From Acidobacteria bacterium 13_1_20CM_3_53_8 (GTDB lineage Bacteria > Acidobacteriota > Blastocatellia > Pyrinomonadales > Pyrinomonadaceae): DNA of 44,463 nucleotides. The position numbers were made by a program, and so were the translations under genes. The notes beneath the pieces were generated by a model, which was given only the letters and a program-made list of their open reading frames with translations, had not been told where the DNA came from and ran no database searches. The stretch covers positions 1-44,463 of the forward strand of contig MNJR01000093.1 of the NCBI GenBank assembly GCA_001920415.1, written 5' to 3'. Shown piece after piece: positions 1 to 44,463 of this stretch. The number at the start of each line of letters is the position of its first letter. Within the stretch, counting starts at the first letter, position 1.

Positions 1-189
1 CCCGCCTCTGCCGTAGGTGATGAGAGTCTTAAACTGCGTAGGGCCGCTGGGACCCACAGTTACATCCCAAGAGCCTTCCAGACTTGGAGCCGATGCTCCA
101 CCCGCCCTGGCTTTGAACTGCCCGCTTACTATCAAGAGGCTGACGAGCAGCGCGATAATCAAACCGAATGCTATTCTTTTCGTAATCAT
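1..189 (-). CDS. Exported protein of unknown function, N-terminal part (runs off the window)
   Basis: An ATG at 189 is preceded by AGGAG with a 7-nt gap, and the frame stays open to the window edge (63 codons). Residues 1-30 form a clear signal peptide: MITKR, then a hydrophobic stretch (about IAFGLIIALLVSLLIVSG), then small residues. The mature part begins with LEGSWDVTVGPSG and continues into a beta-rich stretch. Short exported proteins starting with a L-x-G-x-W motif are common in acidobacteria and often have a lipocalin-like or repeated beta fold, but the rest of the protein is missing and I do not assign a function. It is transcribed leftwards, away from the next gene. Confidence 0.6.
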   Translation of the reverse strand, partial: MITKRIAFGLIIALLVSLLIVSGQFKARAGGASAPSLEGSWDVTVGPSGPTQFKTLITYGRGG

Positions 190-380
190 GAGTTTTCTCC
201 TTCGTGCGACTAAAAATTTCTACTACCGAGGCGACGGACATTAACGCTTAAGGTGAAGGCGTGTAACGAAAGAGGAGCGAAAAAACGGCGAAGGAATGCC
301 AAAAGATTAGGTAGTGGGTCAGTTTGAGATTGAAAACAACATTGGCGATAGAAGAAAGAGCCAAAAGATAATCCACCAAG

Positions 381-431
381 TCACACGAAATAACACGAAG
401 AGAGAATCTTTCGTTTCGTGTAGTTTAGTGT
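381..431. repeat. Hairpin repeat, CACGAAA family, copy 1
   Basis: The left arm carries CACACGAAA and CACGAAG and the right arm carries TTCGTTTCGTGT and GTGTGA, around a short AT-rich loop. It is a decayed relative of the perfect copy at 19165-19233. The rest of the gap from 190 to 618 has no gene I can support. The frame of the following gene is open from 430 but has no ribosome binding site there. Confidence 0.6.
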
Positions 432-618
432 GATTTATAGCGGTTCTCACTTGAATGCGACTGTTGCAGCCAAGCGTTCAGGTCAGTACCGCCTGCGTGT
501 TTGTAAACAGCCGCTCTCGGCGACCATGCGCGTCCGGTTTCAAAGCGACTTGAATGCTGCTTTCAAACTGAACACGCTCGATCAACGGACTTCTCTTCAG
601 AAGAGTCAGGAGACGGAC

Positions 619-981
619 GTGAAGAAATATAAGCGTATCGAAATCACAGCTTTCCGCCGACGCGTAACGATCACTTCTGGAGAGATTAATCCGGCTCTTT
701 CCGTCAAGCCGACTTTACCAGTAGATGAAGGCCTGTTGCTTAACGACGCGGATTCGGGAGAGACAATCACGCCCGAATCCGCCGAGGGCCAAGCGATCAT
801 CGCAGAGGCCGTGCGATCTTTGGAGCGGCGTTTATCACTGGAAGCTAACGTGACGACCCACGACGGTCTAGACATTCCCTATCAGAACCGCTCGCGCCGA
901 AATGGTTTCTATCTCAGGTTGCAATCTTTCTATCAACTCATTTGCCCAAAAGCTTTGCGCTCTACTCGAAAGGAGAGGTGA
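619..981 (+). CDS. Small protein with KKYKRIEITAFRRR N-terminus, function unknown
   Basis: I chose the GTG at 619 because AGGAG sits 6 nt upstream; the frame is open from 430 but has no ribosome binding site there. The protein is 120 aa. It starts VKKYKRIEITAFRRRVTITSGE, a very basic beta-like stretch, and continues with an acidic middle (about residues 35-60) and a helix near residues 60-75. There is no signal peptide or membrane segment, so it is probably cytoplasmic. Its stop at 979-981 lies only 2 bases before the ATG of the next gene, whose AGGAG is inside this reading frame, so the two are probably translationally coupled. I recall similarly basic short ORFs in Blastocatellia but know no function for them. 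Confidence 0.6.
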   Translation: MKKYKRIEITAFRRRVTITSGEINPALSVKPTLPVDEGLLLNDADSGETITPESAEGQAIIAEAVRSLERRLSLEANVTTHDGLDIPYQNRSRRNGFYLRLQSFYQLICPKALRSTRKER

Positions 982-983
982 AA

Positions 984-2741
984 ATGTCTACGCTCAAAAA
1001 ACAAACGAAACAGATACGTCAAACGCAAGGGCTTCTGCTAGCCATCGCGATGTTGACAAACCTCTTTGCTGTCACCGCCTATTCCGTGTCACGTTCCCCT
1101 GCGGCGGCGATAACGCGTCATGCCGTTGGCTCTTTCACACGACCGCAGGCCGTAGCGTCGAGGTCCGACAGCAAGATCGCCTTCACAAGCAATCGTGACG
1201 GCTACCCACAGATTTATGTGATGAACTCGGACGGAACTGATCAGATTCGGCTGACTAATAGTCACCCCGCAGACAGCGACCCGGCCTTTTCTCCCGACGG
1301 GACGAAGATCGCATTTCGCAGCCTCCGCGACGGATCAGCCGAGATTTATCTTATGAACTCTGATGGCAGCAATCAGACGAGGCTGACCAACAGTTCTGGA
1401 GGCAATAGCATACGGCCTACGTGGTCGCCCGACGGAAGAAAGATTGCATTCGTTCGTAATGCTACGGCACTCTACATAATGAATGTGGACGGCAGCGGAC
1501 TGGCGAATATCTTCTCCAGCGCAGTGACGGGGAACTTCATTACAAATACCTTCATTAGGGATCCAGCCTGGTCGCCCGACGGCTCAAGGATCGCTTTTGA
1601 ACTAAGTGATTTTCTAAGCGGAGAGATCAATGTAGTGAATACCGACGGCACTGGCCTTGCTACTCTACAGCGAGCGGGGGAAATCCTTGATTTCAACTTC
1701 ACGCCTTCTTGGTCGCCCGATGGAGGAAACATAGCATTTGCTTACAAGAATGATCTTTACCAGTTTAATCAACTCAACTTGATGGGTGCTGACGGAAAGA
1801 ACCAGCGTAGGCTTGTGAACGTCGCGGTTATCGAAAAAGTGTCATGGTCTCCTGATGGAGCAAAGATCGCTTTCGATGACTTCAACGACGGAGAGATATA
1901 TACAATTAACAGTAATGGGTCAGGCCGAGTGAATTTGACTAACAATCCGGCGCTAGATTATCAGCCGTCGTGGGGAACTGTGCCGTCAGCTTCTCCGACT
2001 TGCCCTAATCCGATTGACTGCGCGGAGTCGTTTATACGCCAGCAGTATCTTGACTTCCTCAATCGCGAGCCTGATACGGGGGGATTGGATTACTGGACAA
2101 CGCAGATTACGCAGTGCGGCGCGGACGCAGCCTGTATACATCGCCAGCGCGTAGGCGTCTCTGCGGCCTTCTTCATTGAGCTAGAGTTTCAAGAGACAGG
2201 ATATTTCGTCTATCGCTTCTACAAGGCTTCGTATAGCGTTCGTCCCACCTTCGCCCAGTTCATAACGGATCGCAGCCGCGTCATTGGCGGCTCAAGTCTG
2301 GAAGCTAACAAACAGGCCTTCGCTGATGAGTGGGTTCAGCGTAGCGTCTTTCTAGCAGCTTACCCAAATACTATGAGCAATACGGAGTTCGTCAATAAGC
2401 TCTACGATACAGCAAACTTAAAACCTTACACGACTGAGCGCCAACAGCAGATTGATGCTATGGTTCAAAGCGGAAGGACTCGCGCGCAGGTGGTGCGAGA
2501 GGTCATAGAGATACAAGAGTTCAAACAGCGAGAATACAACCCAGCCTTTGTAGACATGCAGTATTTTGGATATTTAAGGCGTGATGCAGACGCGGGAGGT
2601 TATGATTTCTGGCTGAACGTCCTCGACAACCGCGTTCAGGGCAACTATCGCGCTATGGTCTGCGCCTTCCTGACCTCTACGGAATATCAGTTGCGATTCG
2701 GAACGGTCATTACACGTAGCAATCAAGATTGTACGCCGTAG
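984..2741 (+). CDS. TolB-like beta-propeller (PD40) protein with C-terminal DUF4214 repeats
   Basis: Predicted 585 aa. The start is ATG 984, with AGGAG 8 nt upstream. Residues about 16-34 are a hydrophobic export or anchor segment. Residues about 60-345 contain repeated PD40/WD40-like blades: the motif SPDGxKIAF (PAFSPDGTKIAF, PTWSPDGRKIAF, PAWSPDGSRIAF) alternates with IYxMNSDGS, as in TolB propellers. Residues about 355-580 hold DUF4214-type modules (QQYLDFLNREPDTGGLDYW and FGYLRRDADAGGYDFW), which are associated with secreted or surface proteins. The combination suggests an exported or cell-surface protein whose propeller binds a partner. No catalytic residues are evident. It is directly downstream of, and probably coupled to, the small basic protein gene. 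Confidence 0.85.
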   Translation: MSTLKKQTKQIRQTQGLLLAIAMLTNLFAVTAYSVSRSPAAAITRHAVGSFTRPQAVASRSDSKIAFTSNRDGYPQIYVMNSDGTDQIRLTNSHPADSDPAFSPDGTKIAFRSLRDGSAEIYLMNSDGSNQTRLTNSSGGNSIRPTWSPDGRKIAFVRNATALYIMNVDGSGLANIFSSAVTGNFITNTFIRDPAWSPDGSRIAFELSDFLSGEINVVNTDGTGLATLQRAGEILDFNFTPSWSPDGGNIAFAYKNDLYQFNQLNLMGADGKNQRRLVNVAVIEKVSWSPDGAKIAFDDFNDGEIYTINSNGSGRVNLTNNPALDYQPSWGTVPSASPTCPNPIDCAESFIRQQYLDFLNREPDTGGLDYWTTQITQCGADAACIHRQRVGVSAAFFIELEFQETGYFVYRFYKASYSVRPTFAQFITDRSRVIGGSSLEANKQAFADEWVQRSVFLAAYPNTMSNTEFVNKLYDTANLKPYTTERQQQIDAMVQSGRTRAQVVREVIEIQEFKQREYNPAFVDMQYFGYLRRDADAGGYDFWLNVLDNRVQGNYRAMVCAFLTSTEYQLRFGTVITRSNQDCTP

Positions 2742-2778
2742 ATATCCTGTGATTAAGCTCACCAGATTAAACCTCAAC

Positions 2779-2815
2779 GGGGGCGAACTAATTAGCGTTG
2801 CTGTTCGCTCCCCTT
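2779..2815 (+). terminator. Candidate terminator hairpin after the DUF4214 gene
   Basis: GGGGGCGAAC pairs with GTTCGCTCCCC across a 14-nt loop, with one bulge, 38 bp after the stop at 2741. The following tract is only TTCTACC, so termination without other factors is uncertain. The rest of the gap up to 2985 shows no gene. Confidence 0.45.
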
Positions 2816-2985
2816 CTACCAAACGAGCTACTATGCGAGCCACTTCAAATAAGCGCTAAAAATATCCTTCCAGACTTTACCTAATCTCTTTCCTCTGAAT
2901 GTTGACAATCATCATGGGATGGGAATAAGGTTGCGAGCCAGACTGAATCATTCGTCACAATTGTTTACGAGTAAGGGGCGGAGTT

Positions 2986-3348
2986 ATGGAGATTGTAGGC
3001 TTCCTCTTCGCGTCAATTATCTTAGGCATTGGTATTCTGCTAGTAATTCGTTTCTCTTTGCCGCGCCACACCCGCACGAACTCTGAAAATCAACATAAAG
3101 GAGAGCATCACGAAGCTCTCAGAGAATTCCACCGGATGAGAAGGCGGCGGGATCAGGTATGGCTTAGAATTGATAAGTTGCATGCGCAGTTCATAAAAAG
3201 CAGTTCTATCCAAAAGCAATTGCCGGAGATTGCACAGGGAGAATCTCAATCCTCTGTAGGCGGAAGTCGAACGGGCGAGCATTCATGGAGCGCTTTCACT
3301 CCGTCTGTCATTGAGGAAAGCTTTGAGCGATTTCTGAAAAAGGATTAA
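2986..3348 (+). CDS. Small single-pass membrane protein, unknown function
   Basis: Predicted 120 aa, starting at ATG 2986 with GGAG shortly upstream. Residues 2-24 form one strong transmembrane helix (VGFLFASIILGIGILLVIRF). A charged, helix-prone segment follows (about 35-75, with HRMRRRRDQVWLRIDKLH), then a Ser/Gly-rich linker and a short C-terminal helix (VIEESFERFLKKD). The likely topology is N-terminal anchor with a cytoplasmic basic tail. I do not recognise a family. It stands alone between two non-coding gaps. Confidence 0.55.
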   Translation: MEIVGFLFASIILGIGILLVIRFSLPRHTRTNSENQHKGEHHEALREFHRMRRRRDQVWLRIDKLHAQFIKSSSIQKQLPEIAQGESQSSVGGSRTGEHSWSAFTPSVIEESFERFLKKD

Positions 3349-3399
3349 GCCTTGCGAGTCACAAAAGCCCAGAAACAAATTGTCACCTCTTAACATTCC

Positions 3400-3539
3400 C
3401 TAGAGCAGTTTGCGAATCAATTTACCCTTGGTTTAGAGGCGTGCATAGCCAGCCGCCACGAATTACATCGCAGATAGAACCGGCGGGCATAGCCCTCCTC
3501 TAAACGTAACGGGGTAAACACAAACGCAAACCGCTCTAG
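3400..3539. repeat. Long imperfect inverted repeat (about 140 bp)
   Basis: The outer arms are CTAGAGCAGTTTGCG on the left and CGCAAACCGCTCTAG on the right. Inner paired blocks include TTTACCC with GGGGTAAA, TTTAGAGG with CCTCTAAAC, and GCATAGCC with GGGCATAGC. The element folds along its whole length. It carries no coding frame and lies between a membrane-protein gene and a tRNA promoter. It is either a foldback element or a transcription barrier; a second copy was not seen in this window. Confidence 0.6.
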
Positions 3540-3626
3540 AACTAATCACAGTGCCATATTAGTGACAGTCTCACGGCTTCAATTTTATTAAGTTCATCTT
3601 TACCAGTTACCTATATGAGTGCTCAA

Positions 3627-3655
3627 TTGCCGATAGCCTCCGGCTTAGTTATAAT
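3627..3655 (+). promoter_or_regulatory. Sigma-70-type promoter of the tRNA gene
   Basis: TTGCCG (3627-3632) and TATAAT (3650-3655) are separated by exactly 17 bp. The predicted transcription start near 3662 is about 5 bp before the mature tRNA 5' end. Confidence 0.7.
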
Positions 3656-3666
3656 TTAACTCCTGT

Positions 3667-3740
3667 GGCGGGGTAGCTCAGCTGGTTAGAGCACGAGATT
3701 CATAACCTCGAGGCCGAGAGTTCGAGTCTCTCCCCCGCTA
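3667..3740 (+). tRNA. tRNA with CAT anticodon (elongator Met, or Ile2 if lysidine-modified)
   Basis: A cloverleaf is visible. The acceptor stem GGCGGGG pairs with CCCCGCT, the D stem is GCTC/GAGC, the anticodon CAT is at 3701-3703, and the T stem is GAGAG/CTCTC with loop TTCGAGT. The discriminator is A at 3740 and CCA is not encoded. The first acceptor pair is G-U rather than the C-A mismatch of initiators, so this is not tRNA-fMet. The anticodon stem has one A-C mismatch next to the loop (3698 with 3706). The 3' half, from the anticodon onwards, is overlapped antisense by the endonuclease gene whose stop codon lies in the anticodon loop. Confidence 0.93.
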
Positions 3741-4164
3741 CTCTCTTCAGTTCTGCGATGTGCCTCTCCCAAGAATAATCTTTCGCCCAACGAATGAATT
3801 TTTCCTGTTTGTTCATCGTCGGCTCGATTCTGAGCGATGCTGATCCTTTCGTAGCCTCAAAAGGCATCCCGTATATCTCATTCAACTGTGGGCAGTAAAT
3901 AGCGAAATAATCCACCTCGCCTTTTTCATACCTCCTCATAGTCCGGTCATAGCTCGCATTTCTTCGCCTAGTCCTACACTGTATGCAACCTTTCCCGAAA
4001 GTGGCGGTCTTGACTTGTATTTTCACAATCCGAGTGCCTGTATCAACGGCCAGATCATAAGGCCCACCTGTTCCGAATGGGATGCAGACCCTAAATCCAG
4101 CTTTGACATAATGGCCTAGCATGATACCTTCCGCCTCGTTCCCAATATCAAATGTGGTTCGCAT
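3700..4164 (-). CDS. PD-(D/E)XK endonuclease of the group I intron-associated (I-Ssp6803I-like, PDDEXK_5) type
   Basis: Predicted 154 aa; ATG 4164 has GGAGG about 9 nt upstream. The core YDLAVDTGTRIVKIQVKT is the PD-(D/E)XK fold signature with Q in place of the usual E. The likely active site is E12, D37, Q50 and K52, which matches the spacing I recall for I-Ssp6803I, the homing endonuclease of the cyanobacterial tRNA-fMet intron. The motif EVDYFAIYCPQLNEIYGMP is also typical of the family. The last 13 residues (VAGERLELSASRL) are encoded by the complement of the tRNA 3' half, and the TGA stop covers the first two anticodon bases and the preceding T. No intron interrupts the tRNA, so this is a free-standing form. 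It could cleave tRNA alleles lacking the insertion (inference). Confidence 0.8.
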   Translation of the reverse strand: MRTTFDIGNEAEGIMLGHYVKAGFRVCIPFGTGGPYDLAVDTGTRIVKIQVKTATFGKGCIQCRTRRRNASYDRTMRRYEKGEVDYFAIYCPQLNEIYGMPFEATKGSASLRIEPTMNKQEKFIRWAKDYSWERHIAELKRVAGERLELSASRL

Positions 4165-4425
4165 TTGCAGTTCCCTCCATTCTTTTATCGGCAGATTCTC
4201 GCTCTTTGATAATCGCTTAGAGGGTTTTGTGTTGAGCGGGTAATATTATACTAAAGGCAGTATATTGGGCGATGATGTTTTTTCATTATGCGTAAAGTCT
4301 GTTCTAGTTCGGATTGAAGCGGATTGCTGTTAGCATGCAGTAAAATGCGCGGCTGTTTGCCTGAGATGTTACGGGGCGCGTATCATGTTACGGTCTGAAA
4401 CGCTTTAGTTAAGGTGTTTGCACCG

Positions 4426-5403
4426 ATGGCTGATCTAATTCACAGGCCGCGACGATTGCGTAGGCGCGAACCGTTGCGTGCGCTGGTGCGCGAGGTGCGG
4501 CTTTCAAGGGAGGACTTTATTCTTCCCTTCTTCGTCTGCACAGGCGAGGGCGTCAGGCGCGAAGTGTCGTCTATGCCCGGAGTCTTTAACCTTTCGGTTG
4601 ACGAGGTTGTGCGCGACGCAACCGAGGCGTATGAGACGGGCGTGCGTGGCGTGATACTTTTCGGGCTGCCTGAGTCTAAAGATGAGACGGCCACGGGCGC
4701 TTATGCCGAAAGCGGGATTGTGCAACAGGCCGTGCGCGCAATCTCTCGCGCCCTGCCCGATCTCATCATCATTACGGACACTTGCCTGTGCGAGTACACG
4801 TCGCACGGGCACTGCGGTGTGATACGCCAGGGCGAGGTCTTAAACGACGAATCGCTTGAGTTGATTGCGCGCACCGCAGTGAGTCAGGCTGAAGCTGGCG
4901 CAGACATAGTAGCGCCGTCGGCAATGATGGATGGACAGGTCGGAGCGATTCGTGAAGCGCTGGACACGAACGGGTTCGAGCACATAGCCATCATGGCTTA
5001 CGCAGTGAAATACGCTTCAGCTTTTTACGGCCCGTTCCGCGATGCTGCCGATAGCGCACCCGCTTTCGGAGACCGACGCGCTTACCAGATGGACTCATCA
5101 AACGCGCGCGAGGCCATGCGCGAGGCAGAGCTTGATTACGCAGAGGGCGCAGATTTTCTGATGGTCAAACCTGCGCTTCCTTATCTTGATATTTTGAAGG
5201 CCGTGCGCGACCGTTTCGACTTGCCGATTGCCGCCTATCACGTTTCCGGCGAGTACGCGATGATAAAGGCTGCGGCGCAGAAAGGCTGGCTGGATGAAGA
5301 GCGCGTCATGCTAGAAACTTTAACGAGCATCAAGCGCGCTGGCGCAGACATCATCATCACTTACTATGCACGCGAAGCGATAAGAGCAGTTTTCAGTTTT
5401 TAG
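4426..5403 (+). CDS. hemB: Delta-aminolevulinic acid dehydratase (porphobilinogen synthase)
   Basis: Condenses two 5-aminolevulinate molecules to porphobilinogen in cytoplasmic tetrapyrrole synthesis. Predicted 325 aa, the usual family length. The zinc cysteines are C120, C122 and C130 ([14 protein letters not shown]). The Schiff-base lysines are K195 ([16 protein letters not shown]) and K248 ([12 protein letters not shown]), essentially the E. coli positions. ATG 4426 was preferred to the in-frame GTG at 4414 because AAGG precedes it by 11 nt and the protein then starts as in homologues. The last four residues (VFSF) and the stop codon are encoded by the left arm of a TTTTCAG-type hairpin repeat, so the repeat has replaced the native 3' end. 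The flanking gap upstream (4165-4425) shows no gene. Confidence 0.96.
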
Positions 5404-5474
5404 TTTTCAGTTTTCAGTTAAAAGCAACTAGATTCTTTCTGAAAACTGAAAACTTAAAACTGAAAACTGCTCTT
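5382..5474. repeat. TTTTCAG hairpin repeat, copy 1
   Basis: The left arm is AAGAGCAGTTTTCAG followed by further TTTTTAG/TTTTCAG units. The right arm mirrors it and ends GAAAACTGCTCTT. The loop is about 20 nt. The units repeat with a 7-nt period. It lies between the convergent hemB and GH5 genes and contains the hemB stop codon, so it may act as a bidirectional transcription end. Confidence 0.85.
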
Positions 5475-5475
5475 C

Positions 5476-6384
5476 TCATCTGACTTCAACTTCAACGGGT
5501 TTTGCTTCGTGTGCATCGAATCCTTCGGGCCAGTTGGAGATGTTCAGGCCGAAGGGGCGGTCTGCGTCAACTTTAACGGCGAAGCGTATAGAGAGCGGCT
5601 GGCCGCGCGAGGCGCGAAGCCTCACCAGAAGAGAATCAACCTGCCATTCTTGAATCAGCGCGGTGCGTGGCTGTTCTACTGGAATCAGCCTTGAGCCACA
5701 GTCCGTGCCGTTAATGATGAGCGTGACGCGCGTCTGCCTCATCGTCATAGGCGTGTCGGACGGAATCACGGGTTGGATATGCGCGCGGACAATGATGCTT
5801 TTAACTTTCCTTGATTCCTCACGCGCGGGAACGATGTATTCGACAAACCCTGCGCCGTAGCCCCATATGTAACCTTCTCCGCTGCCGAGTTTTTCAAAAC
5901 GCGCGCTCGCCGCCGCTTCCGGCTTGAAGCGATAAAGATTGATCGTACCGTTCGGCGTGGTTATGACGCTCGCATCTGGTTGAATCACTGGATCGTTTGC
6001 GGAGCGCGTGAAAGCGAACTGGTGCGGAATCAGATGTTGGTTCGCATCTAGAAGACTAGAAGGTGGGCTATCGTTTCTGTGCAAAGCGAAGAGTTCCGAT
6101 GCGCGGCGAATCTCTGCGCGCACCTGCTCGTCGCGCTGCGTGGTGTAAGCGATGCCGTAGCCGCGCCGCTCGTCCGGCGTCAATATCCAGTAGAGAGCGC
6201 CACTCGCGCCTGCTTCAATCACGCCGTCGAAGTATGCGCGAAACCATTCTACTTGCGAAAAGCCCTGATAGCCTTCAACGCTCATGCCGAATTCGCCGAA
6301 GACCAGTGGCTTCTTTATAGAGAAGGCTGCGGCTGCGCGGTTGTCAATGAACTCTCTGAGCGCCGCAGGCGAATCAACGCTCAT
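5476..6384 (-). pseudogene. C-terminal piece of a broken GH5-type (mannanase-like) glycosidase
   Basis: The frame encodes 302 aa starting MSVDSPAALREF. Near residue 30 it contains PLVFGEFG, which holds the expected GH5 nucleophile Glu on beta-strand 7, then LYWIL on strand 8. From about residue 110 there is a beta-sandwich-like C-terminal domain. The acid/base half of the enzyme is in the overlapping upstream frame (6374-7234). The ATG at 6384 only exists because the two frames overlap in ATGAGCGTTGA. The distance between the two catalytic Glu residues summed across both pieces is about 82, shorter than the roughly 100 I would expect, and the strand with the usual His-x-Tyr is missing. I read this as a deletion with frameshift, not two genes. 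Confidence 0.7.
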
Positions 6385-7234
6385 GATCCAGCAACCACTC
6401 GCGCCGCTCCCAAGAAGTGCGGTAGCCCCAAGTGCCCGGCGCTATCAAGTGATAAGGGTCTAGAGATTTGATGTAGCGGCTCATCTCGGCTATCCACGCG
6501 CGGCGCTCCTCCCAACGACCTGTCGCCGCCTGCGCTTCGTTTATCAACTCGTAGCCCATGATCGTGGGGTCATCGCGATAGAACACGCCCGTCACACTGT
6601 TTCGGCGCGTGACGATTTTTGCGACGTGTTCGCGGTAGAGTTTTCGGGCATCTTCATTCGTGTAGAAGAGCATGGCGCGCTCTACGTTTATGCCGAAAGG
6701 TCGCGTATCATCAGCAGCATCATTTATTCCTACCCAGCGAAGGTAGCGAACGACGCCGCCCGTGTCGCGCCACCAGTTGCACAGGCAAATCTGCACGCGC
6801 AGATTGTTTCGCGCAGCTTCGGCAATCACGTGGTCAAGATTAACGAAAGCTTCTTCGTTCCAATCCTCCGGCCCGCGACGAAACGGATGCAGGCGCAGCC
6901 AGTTGTTGAGCGCGACTCCGGCGACCGTCCCATCGCCAGCGCCGCTCTCGCCGAAAGCCCACACGCGCACGACGCGCAAGCCCTCCCGCGCAGCTTCGTT
7001 TAGCGTCTGCGTCATGCGCTCGCGCTCCTCGTCGCCGTAGATGACGGCCACGTTCGCGCCCGCGAAGCGGAACGTCTCGCCGTCAATGAGAAAGCGCGCG
7101 CCGCGCGTTGTGACAAACCCGCGCGGCGCGTTGCGCCCTCGCTCCTTCAACACAAAGAGCAGGGCTGCGCTCGCGGCGATTACGAGCGCAGCCCCGAAAA
7201 TTACTCTCCTTATCATGGACGAAGAAAGCGACAT
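6374..7234 (-). pseudogene. N-terminal piece of the same broken GH5-type glycosidase
   Basis: The piece encodes 286 aa. Residues about 7-28 form an uncleaved signal or membrane anchor (IRRVIFGAALVIAASAALLFVL). The catalytic barrel begins with FVTTRGARFLIDGETFRFAGAN, the standard GH5_7-like mannanase entry. It runs through LRVVRVWAFGE and NLRVQICLCNWW to GYELINEAQ, where NE is the acid/base motif. It stops at TGA after LLDHER. The next residues expected in homologues (a strand carrying His-x-Tyr) are absent and the sequence resumes in another frame at 6384. Extracellular or periplasmic mannan degradation was the probable ancestral role. No ribosome binding site is obvious at 7234; ATG 7216 is an alternative. 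Confidence 0.7.
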
Positions 7235-7262
7235 CTAGACAAGCAGCGCACAAACCAGAGAT

Positions 7263-7613
7263 TTAACGCGGTGCGCTGGTCAGATTGATGAAGCCTATGA
7301 TGGCGCAGACCGAAGCCAAGACTACGAAGAGATTGAAGAACGCGCCGACGCCTAGCACAAGGTCTGAGTCGTTCTGTATGAGTCCGAAAGCGAGTACGAG
7401 AAATTGCAGATGGTAGATGATTAGACAAACGGACGCGAGCGCGAACCAGCGCACGGATGGCCCAAAGGCGCGTGCGCGCGAAAAACCTAGCACTGCGGCG
7501 ACCAACCAGCCCACGATGCCTGCTAGCAGAAGAGCTATGGCAACTATCCCGAAATATGTGGGCGGAGTGTAGCGCGTCTCCCCCTGAATCAGATTCAAAA
7601 CGATGGCGAGCAT
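7263..7613 (-). CDS. Small integral membrane protein with about 3 helices, unknown function
   Basis: Predicted 116 aa starting at ATG 7613, with GGAGA about 11 nt upstream. Hydrophobic segments lie near residues 20-43, 53-76 and 85-110, and the C-terminus is short and polar (INLTSAPR). There are no recognisable motifs. It lies just upstream of the broken GH5 gene on the same strand, 28 bp apart, so the two may have been co-transcribed. Confidence 0.65.
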   Translation of the reverse strand: MLAIVLNLIQGETRYTPPTYFGIVAIALLLAGIVGWLVAAVLGFSRARAFGPSVRWFALASVCLIIYHLQFLVLAFGLIQNDSDLVLGVGAFFNLFVVLASVCAIIGFINLTSAPR

Positions 7614-7703
7614 TTCGGCGTATCTCTCCTTGTGGCGTGCATCACGCCTTATGGAATTTAAGAGAGCTTAGAGCAATTCTCAATTGAATGAAGGGAGCGC
7701 GGT

Positions 7704-8077
7704 ATTCACCGCCGAAGATACAGAGTTCATTAAGGGAGCACGAAGAGGATTAATCCATTTAAGAAGCTGTTTGAAAATTCCCTTTAGCCGCGCGAAGCGG
7801 CTCGAAGAAGGTAGCCCGTACGTGAAACATCTGGTATGCGTTGGATAAAATAGATGCGCGTTGAAGACGCGCAAGGATTCCTCTCGCGCGCATCTTCAAT
7901 GCGCTATGTCTTATCACGTTGACTGATTCCAGATGTTGCACGTGCGGGCTATCTTCTCGCTTGCGCCTTCGGCGCTTATTAGGAATTTTCAAACAGCTTC
8001 TAAGATTTGAAATTTCAAATTTGAGATTTCAGATTTGAAATCCTCCGTGGCTCCTCTGTGTCCTGCGGTGGTGAATC
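7704..8077. repeat. Older palindrome (ACCGCNGANACAGAG type) interrupted by a foldback element
   Basis: The left half (7704-7748: ATTCACCGCC, GATACAGAG, GGGAGCACG) pairs with the right half (8042-8077: CCTCCGTGGCTCC, CTCTGTGTCC, GCGGTGGTGAAT). Between them sit the 238-bp foldback element and a 40-bp run of GATTTGAAATTT-type repeat (8003-8042). The gap 7614-8325 holds no gene I can support. Confidence 0.55.
7763..8000. mobile_element. MITE-like foldback element with terminal inverted repeats and TAA duplication
   Basis: It begins GAAGCTGTTTGAAAATTC and ends with the exact inverse GAATTTTCAAACAGCTTC. It is flanked on both sides by TAA (7760-7762 and 8001-8003), consistent with a 3-bp target duplication. 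The interior is itself palindromic: GGTAGCCCGTACGTG pairs with CACGTGCGGGCTATC, and AACATCTGG with CCAGATGTT. There is no transposase frame, so it would depend on a transposase elsewhere. Ends of this GCTGTTTGAAAA style and a 3-bp duplication suggest an IS5-superfamily parent (inference). Confidence 0.7.
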
Positions 8078-8123
8078 ACACCTCCCATAATCTCAACTCA
8101 ATTTCTCTTTAAGGAAAATTAAA

Positions 8124-8183
8124 GCGCCGTTTGCGCTCAGGAATAGAGACAAGCTCCTGCTTCCGGCCAGACGCAAACGGCGT
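8124..8183. repeat. Inverted repeat GCGCCGTTTGCG / CGCAAACGGCGT
   Basis: The 12-bp arms (8124-8135 and 8172-8183) are nearly perfect around a 36-nt spacer. It lies in non-coding DNA downstream of the small two-helix membrane gene and could be a transcription end or a solo foldback relic. Confidence 0.5.
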
Positions 8184-8325
8184 CAAGGATTTCCAATTCG
8201 GTACGACGACCGAGCGCGCACATCACGGTTCGTCGAACGCAATCACCCGAACCGTTTCCGAACTGCGCGGCTCGTCCTCGCGATGCACACGTCCGTTCTT
8301 GAGAAGAACGAGGCGCGCGCGTCCC

Positions 8326-8535
8326 TTACTGCGTAATGTGAATCTCCTCTTCCTTGTTGACGCGGCGCACGAAGAAGATCAAAGCGCATGCGAAGGCCAC
8401 GACGGTCGCAGCAATTGCATACCATAAAAGATGCGTGCCGCCCTGCCTATCTGGAAACGTTGCAAACTTGTAATACTCGTAGACTGCGAAGACGGTTGCG
8501 GCGATCCCCACAATCCAGGTCACTACATCTAACAT
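8326..8535 (-). CDS. Small two-helix membrane protein, unknown function
   Basis: Predicted 69 aa, starting at ATG 8535 with GGAGG 6 nt upstream, a strong start. Helix 1 is about residues 5-27 (VTWIVGIAATVFAVYEYYKF) and helix 2 about 36-57 (LLWYAIAATVVAFACALIFFV). The tail RRVNKEEEIHITQ is charged. By the positive-inside rule this gives a hairpin with the C-terminus in the cytoplasm. No family recognised. Confidence 0.65.
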   Translation of the reverse strand: MLDVVTWIVGIAATVFAVYEYYKFATFPDRQGGTHLLWYAIAATVVAFACALIFFVRRVNKEEEIHITQ

Positions 8536-8701
8536 GATGAACCTCCAGCGTTCGTTTTCTGTTTAAGTAGGCTGAGAAAAAAGCCTTAAACGCACACTAT
8601 TTAGAGTTCAGCAAGAGAACCGTCAGGCTTTGGAAGCGTCCCGGAGTGTGCTTGCCCGCGAGACCGCTTTTGATTCTCTACGCGCGTGCATGTTAACCGA
8701 C

Positions 8702-8850
8702 AGAAAGGGGAAAGGTAAAGGGGAAAGATGAAGGCAAAAGGTAAAAGTAAAAAGGCAAAAGGGATAAGGCTAAAAGCATTTTTACATTTTTAATTAAAAT
8801 ATGGTTTCAGCCTCACTTTTGCCTTTTACCTTTTTACTTTTACCTTTTCC
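8702..8850. repeat. AAAAGGCAAAAGGTAAAAGT hairpin repeat, copy 1
   Basis: The left arm is built of AAAAGGC, AAAAGGT and AAAAGT units and the right arm is the mirror (CTTTTGCCTTTTACC). The inner conserved stem ends in ATGGTTTCAGCC. It starts directly at the selB TAA (8851-8853). The remaining bases from 8536 to 8701 hold no gene; I looked for a tRNA-Sec there on both strands and found none. Confidence 0.85.
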
Positions 8851-10764
8851 TTACAGAATTATCCTGCGGTCTCCGGCTCGGCGTGTGACGCGCTCGCGGT
8901 CGAAGTATTCAAGAAGTGGGATGGCGTATTTGCGCGAAACCCCTGCGAGGTCTTTGAAAGTCGCAACGTCAATCAGACGCTCAGGCTCGTGCTGGCTAGC
9001 GTAGTCGCGCAAACTTTTGGTGAGTTGGTCGAGCGCTTCGCGGTGAAAGTAGTATTCACGGCTTACGCTCACTAAAGAGCCAGCGTCAATCAGCAGTTGC
9101 AGAATCTTTCGTGCGCGCTCGCGCGGGCTGCTGTTTCCTGCTCTTTCGAGCGCTTCTTCAAAGGTCGGAGCTTCTAGCGCAGCATCTTTGTAAACCTCTT
9201 CCAGACGACTTTTGAGCGCGGCATCATGGGGCGAAAGCTCAAGTCTGTGATTGCTTGCGCGCACCACATCTTTTTCGGAGCGTAGCGCGCCCGTCGCTTC
9301 AAGATGAGAGATGACTGCGCGAAAGATTTCCGGCGCGAGGTGGGCGAAGTGGCGCTCGCGCAAAGTCTCGCGCGCCATACCGCGCGAAAGAGGTTCTTGT
9401 TTGTGAAAGCTCTCGACCTCGTCGAGCGCCGCGCGTCCCAGACGATCAAACTGCGCTCGGCTCAGCAAATGGCCTTCTGCGTCTACAACTGCGCCGCTTC
9501 GTTCAGCCCCAAAAATTGCGCTCGAAAGAATCTCATCACGCCAGCCCGTGTGCGCTATGAGATCGGCGCGCGATAATCCTTGCTCGCCCGCAGCCTCCAA
9601 GCGAAGCGCAACCTGCGCTGCCGGGTCAGCATTCATCAACGATTCAAGACGGGCGCGCACTCCGGCCATCTCGCGCCCACGATGCTTCTGGGCGAAAGCA
9701 TCCAGCACCACGCCGCCCGCAACGGTACGCTGTGGAGAGTAAGAGCGTATGATGAAATGCTCCGATGGAAGCGCTAGCGTTGGAGATTCAAGGCGAAGTT
9801 GAATGAAACCGGAAGCGCCCGGCTGAATCTCGTTCGTGTGTTCTAGCACGCGTACGCGCGCCAGGATTTCAGCCGAGCCTATATGCACACGAACGCGCGC
9901 GCGCGAACGCAAACTGCGCGGCGCACCCTTCAGCACGTCAATGCGTGCGTCGAATATTTGCGTCGCGCGCAGGCGACCAGCGGGCGCTAGCACCATCCCG
10001 CGCTCAATCTGCGCAGCCTCTATACCGCCAAGATTCAAAGCAGTCCTCTGCCCCGCTTCGGCTCTCTTAACCGGCTGATTGTGAACTTGAAGCCCTCTGA
10101 CACGTACGCGCCTTGCTTCGGGCAGCAACTCCACCTCGTCGCCCTCTTGAATCTCGCCCGCGACGAGCGTGCCAGTGACGACTGCGCCGAAGCCTCGCAT
10201 GGTGAATGAGCGATCAACGGGCAGGCGAGCAACCATTGCGTTCGAGCGCGCGGGAATCTTTAACGCTATTTCATGAAGAGCGCGCTTCAATTCTTCAATG
10301 CCTTCGCCCGTGCGTGAACTAACGGCAAGCTGTGGCGCGTCTTCAAGAAACGAGCCTGCGACCAACTCGCACGCTTCTTCGCGCACGAGTTCGAGCAGTT
10401 CTTCGTCAACAGTATCTTTCTTTGTGATTACGACGAGGCCGTTTCGCACACCCAGCAATCGGCAGATGTCGAAGTGCTCTTCCGTCTGTGGCATCACTCC
10501 TTCATCTGCGGCAATGACGAGCGCGACCACGTCAATGCCGTGCGCGCCCGCCAGCATGTTTTTTACGAAACGCTCGTGACCCGGCACGTCAACGAAACCC
10601 AGGCGCACATCGCCCAGATCAAGCTCTGCGAAGCCCAGATCAATAGTAATCCCGCGCCGCTTCTCCTCCGGCAGACGATCCGCATCCACGCCCGTCAGCG
10701 CGCGCACCAGCGCAGTCTTCCCATGATCAATGTGCCCGGCTGTCCCTACTATGATTGAAAGCAT
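8851..10764 (-). CDS. selB: Selenocysteine-specific translation elongation factor SelB
   Basis: Delivers Sec-tRNA to UGA codons marked by a SECIS hairpin. Predicted 637 aa, in the normal size range. The G1 loop is [13 protein letters not shown] (residues about 7-19), G2 is [11 protein letters not shown]3 is [12 protein letters not shown] and G4 is ITKKD. EF-Tu-like domains II and III follow (about 175-340). The C-terminal part contains winged helices ending [20 protein letters not shown] and [10 protein letters not shown], which bind SECIS RNA in characterised SelB. No selA, selD, tRNA-Sec or selenoprotein is visible in this window. The ATG has no Shine-Dalgarno: the hairpin repeat end AAAACTGCCTTT touches it directly. 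Confidence 0.96.
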
Positions 10765-10765
10765 A

Positions 10766-10866
10766 AAGGCAGTTTTTAGTTTTCAGTTTTTAGTTTTCAG
10801 CTTTCAGAGAGAAGCGAACTGGCTTTTAACTAAAAACTGAAAACTAAAAACTGAAAACTGCTCTTT
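10766..10866. repeat. TTTTCAG hairpin repeat, copy 2
   Basis: The arms are GCAGTTTTTAGTTTTCAG and its mirror, with a 7-nt period and a loop near GAGAGAAGCGAACTGG. It fills the entire gap between the VWFA gene stop (10867) and the selB start codon (10764). Confidence 0.85.
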
Positions 10867-13158
10867 TCATCGTATTTCAAAATCTATCCACTGTATCGCA
10901 GTGTTGTGGTTCGCTTTGGCTAGCAGGTCTGTGACTATGACTTGAAGAACGTACTCGCCGGGGCGCATGTCAGAGCCGAGTTTGAGAGCGCCGCCCGCTA
11001 AGAGTCGCTTCATATCTGCCTGGCTGCTCGGATTAAAATGCTGTGTCTGACCTGTAAAGATTAGTTGACCTTCGCGGAAGATGCGAACCTGAGTTAGCAA
11101 TTGCGGCTTCAGCGCGGCGCTATCAAGTTGCGCGTTGTAGATGGCGTAGCCGTATCGTAGCGTCATACCTTTGCGCAAATGGCGCACGGCTGGGCCAGCC
11201 TGCGTATCAACGTCTTCGCTTTCGCCTTCTGCGCTACGCGCCAGAGTTTGCGCGGCGTCGGGCGTGGTGGCGGCGGGTGCGGGCTGCGGCATCGGCGGCG
11301 TCTCGCGCGCAGCCTCTACGCCGCTCACTAGTAGCCCGGAAAGCGAGAGACGATTTTTTGTAATGTCCGGGACTTCTATGAACTGGCTGGCAGAGCCTAC
11401 GCGCTCCGAGGCCGTATCGCGCAATGCCGTGCGAAGCTGGTATGCGCCCGGCTTCTTAACAGGCACTGTGACGACATAGACGAAGCCGTCCTGCATGATT
11501 TTATTGTAAGTGTCGCCCTTGATTCGTATGGTGTGCGTGCGACCGACCTGGTCAACCATCTGTCCGTTGTCGCCGAAAGTCATAGCCAGTATGTCGAACG
11601 TGGACTTGTGCCAGCCATCCCCGTCGTCCGTGAATGTAAGATCGTGCGCGTCAATGTGAATAAAGGATCGCATGAAGGAGCCGAACTGCGCGTCGTTTGC
11701 AAAGAGCGAAGTAAGCTGAAGCGAAACCCCGTTTGCGTTGAACGGCGAGATGAGCGCGCCCAAGAGTTGTTCTTCGCGCGTGTGACGTACGGTGCGCGTG
11801 CCTTCGTCCGAGAAATCATAAAAGCCTGAGCGCGTGCGCACCTTCACGCCCGGTCGCTTAACCTTTATGCTGATTTTATGGAAGCGGCGGTAGCTGCCCG
11901 GCGAGCCTAAGTTTGAACCTTCCGGGTGATACGCAATCAGGTAGTAGCCTTTCTGGTCTTCAACCACGCGACGAAGTCCGCCGCCAAGATCGTTCATGTT
12001 GCGTATGGCAAAGCCTCCGGTCTGGCGCGCCAGATAATCCAGCCCTTCCGGCGACTCTACGTAACTCCTGCGCCGATCTGCCAGCCTCGCCTCTATCTGA
12101 TCGGCCGAAAGATGCGCAGTGTTGTCGGCAGCCGTGAGCCATAGCGTCTGAAGACCTGTGGCGTTCATCGTGTAGATGACGACCGAAGAGCGATTCGCAA
12201 GATCTGCAAGGCGACGCAACGGCTCCGCGATGCTCTCGTTCGAAGAGACGCGCGGGTTGCCCATGATATTTCGATAAGTACGTATCTTGAGGCTGTCGGA
12301 GATGAGTATGAGAGACTTGCGACCGGGCATCTCTCTCATCCCGCGCACGATTGAGTGAATCACTCCGAGCGTGCCTATCTCGAACAGGCCTTCACGATCA
12401 CGTGTCTGCTCGTTAATCCTATCCTGAATATCTTGCGCCGGGTTAGTGGGGTTTACATTCGGGTCTTCCGTCGCAGGCTCACGGCTAGTATCAATCTGAG
12501 CGACAGCCGAGACGCCGCAGGCCGTATTGGGCAGCCAGCGCACGTGCTCGACTGCCGCGTAGAGTTGGCGACGGTCTGATGTGAACTGCTGCAACACTCC
12601 AGCACCGCCGCCCGTGCGTATGATTGCAACTAAATCTCCGGGCTGCATCTGTTCATCAACAAATTTTCTGAGCGCTCCCTTGACGAAGTGCATGCTCTCA
12701 AACGATAGGCAGAGGTCGTCAACTACGAGCGCGACGGTGCGGCGTACCTGTTCGGGGCGCAAAGGCACTGGCGGCACAGGCGGCGCGTTTCTAGTTGCAG
12801 GGCGCTGCGAAGTGGCGGCAGGCTGAGCAGCAGCAGCAGTGGCTGTGGTCGCGCCCGCTTCGGTCGAGACATAAGAGAAGTTTGTTATCTTCTGCGGACG
12901 GTTATCTTCTCGCACCTCGAAATCATCAGGCGAGAGGTCTGTAATCTGATGACCGTTGTTGTCAGTCGCAGACACGTCCAGTTGCACAAGATTCGTTGTG
13001 ATGCGCACGACCTCGTCTTCGTCCTGCGTTGTAGCCGGACGCCGCGTTTGCTGTGATGAGCGTGCGGGAGCGACTGGTATCGGCGCTGGAGTTTGCCCAA
13101 GCGCAGAGCAGACGAACGCCTGTATCAGGATCAATGAGAGTAAATTTTTTTTCTTCAT
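10867..13158 (-). CDS. VWFA-related Acidobacterial domain protein (TIGR03436-like), paralog A
   Basis: Predicted 763 aa. ATG 13158 was chosen because it begins a signal peptide (MKKKNLLSLILIQAFVCSALGQ). The frame is open further upstream, overlapping the neighbouring gene. A low-complexity Pro/Gln segment follows, then ITTNLVQLDVSATD and LSPDDFEVREDNRPQKITNF (about residues 55-105), the family hallmark. A von Willebrand A-like domain begins at RRTVALVVDDLCLSFESM and includes GRKSLILISDSLKI. The C-terminal half is beta-rich and ends ANHNTAIQWIDFEIR. These exported proteins are abundant in acidobacteria and their role is unknown. It is the downstream member of a tandem pair with 13239-15512. 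Confidence 0.85.
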   Translation of the reverse strand: MKKKNLLSLILIQAFVCSALGQTPAPIPVAPARSSQQTRRPATTQDEDEVVRITTNLVQLDVSATDNNGHQITDLSPDDFEVREDNRPQKITNFSYVSTEAGATTATAAAAQPAATSQRPATRNAPPVPPVPLRPEQVRRTVALVVDDLCLSFESMHFVKGALRKFVDEQMQPGDLVAIIRTGGGAGVLQQFTSDRRQLYAAVEHVRWLPNTACGVSAVAQIDTSREPATEDPNVNPTNPAQDIQDRINEQTRDREGLFEIGTLGVIHSIVRGMREMPGRKSLILISDSLKIRTYRNIMGNPRVSSNESIAEPLRRLADLANRSSVVIYTMNATGLQTLWLTAADNTAHLSADQIEARLADRRRSYVESPEGLDYLARQTGGFAIRNMNDLGGGLRRVVEDQKGYYLIAYHPEGSNLGSPGSYRRFHKISIKVKRPGVKVRTRSGFYDFSDEGTRTVRHTREEQLLGALISPFNANGVSLQLTSLFANDAQFGSFMRSFIHIDAHDLTFTDDGDGWHKSTFDILAMTFGDNGQMVDQVGRTHTIRIKGDTYNKIMQDGFVYVVTVPVKKPGAYQLRTALRDTASERVGSASQFIEVPDITKNRLSLSGLLVSGVEAARETPPMPQPAPAATTPDAAQTLARSAEGESEDVDTQAGPAVRHLRKGMTLRYGYAIYNAQLDSAALKPQLLTQVRIFREGQLIFTGQTQHFNPSSQADMKRLLAGGALKLGSDMRPGEYVLQVIVTDLLAKANHNTAIQWIDFEIR

Positions 13159-13238
13159 AATAAGGACTCGGAAAGTTGGCCGGAAACTCCAGCCTCGCGC
13201 GTGCTCATCCAACACCGTTTCATACGATGTTCGCCAGT

Positions 13239-15512
13239 TTACCTGATAATCTCGAAATCTATCCACTGCGTCGCTGTGTTGTGGTTAGCTTTGGCTAGCA
13301 GGTCTGTGACTATGACTTGAAGAACGTATTCGCCGGGCGGGAGTTCTGAGCCGATTACTAGACCACCGCCAACTGTCACGCGTTTCAAATCCGGTTGACC
13401 CGTAGTGTCTAAAGGCTGCACATTGCCCGCGAAAACCTGCTGGCCGTCGCGGTAGAGACGCATCTGCGTCGTTAGTTTAGGCTTCTGGGTCGCGCGCTCC
13501 AGTTGCGCATTGTAAATAACGTAGACGTATTGGAGCGTCATGCCCTGACGCAATTGCCTGAGCACAGGGCCTGCCTGCGTGTCCGCCGACCTGACTTCGG
13601 TCTCCGATTGTTGAGTCAAGACTTGCGCGGGATTTTGCGCGTTCTCATTTACTTGCGATTGTGCGCCCGTCGCAGCCGCCGCCGGTCTGGCCGAAGCAGC
13701 CTCTGAGCCGCTCATTATGATTCCCGAAAGCATCAAACGATTCTTCGTTATGTCCGGGACTTCTATGAATTCGCTGACCGAACCCAATCGCTCCGACGCC
13801 GTATCGCGCAAAGAGACGCGCAACTGGTACGCGCCCGGCTTCTTCACAGGCACTGTAATCATGTAGTCGAAGCCTTGCTGCATGATTCGCCTATAGGTTC
13901 TATCGCTGACTCGTATGTTGTGTGTCAGACCCATCTCGTCAACGACCCGTCCGCTCTCGCCGAATGTGATAGCAAGCACGTCGAACGTTGACTTGTGCCA
14001 GCCTTCCCCGTCGTCCGTGAAAGTGAGATCGTGCGCCGCTATGTGAAGCAGCGAGCGCATGAATGAACCCGCTTGCGCGTCGTTGGCGAAGAGCGAAGTC
14101 ATGCGCAGGTCAACGCCCGTTGCTTTGAACGGCGATTTGAGCGCGCTGATTAGCTGCTCGTTGCGCGTGTGCGGGACTGGGCTAGCCACTTCGTCGGTCA
14201 CGCCAAAGAAGCCTGTGCGCGAGCGCACACGCAAGCCCGGTCGCTTCACCTTCACTATGATTTTATGAAATCGTTTGTAGCCGCTGCCCTGAGCAAAGGT
14301 TGATTCCGCAGGGTGGTACGCAATCAGGTAGTAGCCTTTCTGATCGTCCAGCACACGCTTTATGCCGCCGACCAGATCGTTCGTGTTTTGTACTGCGAAA
14401 CCTCCGGTCTGATGCGCCAGGTAGGTTAATCCGGTCTGCGAGTCAAAAGCATCCGTTCGCGCGTTGATAAATCTTTCAGCAAACTGGTCGCCTCCGTGGC
14501 TGTCTCCCTGGCTCAGGTGAATTCCCGAAAGGTCTGTTGAGGCATCATCGTTATAGGTACGCAAGCCCGCCGCATTCATCGTGTAGATTACTACGGACGA
14601 GCGATTGGCAAGATCTGTCAGCCGACGCAGATTGTCAACTATGCGCTCTACAGTGATAGCAGGTTCTGGCCCGACGTAAGGGTTGTCCATTTGAAGTGTC
14701 GTCGGCGGATGGGTCAACCAGATTTTGAATCCGTCTGAAATCAAGAGCACGGACTTTCTTCCGGGCAGATCGCGCATCCCGCGCACAACATAGTCCAGCG
14801 CGCCGAGCGTGCCCACCGTGTAAAGCTCATCACGGAATCGCCCAAGAGTGTCCAGAGTAGACTGCATGGCGTCCGGCATGCCGGGCGCAGATGATTCTGC
14901 TTGCCCGCGTGATCGCGGATTCCAGCGCATACGATCAATCGCAGCATAGAGAATCCGTCTGTCGGAAGTGAATTGCTGGAGCAATCCTCCAATGCTGCCG
15001 CTCGTGGTCACGATAGCCACTAGGTCGTTCGGCTGTATCTGCTCGTCAACAAATTTCTTGAGCGCCCCCTTGACGAAATGCATGCTGCCTATGGAAAGGC
15101 CGAAGTCGTCAATGACGAGCGCTATGGTGCGGCGCACCTGTTCGGGACGCAACTGCACTGGCGGCACAGGCGGCGCATTACGCGAGGGCGTGCGCGCAAG
15201 AGTCGTCTGGTTAGGCTGCGCGCTATCTGTGGAGACGTAAGAGAAATTAGTTATCTTCTGCTCACGATTATCTTCGCGTATCTCAAAATCATCCGCGTTC
15301 AGATCAGTCACCTGTCTGCCTTGCGAGTCCGTCACTACTGCGTCAACCTGAACCAGATTCGTAGTGATGCGCACGACATCTTCCTCCGCCACCTGTTGCT
15401 GCGCGGGCGCAGGCGTTTGATGTGAAGGCTGCTGGCTGGTCGTTTGCCCCTGTGTGGAAATGAAGAAGGAGAAGATAAGCGCAAGCGCAAGTGAGTGCCT
15501 GTAGGTAATCAT
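13239..15512 (-). CDS. VWFA-related Acidobacterial domain protein (TIGR03436-like), paralog B
   Basis: Predicted 757 aa from ATG 15512; an in-frame TTG at 15521 sits closer to the AGGAG upstream and is possible. A signal peptide (about MITYRHSLALALIFSFFIST) precedes a Gln/Pro-rich stretch, then ITTNLVQVDAVVTD and LNADDFEIREDNREQKITNF, then the VWA-like domain starting RRTIALVIDDFGLSIGSM with GRKSVLLISDGFKI. It is collinear with paralog A along the whole length and ends with nearly the same residues (ANHNTATQWIDFEIIR). The stop is 80 bp before the start chosen for paralog A, so the pair is probably one transcription unit that arose by duplication. Confidence 0.85.
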   Translation of the reverse strand: MITYRHSLALALIFSFFISTQGQTTSQQPSHQTPAPAQQQVAEEDVVRITTNLVQVDAVVTDSQGRQVTDLNADDFEIREDNREQKITNFSYVSTDSAQPNQTTLARTPSRNAPPVPPVQLRPEQVRRTIALVIDDFGLSIGSMHFVKGALKKFVDEQIQPNDLVAIVTTSGSIGGLLQQFTSDRRILYAAIDRMRWNPRSRGQAESSAPGMPDAMQSTLDTLGRFRDELYTVGTLGALDYVVRGMRDLPGRKSVLLISDGFKIWLTHPPTTLQMDNPYVGPEPAITVERIVDNLRRLTDLANRSSVVIYTMNAAGLRTYNDDASTDLSGIHLSQGDSHGGDQFAERFINARTDAFDSQTGLTYLAHQTGGFAVQNTNDLVGGIKRVLDDQKGYYLIAYHPAESTFAQGSGYKRFHKIIVKVKRPGLRVRSRTGFFGVTDEVASPVPHTRNEQLISALKSPFKATGVDLRMTSLFANDAQAGSFMRSLLHIAAHDLTFTDDGEGWHKSTFDVLAITFGESGRVVDEMGLTHNIRVSDRTYRRIMQQGFDYMITVPVKKPGAYQLRVSLRDTASERLGSVSEFIEVPDITKNRLMLSGIIMSGSEAASARPAAAATGAQSQVNENAQNPAQVLTQQSETEVRSADTQAGPVLRQLRQGMTLQYVYVIYNAQLERATQKPKLTTQMRLYRDGQQVFAGNVQPLDTTGQPDLKRVTVGGGLVIGSELPPGEYVLQVIVTDLLAKANHNTATQWIDFEIIR

Positions 15513-15672
15513 AGCCTTCAAAGCTCCTTTCAGCTATCAAACTTATTTTAGGGGAACTCCTATTTTTAGTTAAGCTCCTGCTATAGGCTTAACAAGAAGT
15601 GGCTGACTTTGACTGTACAATAGTCGTTGTGCAATGCTGCCCTCAGAGATCGAAATTAAGGAGCACACGACG

Positions 15673-16119
15673 ATGGCAGAGCAGGCTGAGAAAGGCGACA
15701 CCATTCGCGTTCATTACACTGGAAGTCTGGAGAGCGGCGAAGTTTTCGATTCCAGCGAAGGCGGCGAGCCTCTGGAATTTGAAGTCGGCGCAGGCCATGT
15801 CATAGAAGGCTTCGACGAAGGCGTACGCTCCATGTCTGTCGGCGCAAAAAAACGGCTCGTCATAGAAGCCGACCAAGCTTATGGTGAACGCAACGATGCT
15901 CTGGTGCAGCAGGTTGCGCGCGCCAGCATCAACCTAGACCACGAACCCGAAGTCGGCATGCAACTCGCGCTACAACTCCCTGACGGCAACCAGATTCCCA
16001 TCACCATCACCGAAGTCACCCCCGACACCATCACCCTGGACGCCAACCACCCGCTCGCCGGAAGCAAACTGATTTTCGACATAGAACTGGTCGGGCTTGA
16101 TAAGAAGCAACAGGCGTGA
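15673..16119 (+). CDS. FKBP-type peptidyl-prolyl cis-trans isomerase, SlyD-like
   Basis: Accelerates proline isomerisation and often acts as a chaperone in the cytoplasm. Predicted 148 aa; ATG 15673 has AAGGAG 9 nt upstream. The FKBP half begins KGDTIRVHYTGSLESGEVFDSS and GHVIEGFDEGVRSMSVGAKKRLVI. A SlyD-type insert-in-flap domain (about residues 70-120, ASINLDHEPEVGMQLALQ) interrupts the fold. It closes with ITLDANHPLAGSKLIFDIELVG, which is highly characteristic of SlyD-type proteins. The His/Cys-rich metal-binding tail of E. coli SlyD is absent. It is a single-gene unit, convergent with the AlbA_2/RRM gene. Confidence 0.92.
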   Translation: MAEQAEKGDTIRVHYTGSLESGEVFDSSEGGEPLEFEVGAGHVIEGFDEGVRSMSVGAKKRLVIEADQAYGERNDALVQQVARASINLDHEPEVGMQLALQLPDGNQIPITITEVTPDTITLDANHPLAGSKLIFDIELVGLDKKQQA

Positions 16120-16262
16120 CCTTGCAGAATTTCACTATGCGACAACTCTGCGAAATGTTTAATTGCAGATGCCTTAGAATTCAATGAAAGAATTATTTTG
16201 TGGAATCCCACCTTTAGCGGTATTAGTCAGAACGATTATTTTGACTAATTTTAAAAGTGAGT

Positions 16263-18122
16263 TTAACCAACACGTCGTGGTAATGCCTTCCTAGCTACTA
16301 TCCGGCGACCATTTAAAACCTTGCCATCTAGTTTCTGCATAACCTCCGCAGCAATAGTTGGGTTACTAAGCTCTATAAAAGCATAGCCCTTTGATTTGCC
16401 GAAAGCCGTTTTTGGCATATATATGTTTTCGACGCTAGCGTATTCGGAAACAAGTTCCACAATCTCTCTTTCATCAACTTGGAAATCAAGGTTCGAAATC
16501 CATAACCTAGCCGCTGGGTCTGGGCTGTCATCTGCCACGTCGTTGTCTTTTTCGACTGAACTCTGTGATGGCATACTCGCAGGCAGCCGTACCTCGGGCT
16601 TTGGCACACTAATGCGAAAACGAGGGATTTTACGAACCGAAACTCGCTTATTCCTAGCTCTAGATTGCGCTACTTTCTTGGGAATCTCTGATGTTAAAAT
16701 ACCTAATTCTTGGAGTGACCTGACCAATTGCCTATAGTGCTCAGTATCAACAATTCCTAAATTATCCCATATGTCTTGTGGCGCAATTATTGCCCCTCCC
16801 ATACCCAAAACTACGATGGCTTTCTGTTCTCGGCTTAAGCTAAAATGGTCGAACTGCTGAAGCCACAGAAGCTGTGGCTGATTATAGATAGTGTTGTGGC
16901 GAAGCGTAACGCTAAATGAATTTGCCGTACTGCTCAATTCTGGTGGGGTCAATTCGTTGGCCCGCATCAACTCAAACATACGTCGCAAACCCTCTCCCAA
17001 CTCCCGCATATATCCGAGTTCTCGCAATACTCGAGATGTTATAGCATTTCGCGACTGATGGACGCCCTTCAATTTCAAGAGATCACTCATGCTAACAGAA
17101 GATAGCAATGAACCTGGATTTCTTACCTCCATCCGATCATCAAATACAAATATTTCGATGCCGCGCCCTTCTTCTGAATAGTCGCGGTGCGCAATTGCGT
17201 TTACCAATGCTTCCCGACAGGCTAATTCAGGATACATCACTATAGATTCAAATCGAGCACCAGTTCCAAGTCGTGTTTGTACGAGTTGCGGACGCAAGCT
17301 ATCCCATCCTCTCTCGATAAGTTCCAAGATATTGCCGGTTACTGTTTGATCCGATTTCACGTTGTATTGAGCGCCCGAACCAAGCTCAATACCGGCAACC
17401 TTAATGATTCGTATTTGAAGCCGAGGGTGCCAGCGGCTTGGTTCTTTTGCGAAAAGCAGAAGTGCACCACGACGGAGCCGCACCCCAGGACCTACATACT
17501 CAGCTAGGTCAAGGTATTGTAGGCATTTTTCTATCGACATTCCTGGTGAAAGTTGATCGGCTACCGTCCTCAACAGATCGGCATTTAAATCGCTGCCCGT
17601 TGCATTGTCCAAGAATTCCCTGTCATACTCTCTAGATTCACGCTCCTTTCGATCAAAGATTATCTCCTCTGGAGGAATCGGAATTGTTTCTAAGTCGCGG
17701 CGCTGAACACAGCGCCCATCTGACGTTAGATGAACATGAGATGTACTTTTCTGAACGGAGAAATATAGTATGCGTTTGCCATCGAGTATTAGAGATGCCA
17801 TTTTCACAGGTGGCAATGGAGTCTTTTGATGTACTTGTGAGATTGGAGCTTTATTTAAGAGTTCAATATGTTGGGGGGGTATACTATCTATACCCGTGAT
17901 ATTGCCAGCATCCTCGACACCGATTAGTAATTCTCCGCCATCCGCATTTGCAAACGCAACTAATGCCTCACCGATATCCTTGCACACAGATTTTACTTCC
18001 CGCGTTACCTTTTTGTTGGGTGGGCCGTGAAGTACACTTTTAAACTCTCGGAAATGGCTCTCACCCAGACTAATTGCCGTCCTTGCTCGTTCTTCTAGAT
18101 TAAAAATTTGTGATTCCTTCAT
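16263..18122 (-). CDS. AlbA_2 (Schlafen-type) - GHKL ATPase-like - winged helix - RRM fusion protein
   Basis: Predicted 619 aa; ATG 18122 has GGAG 6 nt upstream (an upstream ATG at 18149 is weaker). Residues about 10-125 form an AlbA_2/Schlafen domain: ESHFREFKS, then ALVAFANADGGELLIGVED with G-x-I-x-G. Residues about 240-400 match the HATPase_c_4 module that follows AlbA_2 in many bacterial regulators: CREALVNAIAHRDYS, VRNPGSLL and LGEGLRRMFELM. A winged-helix-like region follows (about 425-480), then a very basic linker (KKVAQSRARNKRVSVRK). Residues 540-615 are a canonical RNA recognition motif, with RNP2 LWISNL and RNP1 KGYAFIEL (578-585). Bacterial RRMs are usually small stand-alone proteins, so this fusion is unusual. 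The gene is AT-richer than its neighbours, suggesting transfer. An RNA-directed regulator or defence effector is plausible but unproven. Confidence 0.88.
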   Translation of the reverse strand: MKESQIFNLEERARTAISLGESHFREFKSVLHGPPNKKVTREVKSVCKDIGEALVAFANADGGELLIGVEDAGNITGIDSIPPQHIELLNKAPISQVHQKTPLPPVKMASLILDGKRILYFSVQKSTSHVHLTSDGRCVQRRDLETIPIPPEEIIFDRKERESREYDREFLDNATGSDLNADLLRTVADQLSPGMSIEKCLQYLDLAEYVGPGVRLRRGALLLFAKEPSRWHPRLQIRIIKVAGIELGSGAQYNVKSDQTVTGNILELIERGWDSLRPQLVQTRLGTGARFESIVMYPELACREALVNAIAHRDYSEEGRGIEIFVFDDRMEVRNPGSLLSSVSMSDLLKLKGVHQSRNAITSRVLRELGYMRELGEGLRRMFELMRANELTPPELSSTANSFSVTLRHNTIYNQPQLLWLQQFDHFSLSREQKAIVVLGMGGAIIAPQDIWDNLGIVDTEHYRQLVRSLQELGILTSEIPKKVAQSRARNKRVSVRKIPRFRISVPKPEVRLPASMPSQSSVEKDNDVADDSPDPAARLWISNLDFQVDEREIVELVSEYASVENIYMPKTAFGKSKGYAFIELSNPTIAAEVMQKLDGKVLNGRRIVARKALPRRVG

Positions 18123-18212
18123 AATTTCTCCAGGTAAGGGGTTATCCATTTAATCATCCTGCGGACCACTTTTACCCCCATCTACAGCAAAACACAACTC
18201 TCATTTAAATTG

Positions 18213-18923
18213 TCAAATCATCGTCTGTCCATAATCGCAATACTCAACAATCGGGCATCTCTCACATAACGGTTCGCGTGGGCGGCAAAGCGAGCGACCG
18301 TGGCGTATTAGGTTGACGTGGAAAGAATAGAATTTTCCGTGCGGAACAATTCTGTCCATTATCTCGTGCGCTCGACGGTCTGAGCATTTCTGGGGAATTA
18401 ATCCTACGCGACGCAACACGCGGAAGATGTGTGTGTCGAGCGGGAAGATCTCTTTGCGGCAGGCGAAGAGAAGTGTGCAGGCGATGGTCTTCGGGCCTAT
18501 GCCGCGAAACTGTGAGAGATATTTTCTGGCCTCTTCTACATCAAGATTATGTAGGGAACTGACATCGAGCGTGCCGTGCTCGCGCTTTATCTGCTTCAAC
18601 AAATCTTTAATGACCGCAGCTTTCTGATTCGCAAGCCCGCCTTCGCGTATCGTCGCGGCAATGGTCGAAGCGCGAGCGCGCAGCGCGTCGTCCCAGGTTG
18701 GAAACCTTTTCTTCAGAGCGGCGAAAGTGCGGTGGCTGTTGGTATCGCTCGTCGCTTGAGACAGGATTATTTTGACGAGCATGTCGAGCGGATTTGAGGC
18801 GCGCTTGTTCTCAGGCACGCCGTAAGTGCGCTCAAGATTCTGAATAATGTAGCGGACGGGCTTTTCGCCCAAAACCTCTTCGGCGGACGAATCCTGCTCT
18901 CTGTGCGGCGACGCGGCACTCAT
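18213..18923 (-). CDS. nth: Endonuclease III-type DNA glycosylase/AP lyase
   Basis: Base-excision repair enzyme removing oxidised pyrimidines. Predicted 236 aa from ATG 18923; a TTG 27 bp upstream is also in frame, and neither has a clear ribosome binding site. The helix-hairpin-helix is FRGIGPKTIACTLLF, with catalytic K145. The GPD-loop aspartate is D163 in PLDTHIFRV. The [4Fe-4S] cluster ligands follow the C-x6-C-x2-C-x5-C pattern in CRPREPLCERCPIVEYC. An N-terminal extension of about 20 polar residues is longer than in E. coli. It lies 90 bp upstream of the AlbA_2/RRM gene on the same strand, but the composition differs, so a functional link is doubtful. Confidence 0.92.
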   Translation of the reverse strand: MSAASPHREQDSSAEEVLGEKPVRYIIQNLERTYGVPENKRASNPLDMLVKIILSQATSDTNSHRTFAALKKRFPTWDDALRARASTIAATIREGGLANQKAAVIKDLLKQIKREHGTLDVSSLHNLDVEEARKYLSQFRGIGPKTIACTLLFACRKEIFPLDTHIFRVLRRVGLIPQKCSDRRAHEIMDRIVPHGKFYSFHVNLIRHGRSLCRPREPLCERCPIVEYCDYGQTMI

Positions 18924-19009
18924 TCGATTTCGCTTTCGTAAGAATTTCAAAACAAGTATAGTGACGCCGCGCGGCGCTGTCGAACTGCTCAGGCCGAAAG
19001 AGTTGTTTC

Positions 19010-19115
19010 AAAGCAGTAAGCAGTAAGCAGTAGGAAAGAGGTTGAGGGGTTTGCTGTCTTGAATCTTATCTCTTAACCGCGAATGCTCGACAAATCTACT
19101 GCTCACTGCTCACTC
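19010..19115. repeat. AAGCAGT hairpin repeat
   Basis: The left arm AGTAAGCAGTAAGCAGTAG (7-nt period) pairs with CTACTGCTCACTGCTCACT on the right, around a loop of about 65 nt. It is in the gap between endonuclease III and the sensor kinase, next to the CACGAAA element. No gene is present from 18924 to 19297. Confidence 0.75.
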
Positions 19116-19164
19116 TTCTTCGGGAGTTTAGAAAGGCTTAAGGAAGATAAGGGAAGATAAACTA

Positions 19165-19233
19165 TCCACGAAAACACACGAAACGACACGAAATGAATCG
19201 TTCCCTTCGTGTCGTTTCGTGTGTTTTCGTGGA
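19165..19233. repeat. CACGAAA hairpin repeat, copy 2 (near-perfect)
   Basis: TCCACGAAAACACACGAAAC continues with CGACACGAA and is mirrored almost perfectly on the right, ending TTTTCGTGGA. The loop is about 10 nt. The unit CACGAAAxxx has a 10-nt period. It is 65 bp downstream of the phoR stop and could form a 28-bp hairpin in the phoBR transcript. Confidence 0.85.
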
Positions 19234-19297
19234 CGATTTCCGCCCTCTTTTTCTCTCTTATATCAAACGTTAATTGAAGAGCGCGTCCCATCCGTCT

Positions 19298-20554
19298 TCA
19301 ATCATTAGAGCCATACGGCAACTCGATTGTGAAGGTTGAGCCTTTGCCTAACTCTGAATGAGCCGTAACGTCGCCGCCGTGAGCGCGTGCAAGATGCTTG
19401 ACGATGGCAAGACCCAGCCCTGTGCCGCCTCGCTCGCGCGAGCGCGCACGATCAACTTGATAGAACCGCTCGAATATGCGCGCTAAATTTTCCTGCGAAA
19501 TCCCTTCGCCTGTGTCCGCGACGCTTATCTGGTCGTTGCCGCCTGCGCGCTCGTGCCTGACGGTCACAGTTCCGTCTTCTCGATTGAACTTGATAGCGTT
19601 GTCAATCAGATTCGTTAGCATCTGCTCAAGCCTCTGCCGGTCAACGTAAACTTCAGCGCTCGCCGCAATCTCAGTTCTCAAATGAACGTTCCTTTCAGCA
19701 GCGCGCGCGGCCAGCGTTGTTGTCATGTCTGAAACTAGCGGCTGCAATTTCACGCGCGTGCGCCTTACTTCAATCGCGCCCGATTCGATTGACGAAAGCT
19801 CAAGAATATCGTCAATCAGCGCGTGCATCCTGAGCGCGTTCCTGCTGATGATTGAAAGGAAGCGCTGGCGCTCCGCTTCGTCAACCACGCCCTCTTCCAG
19901 AGTCTCCACGAACGCGCGTATGGCCGTGAGCGGCGTGCGCAATTCGTGCGAGACGTTTGAGAGAAATTCTCTTCGCGCTCGCTCCAGACGCTCGATCTCC
20001 GTCATATCGAAGAAGACGCCCAGGACGAAACGCGCACGCCCTTCGTTGTCCATTACGAGCGGCATTACGCGCAGTTCCATAGTGCCCTGCCCCGTATCGG
20101 CTTTAATTTCAGCACGAAGGTTTTCATCAAGCGCAGATTGAAACGCCGCGTGGATTGATGACGAGCGCGTGAGATCGCTAAGCCGTGCGCGTGAGACAGC
20201 GCCCTGCATTCGATTGAAAATCTCGTTCGCCGCACGGTTCATTGCAACAACGCGCATCTCATGATTAACGACGACCACACCCTCGCGCATAGTCTTCATA
20301 GTAGCATCCAGAAGCGCGTCCGATTGAACCAATCCATTTGAACCGGCTGTTCGCTTCTCTCCTAAAATTGCTTTTGGCTCTGAAGGGAGTTCTTTGAAAG
20401 CCGCGCGCTTATGTATTGAAAGGCCGAAGAGCAATCCTGTGGCGAGAGCGAAGAGTATCACCAGGCCAAGGCGCGCGTTCAAAGCGGAAGCTGCGAGCAT
20501 TATGGTCAGAATCGCACAGCCAACCAGCAGGACAAGTGTTAACGTACGCGACAT
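19298..20554 (-). CDS. phoR: Sensor histidine kinase, PhoR-like
   Basis: Predicted 418 aa. Two closely spaced transmembrane helices (residues about 5-23 and 28-46) with almost no periplasmic loop, as in PhoR. A PAS domain follows (about 80-185; MREGVVVVNHEMRVVAMNRAA). Then come the dimerisation domain with the phospho-acceptor H203 in NVSHELRTPL and the ATPase domain with N box LTNLIDNAIKFN, G1 VADTGEGIS, F box FERFY and G2 GGTGLGLAIVKHL. It starts 4 bp after the response regulator stop and forms phoU-phoB-phoR in transcription order. Expected role: phosphate-limitation sensing through PhoU and the Pst transporter. Note that the local pstB is only a remnant. Confidence 0.93.
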   Translation of the reverse strand: MSRTLTLVLLVGCAILTIMLAASALNARLGLVILFALATGLLFGLSIHKRAAFKELPSEPKAILGEKRTAGSNGLVQSDALLDATMKTMREGVVVVNHEMRVVAMNRAANEIFNRMQGAVSRARLSDLTRSSSIHAAFQSALDENLRAEIKADTGQGTMELRVMPLVMDNEGRARFVLGVFFDMTEIERLERARREFLSNVSHELRTPLTAIRAFVETLEEGVVDEAERQRFLSIISRNALRMHALIDDILELSSIESGAIEVRRTRVKLQPLVSDMTTTLAARAAERNVHLRTEIAASAEVYVDRQRLEQMLTNLIDNAIKFNREDGTVTVRHERAGGNDQISVADTGEGISQENLARIFERFYQVDRARSRERGGTGLGLAIVKHLARAHGGDVTAHSELGKGSTFTIELPYGSND

Positions 20555-20558
20555 AAGA

Positions 20559-21281
20559 TCATTGCCCGCCTCGCGCGGAAAGATTTTTGCCGGTGTGTTG
20601 GCCGCAGCCAGTGAAGCGATAGCCCACGCCTATCACAGTCTCTATGCAGTCGCCGCACGCGCCCAACTTTTGGCGAAGACGGCGAACGTGCACATCCAAT
20701 GTGCGCGAGTCCCCGTAATGCTCGTAGCCCCACACTTCGTCCAATAGCTGCTGGCGAGTCGCCACGCGCCCTGCGCTTCGCGCTAAAGTGGTCAGCAGCG
20801 CAAACTCCTTGCGCGTCAGCCTAATTTGCGCGCCATCGCACACCACGCGCATGTCTGCGAAATCAATCGTCAAACGCTCGTCTTCATAAGAAGAAGCTTT
20901 CTGCTCTTCCGTGCGGCGCAAGACGGCGCGCACGCGCGCCAGCATCTCGCGCACCGAAAATGGCTTCGTGATGTAATCGTCTGCGCCCAAGTCAAGCCCT
21001 GCCACGCGATCCGTTTCCGACGCGCGCGCCGTCAGCATGATGATGGGAGTGCGCTTCGTGGCCGGTTCTCTTCGCAACCGGCGACAAAGCTCCATGCCGC
21101 TCATGCCCGGCAGCATCAAATCAAGAATAATCAGCGACGGCGGCGCTTGCGCATCGAGCGCTGCTGTTAACCCTTGCTCGCCCGTCAGCGCCACGCGCAC
21201 AGCGAACCCCTCGCGCTCAAGGCTATACCGCACGCCTTCAGCTATATCAGCGTCGTCTTCGATTATGAGTACAGGCCGCAT
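20559..21281 (-). CDS. phoB: OmpR/PhoB-family response regulator
   Basis: Predicted 240 aa. Receiver domain with acidic pocket E8-D9-D10, phospho-acceptor D54 (LIILDLMLPG), T84-region MLTARAS, and K in DYITKPFS. The C-terminal winged helix (about 130-225) includes LTRKEFALLTTLAR, WGYEHYGDSRTLDVHVRRLRQKLG and TVIGVGYRF. The tail after residue 225 is non-conserved and basic. The gene is placed between phoU and phoR, so PhoB is the best name, although RegX3/other OmpR names are possible. The ATG is touched directly by the end of a TTTTCAG hairpin (AAAACTGCTCTT) and shows no Shine-Dalgarno. Confidence 0.92.
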   Translation of the reverse strand: MRPVLIIEDDADIAEGVRYSLEREGFAVRVALTGEQGLTAALDAQAPPSLIILDLMLPGMSGMELCRRLRREPATKRTPIIMLTARASETDRVAGLDLGADDYITKPFSVREMLARVRAVLRRTEEQKASSYEDERLTIDFADMRVVCDGAQIRLTRKEFALLTTLARSAGRVATRQQLLDEVWGYEHYGDSRTLDVHVRRLRQKLGACGDCIETVIGVGYRFTGCGQHTGKNLSARGGQ

Positions 21282-21375
21282 AAGAGCAGTTTTGAGTTTT
21301 CAGTTTTCAGTTTTCAGTTAAAAGCTTTCGTCTTCTTTCTGAAAACTGAAAACTCAAAACTGAAAACTGTTCTTA
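21282..21375. repeat. TTTTCAG hairpin repeat, copy 3
   Basis: It runs from AAGAGCAGTTTTGAG to GAAAACTGTTCTTATC with a 7-nt period. It occupies the space between the phoU stop (10 bp away) and the phoB start codon (adjacent). Confidence 0.85.
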
Positions 21376-21385
21376 TCACTTATCA

Positions 21386-22045
21386 CTATTTACTATGTTT
21401 GATGTACGCGGCTTCGGTCATGTAGACGGTAAGCTCGCAGATGTCTTTGACGTAGTCGCCGACGCGCTCAATGTGCTTGGCGATCAGAAGCAGTCGAGCG
21501 GCGCGCGACGAAGTTGCAGAATCGTGCGCCATCATTTCTATAAGATCGTGAAAGATGTGTCCATACAGATCGTTAATCTCCAGGTCGCGCTCGATTATCT
21601 TGCGCGCAGCCTTTGCGTCTGATTCAGTGAAAGCGTCCAGCGCCGAATGCAGCATAGAGGATGCGTGCTCGGCCATGCGCTGCAACTCTGCGTAAGAGCG
21701 CAGCCTCGGTTCGTCATTAAGATCAATGGCTATGCGCGCTATGTTGCAGGCGTGGTCGGCTATGCGCTCAAGGATTGGCGTCATCTTTACGACAGCCATA
21801 ACAAAGCGCAGGTCACGCGCGGCGGGCTGTCGCAGTGCAATGATGTCAATGCAGGAGTGGTCAATCTCAACTTCCAAACGATCTATCTCGTCATCGCCCA
21901 CTAGCACTTCATGCGCCGTACTCGTATCGCGTTCAACCAAGCTGAAGATGGCGCGCTGCAAAGCCTTCTCCGCCTCGCCGCCAAGAATCAGCATGCGGTC
22001 GCGTAGCGCATTCAACTCGTCATCAAGCCTTCTGTGTAATTCCAT
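21386..22045 (-). CDS. phoU: Phosphate signalling regulator PhoU
   Basis: Connects the Pst transporter to PhoR and represses the Pho response when phosphate is plentiful. Predicted 219 aa, the normal length. All-helical, two PhoU repeats. The metal-binding-type signatures are in RFVMAVVKMTPILERIADHACNIAR (repeat 1, split here by position about 80-104) and LLLIAKHIERVGDYVKDI (repeat 2, about 188-205), each with the E-R-x-x-D core. The ATG at 22045 is preceded by ATTCCTTT from the repeat and lacks a clear Shine-Dalgarno. A pstB remnant lies just upstream in the ancestral operon order. Confidence 0.95.
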   Translation of the reverse strand: MELHRRLDDELNALRDRMLILGGEAEKALQRAIFSLVERDTSTAHEVLVGDDEIDRLEVEIDHSCIDIIALRQPAARDLRFVMAVVKMTPILERIADHACNIARIAIDLNDEPRLRSYAELQRMAEHASSMLHSALDAFTESDAKAARKIIERDLEINDLYGHIFHDLIEMMAHDSATSSRAARLLLIAKHIERVGDYVKDICELTVYMTEAAYIKHSK

Positions 22046-22050
22046 AAAGG

Positions 22051-22150
22051 AATTTTAGATTTTAGATTTGAAGCAGTAGCGCTGGCAGAGGTTGAAGGCA
22101 AGCCTTCAAATTACCGAAACGAAAAATCGCAAATCCAAAATCGAAAATAT
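22051..22150. repeat. GATTTTA hairpin repeat, copy 1
   Basis: The left part is TTTTAGATTTTAGATTTG and the right part AAATCCAAAATCGAAAAT. It is asymmetric compared with the other copies. It replaces the DNA where pstB should continue after its signature motif. Confidence 0.65.
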
Positions 22151-22303
22151 GCAGAGCCGTTGTTGCTGGCCTCCTGACAGACCGAGCGCGTATGTTTTCA
22201 ACCGATCCTTTACCTCTTCTGTCCACAGCGCCGCGTCCGTTAGAGCCTGTGCGTGCCATTCATCGTAAGGCGATACTGCGCAGTTGTAAATCTGAAGTGC
22301 CTG
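22148..22303 (-). pseudogene. pstB: Remnant of pstB (phosphate ABC transporter ATPase), 52 codons
   Basis: Reading leftwards from 22303 the frame encodes [17 protein letters not shown] followed by [15 protein letters not shown]. This is the PstB region leading into the ABC signature LSGGQ; E. coli has AALWNETKDKLH and [15 protein letters not shown]. Walker A (upstream) and Walker B (downstream) are gone. The fragment is cut on both sides exactly where hairpin repeats begin: TTTTCAG type at 22305 and GATTTTA type at about 22150. Strand and order (pstB then phoU) are those of a normal pst-pho operon. It has no start codon and is not a functional gene. Confidence 0.85.
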
Positions 22304-22304
22304 A

Positions 22305-22400
22305 TAAGAGCAGTTTTCAGTTTTTAGTTTTCAGTTTTTAGTTTTCAGTTTTCAGAAAGAAGCGAGCAGGCTTTTCACTGAAAACTGAAAACTGCTCTTA
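22305..22400. repeat. TTTTCAG hairpin repeat, copy 4
   Basis: It starts TAAGAGCAGTTTTCAG and ends GAAAACTGCTCTTA with a 7-nt period. The right end is 2-3 bp from the porin stop codon and the left end marks the break point of the pstB remnant. Confidence 0.85.
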
Positions 22401-22402
22401 TC

Positions 22403-24079
22403 CTAGAAAGTGAATAGCAACTGCTCCTGTAATCGAATCGTGTGTGGGGCGAATGCGCCCAAGGGGACGAAGAAGCTCGGAAAATCTGCGCTGTTGCGAA
22501 GCTGATTCTGGAAGAAGAGCAAACTCTGGAAAGTTACTTTCTTCGCCAGCCCGTAGTCGAATCTCAAGTGATGCGCTCTGATGTTGACGCCCGTGCCCGT
22601 GCCCAGGTCGTCGTCCGTCACCTGCGAAATTAAAGAGTTCGCGCCCTTGATCGAGAAGACGTAGAGAAATGCCATGTCGCCCGTCTTCGTCACTTTTCCG
22701 ATTTGCAGCGCGGCCAGCATAGCGTCGCGCTCAGGCACGCTCGTTCCTATGTTGCGCGCAAGTTGAATGTTGAATGTCACGGGGTAAGCGTGATCGCCCG
22801 ATTTGAAGCCCGCGTAGCTGAGACGATAAGCTAAACGCGCAATCTGAAATCTTCCGGCTGTGTAAATAGCCCCGCCCGGCGTTGTAGTGGCATTGCCTGA
22901 GCCGGGGAGCGGGCCTGATAGAACAAGACCGATGCCGGGTTGAACTATGAGTACAACTCCTGCGGCTGTCGAAGCGAGTTGAATCTGGTTCGGGTGGCGG
23001 TAAAGTTGAACGTCCGCGCCAATCTGGTCGCTCCATTTTTTATTAAACTGCTGGTTGACGAGCACGCCCTGATGAAAAAGGTTCGCAGAGCGCCCCGTTG
23101 TTCCGATTGCTTCTCCTGCCGTCGCAAGCGGGCTTCCCGGCGTGATAATGGCGACGTTTGGATTCGACAGAATGTACTGACCCGCGCGCAATTCAACGCT
23201 CGTCACGTCCGAAGAGTTCTTTTTGAACGAGAGCGTGTATCTTTCATTAAAACCGTTGAAGCGTATGTCATCGTCGAATAGAAAGCGCGAGTTATCTGCA
23301 AAAATCTCCTGCACGCGCCCGCCCTGAACAGAAAGCGCTTTCGTAGGGTGATAATCAATCCAGACTTCGTTGATGAAGAAAGGATGGCGCACGGCCACTT
23401 CGCCGAAATCCTGATTGTTAGAAAGATGATTATTGACCGCGCCAGTGGCAAGCTGGCCGTGAAAGCTCAAGCGTGGATATAGGTCTGTGTCAAAGTTCAG
23501 ACGAAGACGATAGTTGACACGCGCGTTCTGCACGTGTTGAAGCTGCGGCTCTGGCGGGTCTGTCGCAGAGCGCAGAGTAATGTCCGTGCGAAGGCGGAAA
23601 TCGCCGCTCAGACGAAACGGGCCTATCCTTGCGACCTGCCCCTCTACACGCTTGATTCTATCTTCTAGCGAAGGAACTTGATTGACATCAACAGTGCCAG
23701 CATGCGGCGTTGCTGCTGTTGAATTGCTTGCTGCGACCGAATTCGGCGCGCTCGTTTCGTTTGCAGCGCTTCCAGAAAGCTGCTGAATCAAGCGTTGTTG
23801 ATCCGTTATCACGCGCTGCAACTCGTCCAACCTCTTGCGCTCCTCTACGAGCGCGTCTTCCAGAGCCTGCACGCGATGCTGTACGTCTGGTGTCGCGTTC
23901 TCTCTGGAAGAAGAGTTTCTGGATTCTGAATTCGCGGGGTCGCTCGTATGACTCGTCGGACTGTTGTCAGTAGCGCGAGCTAGAGTCTGAGCGCGTGCGG
24001 TTTGCATAGCGCAAAAGAGAAGAAGAGTAGTTACTACAGGAGCGAAGAAGAATTTGAATCGGGAGCGGTTTTCGGGCAT
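22403..24079 (-). CDS. Outer-membrane porin (Porin_5-like) with N-terminal coiled coil
   Basis: Predicted 558 aa from ATG 24079, which has AGGAGG 10 nt upstream (an ATG pair 30 bp further up is weaker). Signal peptide to about residue 31 (LLLFCAMQTARA-QT). Residues about 60-95 form a coiled coil (VQALEDALVEERKRLDELQRVITDQQRLIQQL), probably spanning the periplasm. From about 145 (RIGPFRLSGDFRLRTD) alternating beta-strands form a barrel, with RLRLNFDTDLYPRLSFHGQLATG and EVWIDYHPTKALSVQGGR, ending in LQEQLLFTF with a C-terminal aromatic, the usual BAM signal. It is upstream of pstB remnant-phoU-phoBR, which suggests but does not prove a link to phosphate uptake. Confidence 0.82.
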   Translation of the reverse strand: MPENRSRFKFFFAPVVTTLLLFCAMQTARAQTLARATDNSPTSHTSDPANSESRNSSSRENATPDVQHRVQALEDALVEERKRLDELQRVITDQQRLIQQLSGSAANETSAPNSVAASNSTAATPHAGTVDVNQVPSLEDRIKRVEGQVARIGPFRLSGDFRLRTDITLRSATDPPEPQLQHVQNARVNYRLRLNFDTDLYPRLSFHGQLATGAVNNHLSNNQDFGEVAVRHPFFINEVWIDYHPTKALSVQGGRVQEIFADNSRFLFDDDIRFNGFNERYTLSFKKNSSDVTSVELRAGQYILSNPNVAIITPGSPLATAGEAIGTTGRSANLFHQGVLVNQQFNKKWSDQIGADVQLYRHPNQIQLASTAAGVVLIVQPGIGLVLSGPLPGSGNATTTPGGAIYTAGRFQIARLAYRLSYAGFKSGDHAYPVTFNIQLARNIGTSVPERDAMLAALQIGKVTKTGDMAFLYVFSIKGANSLISQVTDDDLGTGTGVNIRAHHLRFDYGLAKKVTFQSLLFFQNQLRNSADFPSFFVPLGAFAPHTIRLQEQLLFTF

Positions 24080-24145
24080 GAATAAAATTCCTCCTTTGAA
24101 TCTCATCAAGACTTCTTTTCAAAATCGGGAGCAAACATTCAACAC

Positions 24146-24268
24146 TTTTGCGAGCTTATCTCTTATCTTTGCGCCTTTGCGTGAACCAGCAATTCATATG
24201 ATTCTTACGTGTTATGTAAATTGCATGTTCACGCAAAGGCGCAAAGGGAAATGCTTAAGCTCGCAAAG
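24146..24268. repeat. TTTGCGC hairpin repeat
   Basis: TTTTGCGAGCTTA and CTTTGCGCCTTTGCGTGAAC are mirrored by GTTCACGCAAAGGCGCAAAG and TTAAGCTCGCAAAG. The loop is about 40 nt. It lies in the 354-bp gap upstream of the porin. Nothing else in 24080-24433 is recognisable. Confidence 0.75.
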
Positions 24269-24433
24269 CGGGTTTTGTAATGAACTTTAAATTTGCACGC
24301 CTACGGCACTCGCTTCCCGTCGGAATTGTTTCAAGAAGTGCGAATTTATTGCAGGCAGATTAACGCGAGGTGAATTTGAGATTAAATCTCTGTAAATTAA
24401 TTCGGCATTAGCAAAAGAATAGATGCCCTTCTC

Positions 24434-25558
24434 TCACTGTGAGAGTATGCGTTCGTAGAATTTTATGTATTGAGGAATTATCAGGTCTGTGTTGTAGCGC
24501 GAGACGGCTGATTCACGCGCCAGCCTTCCCATCTCGCGCCGCAACTCTTCATCGGCGAGCAGGTGCGCGGCCATCTCGCCCATCTTTTCAACGTCTCCGA
24601 CCTCGCTCAGATAACCTGTCTCGCCGTCAGTGACGACTTCGGGCACGCCGCCCACGCGCGACGCAACGACCGGCACTTCGCACGCCATCGCTTCGAGCGC
24701 TGCAAGGCCGAATGATTCCTGCTCGGAAGGCAGAAGCAGCACGTCTGCTATGGAAAGATAATCGGCTATGTTCGGCTGCTTGCCTACGAACGCGCAGCGA
24801 TCATAAATATTCAGGCAACGCGCGCGATGCTCCGCGTTCACACGCTCGCTACCGTCGCCTACCATCACGAGCCGCGCTTTTATTCCTCTTTGCAGCACGC
24901 GGCTCAGAATCTCAACGCAATCAACGGGGCGCTTCACTGGACGAAAGTTCGAGACGTGAACCATTACGGGCGCGCCGTCGGGCGCAAGTTGCGTGCGAAG
25001 CTCTGGAACAGGATGACGGCGGTAATCGGTTGGGCAGATGAAGTTCGGTATAACTTCGATTCGGTCGAACTGGAAAGTTTCGATTGTGACCTGCTTTAGA
25101 TAGTTCGAGATGGCCGTAACGCCGTCCGATTGCGCAATGCCGTAGCGCGTTATAGGCAGATAAGAGCGATCCGCGCCGACCAGTGTGATGTCCGTCCCGT
25201 GCAGCGTGGTTATCACAGGAAGGCGACGATTCGGTTTCAGTGATTCGCGCGCTAAGATTGCGCTTATAGAATGCGGTATGGCGTAATGAACGTGAAGAAG
25301 ATCAAGATTTTCCGTCTCGGCAACGGTTGCCATCTTCGTCGCAAGCGCGAGAGTGTAGGGCTGATGCTCAAACAGCGGATAGCTCATCATCTCGACTTCG
25401 TGAAAGCGAACGCGTTCGTTCAACTTGGTCAGGCGCGTCGGCAACGAGGATGCTATGAAGTGGACAGTGTGCCCGCGCTCGGCAAGCTCTTTCCCCAACC
25501 CCGAGCCTACTATGCCGCTTCCGCCGTAAGTCGGATAAACAGTGATACCTATATTCAT
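24434..25558 (-). CDS. bshA: N-acetyl-alpha-D-glucosaminyl L-malate synthase BshA (bacillithiol synthesis)
   Basis: Transfers GlcNAc from UDP-GlcNAc to L-malate, the first step of bacillithiol synthesis. Predicted 374 aa, family length. GT4 fold: the N-terminal IGITVYPTYGGSGIVGSGLGKELAERGH, LLHVHYAIPH and TTLHGTDITLVG are specific to BshA. The donor half has VSNFRPVKRPVD, the EX7E-type motif ESFGLAALEAMACEVPVVAS and GGVPEVV. The start ATG 25558 has no clear Shine-Dalgarno; a GATTTTA hairpin ends about 5 bp upstream. bshB1 is 4.5 kb away on the same strand and bshC is not in the window. A candidate terminated small RNA/leader lies upstream (25677-25762). Confidence 0.94.
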   Translation of the reverse strand: MNIGITVYPTYGGSGIVGSGLGKELAERGHTVHFIASSLPTRLTKLNERVRFHEVEMMSYPLFEHQPYTLALATKMATVAETENLDLLHVHYAIPHSISAILARESLKPNRRLPVITTLHGTDITLVGADRSYLPITRYGIAQSDGVTAISNYLKQVTIETFQFDRIEVIPNFICPTDYRRHPVPELRTQLAPDGAPVMVHVSNFRPVKRPVDCVEILSRVLQRGIKARLVMVGDGSERVNAEHRARCLNIYDRCAFVGKQPNIADYLSIADVLLLPSEQESFGLAALEAMACEVPVVASRVGGVPEVVTDGETGYLSEVGDVEKMGEMAAHLLADEELRREMGRLARESAVSRYNTDLIIPQYIKFYERILSQ

Positions 25559-25562
25559 AAAA

Positions 25563-25668
25563 ATGAGTCTGGAGTCAGACTGATTTTCGATTTTCGATTG
25601 GAAGAAGCGGAGTGCTTTTAAATCGAAAATCTAAAATCCAAAATCGAAAATTTGCCGGACTCTTTACG
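25563..25668. repeat. GATTTTA hairpin repeat, copy 2
   Basis: GAGTCTGGAGTCAGACTGA leads into TTTTCGATTTTCGATTGG; the mirror is AAATCGAAAATCTAAAATCC and GCCGGACTC. The loop GGAAGAAGCGGA is shared with copy 3. It lies between the candidate small RNA terminator and the bshA start. Confidence 0.8.
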
Positions 25669-25676
25669 TTGCGCCC

Positions 25677-25762
25677 AAAAAAGGAGGAGACAGGCAACCC
25701 TCGCAATCGCCTGTCTCCTTTCTCAACTTGAGTCACCTCTATAGAGGGGGATCAAGCGAGAG
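25677..25762 (-). ncRNA. Candidate small RNA or bshA leader with its own promoter and intrinsic terminator
   Basis: On the minus strand a TTGCCA-17-TATACT promoter predicts a start at about 25762. The roughly 86-nt RNA first forms a hairpin (CUUGA pairs with UCAAG, enclosing CCUCUAUAGAGG). It then forms a strong 10-bp stem, GGAGACAGGC with GCCUGUCUCC, followed by CCUUUUUU, a textbook intrinsic terminator. No coding frame of note is inside. It ends about 120 bp before the bshA ATG on the same strand, so it could be a free small RNA or a terminated (attenuated) leader. I do not recognise an Rfam family. Confidence 0.5.
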
Positions 25763-25768
25763 GCTGTG

Positions 25769-25797
25769 AGTATAGTCAGGTGTCAAGCATTTGGCAA
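25769..25797 (-). promoter_or_regulatory. Sigma-70-type promoter for the candidate small RNA / bshA leader
   Basis: Reading leftwards, TTGCCA (25797-25792) and TATACT (25774-25769) are separated by 17 bp. The start would be near 25762. Confidence 0.55.
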
Positions 25798-25942
25798 TAA
25801 AATTCGGTCAATCCTACGAAATTTTCTTGCGAGGAAAGAGACGTGAATACGAAGTCAAATAGTAGTCAGACGTTTTTTGTAAATTAGCCAATAAATCGGG
25901 CTAATACCTCGTCCGCGAACTGCATTTAAGAGCAAAGAAGGG

Positions 25943-25948
25943 TATAAT
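25943..25948 (+). promoter_or_regulatory. Possible -10 box of the Nfu gene
   Basis: A perfect TATAAT 74 bp before the ATG. The -35 position (CTGCAT at 17-bp spacing) is poor. No other gene lies in the 463-bp gap 25559-26021 apart from the hairpin and the candidate RNA. Confidence 0.4.
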
Positions 25949-26021
25949 GTTTCATACTGGAAACGAAAGATGATTTGCGCCGCTCTCATGAAATTGCGTT
26001 GCGCCAAATGGAGAGAAGTTG

Positions 26022-26558
26022 ATGCCGAAAATAAGTGATATTCAAGAAACGCCAAACCCTAATGCAGTTAAATTCATTCTGAAAGAGCCTGTCACGAACG
26101 GCGTGGCTAGACAGTTCAACTCCGCCTCGGAAGCTGCCGATGATGCGCTCGCAAAAACCCACAAGATGCTGACGGTCGAGAAGGAGGACGCTGCGGACTG
26201 GGACGACCTGCTGCCGCGACTCGCCGTGCCCATACGCGCTGCCGAGTCTGTCGCAAAGCCCGAAGCGCAGGCCGCCGCAGCGCCGGGCGTCGAAGCGGTC
26301 GGCGGCGCAATCGCAGCCGTGACAAGCGACGACCCGCGCCTGATGCGCATAAACGAAATCTTGGACGAGCGCGTGCGCCCATATCTTGCGGCAGACGGCG
26401 GTTATCTTGAGATTCTTGGACTGAACGATCACACTCTCAACATACGCTATCAGGGCGCGTGCGGCAGTTGCCCAAGCTCTCTGTCTGGCACGCTCATGGC
26501 TATTGAAGGAATGCTCAAGCAAGAGATTGATCCCGAATTGGAAGTCATAGCCGTTTAG
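26022..26558 (+). CDS. Nfu/NifU-domain Fe-S cluster scaffold protein
   Basis: Predicted 178 aa; ATG 26022 has GGAGA about 7 nt upstream. The C-terminal NifU domain (about residues 105-178) has [20 protein letters not shown] and the cluster-binding C-x-x-C in [16 protein letters not shown]. The N-terminal Nfu_N domain is recognisable at [12 protein letters not shown] and at [13 protein letters not shown]. The segment normally between them (roughly the strand pair around a VFF/VTV motif) seems about 15 residues too short. An Ala-rich linker (about 75-95) joins the domains. Role: transient assembly and transfer of Fe-S clusters in the cytoplasm. It is a stand-alone gene divergent from bshA. Confidence 0.88.
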
Positions 26559-26560
26559 AG

Positions 26561-26700
26561 AAGAAGGCAAAAGGTAAAAGTAAAGAGGCAAAAGTTAGGG
26601 GAAGCCAATTTTTAATAGAATTGGTTTCAGCCTTCCTTTTGCCTTTTTACTTTTACCTTTTGCCTTCCTCTTGCCTTTTACCTTTTTACTTTTGCCTTCT
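26561..26700. repeat. AAAAGGCAAAAGGTAAAAGT hairpin repeat, copy 2
   Basis: It begins 3 bp after the Nfu stop. The left arm is GAAGGCAAAAGGTAAAAGT and the right arm is duplicated (two runs of CTTTTGCCTTTTTACTTTTA-type sequence). The inner motif GAATTGGTTTCAGCC matches the other copies. The rest of the gap, 26701-26865, holds no gene. Confidence 0.85.
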
Positions 26701-26865
26701 TAAACGTGCGGTACTGGCTCTTTCAACTTTTTGGAACTTTGCCGAAGCGCGAGCGTTTCAACTTGCGCCAGAAGTTTGTTTGCAAGGCTTTCCCTCTCTA
26801 ATCTCTATCACACGGTAGGCGCTGCTCCCAACCGAGCGGAGTTAGCGCCGAGGCAGATAACTGTC

Positions 26866-27870
26866 ATGAAAAAGGTGCTGCTTCTATTGTTGCTGTGCCT
26901 TGCTTGCGGCGCTGCGCAGGCACAGACTCAACCAAAGCTTTTGCAGGCGGATCGCATACGTCTATCGGAAGCATTTCGTCTGGGCGAGAGCGTTGGAGAT
27001 GAAGTCTGGAAGGGATGGAAGAAGACGCCGTTCGCTGTTCTGCTGATCACGCCCGATTACGAATTTCTGATTCGTCATCCGAAGCCGTCAAGCGATTTCA
27101 CTTCCATAGGCTACGATTCGCTGCTCAAGAGTGAAGTCTATTATCGCAAGCGTGTCTTTCAAACAACTCTTCTGGCGACGTTCCCGGCTGTGGGCGGCGT
27201 CTCGACCATTGTCATCGGTCAGGCGGAAAATACAGACGCCAAAACTTCCACGCCTTGGGTTGTGACGCTCTTCCACGAACACTTTCATCAATTGCAGGAT
27301 TCACAGCCAGACTTTTACCCATCTGTGAACGCTTTGAACCTGGCGCGCGGCGATCAGACGGGGATGTGGATGCTCAACTTTCCTTTCCCGTATGAGAGAA
27401 CGGAAGTCGCTGAGCAGTTCGCACGTTTGAGCCGTGCGCTTGATGACGCGCTCTCTTCAATCAACACGAAACAGTTCGACGCGAAACTGGCAGCATACTT
27501 GAGCGCGCGCAAACGCTTTCAGGAAATTCTTGCACCGGACGATTACAGATACTATTCGTTCCAACTCTGGAAAGAGGGCGTTGCGCGTTACACTGAATAC
27601 CGTGTGGCGCTCTGGGCTGCGCGCCATTACAGACCGACCAGCGAGTTTCGCTCGCTCACGGATTTCAAGCCGTTCGCAGACGAGGCGCGCGCTATCTTTG
27701 AACGCATTCACAGGCAGTTGAGCAACCCGCAACTAGCGACGCGCCAACGCGACTCTTTCTACGCTATGGGCGGAGCCGAAGCGCTTCTTCTTGACCGCGC
27801 AAGCCCGCAATGGCACAAACGTTATTTTATAGAAAAGTTCCAGCTCGAAAGATTTTTCCCTACTCATTAA
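26866..27870 (+). CDS. Secreted HExxH protein, probable zinc metalloprotease-like (gluzincin type)
   Basis: Predicted 334 aa. ATG 26866 was chosen because a signal peptide follows immediately (MKKVLLLLLLCLACGAAQAQ). The frame is open upstream but non-conserved there. Residues 137-141 are HEHFH in VVTLFHEHFHQLQDSQ, a zinc-binding helix. About 100 residues later KEGVARYTEYRVA supplies a plausible third ligand Glu, as in gluzincins. The rest is helical. I cannot place it in a named peptidase family, and substrate is unknown. It is an exported, probably periplasmic protein. Confidence 0.65.
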   Translation: MKKVLLLLLLCLACGAAQAQTQPKLLQADRIRLSEAFRLGESVGDEVWKGWKKTPFAVLLITPDYEFLIRHPKPSSDFTSIGYDSLLKSEVYYRKRVFQTTLLATFPAVGGVSTIVIGQAENTDAKTSTPWVVTLFHEHFHQLQDSQPDFYPSVNALNLARGDQTGMWMLNFPFPYERTEVAEQFARLSRALDDALSSINTKQFDAKLAAYLSARKRFQEILAPDDYRYYSFQLWKEGVARYTEYRVALWAARHYRPTSEFRSLTDFKPFADEARAIFERIHRQLSNPQLATRQRDSFYAMGGAEALLLDRASPQWHKRYFIEKFQLERFFPTH

Positions 27871-27982
27871 AAAGTCTGGAGTCAGACTGATTTTGGATTT
27901 TAGATTTTGGATTTTAGATTGGAAGAAGCGCAAAAGCTCTTTAAATCTAAAATCCAAAATAACCAGACTCCAGACTTTCTTT
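27871..27982. repeat. GATTTTA hairpin repeat, copy 3
   Basis: AAAGTCTGGAGTCAGACTGA leads into TTTTGGATTTTAGATTTTGG; the mirror is AAATCTAAAATCCAAAATAA and CCAGACTCCAGACTTT. The outer arms and loop (GGAAGAAGCGC) are the same as in copy 2. It starts at the stop of the HExxH gene. Confidence 0.85.
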
Positions 27983-27994
27983 TGGAGGATGAAG

Positions 27995-29932
27995 ATGAAC
28001 AAATCACGCTTTATGTCTCTATGTCTTTGTATGCTCACGCTCTCTTCGCAAACGCTTGCGCAGAGCCAGCAGGCAAAGCCAAATGGCCGCACAGCCGCAC
28101 GCACGGTGGCTGACCCGAACGAAGAGGCGCGCCGTCAGGTCGCCATTTCGCTATTGACCCAATTGGCCGATGAAGCGCGCAGCTATCAGGACATCACTTT
28201 GCGCGCGCGAGTTCAGGCACGCGCAGCCGATTCTTTGTGGACGAGCGACGAAGGGCGAGCGCGCGCACTGTTTCGCAGAGCATGGGACGCGGCTGAGACG
28301 GTTGACCGCGAGAGTCTGCGACAGTTGGAGGAGGATAGGCAGAGACAGATGCGTGCGAGCGGCAGGGCTGCAATCTTTCGCAGCCCTAGAAACTTGCGAG
28401 GCGAGGTCTTAAGAATGGCCGCGAAGCGCGACCGCGCGCTTGCAGAAGAATTTCTAGGCAAGCTGACGGACGCAGACCATCAGGAGGCCGCAGACGCTTC
28501 AACCACAAGCGAAAACAGTCAGGCGCAGCAACAGCAGAAAACGCCCGATCCTGCGACGCCGCCAGCAGATGTGGCACAGCGGCTAGGTCTTGCAAGACAG
28601 CTTCTTGATGAGGGCAACGTTGACCTTGCCATTCAGTTTGCGGACAGGGCGCTAGACCGCGTGACTGTGAGCGGCATAAACTTTCTCTCTGCCTTGCGAG
28701 AGAAGAACCTTGCGGCTGCGGATCAACGTTTCACTGCTCTACTTGCGCGCGCAGGCGCAGACCCGCTCTCCGATGCGTCAACCGTCTCCGTTCTCTCATC
28801 CTACGTCTTCACGCCGTTTCTTGTAATCATACTGCACGGCAACGGAGGCACACAGACCATGCAAGACCGCGAACACATCACGCCGCCTGCTGGTATGCCG
28901 CCGCTGGTTCGCGCCGCGTTCTTCAAAACAGCCGCGCGGATTCTTCTGCGCCCGCTGCCGCAGCCCGATCAAGATCGCACGCTTGCTGGCCGCAGAGGAC
29001 TCTACTTCACAATCGCGCGGCTCGTTCCGCTCTTCGACCAGTACGCGCCGAATTACGCGCCAGAGCTTCATGCGCAGATGGCTGCGCTTGCGCCGGACGC
29101 GCCAGAAGATTTGCGCAACGGCTCAAGCAGAATGTTGACGCGTGGGTTAGCGTCCGAAGAGCAGTCGCGCGACGAAAGCCAGGAGGTTGCCGAGCGCGCC
29201 GAGCGTGCCGCCACCACCGAAGAGCGCAACGGTCTCTACGCGCGAGCGGCGCTCATAGCCGCGCAGAGAGGCGACGCGCACGCGCACGATTTCGTAGAAA
29301 AAATTGACAACGCGGATATTCGTAATCAACTGCGCCCTTACGTTGACTTCCTACTCGTCAGCAACGCTATACATCAGAAAGCTGTGGACGAAGCTTTGAG
29401 GCTTGCGCACGCGGGCGATCTGACGAACGTGCAACGCGCGTATGCTCTGATGGAGGTCATGCGCCTGTTGAAGCAATCGGAACCTGCGCGCGCGGCGCAA
29501 ATTCTTGAAGAGGCTGCAATGGAAGCGCGTCGCATAGGCGGCACAGACCCTGATCGCGCACGCGCGCTCACAGGTGTTGCTACGCGCATGTTCGAGATAA
29601 ACAGGCCGCGCGCGTGGGAGGCCATAAGCGAGGCCATAAAGGCTGCCAACTCTAATTCAGAATTCACAGGCGAGGATGCAGAGATCGCCGCGCGTTTCTC
29701 GCTTCCGAACTACGGCACTTCCTACACGAGCTCCAGCGCCGATTTGTTCGACGTGCGAGACATCTTCGCTTCTCTAGCCAAAGAGGATTTGTATCGAGCC
29801 ATCGAACTGGCAAAGAGCTACACGAGTGACGCGCCGCGCGCCGCAGCCATACTAGCGGTCGCTCGCGCGATTCTCAACGTCAACACGCCCCGCTTTACAC
29901 AACGCACGCAGGAGGTGCAACAGACGAACTAG
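27995..29932 (+). CDS. Large exported helical-repeat protein, unknown function
   Basis: Predicted 645 aa from ATG 27995, with GGAGG 6 nt upstream. A signal peptide covers residues 1-22 (SRFMSLCLCMLTLSSQTLAQ). The remainder is almost entirely alpha-helical, rich in Ala, Arg and Glu, with repeating helix pairs such as ARALFRRAWDAAETV, ALAEEFLGKL and AVDEALRLAHAGDL. This resembles TPR/HEAT-like solenoids without a firm match. A low-complexity Gln/Ala/Pro segment lies near residues 170-195. No catalytic motif is seen. The protein is probably periplasmic. Confidence 0.65.
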   Translation: MNKSRFMSLCLCMLTLSSQTLAQSQQAKPNGRTAARTVADPNEEARRQVAISLLTQLADEARSYQDITLRARVQARAADSLWTSDEGRARALFRRAWDAAETVDRESLRQLEEDRQRQMRASGRAAIFRSPRNLRGEVLRMAAKRDRALAEEFLGKLTDADHQEAADASTTSENSQAQQQQKTPDPATPPADVAQRLGLARQLLDEGNVDLAIQFADRALDRVTVSGINFLSALREKNLAAADQRFTALLARAGADPLSDASTVSVLSSYVFTPFLVIILHGNGGTQTMQDREHITPPAGMPPLVRAAFFKTAARILLRPLPQPDQDRTLAGRRGLYFTIARLVPLFDQYAPNYAPELHAQMAALAPDAPEDLRNGSSRMLTRGLASEEQSRDESQEVAERAERAATTEERNGLYARAALIAAQRGDAHAHDFVEKIDNADIRNQLRPYVDFLLVSNAIHQKAVDEALRLAHAGDLTNVQRAYALMEVMRLLKQSEPARAAQILEEAAMEARRIGGTDPDRARALTGVATRMFEINRPRAWEAISEAIKAANSNSEFTGEDAEIAARFSLPNYGTSYTSSSADLFDVRDIFASLAKEDLYRAIELAKSYTSDAPRAAAILAVARAILNVNTPRFTQRTQEVQQTN

Positions 29933-29948
29933 AAAGGGATAAGAGAAA

Positions 29949-30012
29949 GAGTTTCAAGTTTCAGGTTTCAAGTTTCAAGTTAAAGAGCCTTCCTAACTTG
30001 AAACTTGAAACT
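29949..30012. repeat. AAGTTTC hairpin repeat
   Basis: AGTTTCAAGTTTCAGGTTTC units with a 7-nt period are mirrored by AACTTGAAACTTGAAACT. It lies between two convergent genes, starting 16 bp after one stop and reaching into the other stop codon, so it may terminate both transcripts. Confidence 0.85.
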
Positions 30013-30758
30013 CATGAATAGATATTCATAGGTCTTGATAGCAACGCGATGGGGTCTTCTACGTTCAGGGCTTCGCGCACGTAGAAGGGTTCGCCCGCGC
30101 GCGTGCCTATCAATGAACCAAAATAGCGCCAGCGCGCCTCCAATTGATCCAAAAACCCTTGCTGGCTGATACGCGTCTCAGGCTCACGCGATTCTGGATT
30201 GTAGAACTGCGAGGCGTGCGCCTTTATCGCGTTCAACTTCCCTTCTACGAAATCCGAGATGTCAACGATGAACGACGGCACAACGTGGCGCGAATAAACA
30301 GCGTGCGCAACCACAGGCACAGGCACAGCCCTTTGCCCTGCTTCTTCATCATACCGGCGCATGCTCGCTAACCGCGACGCCTCGCGCACGATCCGCGCGG
30401 TCGCAGCGTGATCCGGGTGCGGGTCGTCCCAGTGCGAAGTGAAAATTACTTTCGGGCTATGCGCGCGAATCACGCGCACCAGAGCAGAGCGCGCCTCTTC
30501 AGTCACATGCACGTGGCCGTCCGGCTGCACAAGGTTGAGTCGCACATCCAGATTCATTATGCGCGCAGCCTCTTGAGCTTCGCGCGCTCGCTGCTCAACT
30601 GTGCCACGCGTTCCCATCTCGCCGCGCGTCATGTCCAGCACGCCCGTGCGGTAGCCCAATGATTTCAACTTGAGCAGCGTGCCAGCGACCGTCAACTCGG
30701 CGTCGTCCGGGTGCGAAAAGACCGCCAGCGCGTCAAGCTCTATGCCTTCTGTGCTCAT
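30012..30758 (-). CDS. bshB1: Bacillithiol biosynthesis deacetylase BshB1
   Basis: Removes the N-acetyl group from GlcNAc-malate, the second step of bacillithiol synthesis. Predicted 248 aa. LmbE/PIG-L fold: zinc and catalytic motif HPDDAE at 16-21, then GVLDMTRGEMGTRGT, FTSHWDDPHPDH and AVYSRHVVPSFIVDIS; the specific GEMGTRGT and FYNPES stretches favour BshB1 over other LmbE proteins. The stop lies in the right arm of the AAGTTTC hairpin. bshA is about 4.5 kb away on the same strand, with three unrelated plus-strand genes between. Confidence 0.92.
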   Translation of the reverse strand: MSTEGIELDALAVFSHPDDAELTVAGTLLKLKSLGYRTGVLDMTRGEMGTRGTVEQRAREAQEAARIMNLDVRLNLVQPDGHVHVTEEARSALVRVIRAHSPKVIFTSHWDDPHPDHAATARIVREASRLASMRRYDEEAGQRAVPVPVVAHAVYSRHVVPSFIVDISDFVEGKLNAIKAHASQFYNPESREPETRISQQGFLDQLEARWRYFGSLIGTRAGEPFYVREALNVEDPIALLSRPMNIYS

Positions 30759-30810
30759 CGAAGAAAAAATTTTCCATCTCTCCTTTCACTGAGGTTTAGC
30801 CCATCTGAAA

Positions 30811-30968
30811 AAGAAAGTCAAAAGGTAAAAGTAAAAAGGCAAAAGGAAGGCTGAAACCATCTTTTATTAAAAGATTGGCTTCCGCCGCACTTTTGACTTT
30901 TTACTTTTACCTTTTGACTTTCTTTTACCTTTTTACTTTTGCCTTGTTTGACTTTCCTTTGCCTTTTC
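30811..30968. repeat. AAAAGGCAAAAGGTAAAAGT hairpin repeat, copy 3
   Basis: The left arm AAAGTCAAAAGGTAAAAGT and the inner GGCTGAAACCAT are mirrored on the right, where the arm is repeated twice more. Unlike most copies it lies between two divergent genes (bshB1 and the MBL hydrolase), i.e. in the expected promoter region. Confidence 0.8.
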
Positions 30969-31022
30969 ATCTTCAATTTTGTAGCCTTCACTTCCAGCGC
31001 ATGAAAGGAGGTTTGTCTGAGG

Positions 31023-31826
31023 ATGAAACTGGTCGTCTTGGGTTCCGGCACATCTGTGCCGCACCCGCAACGCGCCTCTACCGCGCACTGGTTAGAAACC
31101 GAAACAGGCTCTCTGCTGCTGGACGCAAGCGCCGCAGCCGTTCATCGCATGGCCGAAGAGAATCTGGCGTGGATGGATTTGGACGCAATCTGGATTAGCC
31201 ACTTTCATCTGGATCACATGGGCGGCGTGATGCCATATCTTTTCGGCACGAAGTGGGCGCCGCAGACGCAAGAGAGAAAGAAGCCGTTGAAAATTTACGG
31301 AGGCTACGGGTTGAAGAAATTGCTGCGCGCTTTTGACGAAGCGGGTCGTTACAAGCTCTTTCAGCAACAGTTTCCCGTACACATCTGCGAGATTGCCCCG
31401 CGCGCAGAGTTCGAGATTCTGCCCGGCTTGAAGGCGAAAACTTTTTCCACTCCGCACACGCGCGAGAGCCTTGCGCTTCGTTTGACTAACCATGACGGCG
31501 CGACGCTCGTTTACACTTCGGACACGGGCTATGTTGATTCGCTTGGGGCTTTCGCAGAGGGCGCAGATCTATTTCTGATGGAGTGCTCTTTCAGACAGAA
31601 CAAACCCGTAGAGGCTCATCTGGAACTCGCAGACGCAATTCGATTAGCGCAGCGCGCCAGAGCCAGACGTGTTCTTCTCTCGCATCTATATCCTGAGTGG
31701 GACGGCTTCGACATACGCGAACAGGCGAAGAAGTTCTGGCCCGACGGCGATGTGGACGGCGCAGTGGACGGCATGCGTTTGGAGATTAGCAAAGAGCAAG
31801 GAGTAAAGTCAGTACCGCCTGCTTAA
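31023..31826 (+). CDS. MBL-fold metal-dependent hydrolase, RNase Z-like
   Basis: Predicted 267 aa. AGGAGG lies about 13 nt before ATG 31023. The metallo-beta-lactamase fold starts KLVVLGSGTSVPHPQRAS; the zinc motif is HFHLDHMGG (H-x-H-x-D-H), then STPHTRESLALRL, YTSDTGYVDSL and SHLYPEWDG supply further ligands. The overall pattern is that of RNase Z/ElaC relatives, but the flexible arm of tRNA-processing RNase Z is not evident, so I keep it as a general MBL hydrolase. It is followed at 31 bp by the EEP gene and then the TonB_C gene, probably one operon. Confidence 0.88.
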   Translation: MKLVVLGSGTSVPHPQRASTAHWLETETGSLLLDASAAAVHRMAEENLAWMDLDAIWISHFHLDHMGGVMPYLFGTKWAPQTQERKKPLKIYGGYGLKKLLRAFDEAGRYKLFQQQFPVHICEIAPRAEFEILPGLKAKTFSTPHTRESLALRLTNHDGATLVYTSDTGYVDSLGAFAEGADLFLMECSFRQNKPVEAHLELADAIRLAQRARARRVLLSHLYPEWDGFDIREQAKKFWPDGDVDGAVDGMRLEISKEQGVKSVPPA

Positions 31827-31961
31827 GAAGGTAAAAGTAAAAAGGTAAAAGGCAAAAGTGCGGCTGAAACCATTTTTAAGATTTAGAAGAAGAGTAATAG
31901 GATTGATTTCATCCTTATCCCTTTTGCCTTTTTACTTTTACCTTTTTACTTTTGCCTTTAC
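31827..31961. repeat. AAAAGGTAAAAGT hairpin repeat, copy 4, overlapping a gene start
   Basis: The left arm GAAGGTAAAAGTAAAAAGG begins at the MBL stop. The inner GTGCGGCTGAAACC follows and the right arm CCTTTTTACTTTTACC ends near 31961. The right arm and loop are translated as the N-terminus of the EEP protein. Confidence 0.8.
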
Positions 31962-32796
31962 AGGTGTGCCGCGCACTTCGCTGGCTTTCCCTGAAGATGA
32001 GCGTGGGCCTATGGAGACGGGCGCTCCTCCTGCCGCAACGCGCCAACAATCCACCACGCCCGCAGAGATTAAGATTATTTCGTACAACATACGCTGGCGC
32101 GAAGGCCGTGATCTTGAAAAGTTGATCGAGCTGTTTCGCAACGACCGCGAGATAGGCCACGCTGGCATCCTAGCCCTTCAGGAAGTTGACCGTAATAAGA
32201 AGCGAACGAACAACACGAACACGATCAAAAGAATCGCGTCCGCATTGAATATGTACTACGCATGGGCTGCGCCTCCGCCGCAAGCAGCGAACAGCAGAGA
32301 GGCACAGGAAGAGGAGACGGGCGTGGCGCTTTTGAGCGAGTACCCTATGACGGACATCAAGCAACTGGTTCTCCCGAATCCGGGGCCGAAAGGAAGAAGA
32401 CGAGTGGCACTCGGCGCGACCATTCAGCTTGGGACGATTGAGCTTCGCGTCTATTCCGTACATGCAGAGACGCGCATTCCCATACCACAGAAGATAGAAC
32501 AGTACAGCGCTGTGATTGATGACGTGAAACAACACCCGAAGGTCGAACGCACTATCATCATGGGCGACTTCAACACTTGGGAGGGCGCGTCGGTCGGACA
32601 AACGACGAAGCTCTTCACCGCAGCGAAATTCTCTACGCCATTCTCGGAGCAGGAGCCTACGTGGAAGCGTTTCATCATTCAACTGAAACTGGACTGGGTC
32701 TGGCTTCGCGGCCCCTTTCAGGTAAAATCCTACGGCATTGACCACACGATTGAGTTATCGGATCACTGGCCGCTCTGGCTTGAACTTAAACTCTGA
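31858..32796 (+). CDS. Endonuclease/exonuclease/phosphatase (EEP) family protein with a repeat-derived N-terminus
   Basis: Predicted 312 aa if started at GTG 31858. The EEP core begins near residue 72: IKIISYNIRWREGRD, ILALQEVD (metal-binding E), VALLSEYPM, VYSVHAETR, IMGDFNTW (D and N) and the final SDHWPLW (D-H pair), so all catalytic motifs are present. Substrate may be nucleic acid, a phospholipid or a phosphoester. The first 45 residues are encoded by hairpin repeat copy 4 and look like a genuine signal peptide: basic FLRFRRR, hydrophobic LISSLSLLPFYFYLFTFAF, then TSLA as a cleavage site. An ATG at 32011 would give a cytoplasmic form. The start is therefore uncertain. Confidence 0.82.
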   Translation: MRLKPFLRFRRRVIGLISSLSLLPFYFYLFTFAFTGVPRTSLAFPEDERGPMETGAPPAATRQQSTTPAEIKIISYNIRWREGRDLEKLIELFRNDREIGHAGILALQEVDRNKKRTNNTNTIKRIASALNMYYAWAAPPPQAANSREAQEEETGVALLSEYPMTDIKQLVLPNPGPKGRRRVALGATIQLGTIELRVYSVHAETRIPIPQKIEQYSAVIDDVKQHPKVERTIIMGDFNTWEGASVGQTTKLFTAAKFSTPFSEQEPTWKRFIIQLKLDWVWLRGPFQVKSYGIDHTIELSDHWPLWLELKL

Positions 32797-32817
32797 GATT
32801 TGATTGGAGATAAATTT

Positions 32818-33804
32818 ATGATAACACTCACGCGCCTTGCTTTCCTTCTACTTCTCGCCTCGCTGTGCTTCGTCAAAGTTTCTGCTCAAGCTGACACAAG
32901 CTCATTGATCAAAGTCGCTCCTTCCGGCGAAGAGTTTTCAGTCCTGATGCCGCAACAGCCTACGCCGAAAGCAATCAAGAAGCAGTTCCAGAGTTTGAGC
33001 GTCGCGGGCAAGCTTTACGCAGTGGAGAGCGCGGGCGTAAGTTTCCGCGTCTGGTCGCTGAAAAATCAGAGCGCATCCAACTCGCAATCCAGCAGTGCGG
33101 ATGATTTGCTTGATGCGTGCGCAGACCTGGTTTGGGAGTCGCTGCTTAAACCTGAACGCAATCAACTTTCCGAGCAACAGGCTCGTTATGCGCACATGTC
33201 CTATATAGGCGAGCACAGGCTGGGCGCTGCCAGCGGTCGTGACTATTCATTCGTAATAGGGGCGCAGGCTGGCGAGGTGCGTTTCTACATAACAGGAAAT
33301 AGAATCTACATCCTCATCGTCACCAATTTCAGTCAGGACACTCAAGCATCACAGGCTTTCATAAACTCTTTCACTCTAGCAGGCATGACGGCCAATTCGG
33401 ATAGATTCAGAGGAGGAGGCGGCATAGGCGTTGGAATGGGAGGCGGCATCGGCCCTGGAAGAGGAAGCGGCGCGGGCACGAGTGGCGCGGGCGCGGGCGA
33501 GATAGACTACAACAGAGTTTTTAGTTCACGCGAAGTCACACAAAAGGCGCGCATCCTTGCAAAGCCCGAAGCTGCTTACACTGAGTCGGCTCGTAAATAC
33601 GGCGTAGTAGGGACAGTTATTCTGCGCGCCGTACTCTACGCCACGGGAGAGGTGACAGACATTCATGTTATTAAAGGATTGCCGCACGGGTTGACGCGGG
33701 CTGCGGTTGAAGCCGCGCACAGGATTAAGTTCATGCCAGCGCAGGTGAACGGTCGCGCCGTCTCGCAATACATACAGATCGAATACAACTTCAACCTCTA
33801 CTGA
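32818..33804 (+). CDS. Secreted TonB_C-domain protein
   Basis: Predicted 328 aa; ATG 32818 has GGAG about 10 nt upstream. A signal peptide covers residues 1-23 (LTRLAFLLLLASLCFVKVSA). The middle region (about 24-200) is beta-rich and unassigned, followed by a Gly-rich stretch (about 203-230, GGGGIGVGMGGGIGPG). The C-terminal 85 residues are a TonB_C domain: AKPEAAYTESARKYGVVGTV, VLRAVLYATGEV-type strands and AAVEAAHRIKFMPAQVNGR. It has no TonB-like transmembrane anchor with Pro-rich spacer, so it is not a canonical TonB. It is third in the MBL-EEP-TonB_C cluster, 21 bp after the EEP stop. Confidence 0.85.
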   Translation: MITLTRLAFLLLLASLCFVKVSAQADTSSLIKVAPSGEEFSVLMPQQPTPKAIKKQFQSLSVAGKLYAVESAGVSFRVWSLKNQSASNSQSSSADDLLDACADLVWESLLKPERNQLSEQQARYAHMSYIGEHRLGAASGRDYSFVIGAQAGEVRFYITGNRIYILIVTNFSQDTQASQAFINSFTLAGMTANSDRFRGGGGIGVGMGGGIGPGRGSGAGTSGAGAGEIDYNRVFSSREVTQKARILAKPEAAYTESARKYGVVGTVILRAVLYATGEVTDIHVIKGLPHGLTRAAVEAAHRIKFMPAQVNGRAVSQYIQIEYNFNLY

Positions 33805-33813
33805 AAAAGTTTT

Positions 33814-33857
33814 GAGGGCGGCGAGTCTTCTCGCCCCTACAAGACTTCGCCGCCCTC
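33814..33857. terminator. Bidirectional terminator-like hairpin
   Basis: GAGGGCGGCGAGTCTT pairs with AAGACTTCGCCGCCCTC around a 12-nt loop. It lies between the convergent TonB_C and efflux-factor genes, 9 bp after the TonB_C stop, with a T-rich run on the 5' side for the minus strand (CAAAACTTTTT). Confidence 0.7.
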
Positions 33858-33900
33858 CTGCGGTCGCGCGGTGCTGCTCTCGGTGAAGGGGGAGACCTCT

Positions 33901-34428
33901 TCAGCGCACACGCACGACGACGTGATTTGCTTCTAACGCATTACCTGTAGCTCGCTGCAAATCCGCAATCGCTTTGTTCAGGTCTGTCTGTGCGCGAAGT
34001 TCAAGCCCGCGTGCTGTTGTCAACTGCGTCTGTCGTTCCAGGACTAGAAAGATGGTTGACTGACCTGCGTCGAATTTCCGTTGCTCGCTCGCGTACTGCT
34101 CTTCGCTAGCCTGACGCGCTGCTGCTGCTGCGCGAAGGCGAGACTCGGCAGTGCGAACGATCTGAAGCGCGTTGCGAACGTCGAGTTGAATCAGTTGTTC
34201 AAGCTGCTGGCGCTGCGTGGCTATGCGCTCTCCTTCGACCAGAGAGCGACCGTACTGCGCCTCTGCCGTGCGGTTTCGCAAAGGAAGATTGAGTTGCACG
34301 CCCACGCGAAAATTGTTGTAGCGGTTCGCTGTCAGATTTTCTAGCGACTGCGGGTAGCCGCCTACCAGGTTTTCTGGAATGGTCGTCGTCACGGGCGGCG
34401 GCAGCGGCTGAATTCCAGAATTAGGCAA
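33901..34428 (-). pseudogene. C-terminal piece of a frameshifted TolC-like outer-membrane efflux factor
   Basis: The frame encodes the final part of an OEP domain: VGGYPQSLENLTANRYNNFRVG, LPLRNRTAEAQYGRSLVEGE, the long helix RQQLEQLIQLDVRNALQIV and QTDLNKAIADLQRATGNALE. The frame is in fact open back to about 34467 and reads NRQKINEIIASLPNSGIQPL there, which joins naturally to the upstream frame with a single shift between about 34440 and 34470. The codon at 34428 is a TTG inside the gene, not a real start. It is the last gene of the RND efflux operon. Confidence 0.8.
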
Positions 34429-34436
34429 GGACGCTA

Positions 34437-36080
34437 TTATCTCGTTAATCTTCTGACGGTTCGCTCGCTAGAACTCGTCAAAGGGTTGTTTGTGGCGGAA
34501 GAGTTCTGGCTGCCCGCCAATCCTACTACGCCGTAGCTGCCAACAAAATCAACCTGCGGTTTGGTCTGCTCGTTGTAGTATCGCTGGTCTATCTGGTTTA
34601 TCTCGCGCGCCAGATTCGCCTGCTGTAGTTCGGGACGATTCCTGAGCGCAGCATCCATAGCATCCGTCAGAGTGACTGTCGGAGGCTCGACGTCAACGTT
34701 GTCGGTCGGCAAGATGGAGACGTTCCAGATTGGCGACTGACGGCTCACAGCAATCAGATTTTTCAGGCTGTTCTCGGCGCGCGAAACGTCTTCGAGCGCG
34801 CTATACATGCTCTGCTCGTAGCCAGACACCTGCGCTTCAGCCGAAACGACATCAATCGGCGCGAGCATCCCTTCCTGAACGAGCCGCCGGTTGTGCTCAA
34901 GCTGAGTTCTAGCATCGCGTACTGCCGTTTGCTGAATTTGAAGGTTGCGCAGAGCGAATACCAAATCCCAGTAGGCGCGCTGAACCTGCGTGATTATATC
35001 AATTGTGCGCTGGCGAAACTGCGCGTCCGTCAAAGAGAGATTCTTCTTTGCTATCTCGATTGCGCGTCGCGTGCTATCGAAACGAAATCCGCGCCAGAGC
35101 GGCTGCGTGTAATTAAATGTGAGCGCCGTAGGATACTGCGGATTCAAGGCGGCGAACTGGTTGTTGGTCGTCAGGCGTATGGCAGAAAAGTCAACGCGAT
35201 AGCCGCCGCCACCTCTCGGCGTCAATCCTTCAATCCTGGCAGTGTTCGTTATGTCCGCTTGAGTCACTACACCGTTCGCGCCACCACTCAGGAAGCTTGA
35301 CGTGGGCGTGTTCGTGCGTTCGTAGTAGGAGAGCGAGCTTAAGCGCGGGTCGTATGCGCCGCGAGCGCCTAGCAGATCGAACTCAGCCATCTTCACAGTT
35401 TCGCGCGCAACCTCTATGTCGCGGTTGTTTGCGAGCGCCATCTCTATTGCCTCGCGCACTGTGAGCGGGCGCTGGTCTGAGAGATTTACGCCTACGCGAC
35501 CCAATTCAGGCAGAGGCTCAGCAGGATTCGCCCTGAACCCCGGCGCGACCTGCGGCACGTTGAGAAGCTCTTCGGGCGCAAGGCTGGGCACGCTCTCGCG
35601 TCCGGGCGGCTGCGGCGCTTGCGCGGGCGCAATTGCAGGCCCCTGCTGCGTAGGCTGAGCAGGATTCTGCGGCGCAGGCTGCTGCTCGGTCTGTAATTGC
35701 GAGGGCTGGCCGCCCTGTGGCGTCTGTGGCTGAGTCTGCGCTGGCGCTTCTGTGCCGCGCGTCTGCTGGTCTGCCTGAGTCTGAGGCTGAACGCTCTGCT
35801 CAGTCTGACCCGCAGGCGTAACAGGGCGCGCGTTTGAACCCGGCGGCGGAGCCTGCGTCTGCGGCTGATTGCCGGAAGGAGCAGACTGCGCGCCGTTTGT
35901 TGTAGATGAAGGCGGTGATGCTGTTGTGCTCTGCGGCGGGTTGTTGGCCGAAGGAGCAGGCACGACGATTGATATGTTCGATGGGCCGCTAGTCTGCTGC
36001 GCGTAAGTTGACCCAACGAAAGCGCACGAGAGCGCGATGATGTAAGCAGCACGCTGAATAAGTTCTTTTATAAGTCTCAT
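34437..36080 (-). CDS. TolC-like outer-membrane efflux factor, main part (frameshifted near its 3' end)
   Basis: Predicted 547 aa to the premature TAA at 34437. Signal peptide about 1-27 (YIIALSCAFVGSTYA). Residues about 30-170 are an unusual Gln/Pro/Thr-rich disordered segment. The first OEP half starts at LTVREAIEMALANNRDIEVARE and continues through TQPLWRGFRFDSTRRAIEIAKKN, VQRAYWDLVFALRNLQI and GMLAPIDVVSAEAQV; the second half begins VTLTDAMDAALRNRPELQQAN. The frame then degenerates (SSERTVRRLTR) and stops, while the missing 180 residues continue in another frame. Either a real mutation or an indel error. It is fourth in tetR-adaptor-pump-OMF order, partner of the pump at 36383-39772. Confidence 0.88.
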   Translation of the reverse strand: MRLIKELIQRAAYIIALSCAFVGSTYAQQTSGPSNISIVVPAPSANNPPQSTTASPPSSTTNGAQSAPSGNQPQTQAPPPGSNARPVTPAGQTEQSVQPQTQADQQTRGTEAPAQTQPQTPQGGQPSQLQTEQQPAPQNPAQPTQQGPAIAPAQAPQPPGRESVPSLAPEELLNVPQVAPGFRANPAEPLPELGRVGVNLSDQRPLTVREAIEMALANNRDIEVARETVKMAEFDLLGARGAYDPRLSSLSYYERTNTPTSSFLSGGANGVVTQADITNTARIEGLTPRGGGGYRVDFSAIRLTTNNQFAALNPQYPTALTFNYTQPLWRGFRFDSTRRAIEIAKKNLSLTDAQFRQRTIDIITQVQRAYWDLVFALRNLQIQQTAVRDARTQLEHNRRLVQEGMLAPIDVVSAEAQVSGYEQSMYSALEDVSRAENSLKNLIAVSRQSPIWNVSILPTDNVDVEPPTVTLTDAMDAALRNRPELQQANLAREINQIDQRYYNEQTKPQVDFVGSYGVVGLAGSQNSSATNNPLTSSSERTVRRLTR

Positions 36081-36113
36081 AATTGAAAGTGGAAGTGGCC
36101 TGCGCTTACTTCC

Positions 36114-36336
36114 CTTAGTCCCGTTAGGGACGTTTGATAATAGCCCAGCACTTCAGTGCTGGGTAACATGTGCAAAATAAAATTAGAGTCCCGTAGGGAC
36201 GGCTGAATATTTGAGATTTGAAATTTTAGATTTGAAATATTCAGCCGTCCCTACGGGACTCTGTTACATCCTTTGTGCTTATCCCCAGCACTGAAGTGCT
36301 GGGCTATTATCAATTTGTCCCTACGGGACAACCCTA
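36114..36336. repeat. Nested palindrome cluster with GTCCCTACGGGAC and CCCAGCACTTCAGTGCTGGG modules
   Basis: A 223-bp mirror structure. Its order is GTCCCGTTAGGGAC, GATAATAGCCCAGCACTTCA with GTGCTGGG, then GTCCCGTAGGGACGGCTGAA, a central GATTTGAAATTTTAGATTTG, and the same modules in reverse. Each module is also a small palindrome by itself. It fills the 302-bp gap between pump and outer-membrane factor genes in the same operon; no gene is present there. Confidence 0.8.
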
Positions 36337-36382
36337 ACGGATGATTTTTCATTCAGTTTCCAAAGCCTTCACAATACCTTCT

Positions 36383-39300
36383 TTACCGTCCGAACATACC
36401 GAAGAACGAAGTCGTTGCAGTTGCGGCCTTCTGCCTGGCCCAACCCGCAGCGCCCGTAACAGCCGCCCATGCGCTCGCCCACACTCGACTCCTGGCTACG
36501 TCGTCGAAGATTGAATAGAAGACGGGCACGGCTAGAAGCGTTAAGAGCAGACAGAGCGATTGTCCGCCTACTACGAGCACGCCGATTGAACGGTTTGTGC
36601 CCGCGCCGGGGCCGCTGGACAGAACGAGCGGCATCATGCCAGCGACGAGCGCAATCGTAGTCATCAAGATAGGTCGCAATCGGTCTCGGTTCGATTGAAT
36701 GATTGCGTCAAGGCGCTCCATGCCGCGCGAGCGCAACTGGTTCGTGTGATCAATCTGCAAAATTGCGTTCTTCTTCACCACGCCGAAAAGTAGCAATAGA
36801 CCTAGACCGGAAAAGATGTTCACGGTCTGTCCTGTAATCAACAATGAAAGGATGCCGAACGGAATAGCGAGCGGCAGCGTCAGCAGGATTGTAATGGGGT
36901 GTATGAACGACTCGAACTGCGCCGCAAGCACCATGTACATGAAGACGAACGAGAGAATGATTGCGAGCACGAAGTAGTAACCGGCGCGTCCCAACTCCTT
37001 CGAGCGACCTGCGGTTCCTGTCCTGTATGTGCTCTCTACGTTCAACTCTTTGATGAACTGGTTCATCTTCTGAATCACTGCGGCCTGACTTCCGCCGGGC
37101 TTAACGTTTGCAAGCAGAGTGACCTGCCGCATACGGTTCAGACGATCAATCGCAGAAGGCCCAGTGCCCTCTTCTATACGCACCAGATTGTCCAGACTCA
37201 CCCAGCCTACTTTCGGTGACGAGACGATCATCTGCTTCAAGCCTTCCTGGCTCGTGCGAAATTGTCCAACGGCGCGCACGCGAACGTTGTACTCGTTCGT
37301 GCCAGCATTGAAGGTCGAAACTTTTTGTCCGGCTACGAGCGTGTTCAAAGCCTGAGCTATGTCTCCGACTTTTACGCCGAGGTCCGCAGCCTTCGCGCGG
37401 TCAATCACCACGCGATACTCAGGCTTTCCGAGTACGAGAGTTGAGTCCGCGTCCACAACGTCCGGGATGGTCTTCATCTTTGCAAGAAGTTGCTGGGAAT
37501 ACTGCGTCAACTTCTGAAGGTCTGGGCCGCCTATGACGTATTGAATGTCTGCGTTGCGAAAGCCGCCGCCCGAAATGGCCGCCACCTGCTGCACGCTCGT
37601 GCGCAAGTCCGGGTACTGCTGAATATATTTTTTCAGAACATCCTCGCGCGCTTTCACCATCAACTCATTCTGGCTCAGCTTGCGTTCATTGATCGGCGTG
37701 AGACGAACGTAGACGCTTGCGACGTTGACTAGCTGTTGCTGCCCGGAGCCTATGGTCGTCAGCGTGTCGGTCACGCCGGGCAGTTGTCGCAAGTCCCCCG
37801 CAAGTCTTTCCGTCAGAGCAGAGGTTGAAGCCAGCGTGTAGCCTTCGGGCGCGCGCACAGTTATCTCGAACTGTGATTGATCGTCAACCGGCAAAAAATT
37901 CTTGCCGACTAACATGAAGAGAGGAACGATGCTCAGGATTACGCCCAAACACATCAGCACGACAGCCCAGCGATGTGCCATAGACCAGCGTAGCAGCGCC
38001 GTGTACGTGCGATCAATCGGACGATAAAAGCGCGACTCTTTTGAATCGTGCGCGGCTTGCTTAGCCTCTTCAACCTTACTCTCTTGCGGCGGCAATTTTG
38101 CAGGCGCGCTCTCCGGCGCTCGCGCTTCGGCGCTGCTTTCATCGTCGCCCATCCAGACGCCCATCTCTTCAGAGACATAATTTTCGGGCGATTTATCCGG
38201 CTCGCCAGCAATAACGCGCGACTCTTTTGAAACCGCCACGTTCTCAGCGTCCTGCGATGGCTCGCTCCCCACGCCCGAAGGAAGCGGAGCATCTTTACGC
38301 TTAATCAGACGAGCCGCGAGCATTGGCGTCAACGTGAACGAGACCAGCAATGACACGGCGATTGCGAACGACGCTGTGAAGCCGAAGCTGGACATGAATC
38401 GTCCGACGATGCCGCCCATAAAACCTACGGGCAAGAATACTGCGAGCAGAGAAAGCGTCGTCGCCATGACCGCCAGACCAATTTCTCGCGTGGCATCAAT
38501 CGCTGCCTGAAACGGCGGCACGCCTTTCTCTTCCACGAAGCGAAAGATGTTTTCTAAAACTACGATTGCATCGTCAATCACTATGCCGACCATGAGCGTC
38601 AACGCGAGCATGGTGATTTGATTCAGCGTAAAACCCATCCCGGCCATCAATCCGAATGTCGCTATGATTGATGTGGGGATCGCAATGGCAGCGATAAAGG
38701 TCGAACGCACGCTCCACAAAAAGATGAAGACGACTATGGCCGCGAGCAGACCGCCTTCGATCAAGTGGCGCTCGATTGATTCGAGCGCGGCTTTGATGAA
38801 GATTGATTGGTCGCCAACGACTTCGGCTCTGAACCCTTGCGGCAAGGTCGGGATGATTGCCTGAAGTTGCTTCTTAACTTCGTCTGCGACGGCTACGGTG
38901 TTCTGGCCTGACTGTTTCGAGACGACCAGTGTTACGGCTGGTTGGCCGTTCAAGCGCGCTTCCGTACGCTGTTCTTCCGCAGAGTCTTCGGCGTAGCCAA
39001 CGTCGCTCAGCTTGACAGAGTATGTGCCGCGATTGGCTACGACCAGATTGTTGAATTCCGCAGGGTCAACAATGCGCCCCATAGTGCGCACAGTCAGTTC
39101 GCGCTGCCCTTCGTCAACGCGCCCGCCGGGCACTTCCATGTTCTGAAGGCGCACGGCGTTCGTAATCTCTGCGACCGTCACGTTGAATGCGCGCATCTTG
39201 TCCGGGTCAACCCAGATTTCAATCTCGCGCTCGCGCCCGCCGACTATCTGCACCTGTCCCACACCGTTGATTGATTCAATGCGCTTCTTTATCTGGTTAT

Positions 39301-39772
39301 CCGCAACGTCTGTCACTTCGCGCAGAGAGCGCGGCGCAGACAGAGCTATGCGAAGCACCGGCGCAGCGTCCGTATCGAGCTTTTGCACGATTGGAGTCTC
39401 GGCTGTCTCCGGCAAATCGTTGACGATAAGGCCTACGTGATCGCGCACTTCTTGCGCCGCTATGTCCGCGTTTTTTTCGAGAAGAAACGTGATGAAGACC
39501 TGCGAGACTCCTTCGACAGAAGTCGAGCGCAACTCGTCAATGCCGCTGATGGTATTGACGGCCTCTTCAACTCTATCCGTAATCTCTGTCTCAACTTCTT
39601 GGGGCGATGCGCCGGGGTTGATGACCGTCACGGTGATCGTAGGCAAGTCAATTTTCGGGAAGAGATCAACGCCCAGCGTAGAGAACGAGAAGATTCCAAC
39701 GACGGTCAGCGCCATAATAATCATCGTGGCGAAGACCGGACGACGCACGCATATCTCTGCTAATTTTTGCAT
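36383..39772 (-). CDS. RND multidrug efflux pump, inner-membrane subunit (AcrB/MexB-type, HAE1)
   Basis: Proton-driven export of hydrophobic compounds from the inner membrane/periplasm. Predicted 1129 aa, longer than the usual roughly 1040. It starts [26 protein letters not shown] (TM1) and the porter domain follows: [20 protein letters not shown] and [12 protein letters not shown]4 carries the essential Asp pair in [18 protein letters not shown]. The second half repeats the plan, with TM7 at [18 protein letters not shown] and C-terminal TM bundle [20 protein letters not shown]. The extra length is a roughly 75-residue acidic, Pro/Ser/Glu-rich insert (about 500-590) between TM6 and TM7 on the cytoplasmic side. 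No Shine-Dalgarno is apparent. Confidence 0.96.
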
Positions 39773-39773
39773 G

Positions 39774-39896
39774 ACTCAATTTTGGATTTTAGATTTTGGA
39801 TTTTAGATTGGCGTGATTACCAGCTTGAATCTTGGATTTAATAACTCGACTTTCCCAAAAAACTTAATCCAAAATCCAAAATCTAAAATCCAAAAT
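39774..39896. repeat. GATTTTA hairpin repeat, copy 4
   Basis: TTTTGGATTTTAGATTTTGG and AATCCAAAATCTAAAATCC form the arms, with a longer loop than copies 2 and 3. It fills the 126-bp gap between adaptor stop and pump start within the operon. Confidence 0.85.
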
Positions 39897-39898
39897 GG

Positions 39899-41152
39899 TT
39901 ACTGCGTAACTGCCATTCCATCCTGCAACTGTTCTATGTTGCTGGTTGCGACCGATTCATCTGCTGCCAATCCTGTTTTGATTTCTACGAGGTCGCCTTC
40001 CGATTGGCCCAACTGTACTACGCGCTGCTCTGCGCGCCCGTTCTTGATGACGAACACGCTGCTGGAAGTCCCTTCTGTTTTAACTGCGCGCGCGGGCACT
40101 AGCACGGCTGGCGCTGTCTGCGGTTGTTGTATGCGCACTGTTGCGAACTGCCCGGGTTTCAGGGCGTTGTCAGGGTTCTCGACTTCCGCCTCGACCGTAA
40201 GCGTGCGCGATGTGGCCGTAACGTTCGGCGAGATGCGCGCTATGCGTCCCATGAACGTGCGGTCTGGAAAAGCGCTGACGGTGACGTTAACGCTCTGCCC
40301 CGTTTGAATGCTTCCGACGGATTGTTCGGGAATGTCTATGCGAACGCGCAAGGGGTTTGTGCGAACAATCGTCACGACTTTTGAAGAAGGCGAAACGTAT
40401 TCGCCCAAATCAGCCTGACGGTCTGAGACATAGCCGCTGATTGGCGCTGCGATTACAGCATCCGTGATTGCTTTACGCGCGGAATCAATCTGAGTCTGTG
40501 CGCTTGTGACAGCCGCTCGCGCAGTCTCTACGGCAGCATAGTTCTGTCTGGCCTGCTCAAGTGCGACTTCGTATTGATGCTGTAACTGATCGCGCTGTGC
40601 GCGCTGCTGATCGTAGGCCGAGCGCGAAACGTCGCCGGTTTCTATAAGGCGATCAAAACGCGCCATCTGCTTGTTGGCAAGTTCCAGGGCGACTCGCGCG
40701 CTCTTCACATCCGGCACGTTCGTTGGGTCAAAAGCTTGTCCGGGGCGAAGACCTATGCGCGCTTCGGCCTGACGGACTGCGGCCTGCTGCTGTGTGACCT
40801 GCGCCTGCGCTTGCTCCAGACGAATGCGCGCATCGCGGTCGTCCAATCTGACGAGCACAGCGCCGCGCTGTACGAAGCTTCCCAGGTCAACGCCTACGGC
40901 CACGACTTTGCCACCGACCGCAGGAGCTACGTCCGTCTGCTCGTCCGCAGCGAGACTTCCTGTGGCCTCGAAGAAGCGCGGGAGTTGGCGCACGATTGCT
41001 GTAGTGGTCGAGACCTGAACGACCGATGGCGTAGCGGCGGCCTGTGCGTTCCTGTTCTGCGCGGCCTTCCCGCTGCAACCAACAGCGAAGAGAGCCGCCG
41101 CAACTAGAAGAAGCGTGAAACTTATCAGCTTGATATTTTTACGAGAGATCAT
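39899..41152 (-). CDS. RND efflux periplasmic adaptor (membrane fusion) lipoprotein
   Basis: Bridges the pump and the outer-membrane channel. Predicted 417 aa. A lipoprotein signal precedes the lipobox LFAVGCSG, so the mature protein should be acylated at C26. The lipoyl halves (TDVAPAVGGKVVAVGVDLGSFV and VIAAPISGYVSDRQADLGEYV) flank a long alpha-hairpin coiled coil (about residues 110-215; RLEQAQAQVTQQQAAVRQAEAR). The beta-barrel and membrane-proximal domains follow (VRIDIPEQSVGSIQTGQSV, TLTVEAEVENPDNALKPGQF, VPARAVKTEG). It lies 9 bp after the TetR gene stop. Confidence 0.95.
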   Translation of the reverse strand: MISRKNIKLISFTLLLVAAALFAVGCSGKAAQNRNAQAAATPSVVQVSTTTAIVRQLPRFFEATGSLAADEQTDVAPAVGGKVVAVGVDLGSFVQRGAVLVRLDDRDARIRLEQAQAQVTQQQAAVRQAEARIGLRPGQAFDPTNVPDVKSARVALELANKQMARFDRLIETGDVSRSAYDQQRAQRDQLQHQYEVALEQARQNYAAVETARAAVTSAQTQIDSARKAITDAVIAAPISGYVSDRQADLGEYVSPSSKVVTIVRTNPLRVRIDIPEQSVGSIQTGQSVNVTVSAFPDRTFMGRIARISPNVTATSRTLTVEAEVENPDNALKPGQFATVRIQQPQTAPAVLVPARAVKTEGTSSSVFVIKNGRAEQRVVQLGQSEGDLVEIKTGLAADESVATSNIEQLQDGMAVTQ

Positions 41153-41161
41153 CTTCGATTC

Positions 41162-41899
41162 CTACTTGTTTCTACTGCTCACGCGGCGCGTAGATTGATG
41201 GGCGCGCCTTCCTCGCGTGGCTCTCGCTTCAGCCTTCTCGCTGATTCCGCTTAACAGAATACCGGTGAACGCTCGCGCGGCCTGCTCGTCCGTTATGTCC
41301 AGCAGGCGGCGCTTCTTGTCCCATAGCGTGTTGTTTAGCGAGTGGTGTATGACCATTCCTGCGAAGGCACGTACGATTACAACGGGGTCAATGTTTCGGA
41401 ACGCGCCGTCGCGCTGGCGCTCGCGCACATAGCCGCCCAGGAATTCATACAGGTCTGTGACAACTCTTTCCCAGAACATCTCGGAGAACTGGTGGCCTTC
41501 TAGCGCGGAGTGTGTGAGCAGGCGAAGGAATTCCGTGTCCTGCTCGTGATGAAGCATCATGCGAAGCGCAAGTGTCTCGAAGACAGCGCGGTCGTCACGG
41601 CGCTTGATGGCGTCGTCCAGAAAAACGCGCGGGTCTCCCATGCCGCCGTCACATGCTTTTTGATCCAGTATCGCATCGTAAAGCTCGTCCTTCGTGGCGA
41701 AGTGGCGAAAGACCATAGCTTCGGAGACGCCTGCGGCCTGAGCTATCTTTTTTGTGGTCGTGCCGCGAAAACCGCTATGCGCGAAAAGCCGCATGGCTAC
41801 GCGCAGGATTTGCAGGCGGCGCTCTTCGCCTGCCATGCGAGCGGAAGTTGTAACGGCTGGCAGAGCAACTTCCTTTAGGGTACTAACTTGTTTGCTCAC
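41162..41899 (-). CDS. TetR/AcrR-family regulator of the RND efflux operon
   Basis: Predicted 245 aa from GTG 41899, with weak AAGGA upstream; other starts are possible. The DNA-binding helix-turn-helix lies at residues about 28-75: LQILRVAMRLFAHSGFRGTTTKKIAQAAGVSEAMVFRHFATKDELY. The C-terminal ligand/dimer domain is less conserved and ends in a basic tail (RGRRAHQSTRRVSSRNK). A palindromic operator sits 25 bp upstream of the start. As first gene of the operon it probably represses its own transcription and that of the adaptor, pump and outer-membrane factor until a toxic compound is bound. Confidence 0.93.
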   Translation of the reverse strand: MSKQVSTLKEVALPAVTTSARMAGEERRLQILRVAMRLFAHSGFRGTTTKKIAQAAGVSEAMVFRHFATKDELYDAILDQKACDGGMGDPRVFLDDAIKRRDDRAVFETLALRMMLHHEQDTEFLRLLTHSALEGHQFSEMFWERVVTDLYEFLGGYVRERQRDGAFRNIDPVVIVRAFAGMVIHHSLNNTLWDKKRRLLDITDEQAARAFTGILLSGISEKAEARATRGRRAHQSTRRVSSRNK

Positions 41900-41923
41900 T
41901 ATTTAATCCAATCCTTAATTGCA

Positions 41924-41939
41924 AAGTAAGTGCTTACTT
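41924..41939. promoter_or_regulatory. Palindromic TetR operator candidate
   Basis: AAGTAAG-TG-CTTACTT, perfect 7-bp arms, 25 bp before the tetR start codon. Position and symmetry suit autoregulation. Confidence 0.6.
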
Positions 41940-42047
41940 ACCATCGCTCCGCTGTAATGTCAAGTGAAGCTTAAGGTGTAAAGTTTTATTAAATGCATAA
42001 CGGATCAAGTTACTTCACTTCAGACATGCTCATTTAGTCTATGTAGC

Positions 42048-42082
42048 TTGACAGGATTTCTCGTGCACACTATAAGTAACAT
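42048..42082 (+). promoter_or_regulatory. Methyltransferase promoter with an overlapping C-protein half operator
   Basis: TTGACA (42048-42053), 17 bp, TATAAG (42071-42076). The -10 box is part of CACACTATAAGTAACAT, nearly identical to CACACTATGAGTAACAT in the C-box upstream of the regulator gene (44020 onwards). A bound C protein here would block the promoter, as in the C.Esp1396I system (comparison from knowledge). Confidence 0.75.
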
Positions 42083-42102
42083 TTAGAAGATGGAGGCTAA
42101 TG

Positions 42103-42999
42103 ATGAATTTAAGCCAGATTAGAGATGTTCTAGGCAAGCCTTATTATCAAAAAGATGAGTTTCTTATTTACAATTTGGACTGCATATCTGCAATGCAAAT
42201 GCTACCTGATGAAGTTATCCATTTAACGGTTACTAGTCCTCCATACAATATCGGGAAAGAGTATGAAGAACCAATGCCTCTTGAGGACTATATAAAGTGG
42301 TGTGGGACTTGGATTGCTGAAATATATCGCATTACTACCCGTAATGGCGCTTTTTGGCTTAACCTTGGATATATACAAATTCCGGGTCGTGCTAAAGCGA
42401 TTCCACTACCATACCTCCTTTGGGAAGAATCACCGTTTTATTTAATTCAGGAGATTATATGGAATTATGGGGCAGGAGTAGCTGGAAAGAATTTTTTCTC
42501 ACCCAGAAACGAGAAATTCCTTTGGTATGTCAAATCCGAAAATTCATATACCTTCAACTTGGATGCAGTCCGTGATCCTAATGTGAAATACCCGAATCAG
42601 AAGAAGAATGGCAAGATAAAGGTTAATCCTTTGGGGAAAAATCCTACTGACGTTTGGCAGTTTCCTAAGGTCACATCAGGAAAGAATAGAGCTTCAAAAG
42701 AAAGGACTCCACATCCAGCACAATTTCCCGTTTCAGTTATTGAGCGAATCATTCGAGCTTCATCTAACAAAGGCGAAGTTATTCTTGACCCATTTATTGG
42801 CTCAGGGACGACCGCTATTGCGGCTCTATATTTGAAGCGCCCGGCTATCGGTTTCGAGATAAAAGAAGAATATTGTGAGCTAGCAGCGACCCGAATAGAG
42901 CGGTATTTAGGAATGAGGGGAGATGAAGATTTACAACCGTCTATCTTCAAAGAAGAGTCACAAACTTTGTTAGACGATTTTTATGATTCAATTTGTTAA
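42103..42999 (+). CDS. Beta-class DNA methyltransferase of a type II restriction-modification system
   Basis: Predicted 298 aa from ATG 42103, 6 nt after GGAGG (another ATG at 42100 is only 3 nt away). Motif order is beta class: catalytic TSPPY at 44-48 near the N-terminus, the AdoMet motif I DPFIGSGTTA at 229-238 near the C-terminus, and motif X at HPAQFPVSVIERII. An SPPY tetrapeptide is typical of N4-cytosine enzymes, although N6-adenine is also seen. The gene is convergent with the endonuclease gene (2 bp between stops) and clearly AT-richer than the chromosome around it, suggesting horizontal acquisition. It would protect the sites cut by the neighbouring nuclease. Confidence 0.93.
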   Translation: MNLSQIRDVLGKPYYQKDEFLIYNLDCISAMQMLPDEVIHLTVTSPPYNIGKEYEEPMPLEDYIKWCGTWIAEIYRITTRNGAFWLNLGYIQIPGRAKAIPLPYLLWEESPFYLIQEIIWNYGAGVAGKNFFSPRNEKFLWYVKSENSYTFNLDAVRDPNVKYPNQKKNGKIKVNPLGKNPTDVWQFPKVTSGKNRASKERTPHPAQFPVSVIERIIRASSNKGEVILDPFIGSGTTAIAALYLKRPAIGFEIKEEYCELAATRIERYLGMRGDEDLQPSIFKEESQTLLDDFYDSIC

Positions 43000-43001
43000 T
43001 G

Positions 43002-43760
43002 CTATGTGAACTTATAAATCTGATCTTTGGCTATTTCACGAAATCTATGAATCCGCTTATTAGAACCTTGATAGTTTAGTAAATCATAAATTGTGACAAC
43101 ACTTTCTTCAGCAAATTCTTTCACTGCCTTTACACCAATGCCATTTAATAAACCTATTGGAGCACTCAAGCGATAGTCGCCAGGAATTTCGATGAGTTTA
43201 TATTTATAGACATCATTTGAAAGTGATGCTGCTTGTCCGGTAGCTGATTTCTGAGGTTTCCAATCGGAAGCATCTATCCATCCAAATCTGAGTAGCGTTA
43301 GAGTCTTTCCGTAGAAATTCGCAGTTATGTAATACCCAGATTTCTCTACTTTAGAGACTAAAGATTCGTCTTCGGCCTTCTGACCATAGCTGCGATTACC
43401 AAAAATCTTCACGCCTAGCTGCCCTGAGGTCTTCATCTCAATTGAGTAGAAAGGGTGATTTATACAAACTATATCTTTTTCATCTTTGCTCTGACCACCA
43501 CGCCATTCAGTCGGGAAGCGTGACTGTAGCTCTTTGGCGAATAATTTTTCAAAGAAATAACCTACTACTGTAGCTGGGACTTCTATTTCCTCAAGGCGAA
43601 TTGCAGTATCTCCCTCGCCGATTTTGGTCAACCATAAAGTTCCCCAGCTAAGAAGGGCAATGTCTTTGATCACGTTAAGCTTAAGCGGATGCAGTTCTAT
43701 AAGTTCTTTTGTTTTAGATAACCATTTATCAGTAGAAAGGTCTGCGTATGGTGAAAGCAC
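43002..43760 (-). CDS. Type II restriction endonuclease, ScaI-like
   Basis: Predicted 252 aa starting at GTG 43760, whose G is shared with the TAG stop of the C gene, so translation is probably coupled. The PD-(D/E)XK core is visible at D96 (DEKDIVCI) and E108-x-K110 (YSIEMKTSG). The pattern (N-terminal SPYADLSTDKWL, WRGGQSKDEKDI, KSGYYITANFYGKTLTLLRFGWID) reminds me of the ScaI family, which cuts AGTACT, and an N4-cytosine partner enzyme would fit. The family call is from memory. A C-terminal helix-hairpin-helix-like stretch (LLNGIGVKAVKEFAEE) may help DNA binding. AT-rich, like its partners. Confidence 0.75.
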   Translation of the reverse strand: MLSPYADLSTDKWLSKTKELIELHPLKLNVIKDIALLSWGTLWLTKIGEGDTAIRLEEIEVPATVVGYFFEKLFAKELQSRFPTEWRGGQSKDEKDIVCINHPFYSIEMKTSGQLGVKIFGNRSYGQKAEDESLVSKVEKSGYYITANFYGKTLTLLRFGWIDASDWKPQKSATGQAASLSNDVYKYKLIEIPGDYRLSAPIGLLNGIGVKAVKEFAEESVVTIYDLLNYQGSNKRIHRFREIAKDQIYKFT

Positions 43761-43981
43761 TAATCAACTCCTTCAAGTAACTTACTTAAAGATACGTTCA
43801 ACGCATTGGAAATACGCTCGATACTTGTAAGGGAGGCGTTCCTTTCACCTCTCTCGATACCGCTGATATAGGTGCGATGCAGTTCCGCTAGCTCTGCCAA
43901 TTCCTCTTGTGAGAGACCAGCATCTTTTCTAAGTTCACGCACCCTCGCACCAAACTTTTCTAGCGTTGTAATCGTTGGCAT
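43760..43981 (-). CDS. XRE-family controller (C) protein of the restriction-modification system
   Basis: Predicted 73 aa from ATG 43981; a longer in-frame start upstream would overlap the operator. Nearly the whole protein is one helix-turn-helix: FGARVRELRKDAGLSQEELAELAELHRTYISGIERGERNASLTSIER, with the typical RTYISGIERG recognition helix of C proteins. Such proteins delay nuclease synthesis until DNA is methylated, activating the C-R operon and at high level repressing it. The C-box lies about 25 bp upstream. The endonuclease gene starts within its stop codon. Confidence 0.9.
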   Translation of the reverse strand: MPTITTLEKFGARVRELRKDAGLSQEELAELAELHRTYISGIERGERNASLTSIERISNALNVSLSKLLEGVD

Positions 43982-44005
43982 ATAACGCAAGCTATCTAAA
44001 ATGAA

Positions 44006-44033
44006 GCCTATAAGTCTACACACTATGAGTAAC
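44006..44033 (-). promoter_or_regulatory. C-box operator pair upstream of the C-R operon
   Basis: On the minus strand GTTACTCATAGT, then GTGT, then AGACTTATAGGC: two dyad half operators of the ACTnATAGT type with the usual 4-bp spacer, close to the published C.AhdI and C.Esp1396I boxes. Confidence 0.75.
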
Positions 44034-44281
44034 ATCCGTTAATTTCTGCTGTACTGTTCCCGACCTTTGAGTTATCTTATTCGTACATTTTCGTAACTGG
44101 AAAATTCGGGTGTCGAAAGAGCGTAAACTGTTCTACGCGCTTCTTACGGTCTGTCTCTCTTGTAGAGAGCAGTCGGCACGTTGTTTGCTCTGAAGCGGCG
44201 GGAGCGGCCAGATTAAATTAAGCCTCGCAGCAATCATCATTCACTCTCTTCGGAGTGAAACTATTTTTAAGGAGAAAAGAG

Positions 44282-44463
44282 ATGTCACAGAACAATCCAA
44301 CAGGCGGATCAACATCAGGACAGGGCAGCAGTACCGCTACGGGCGGCACAGGCGCAACAGGCGCTCAAACGACGCCAGGCTCTAGCACAGGAACGACCGG
44401 CACAGGAACAACTGGCGCAGGAATCGGCGGCGGTCAGGGACTTACTCCGGCAACAACCGGCGG
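44282..44463 (+). CDS. Gly/Thr/Ser-rich low-complexity protein, N-terminal part (runs off the window)
   Basis: ATG 44282 has AAGGAG 7 nt upstream; the frame is open to the edge (60 codons). The sequence is almost only Gly, Thr, Ser, Ala and Gln: MSQNNPTGGSTSGQGSSTAT and further GTGATGAQTTPGSSTGTTGT-like runs. There is no signal peptide. A hairpin (TTCACTC-TCTTCG-GAGTGAA, 44240-44259) lies 10 bp before the ribosome binding site and may affect translation. Disordered N-termini like this occur on stress and DNA-binding proteins; function cannot be inferred. Confidence 0.6.
   Translation, partial: MSQNNPTGGSTSGQGSSTATGGTGATGAQTTPGSSTGTTGTGTTGAGIGGGQGLTPATTG

Follow-up and report, generated by a model that had tools for sequence, protein, structure and literature searches.

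A family of homing endonuclease genes related to I-Ssp6803I appears to break tRNA genes and to bring a whole replacement for each tRNA it breaks. For the family at large this seems the most economical account of the sequences compared here, and we consider it the probable one, the window included; by the window we mean the whole stretch of 44,463 nucleotides under analysis. The enzyme would be directed at tRNA genes, with the anticodon arm as the likeliest site, family members would insert into the targeted gene, and a complete, usually divergent copy of the target tRNA would travel beside the endonuclease and take over once the native tRNA is split. Because a spare copy of the tRNA is brought along, the host would survive; the native halves would then decay, and the endonuclease may be lost later, with the replacement tRNA staying in place. 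What the sequences show is the linkage of these genes to tRNA genes, the fold, split tRNAs with whole tRNAs nested inside them in some relatives, and alleles free of the gene. Cleavage and its site, the resistance of the replacement tRNA, the homing transfer and the part of the window itself in the replacement cycle are inferred.

The endonuclease gene of the window is an open reading frame of 154 amino acids with an ATG start codon (3700-4164, minus strand). It converges on an intact tRNA gene with the anticodon CAT (3667-3741, plus strand; 66.7 bits against the Rfam tRNA model), which we read as the putative replacement tRNA. The two genes overlap at 3700-3741, where 42 nucleotides antisense to the 3' part of the tRNA provide the last 13 codons and the TGA of the reading frame. 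The stop codon pairs with 3700-3702, whereas the anticodon occupies 3701-3703, which places the stop inside the anticodon loop; the coordinates thus confirm the sequence-only reading, which had described a gene ending within a tRNA-CAT, with 13 antisense residues and a TGA lying over part of CAT. A presumed promoter region precedes the tRNA (3621-3662, plus strand), and a spacer (4165-4413) separates the start of the endonuclease from a gene on the plus strand (4414-5403) that we take to be hemB-like and that serves as the syntenic anchor for endonuclease-free alleles. No intron is matched in the window at gathering scores and the tRNA is uninterrupted, so the gene does not qualify as intron-encoded. 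No displaced tRNA halves were found at the window, the spacer included, and its place in the replacement cycle is therefore read from its clade and the orientation of its tRNA; the halves may have decayed. The assembly yields 63 tRNA matches, and the tRNA of the window is the single distinct CAT tRNA among the loci fetched for them. No gene for initiator Met or for Ile2(CAT) turned up among these 63 matches, and either a gap in the assembly or intron-interrupted genes would account for this. Elsewhere in the same genome, 16 tRNA matches fall within 1.9 kb (G000:C9:132421-134277), an array of phage-like density.

The encoded protein matches the PF11645 PDDEXK_5 profile with E = 5.1e-28 and 98.2 bits, against a curated cut-off of 26.1, and its best sequence match in the PDB is I-Ssp6803I (2ost, E = 0.001). 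The family core extends over approximately residues 3-132 and is followed by a C-terminal helix and the 13 residues antisense to the tRNA. The structure predicted from 47 aligned family members reaches a mean pLDDT of 91, and its four best PDB fold matches in Foldseek are I-Ssp6803I chains (2ost_A best, E 6.4e-10), in agreement with the PD-(D/E)XK fold that had been expected of a structure prediction. Residues D37, Q50 and K52 show no variation in an alignment of 16 rows; in the 47-row alignment Q50 and K52 are invariant and D37 is kept in at least 90% of rows. E12, which had been proposed alongside them, reaches at least 90% in a 12-row alignment and falls below that level in the 16-row one, composed of the same 12 with intron-like and other members added. 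The initial description of an I-Ssp6803I-like enzyme therefore stands for the fold and for D37, Q50 and K52, and E12 drops out at the 90% level in the 16-row set. On its profile match, its predicted fold and the D..QxK residues, the window gene can be classed as a free-standing PD-(D/E)XK endonuclease of the I-Ssp6803I (PDDEXK_5) type.

Relatives retrieved with a 12-member profile occur in 38 of 162 genomes of the class and in 16 of 301 genomes from the phylum to which an Anaerolineae record belongs, most of the genomes compared being drafts; the window protein alone, used as the query, gives a match in 15 of 40 relatives. The 152 loci searched produced 150 profile hits, from which 37 with a core contained in another were removed, leaving a table of 113 that excludes the hemB loci (L021-L050). 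Of the 41 non-redundant loci with a score of at least 100, 32 lie no more than 150 bp from an intact tRNA, against about 0.8% expected by chance (63 tRNAs in 6.1 Mb), which shows that the linkage is not a chance association. At scores of 60 to 100 an intact tRNA lies within that distance in 2 of 16 loci, 10 of which bear an intron-ORF label in the tree, and below 60 in 10 of 56. The 32 linked loci involve tRNAs for Gly, Arg, Ala, Met, His, Thr and Lys, which precede or follow the gene in both orientations, and in the family table as a whole the isotypes beside relatives are Gly, Arg, Ala, His, Thr, Lys, Pro and Met, together with others. Three of the nine high-scoring loci that have no intact tRNA nearby (L003, L157 and L162) have, within 100 bp, the 3' portion of a tRNA that a group II intron interrupts; the other six show neither an intact nor a visibly split tRNA within 150 bp, one of them (L161) ending at a contig end and another (L156) containing a run of N. 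The notion that the site preference has been kept without an intron holds for the association with tRNA anticodons, and gives way as a preference for one single site, the relatives being spread over many isotypes. A GGG/CCC anticodon stem is typical of initiator tRNAs; the tRNA-CAT of the window does not have it, and its gene is thus not the I-Ssp6803I site itself.

Linkage to tRNA genes is not a general property of such endonucleases, since none of the 29 viral loci found with the alignment of the window clade has a tRNA in the fetched stretch. A search of the whole phylum with PF11645 returned 9 of 396 genomes, two of which (G118 and G289) hold at least 10 paralogs each, and of the 20 loci fetched from these two (within L056-L080), L070 alone has a tRNA in its fetched stretch (Cys, antisense at the 3' end). 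If the space beside tRNA genes simply tolerated insertions, the window gene might be a fossil or passenger, a decaying remnant with no current activity, and the long branch of its protein in the tree (0.88) and the internal stops of some relatives would be in keeping with this. Such a reading nevertheless seems improbable: distant relatives, the viral loci among them, are mostly unlinked, and the window reading frame is intact, keeps D37, Q50 and K52 and has a confidently predicted fold.

Replacement, as opposed to mere proximity, is suggested by loci in which a whole tRNA lies inside a broken one. The members of the tRNA-Gly(CCC) clade have a complete tRNA-Gly after the endonuclease gene, on the same strand. 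At L101, nucleotides 1-29 of a tRNA-Gly precede the gene and nucleotides 35-75 follow the complete, different tRNA-Gly, and the two fragments agree without a difference with the uninterrupted tRNA-Gly of L209, from another genome. L012 retains nucleotides 1-27 (30 with one mismatch) and 41-74 of this same native type, and L020, at tRNA-Ala(CGC), retains nucleotides 1-33, in degenerate form, and 43-73. The nested arrangement is found in these three loci and not at the window; a single fragment is retained in L011, L097, L099, L103 and L105. Fragments scoring at least 15 are present in 8 of 18 same-strand loci, with both fragments in 3, as compared with 4 and 0 of 68 ordinary tRNAs serving as the control, in which other whole tRNAs were masked and the own sequence was left in the library, whereas at the occupied loci the own sequence was removed and other tRNAs were left unmasked; one of the four control matches is a tRNA-Gly relic beside the tRNA-Gly of L209. 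The other 10 of these 18 loci show no fragment, a strong fragment signal is missing from all 19 antisense-3' loci tested (a weak one is present in L158 and L172), and among loci with a tRNA on the 5' side the signal is confined to L002. This locus belongs to the same genome as the window; a complete tRNA-His precedes its gene, and the C-terminus of that gene reads through a tRNA-His-like 3' half.

Where the break can be read (L101, L012, L097 and L105), it falls at nucleotides 27-41, in the anticodon arm; L099 and L103 keep 5' pieces only, ending at nucleotides 16-21, short of the arm. Seven Gly loci retain fragments, and in each of them the complete tRNA is distinct from these fragments, with an ungapped identity of 8/16 to 29/37 that is lowered by offsets in some cases; at L101, for example, a stem CCGGC TTCCCAA GCCGG lies within the native TCA...GCTGA. 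The 3' fragment of L020 is, by eye, near-identical to the 3' end of its complete tRNA, so that divergence of the carried tRNA is not supported there. An insertion that rebuilds one tRNA half, as first proposed, is not what these relatives display; in them the whole tRNA gene appears to have been rebuilt.

Occupied alleles can be set beside empty or emptied ones. At L097 (G489), the tRNA 3' half downstream of the replacement tRNA continues into a flank homologous to that of L211, the uninterrupted tRNA-Gly of G012, a genome of the same genus. The Gly locus of G491 (L206) matches that of G490 (L099) in the flank, the tRNA and the promoter region and is without the 481 bp that hold the endonuclease; its tRNA-Gly is of the replacement type, and the locus looks like a case of endonuclease loss after the tRNA swap. 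Insertion of a tRNA-targeting element by a tyrosine-type integrase, with the 3' part of the gene restored by the element, would likewise combine tRNA targeting with restored tRNA function, as is typical of such elements. We hold it to be hardly credible here, because the extra DNA of the compared Gly loci amounts to about 0.5 kb with the endonuclease and no other gene, hence no integrase, because the breaks in L012, L097, L101 and L105 lie in the anticodon arm, and because the carried tRNA is a full copy.

The tRNA-Arg(CCG) locus of G491 has an endonuclease from the clade of the window protein (support 100/95), and within its flanks the tRNA has the opposite orientation to that in G490 and G010, both of the same genus, and in G001; in the comparison with G010 one flank alone aligns. 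The region upstream of this tRNA resembles the one in G001 (a match equalled by 0 of 300 shuffles) and does not resemble those in G490 (24 of 300) or G010 (125 of 300). A further genome of the genus has an endonuclease-free locus (L200, G492:C50) in which the tRNA-Arg(CCG) is without the last 17 nucleotides of its 3' end, and it is at the site of this truncation that the sister genome G491 carries its endonuclease.

Searches for hemB in relatives gave 51 distinct loci, 16 of which, the window among them, have a tRNA-Met close upstream; the other 35 have no tRNA-Met in the fetched stretch. An endonuclease stands between the tRNA and hemB in the window only, and this patchy presence next to gene-free alleles is as expected of a free-standing homing endonuclease. 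The uninterrupted tRNA alleles without the gene that the sequence-only reading would look for in relatives thus exist, anchored by hemB: 14 have the tRNA-Met on the strand opposite hemB, and one, in G006, has it on the same strand, as does the window. The A31-C39 mismatch at the anticodon (GATTCATAACC), earlier taken to mark the insertion junction, is common to all 16 tRNA-Met genes, 15 of them in loci without the endonuclease, and was ruled out as an insertion scar. The presumed promoter at 3621-3662 matches the upstream region in G006, where the tRNA-Met has the same orientation (score equalled by 0 of 200 shuffles), and the upstream region of the window tRNA finds no match in eight opposite-oriented relatives (p 0.07 to 0.93). 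The differences in orientation and in the upstream region set the tRNA unit of the window apart in type from the unit found in most relatives, and both are shared with G006. Since G006 has the same unit without the gene, the change of orientation may predate the insertion. The endonuclease may have been lost in the lineage of G006 or may have arrived later in that of the window.

Three other candidates were set aside at these loci. Simple inversion of the native tRNA together with its promoter was rejected, as the upstream region of the window is unmatched in the eight natives tested. Retention of the native promoter upstream of the endonuclease, considered for the antisense class, is unsupported at the window, where the region 4165-4330 compared with native tRNA promoters gives p 0.06 to 0.82 in eight comparisons, and at G491, where 230, 225 and 225 of 300 shuffles are as good. 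Loss of the encoded CCA was dropped as a mark because it varies among endonuclease-free alleles.

Intronless homing in the manner of SegB would need neither a split tRNA nor a replacement at the window: the gene would spread by co-conversion with a flanking tRNA, and the inverted tRNA would be older and unrelated. The intact tRNA of the window without relic halves, the same orientation without the gene in G006, the several Chloroflexota-side members that merely abut intact tRNAs and the relatives lying among phage tRNA genes are all consistent with such a history, which we nonetheless judge unlikely, though worth keeping in view, since it leaves unexplained both the complete tRNAs that lie inside broken ones with an identical anticodon and the orientation change at Met as well as at Arg. 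Under the replacement account, the window would represent an endonuclease with a convergent, replacement-type tRNA-Met at a place where the tRNA-Met of relatives runs on the opposite strand.

The overlap of the two genes recurs among relatives, and in different forms. The frame read over the T-loop is 0 in L004, L089, L107, L109 and L179 and 1 in the window, L007 and L163, and five Chloroflexota-side members (L155, L158, L159, L171 and L172) either end short of the tRNA or reach into it by a single base. As the frames differ among antisense relatives, the tail appears to be incidental readthrough, and it is probably explained by the lack of a stop codon ahead of a tightly placed tRNA; at the window, the 13-codon overlap would follow from a tight join. 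A functional overlap, in which the tRNA-derived tail serves the protein or the genes are coupled through their convergent transcription, could appeal to the fact that the overlap is real and is seen again in Arg and Ala antisense members. It is very improbable in view of the two frames and of the five members that do without an overlap of more than one base, and a functional C-terminal tail was rejected for the difference in reading frames.

Relatives inside interrupted tRNAs fall in the same tree as the free-standing members. L003 (1960-2605, minus strand) has a tRNA with a CAT anticodon interrupted by a group II intron (RF00029, 64.5 bits), with both halves seen, and in L157, L162 and L182 the intron scores 56.6 to 66.2 bits and the tRNA 3' half is seen; in all four the endonuclease gene is convergent on the tRNA 3' end. 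Bacterial tRNA genes are not known to contain group II introns. The contig of L003 may be a contaminant, as its protein nests among Chloroflexota-side members on a branch of 0.025. PDDEXK_5 reading frames are also found in intron-like inserts that split tRNA-Lys(CTT) (L119, L123 and L126) or Arg-like tRNAs (L013-L016, L114-L116, L118, L120 and L122). None of these matches an Rfam group I intron at the gathering score, the best reaching 23.4 bits (L123) against a cut-off of 50; judged by the split exons and known motifs, the inserts are probably group I introns.

Seven viral loci were found with the alignment of the Gly clade, all amid clusters of tRNA genes, and L315 to L317 share the same gene, which leaves five distinct loci. 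In Escherichia phage 241, Vibrio phage AG74 and Synechococcus phage Sf-FR1 the relative lies among annotated tRNA genes, overlapping a tRNA-Val in Sf-FR1; Enterococcus phage EFP01 has no annotated tRNA nearby, and ARAGORN places a tRNA-Arg less than 200 bp downstream. Rfam detects no tRNA halves beside the endonucleases of L313 and L314, and halves seen there by eye were left out of the counts. The position of these relatives within phage tRNA clusters makes phage tRNA arrays a possible source and vehicle of the cassettes.

Homing endonucleases spare their hosts through introns, inteins or sites between genes. If the account given here is true, whole replacement of the broken gene is another such solution, and it would explain why single tRNA genes are found to be foreign, inverted or flanked by tRNA fragments. 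Some mitochondrial endonuclease genes duplicate the 3' end of the host gene, and synthetic home-and-rescue or cleave-and-rescue drives exist. With these the present family would share the pairing of a nuclease with a copy that rescues the essential target, and from them it would differ in being natural and bacterial and in having a whole RNA gene as the rescue. A stronger form of the account would see in it a natural counterpart of engineered rescue drives, a home-and-rescue drive of bacteria and phages that cuts the anticodon arm and moves as a cassette of the endonuclease with an uncleavable tRNA of the same anticodon and a different stem. The host would become dependent on the parasite's tRNA as the native one decays, and repeated cycles would swap bacterial tRNA genes for foreign ones, with phage arrays as a possible reservoir or vehicle. 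We regard the chances for and against this stronger form as evenly balanced.

I-Ssp6803I is the group I intron endonuclease of a cyanobacterial tRNA-fMet, and the title of Bonocora and Shub 2001, as cited in PMC3984707, names the anticodon region for it. The family shares its fold and motif and, as predicted here, the anticodon region of tRNAs as the target. The window differs in having no intron and a tRNA that, by the usual hallmarks, is not an initiator, and the family differs in occurring at many isotypes, with some free-standing members bringing a complete second tRNA rather than a self-splicing intron. SegB of phage T4 is, in the excerpts of PMC2988022 and PMC6409571, a free-standing homing endonuclease that lies between tRNA genes and spreads those around it, and PMC2988022 gives its target as a tRNA intergenic region. 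It resembles the window gene as a free-standing endonuclease gene lying at tRNA genes; SegB is of the GIY-YIG family, and those excerpts describe no split native tRNA with a nested replacement for it. HNH endonucleases of mycobacterial and mycobacteriophage tRNA arrays, suspected of diversifying tRNA repertoires (PMC5966550), are likewise endonuclease genes in tRNA arrays and belong to another nuclease family, and the excerpt of that paper reports no insertion of a replacement tRNA. In the open full-text literature, an endonuclease with a replacement tRNA is undescribed in the titles and abstract openings of the matches listed.

Other genes and repeats were noted near such tRNA ends. At L023 (G012), a broken HNH-like coding piece, recognized by eye, runs up to the 3' terminus of the hemB-linked tRNA-Met and is convergent with it (approximately 2680-2960, minus strand), and in L170 an HNH-like reading frame, also identified by eye, lies downstream of the endonuclease, between it and a tRNA-Thr; the niche at tRNA ends may thus be used by other nuclease families too. 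Upstream of the window tRNA, an imperfect inverted repeat at 3400-3539 has arms of 28 nucleotides, 79% complementary and 84 nucleotides apart, with a second inverted repeat nested inside it, and resembles a small mobile element. The window also contains two Acido-Lenti-1 RNAs on opposite strands, approximately 120 bp apart (36117-36163, minus strand, and 36284-36330, plus strand).
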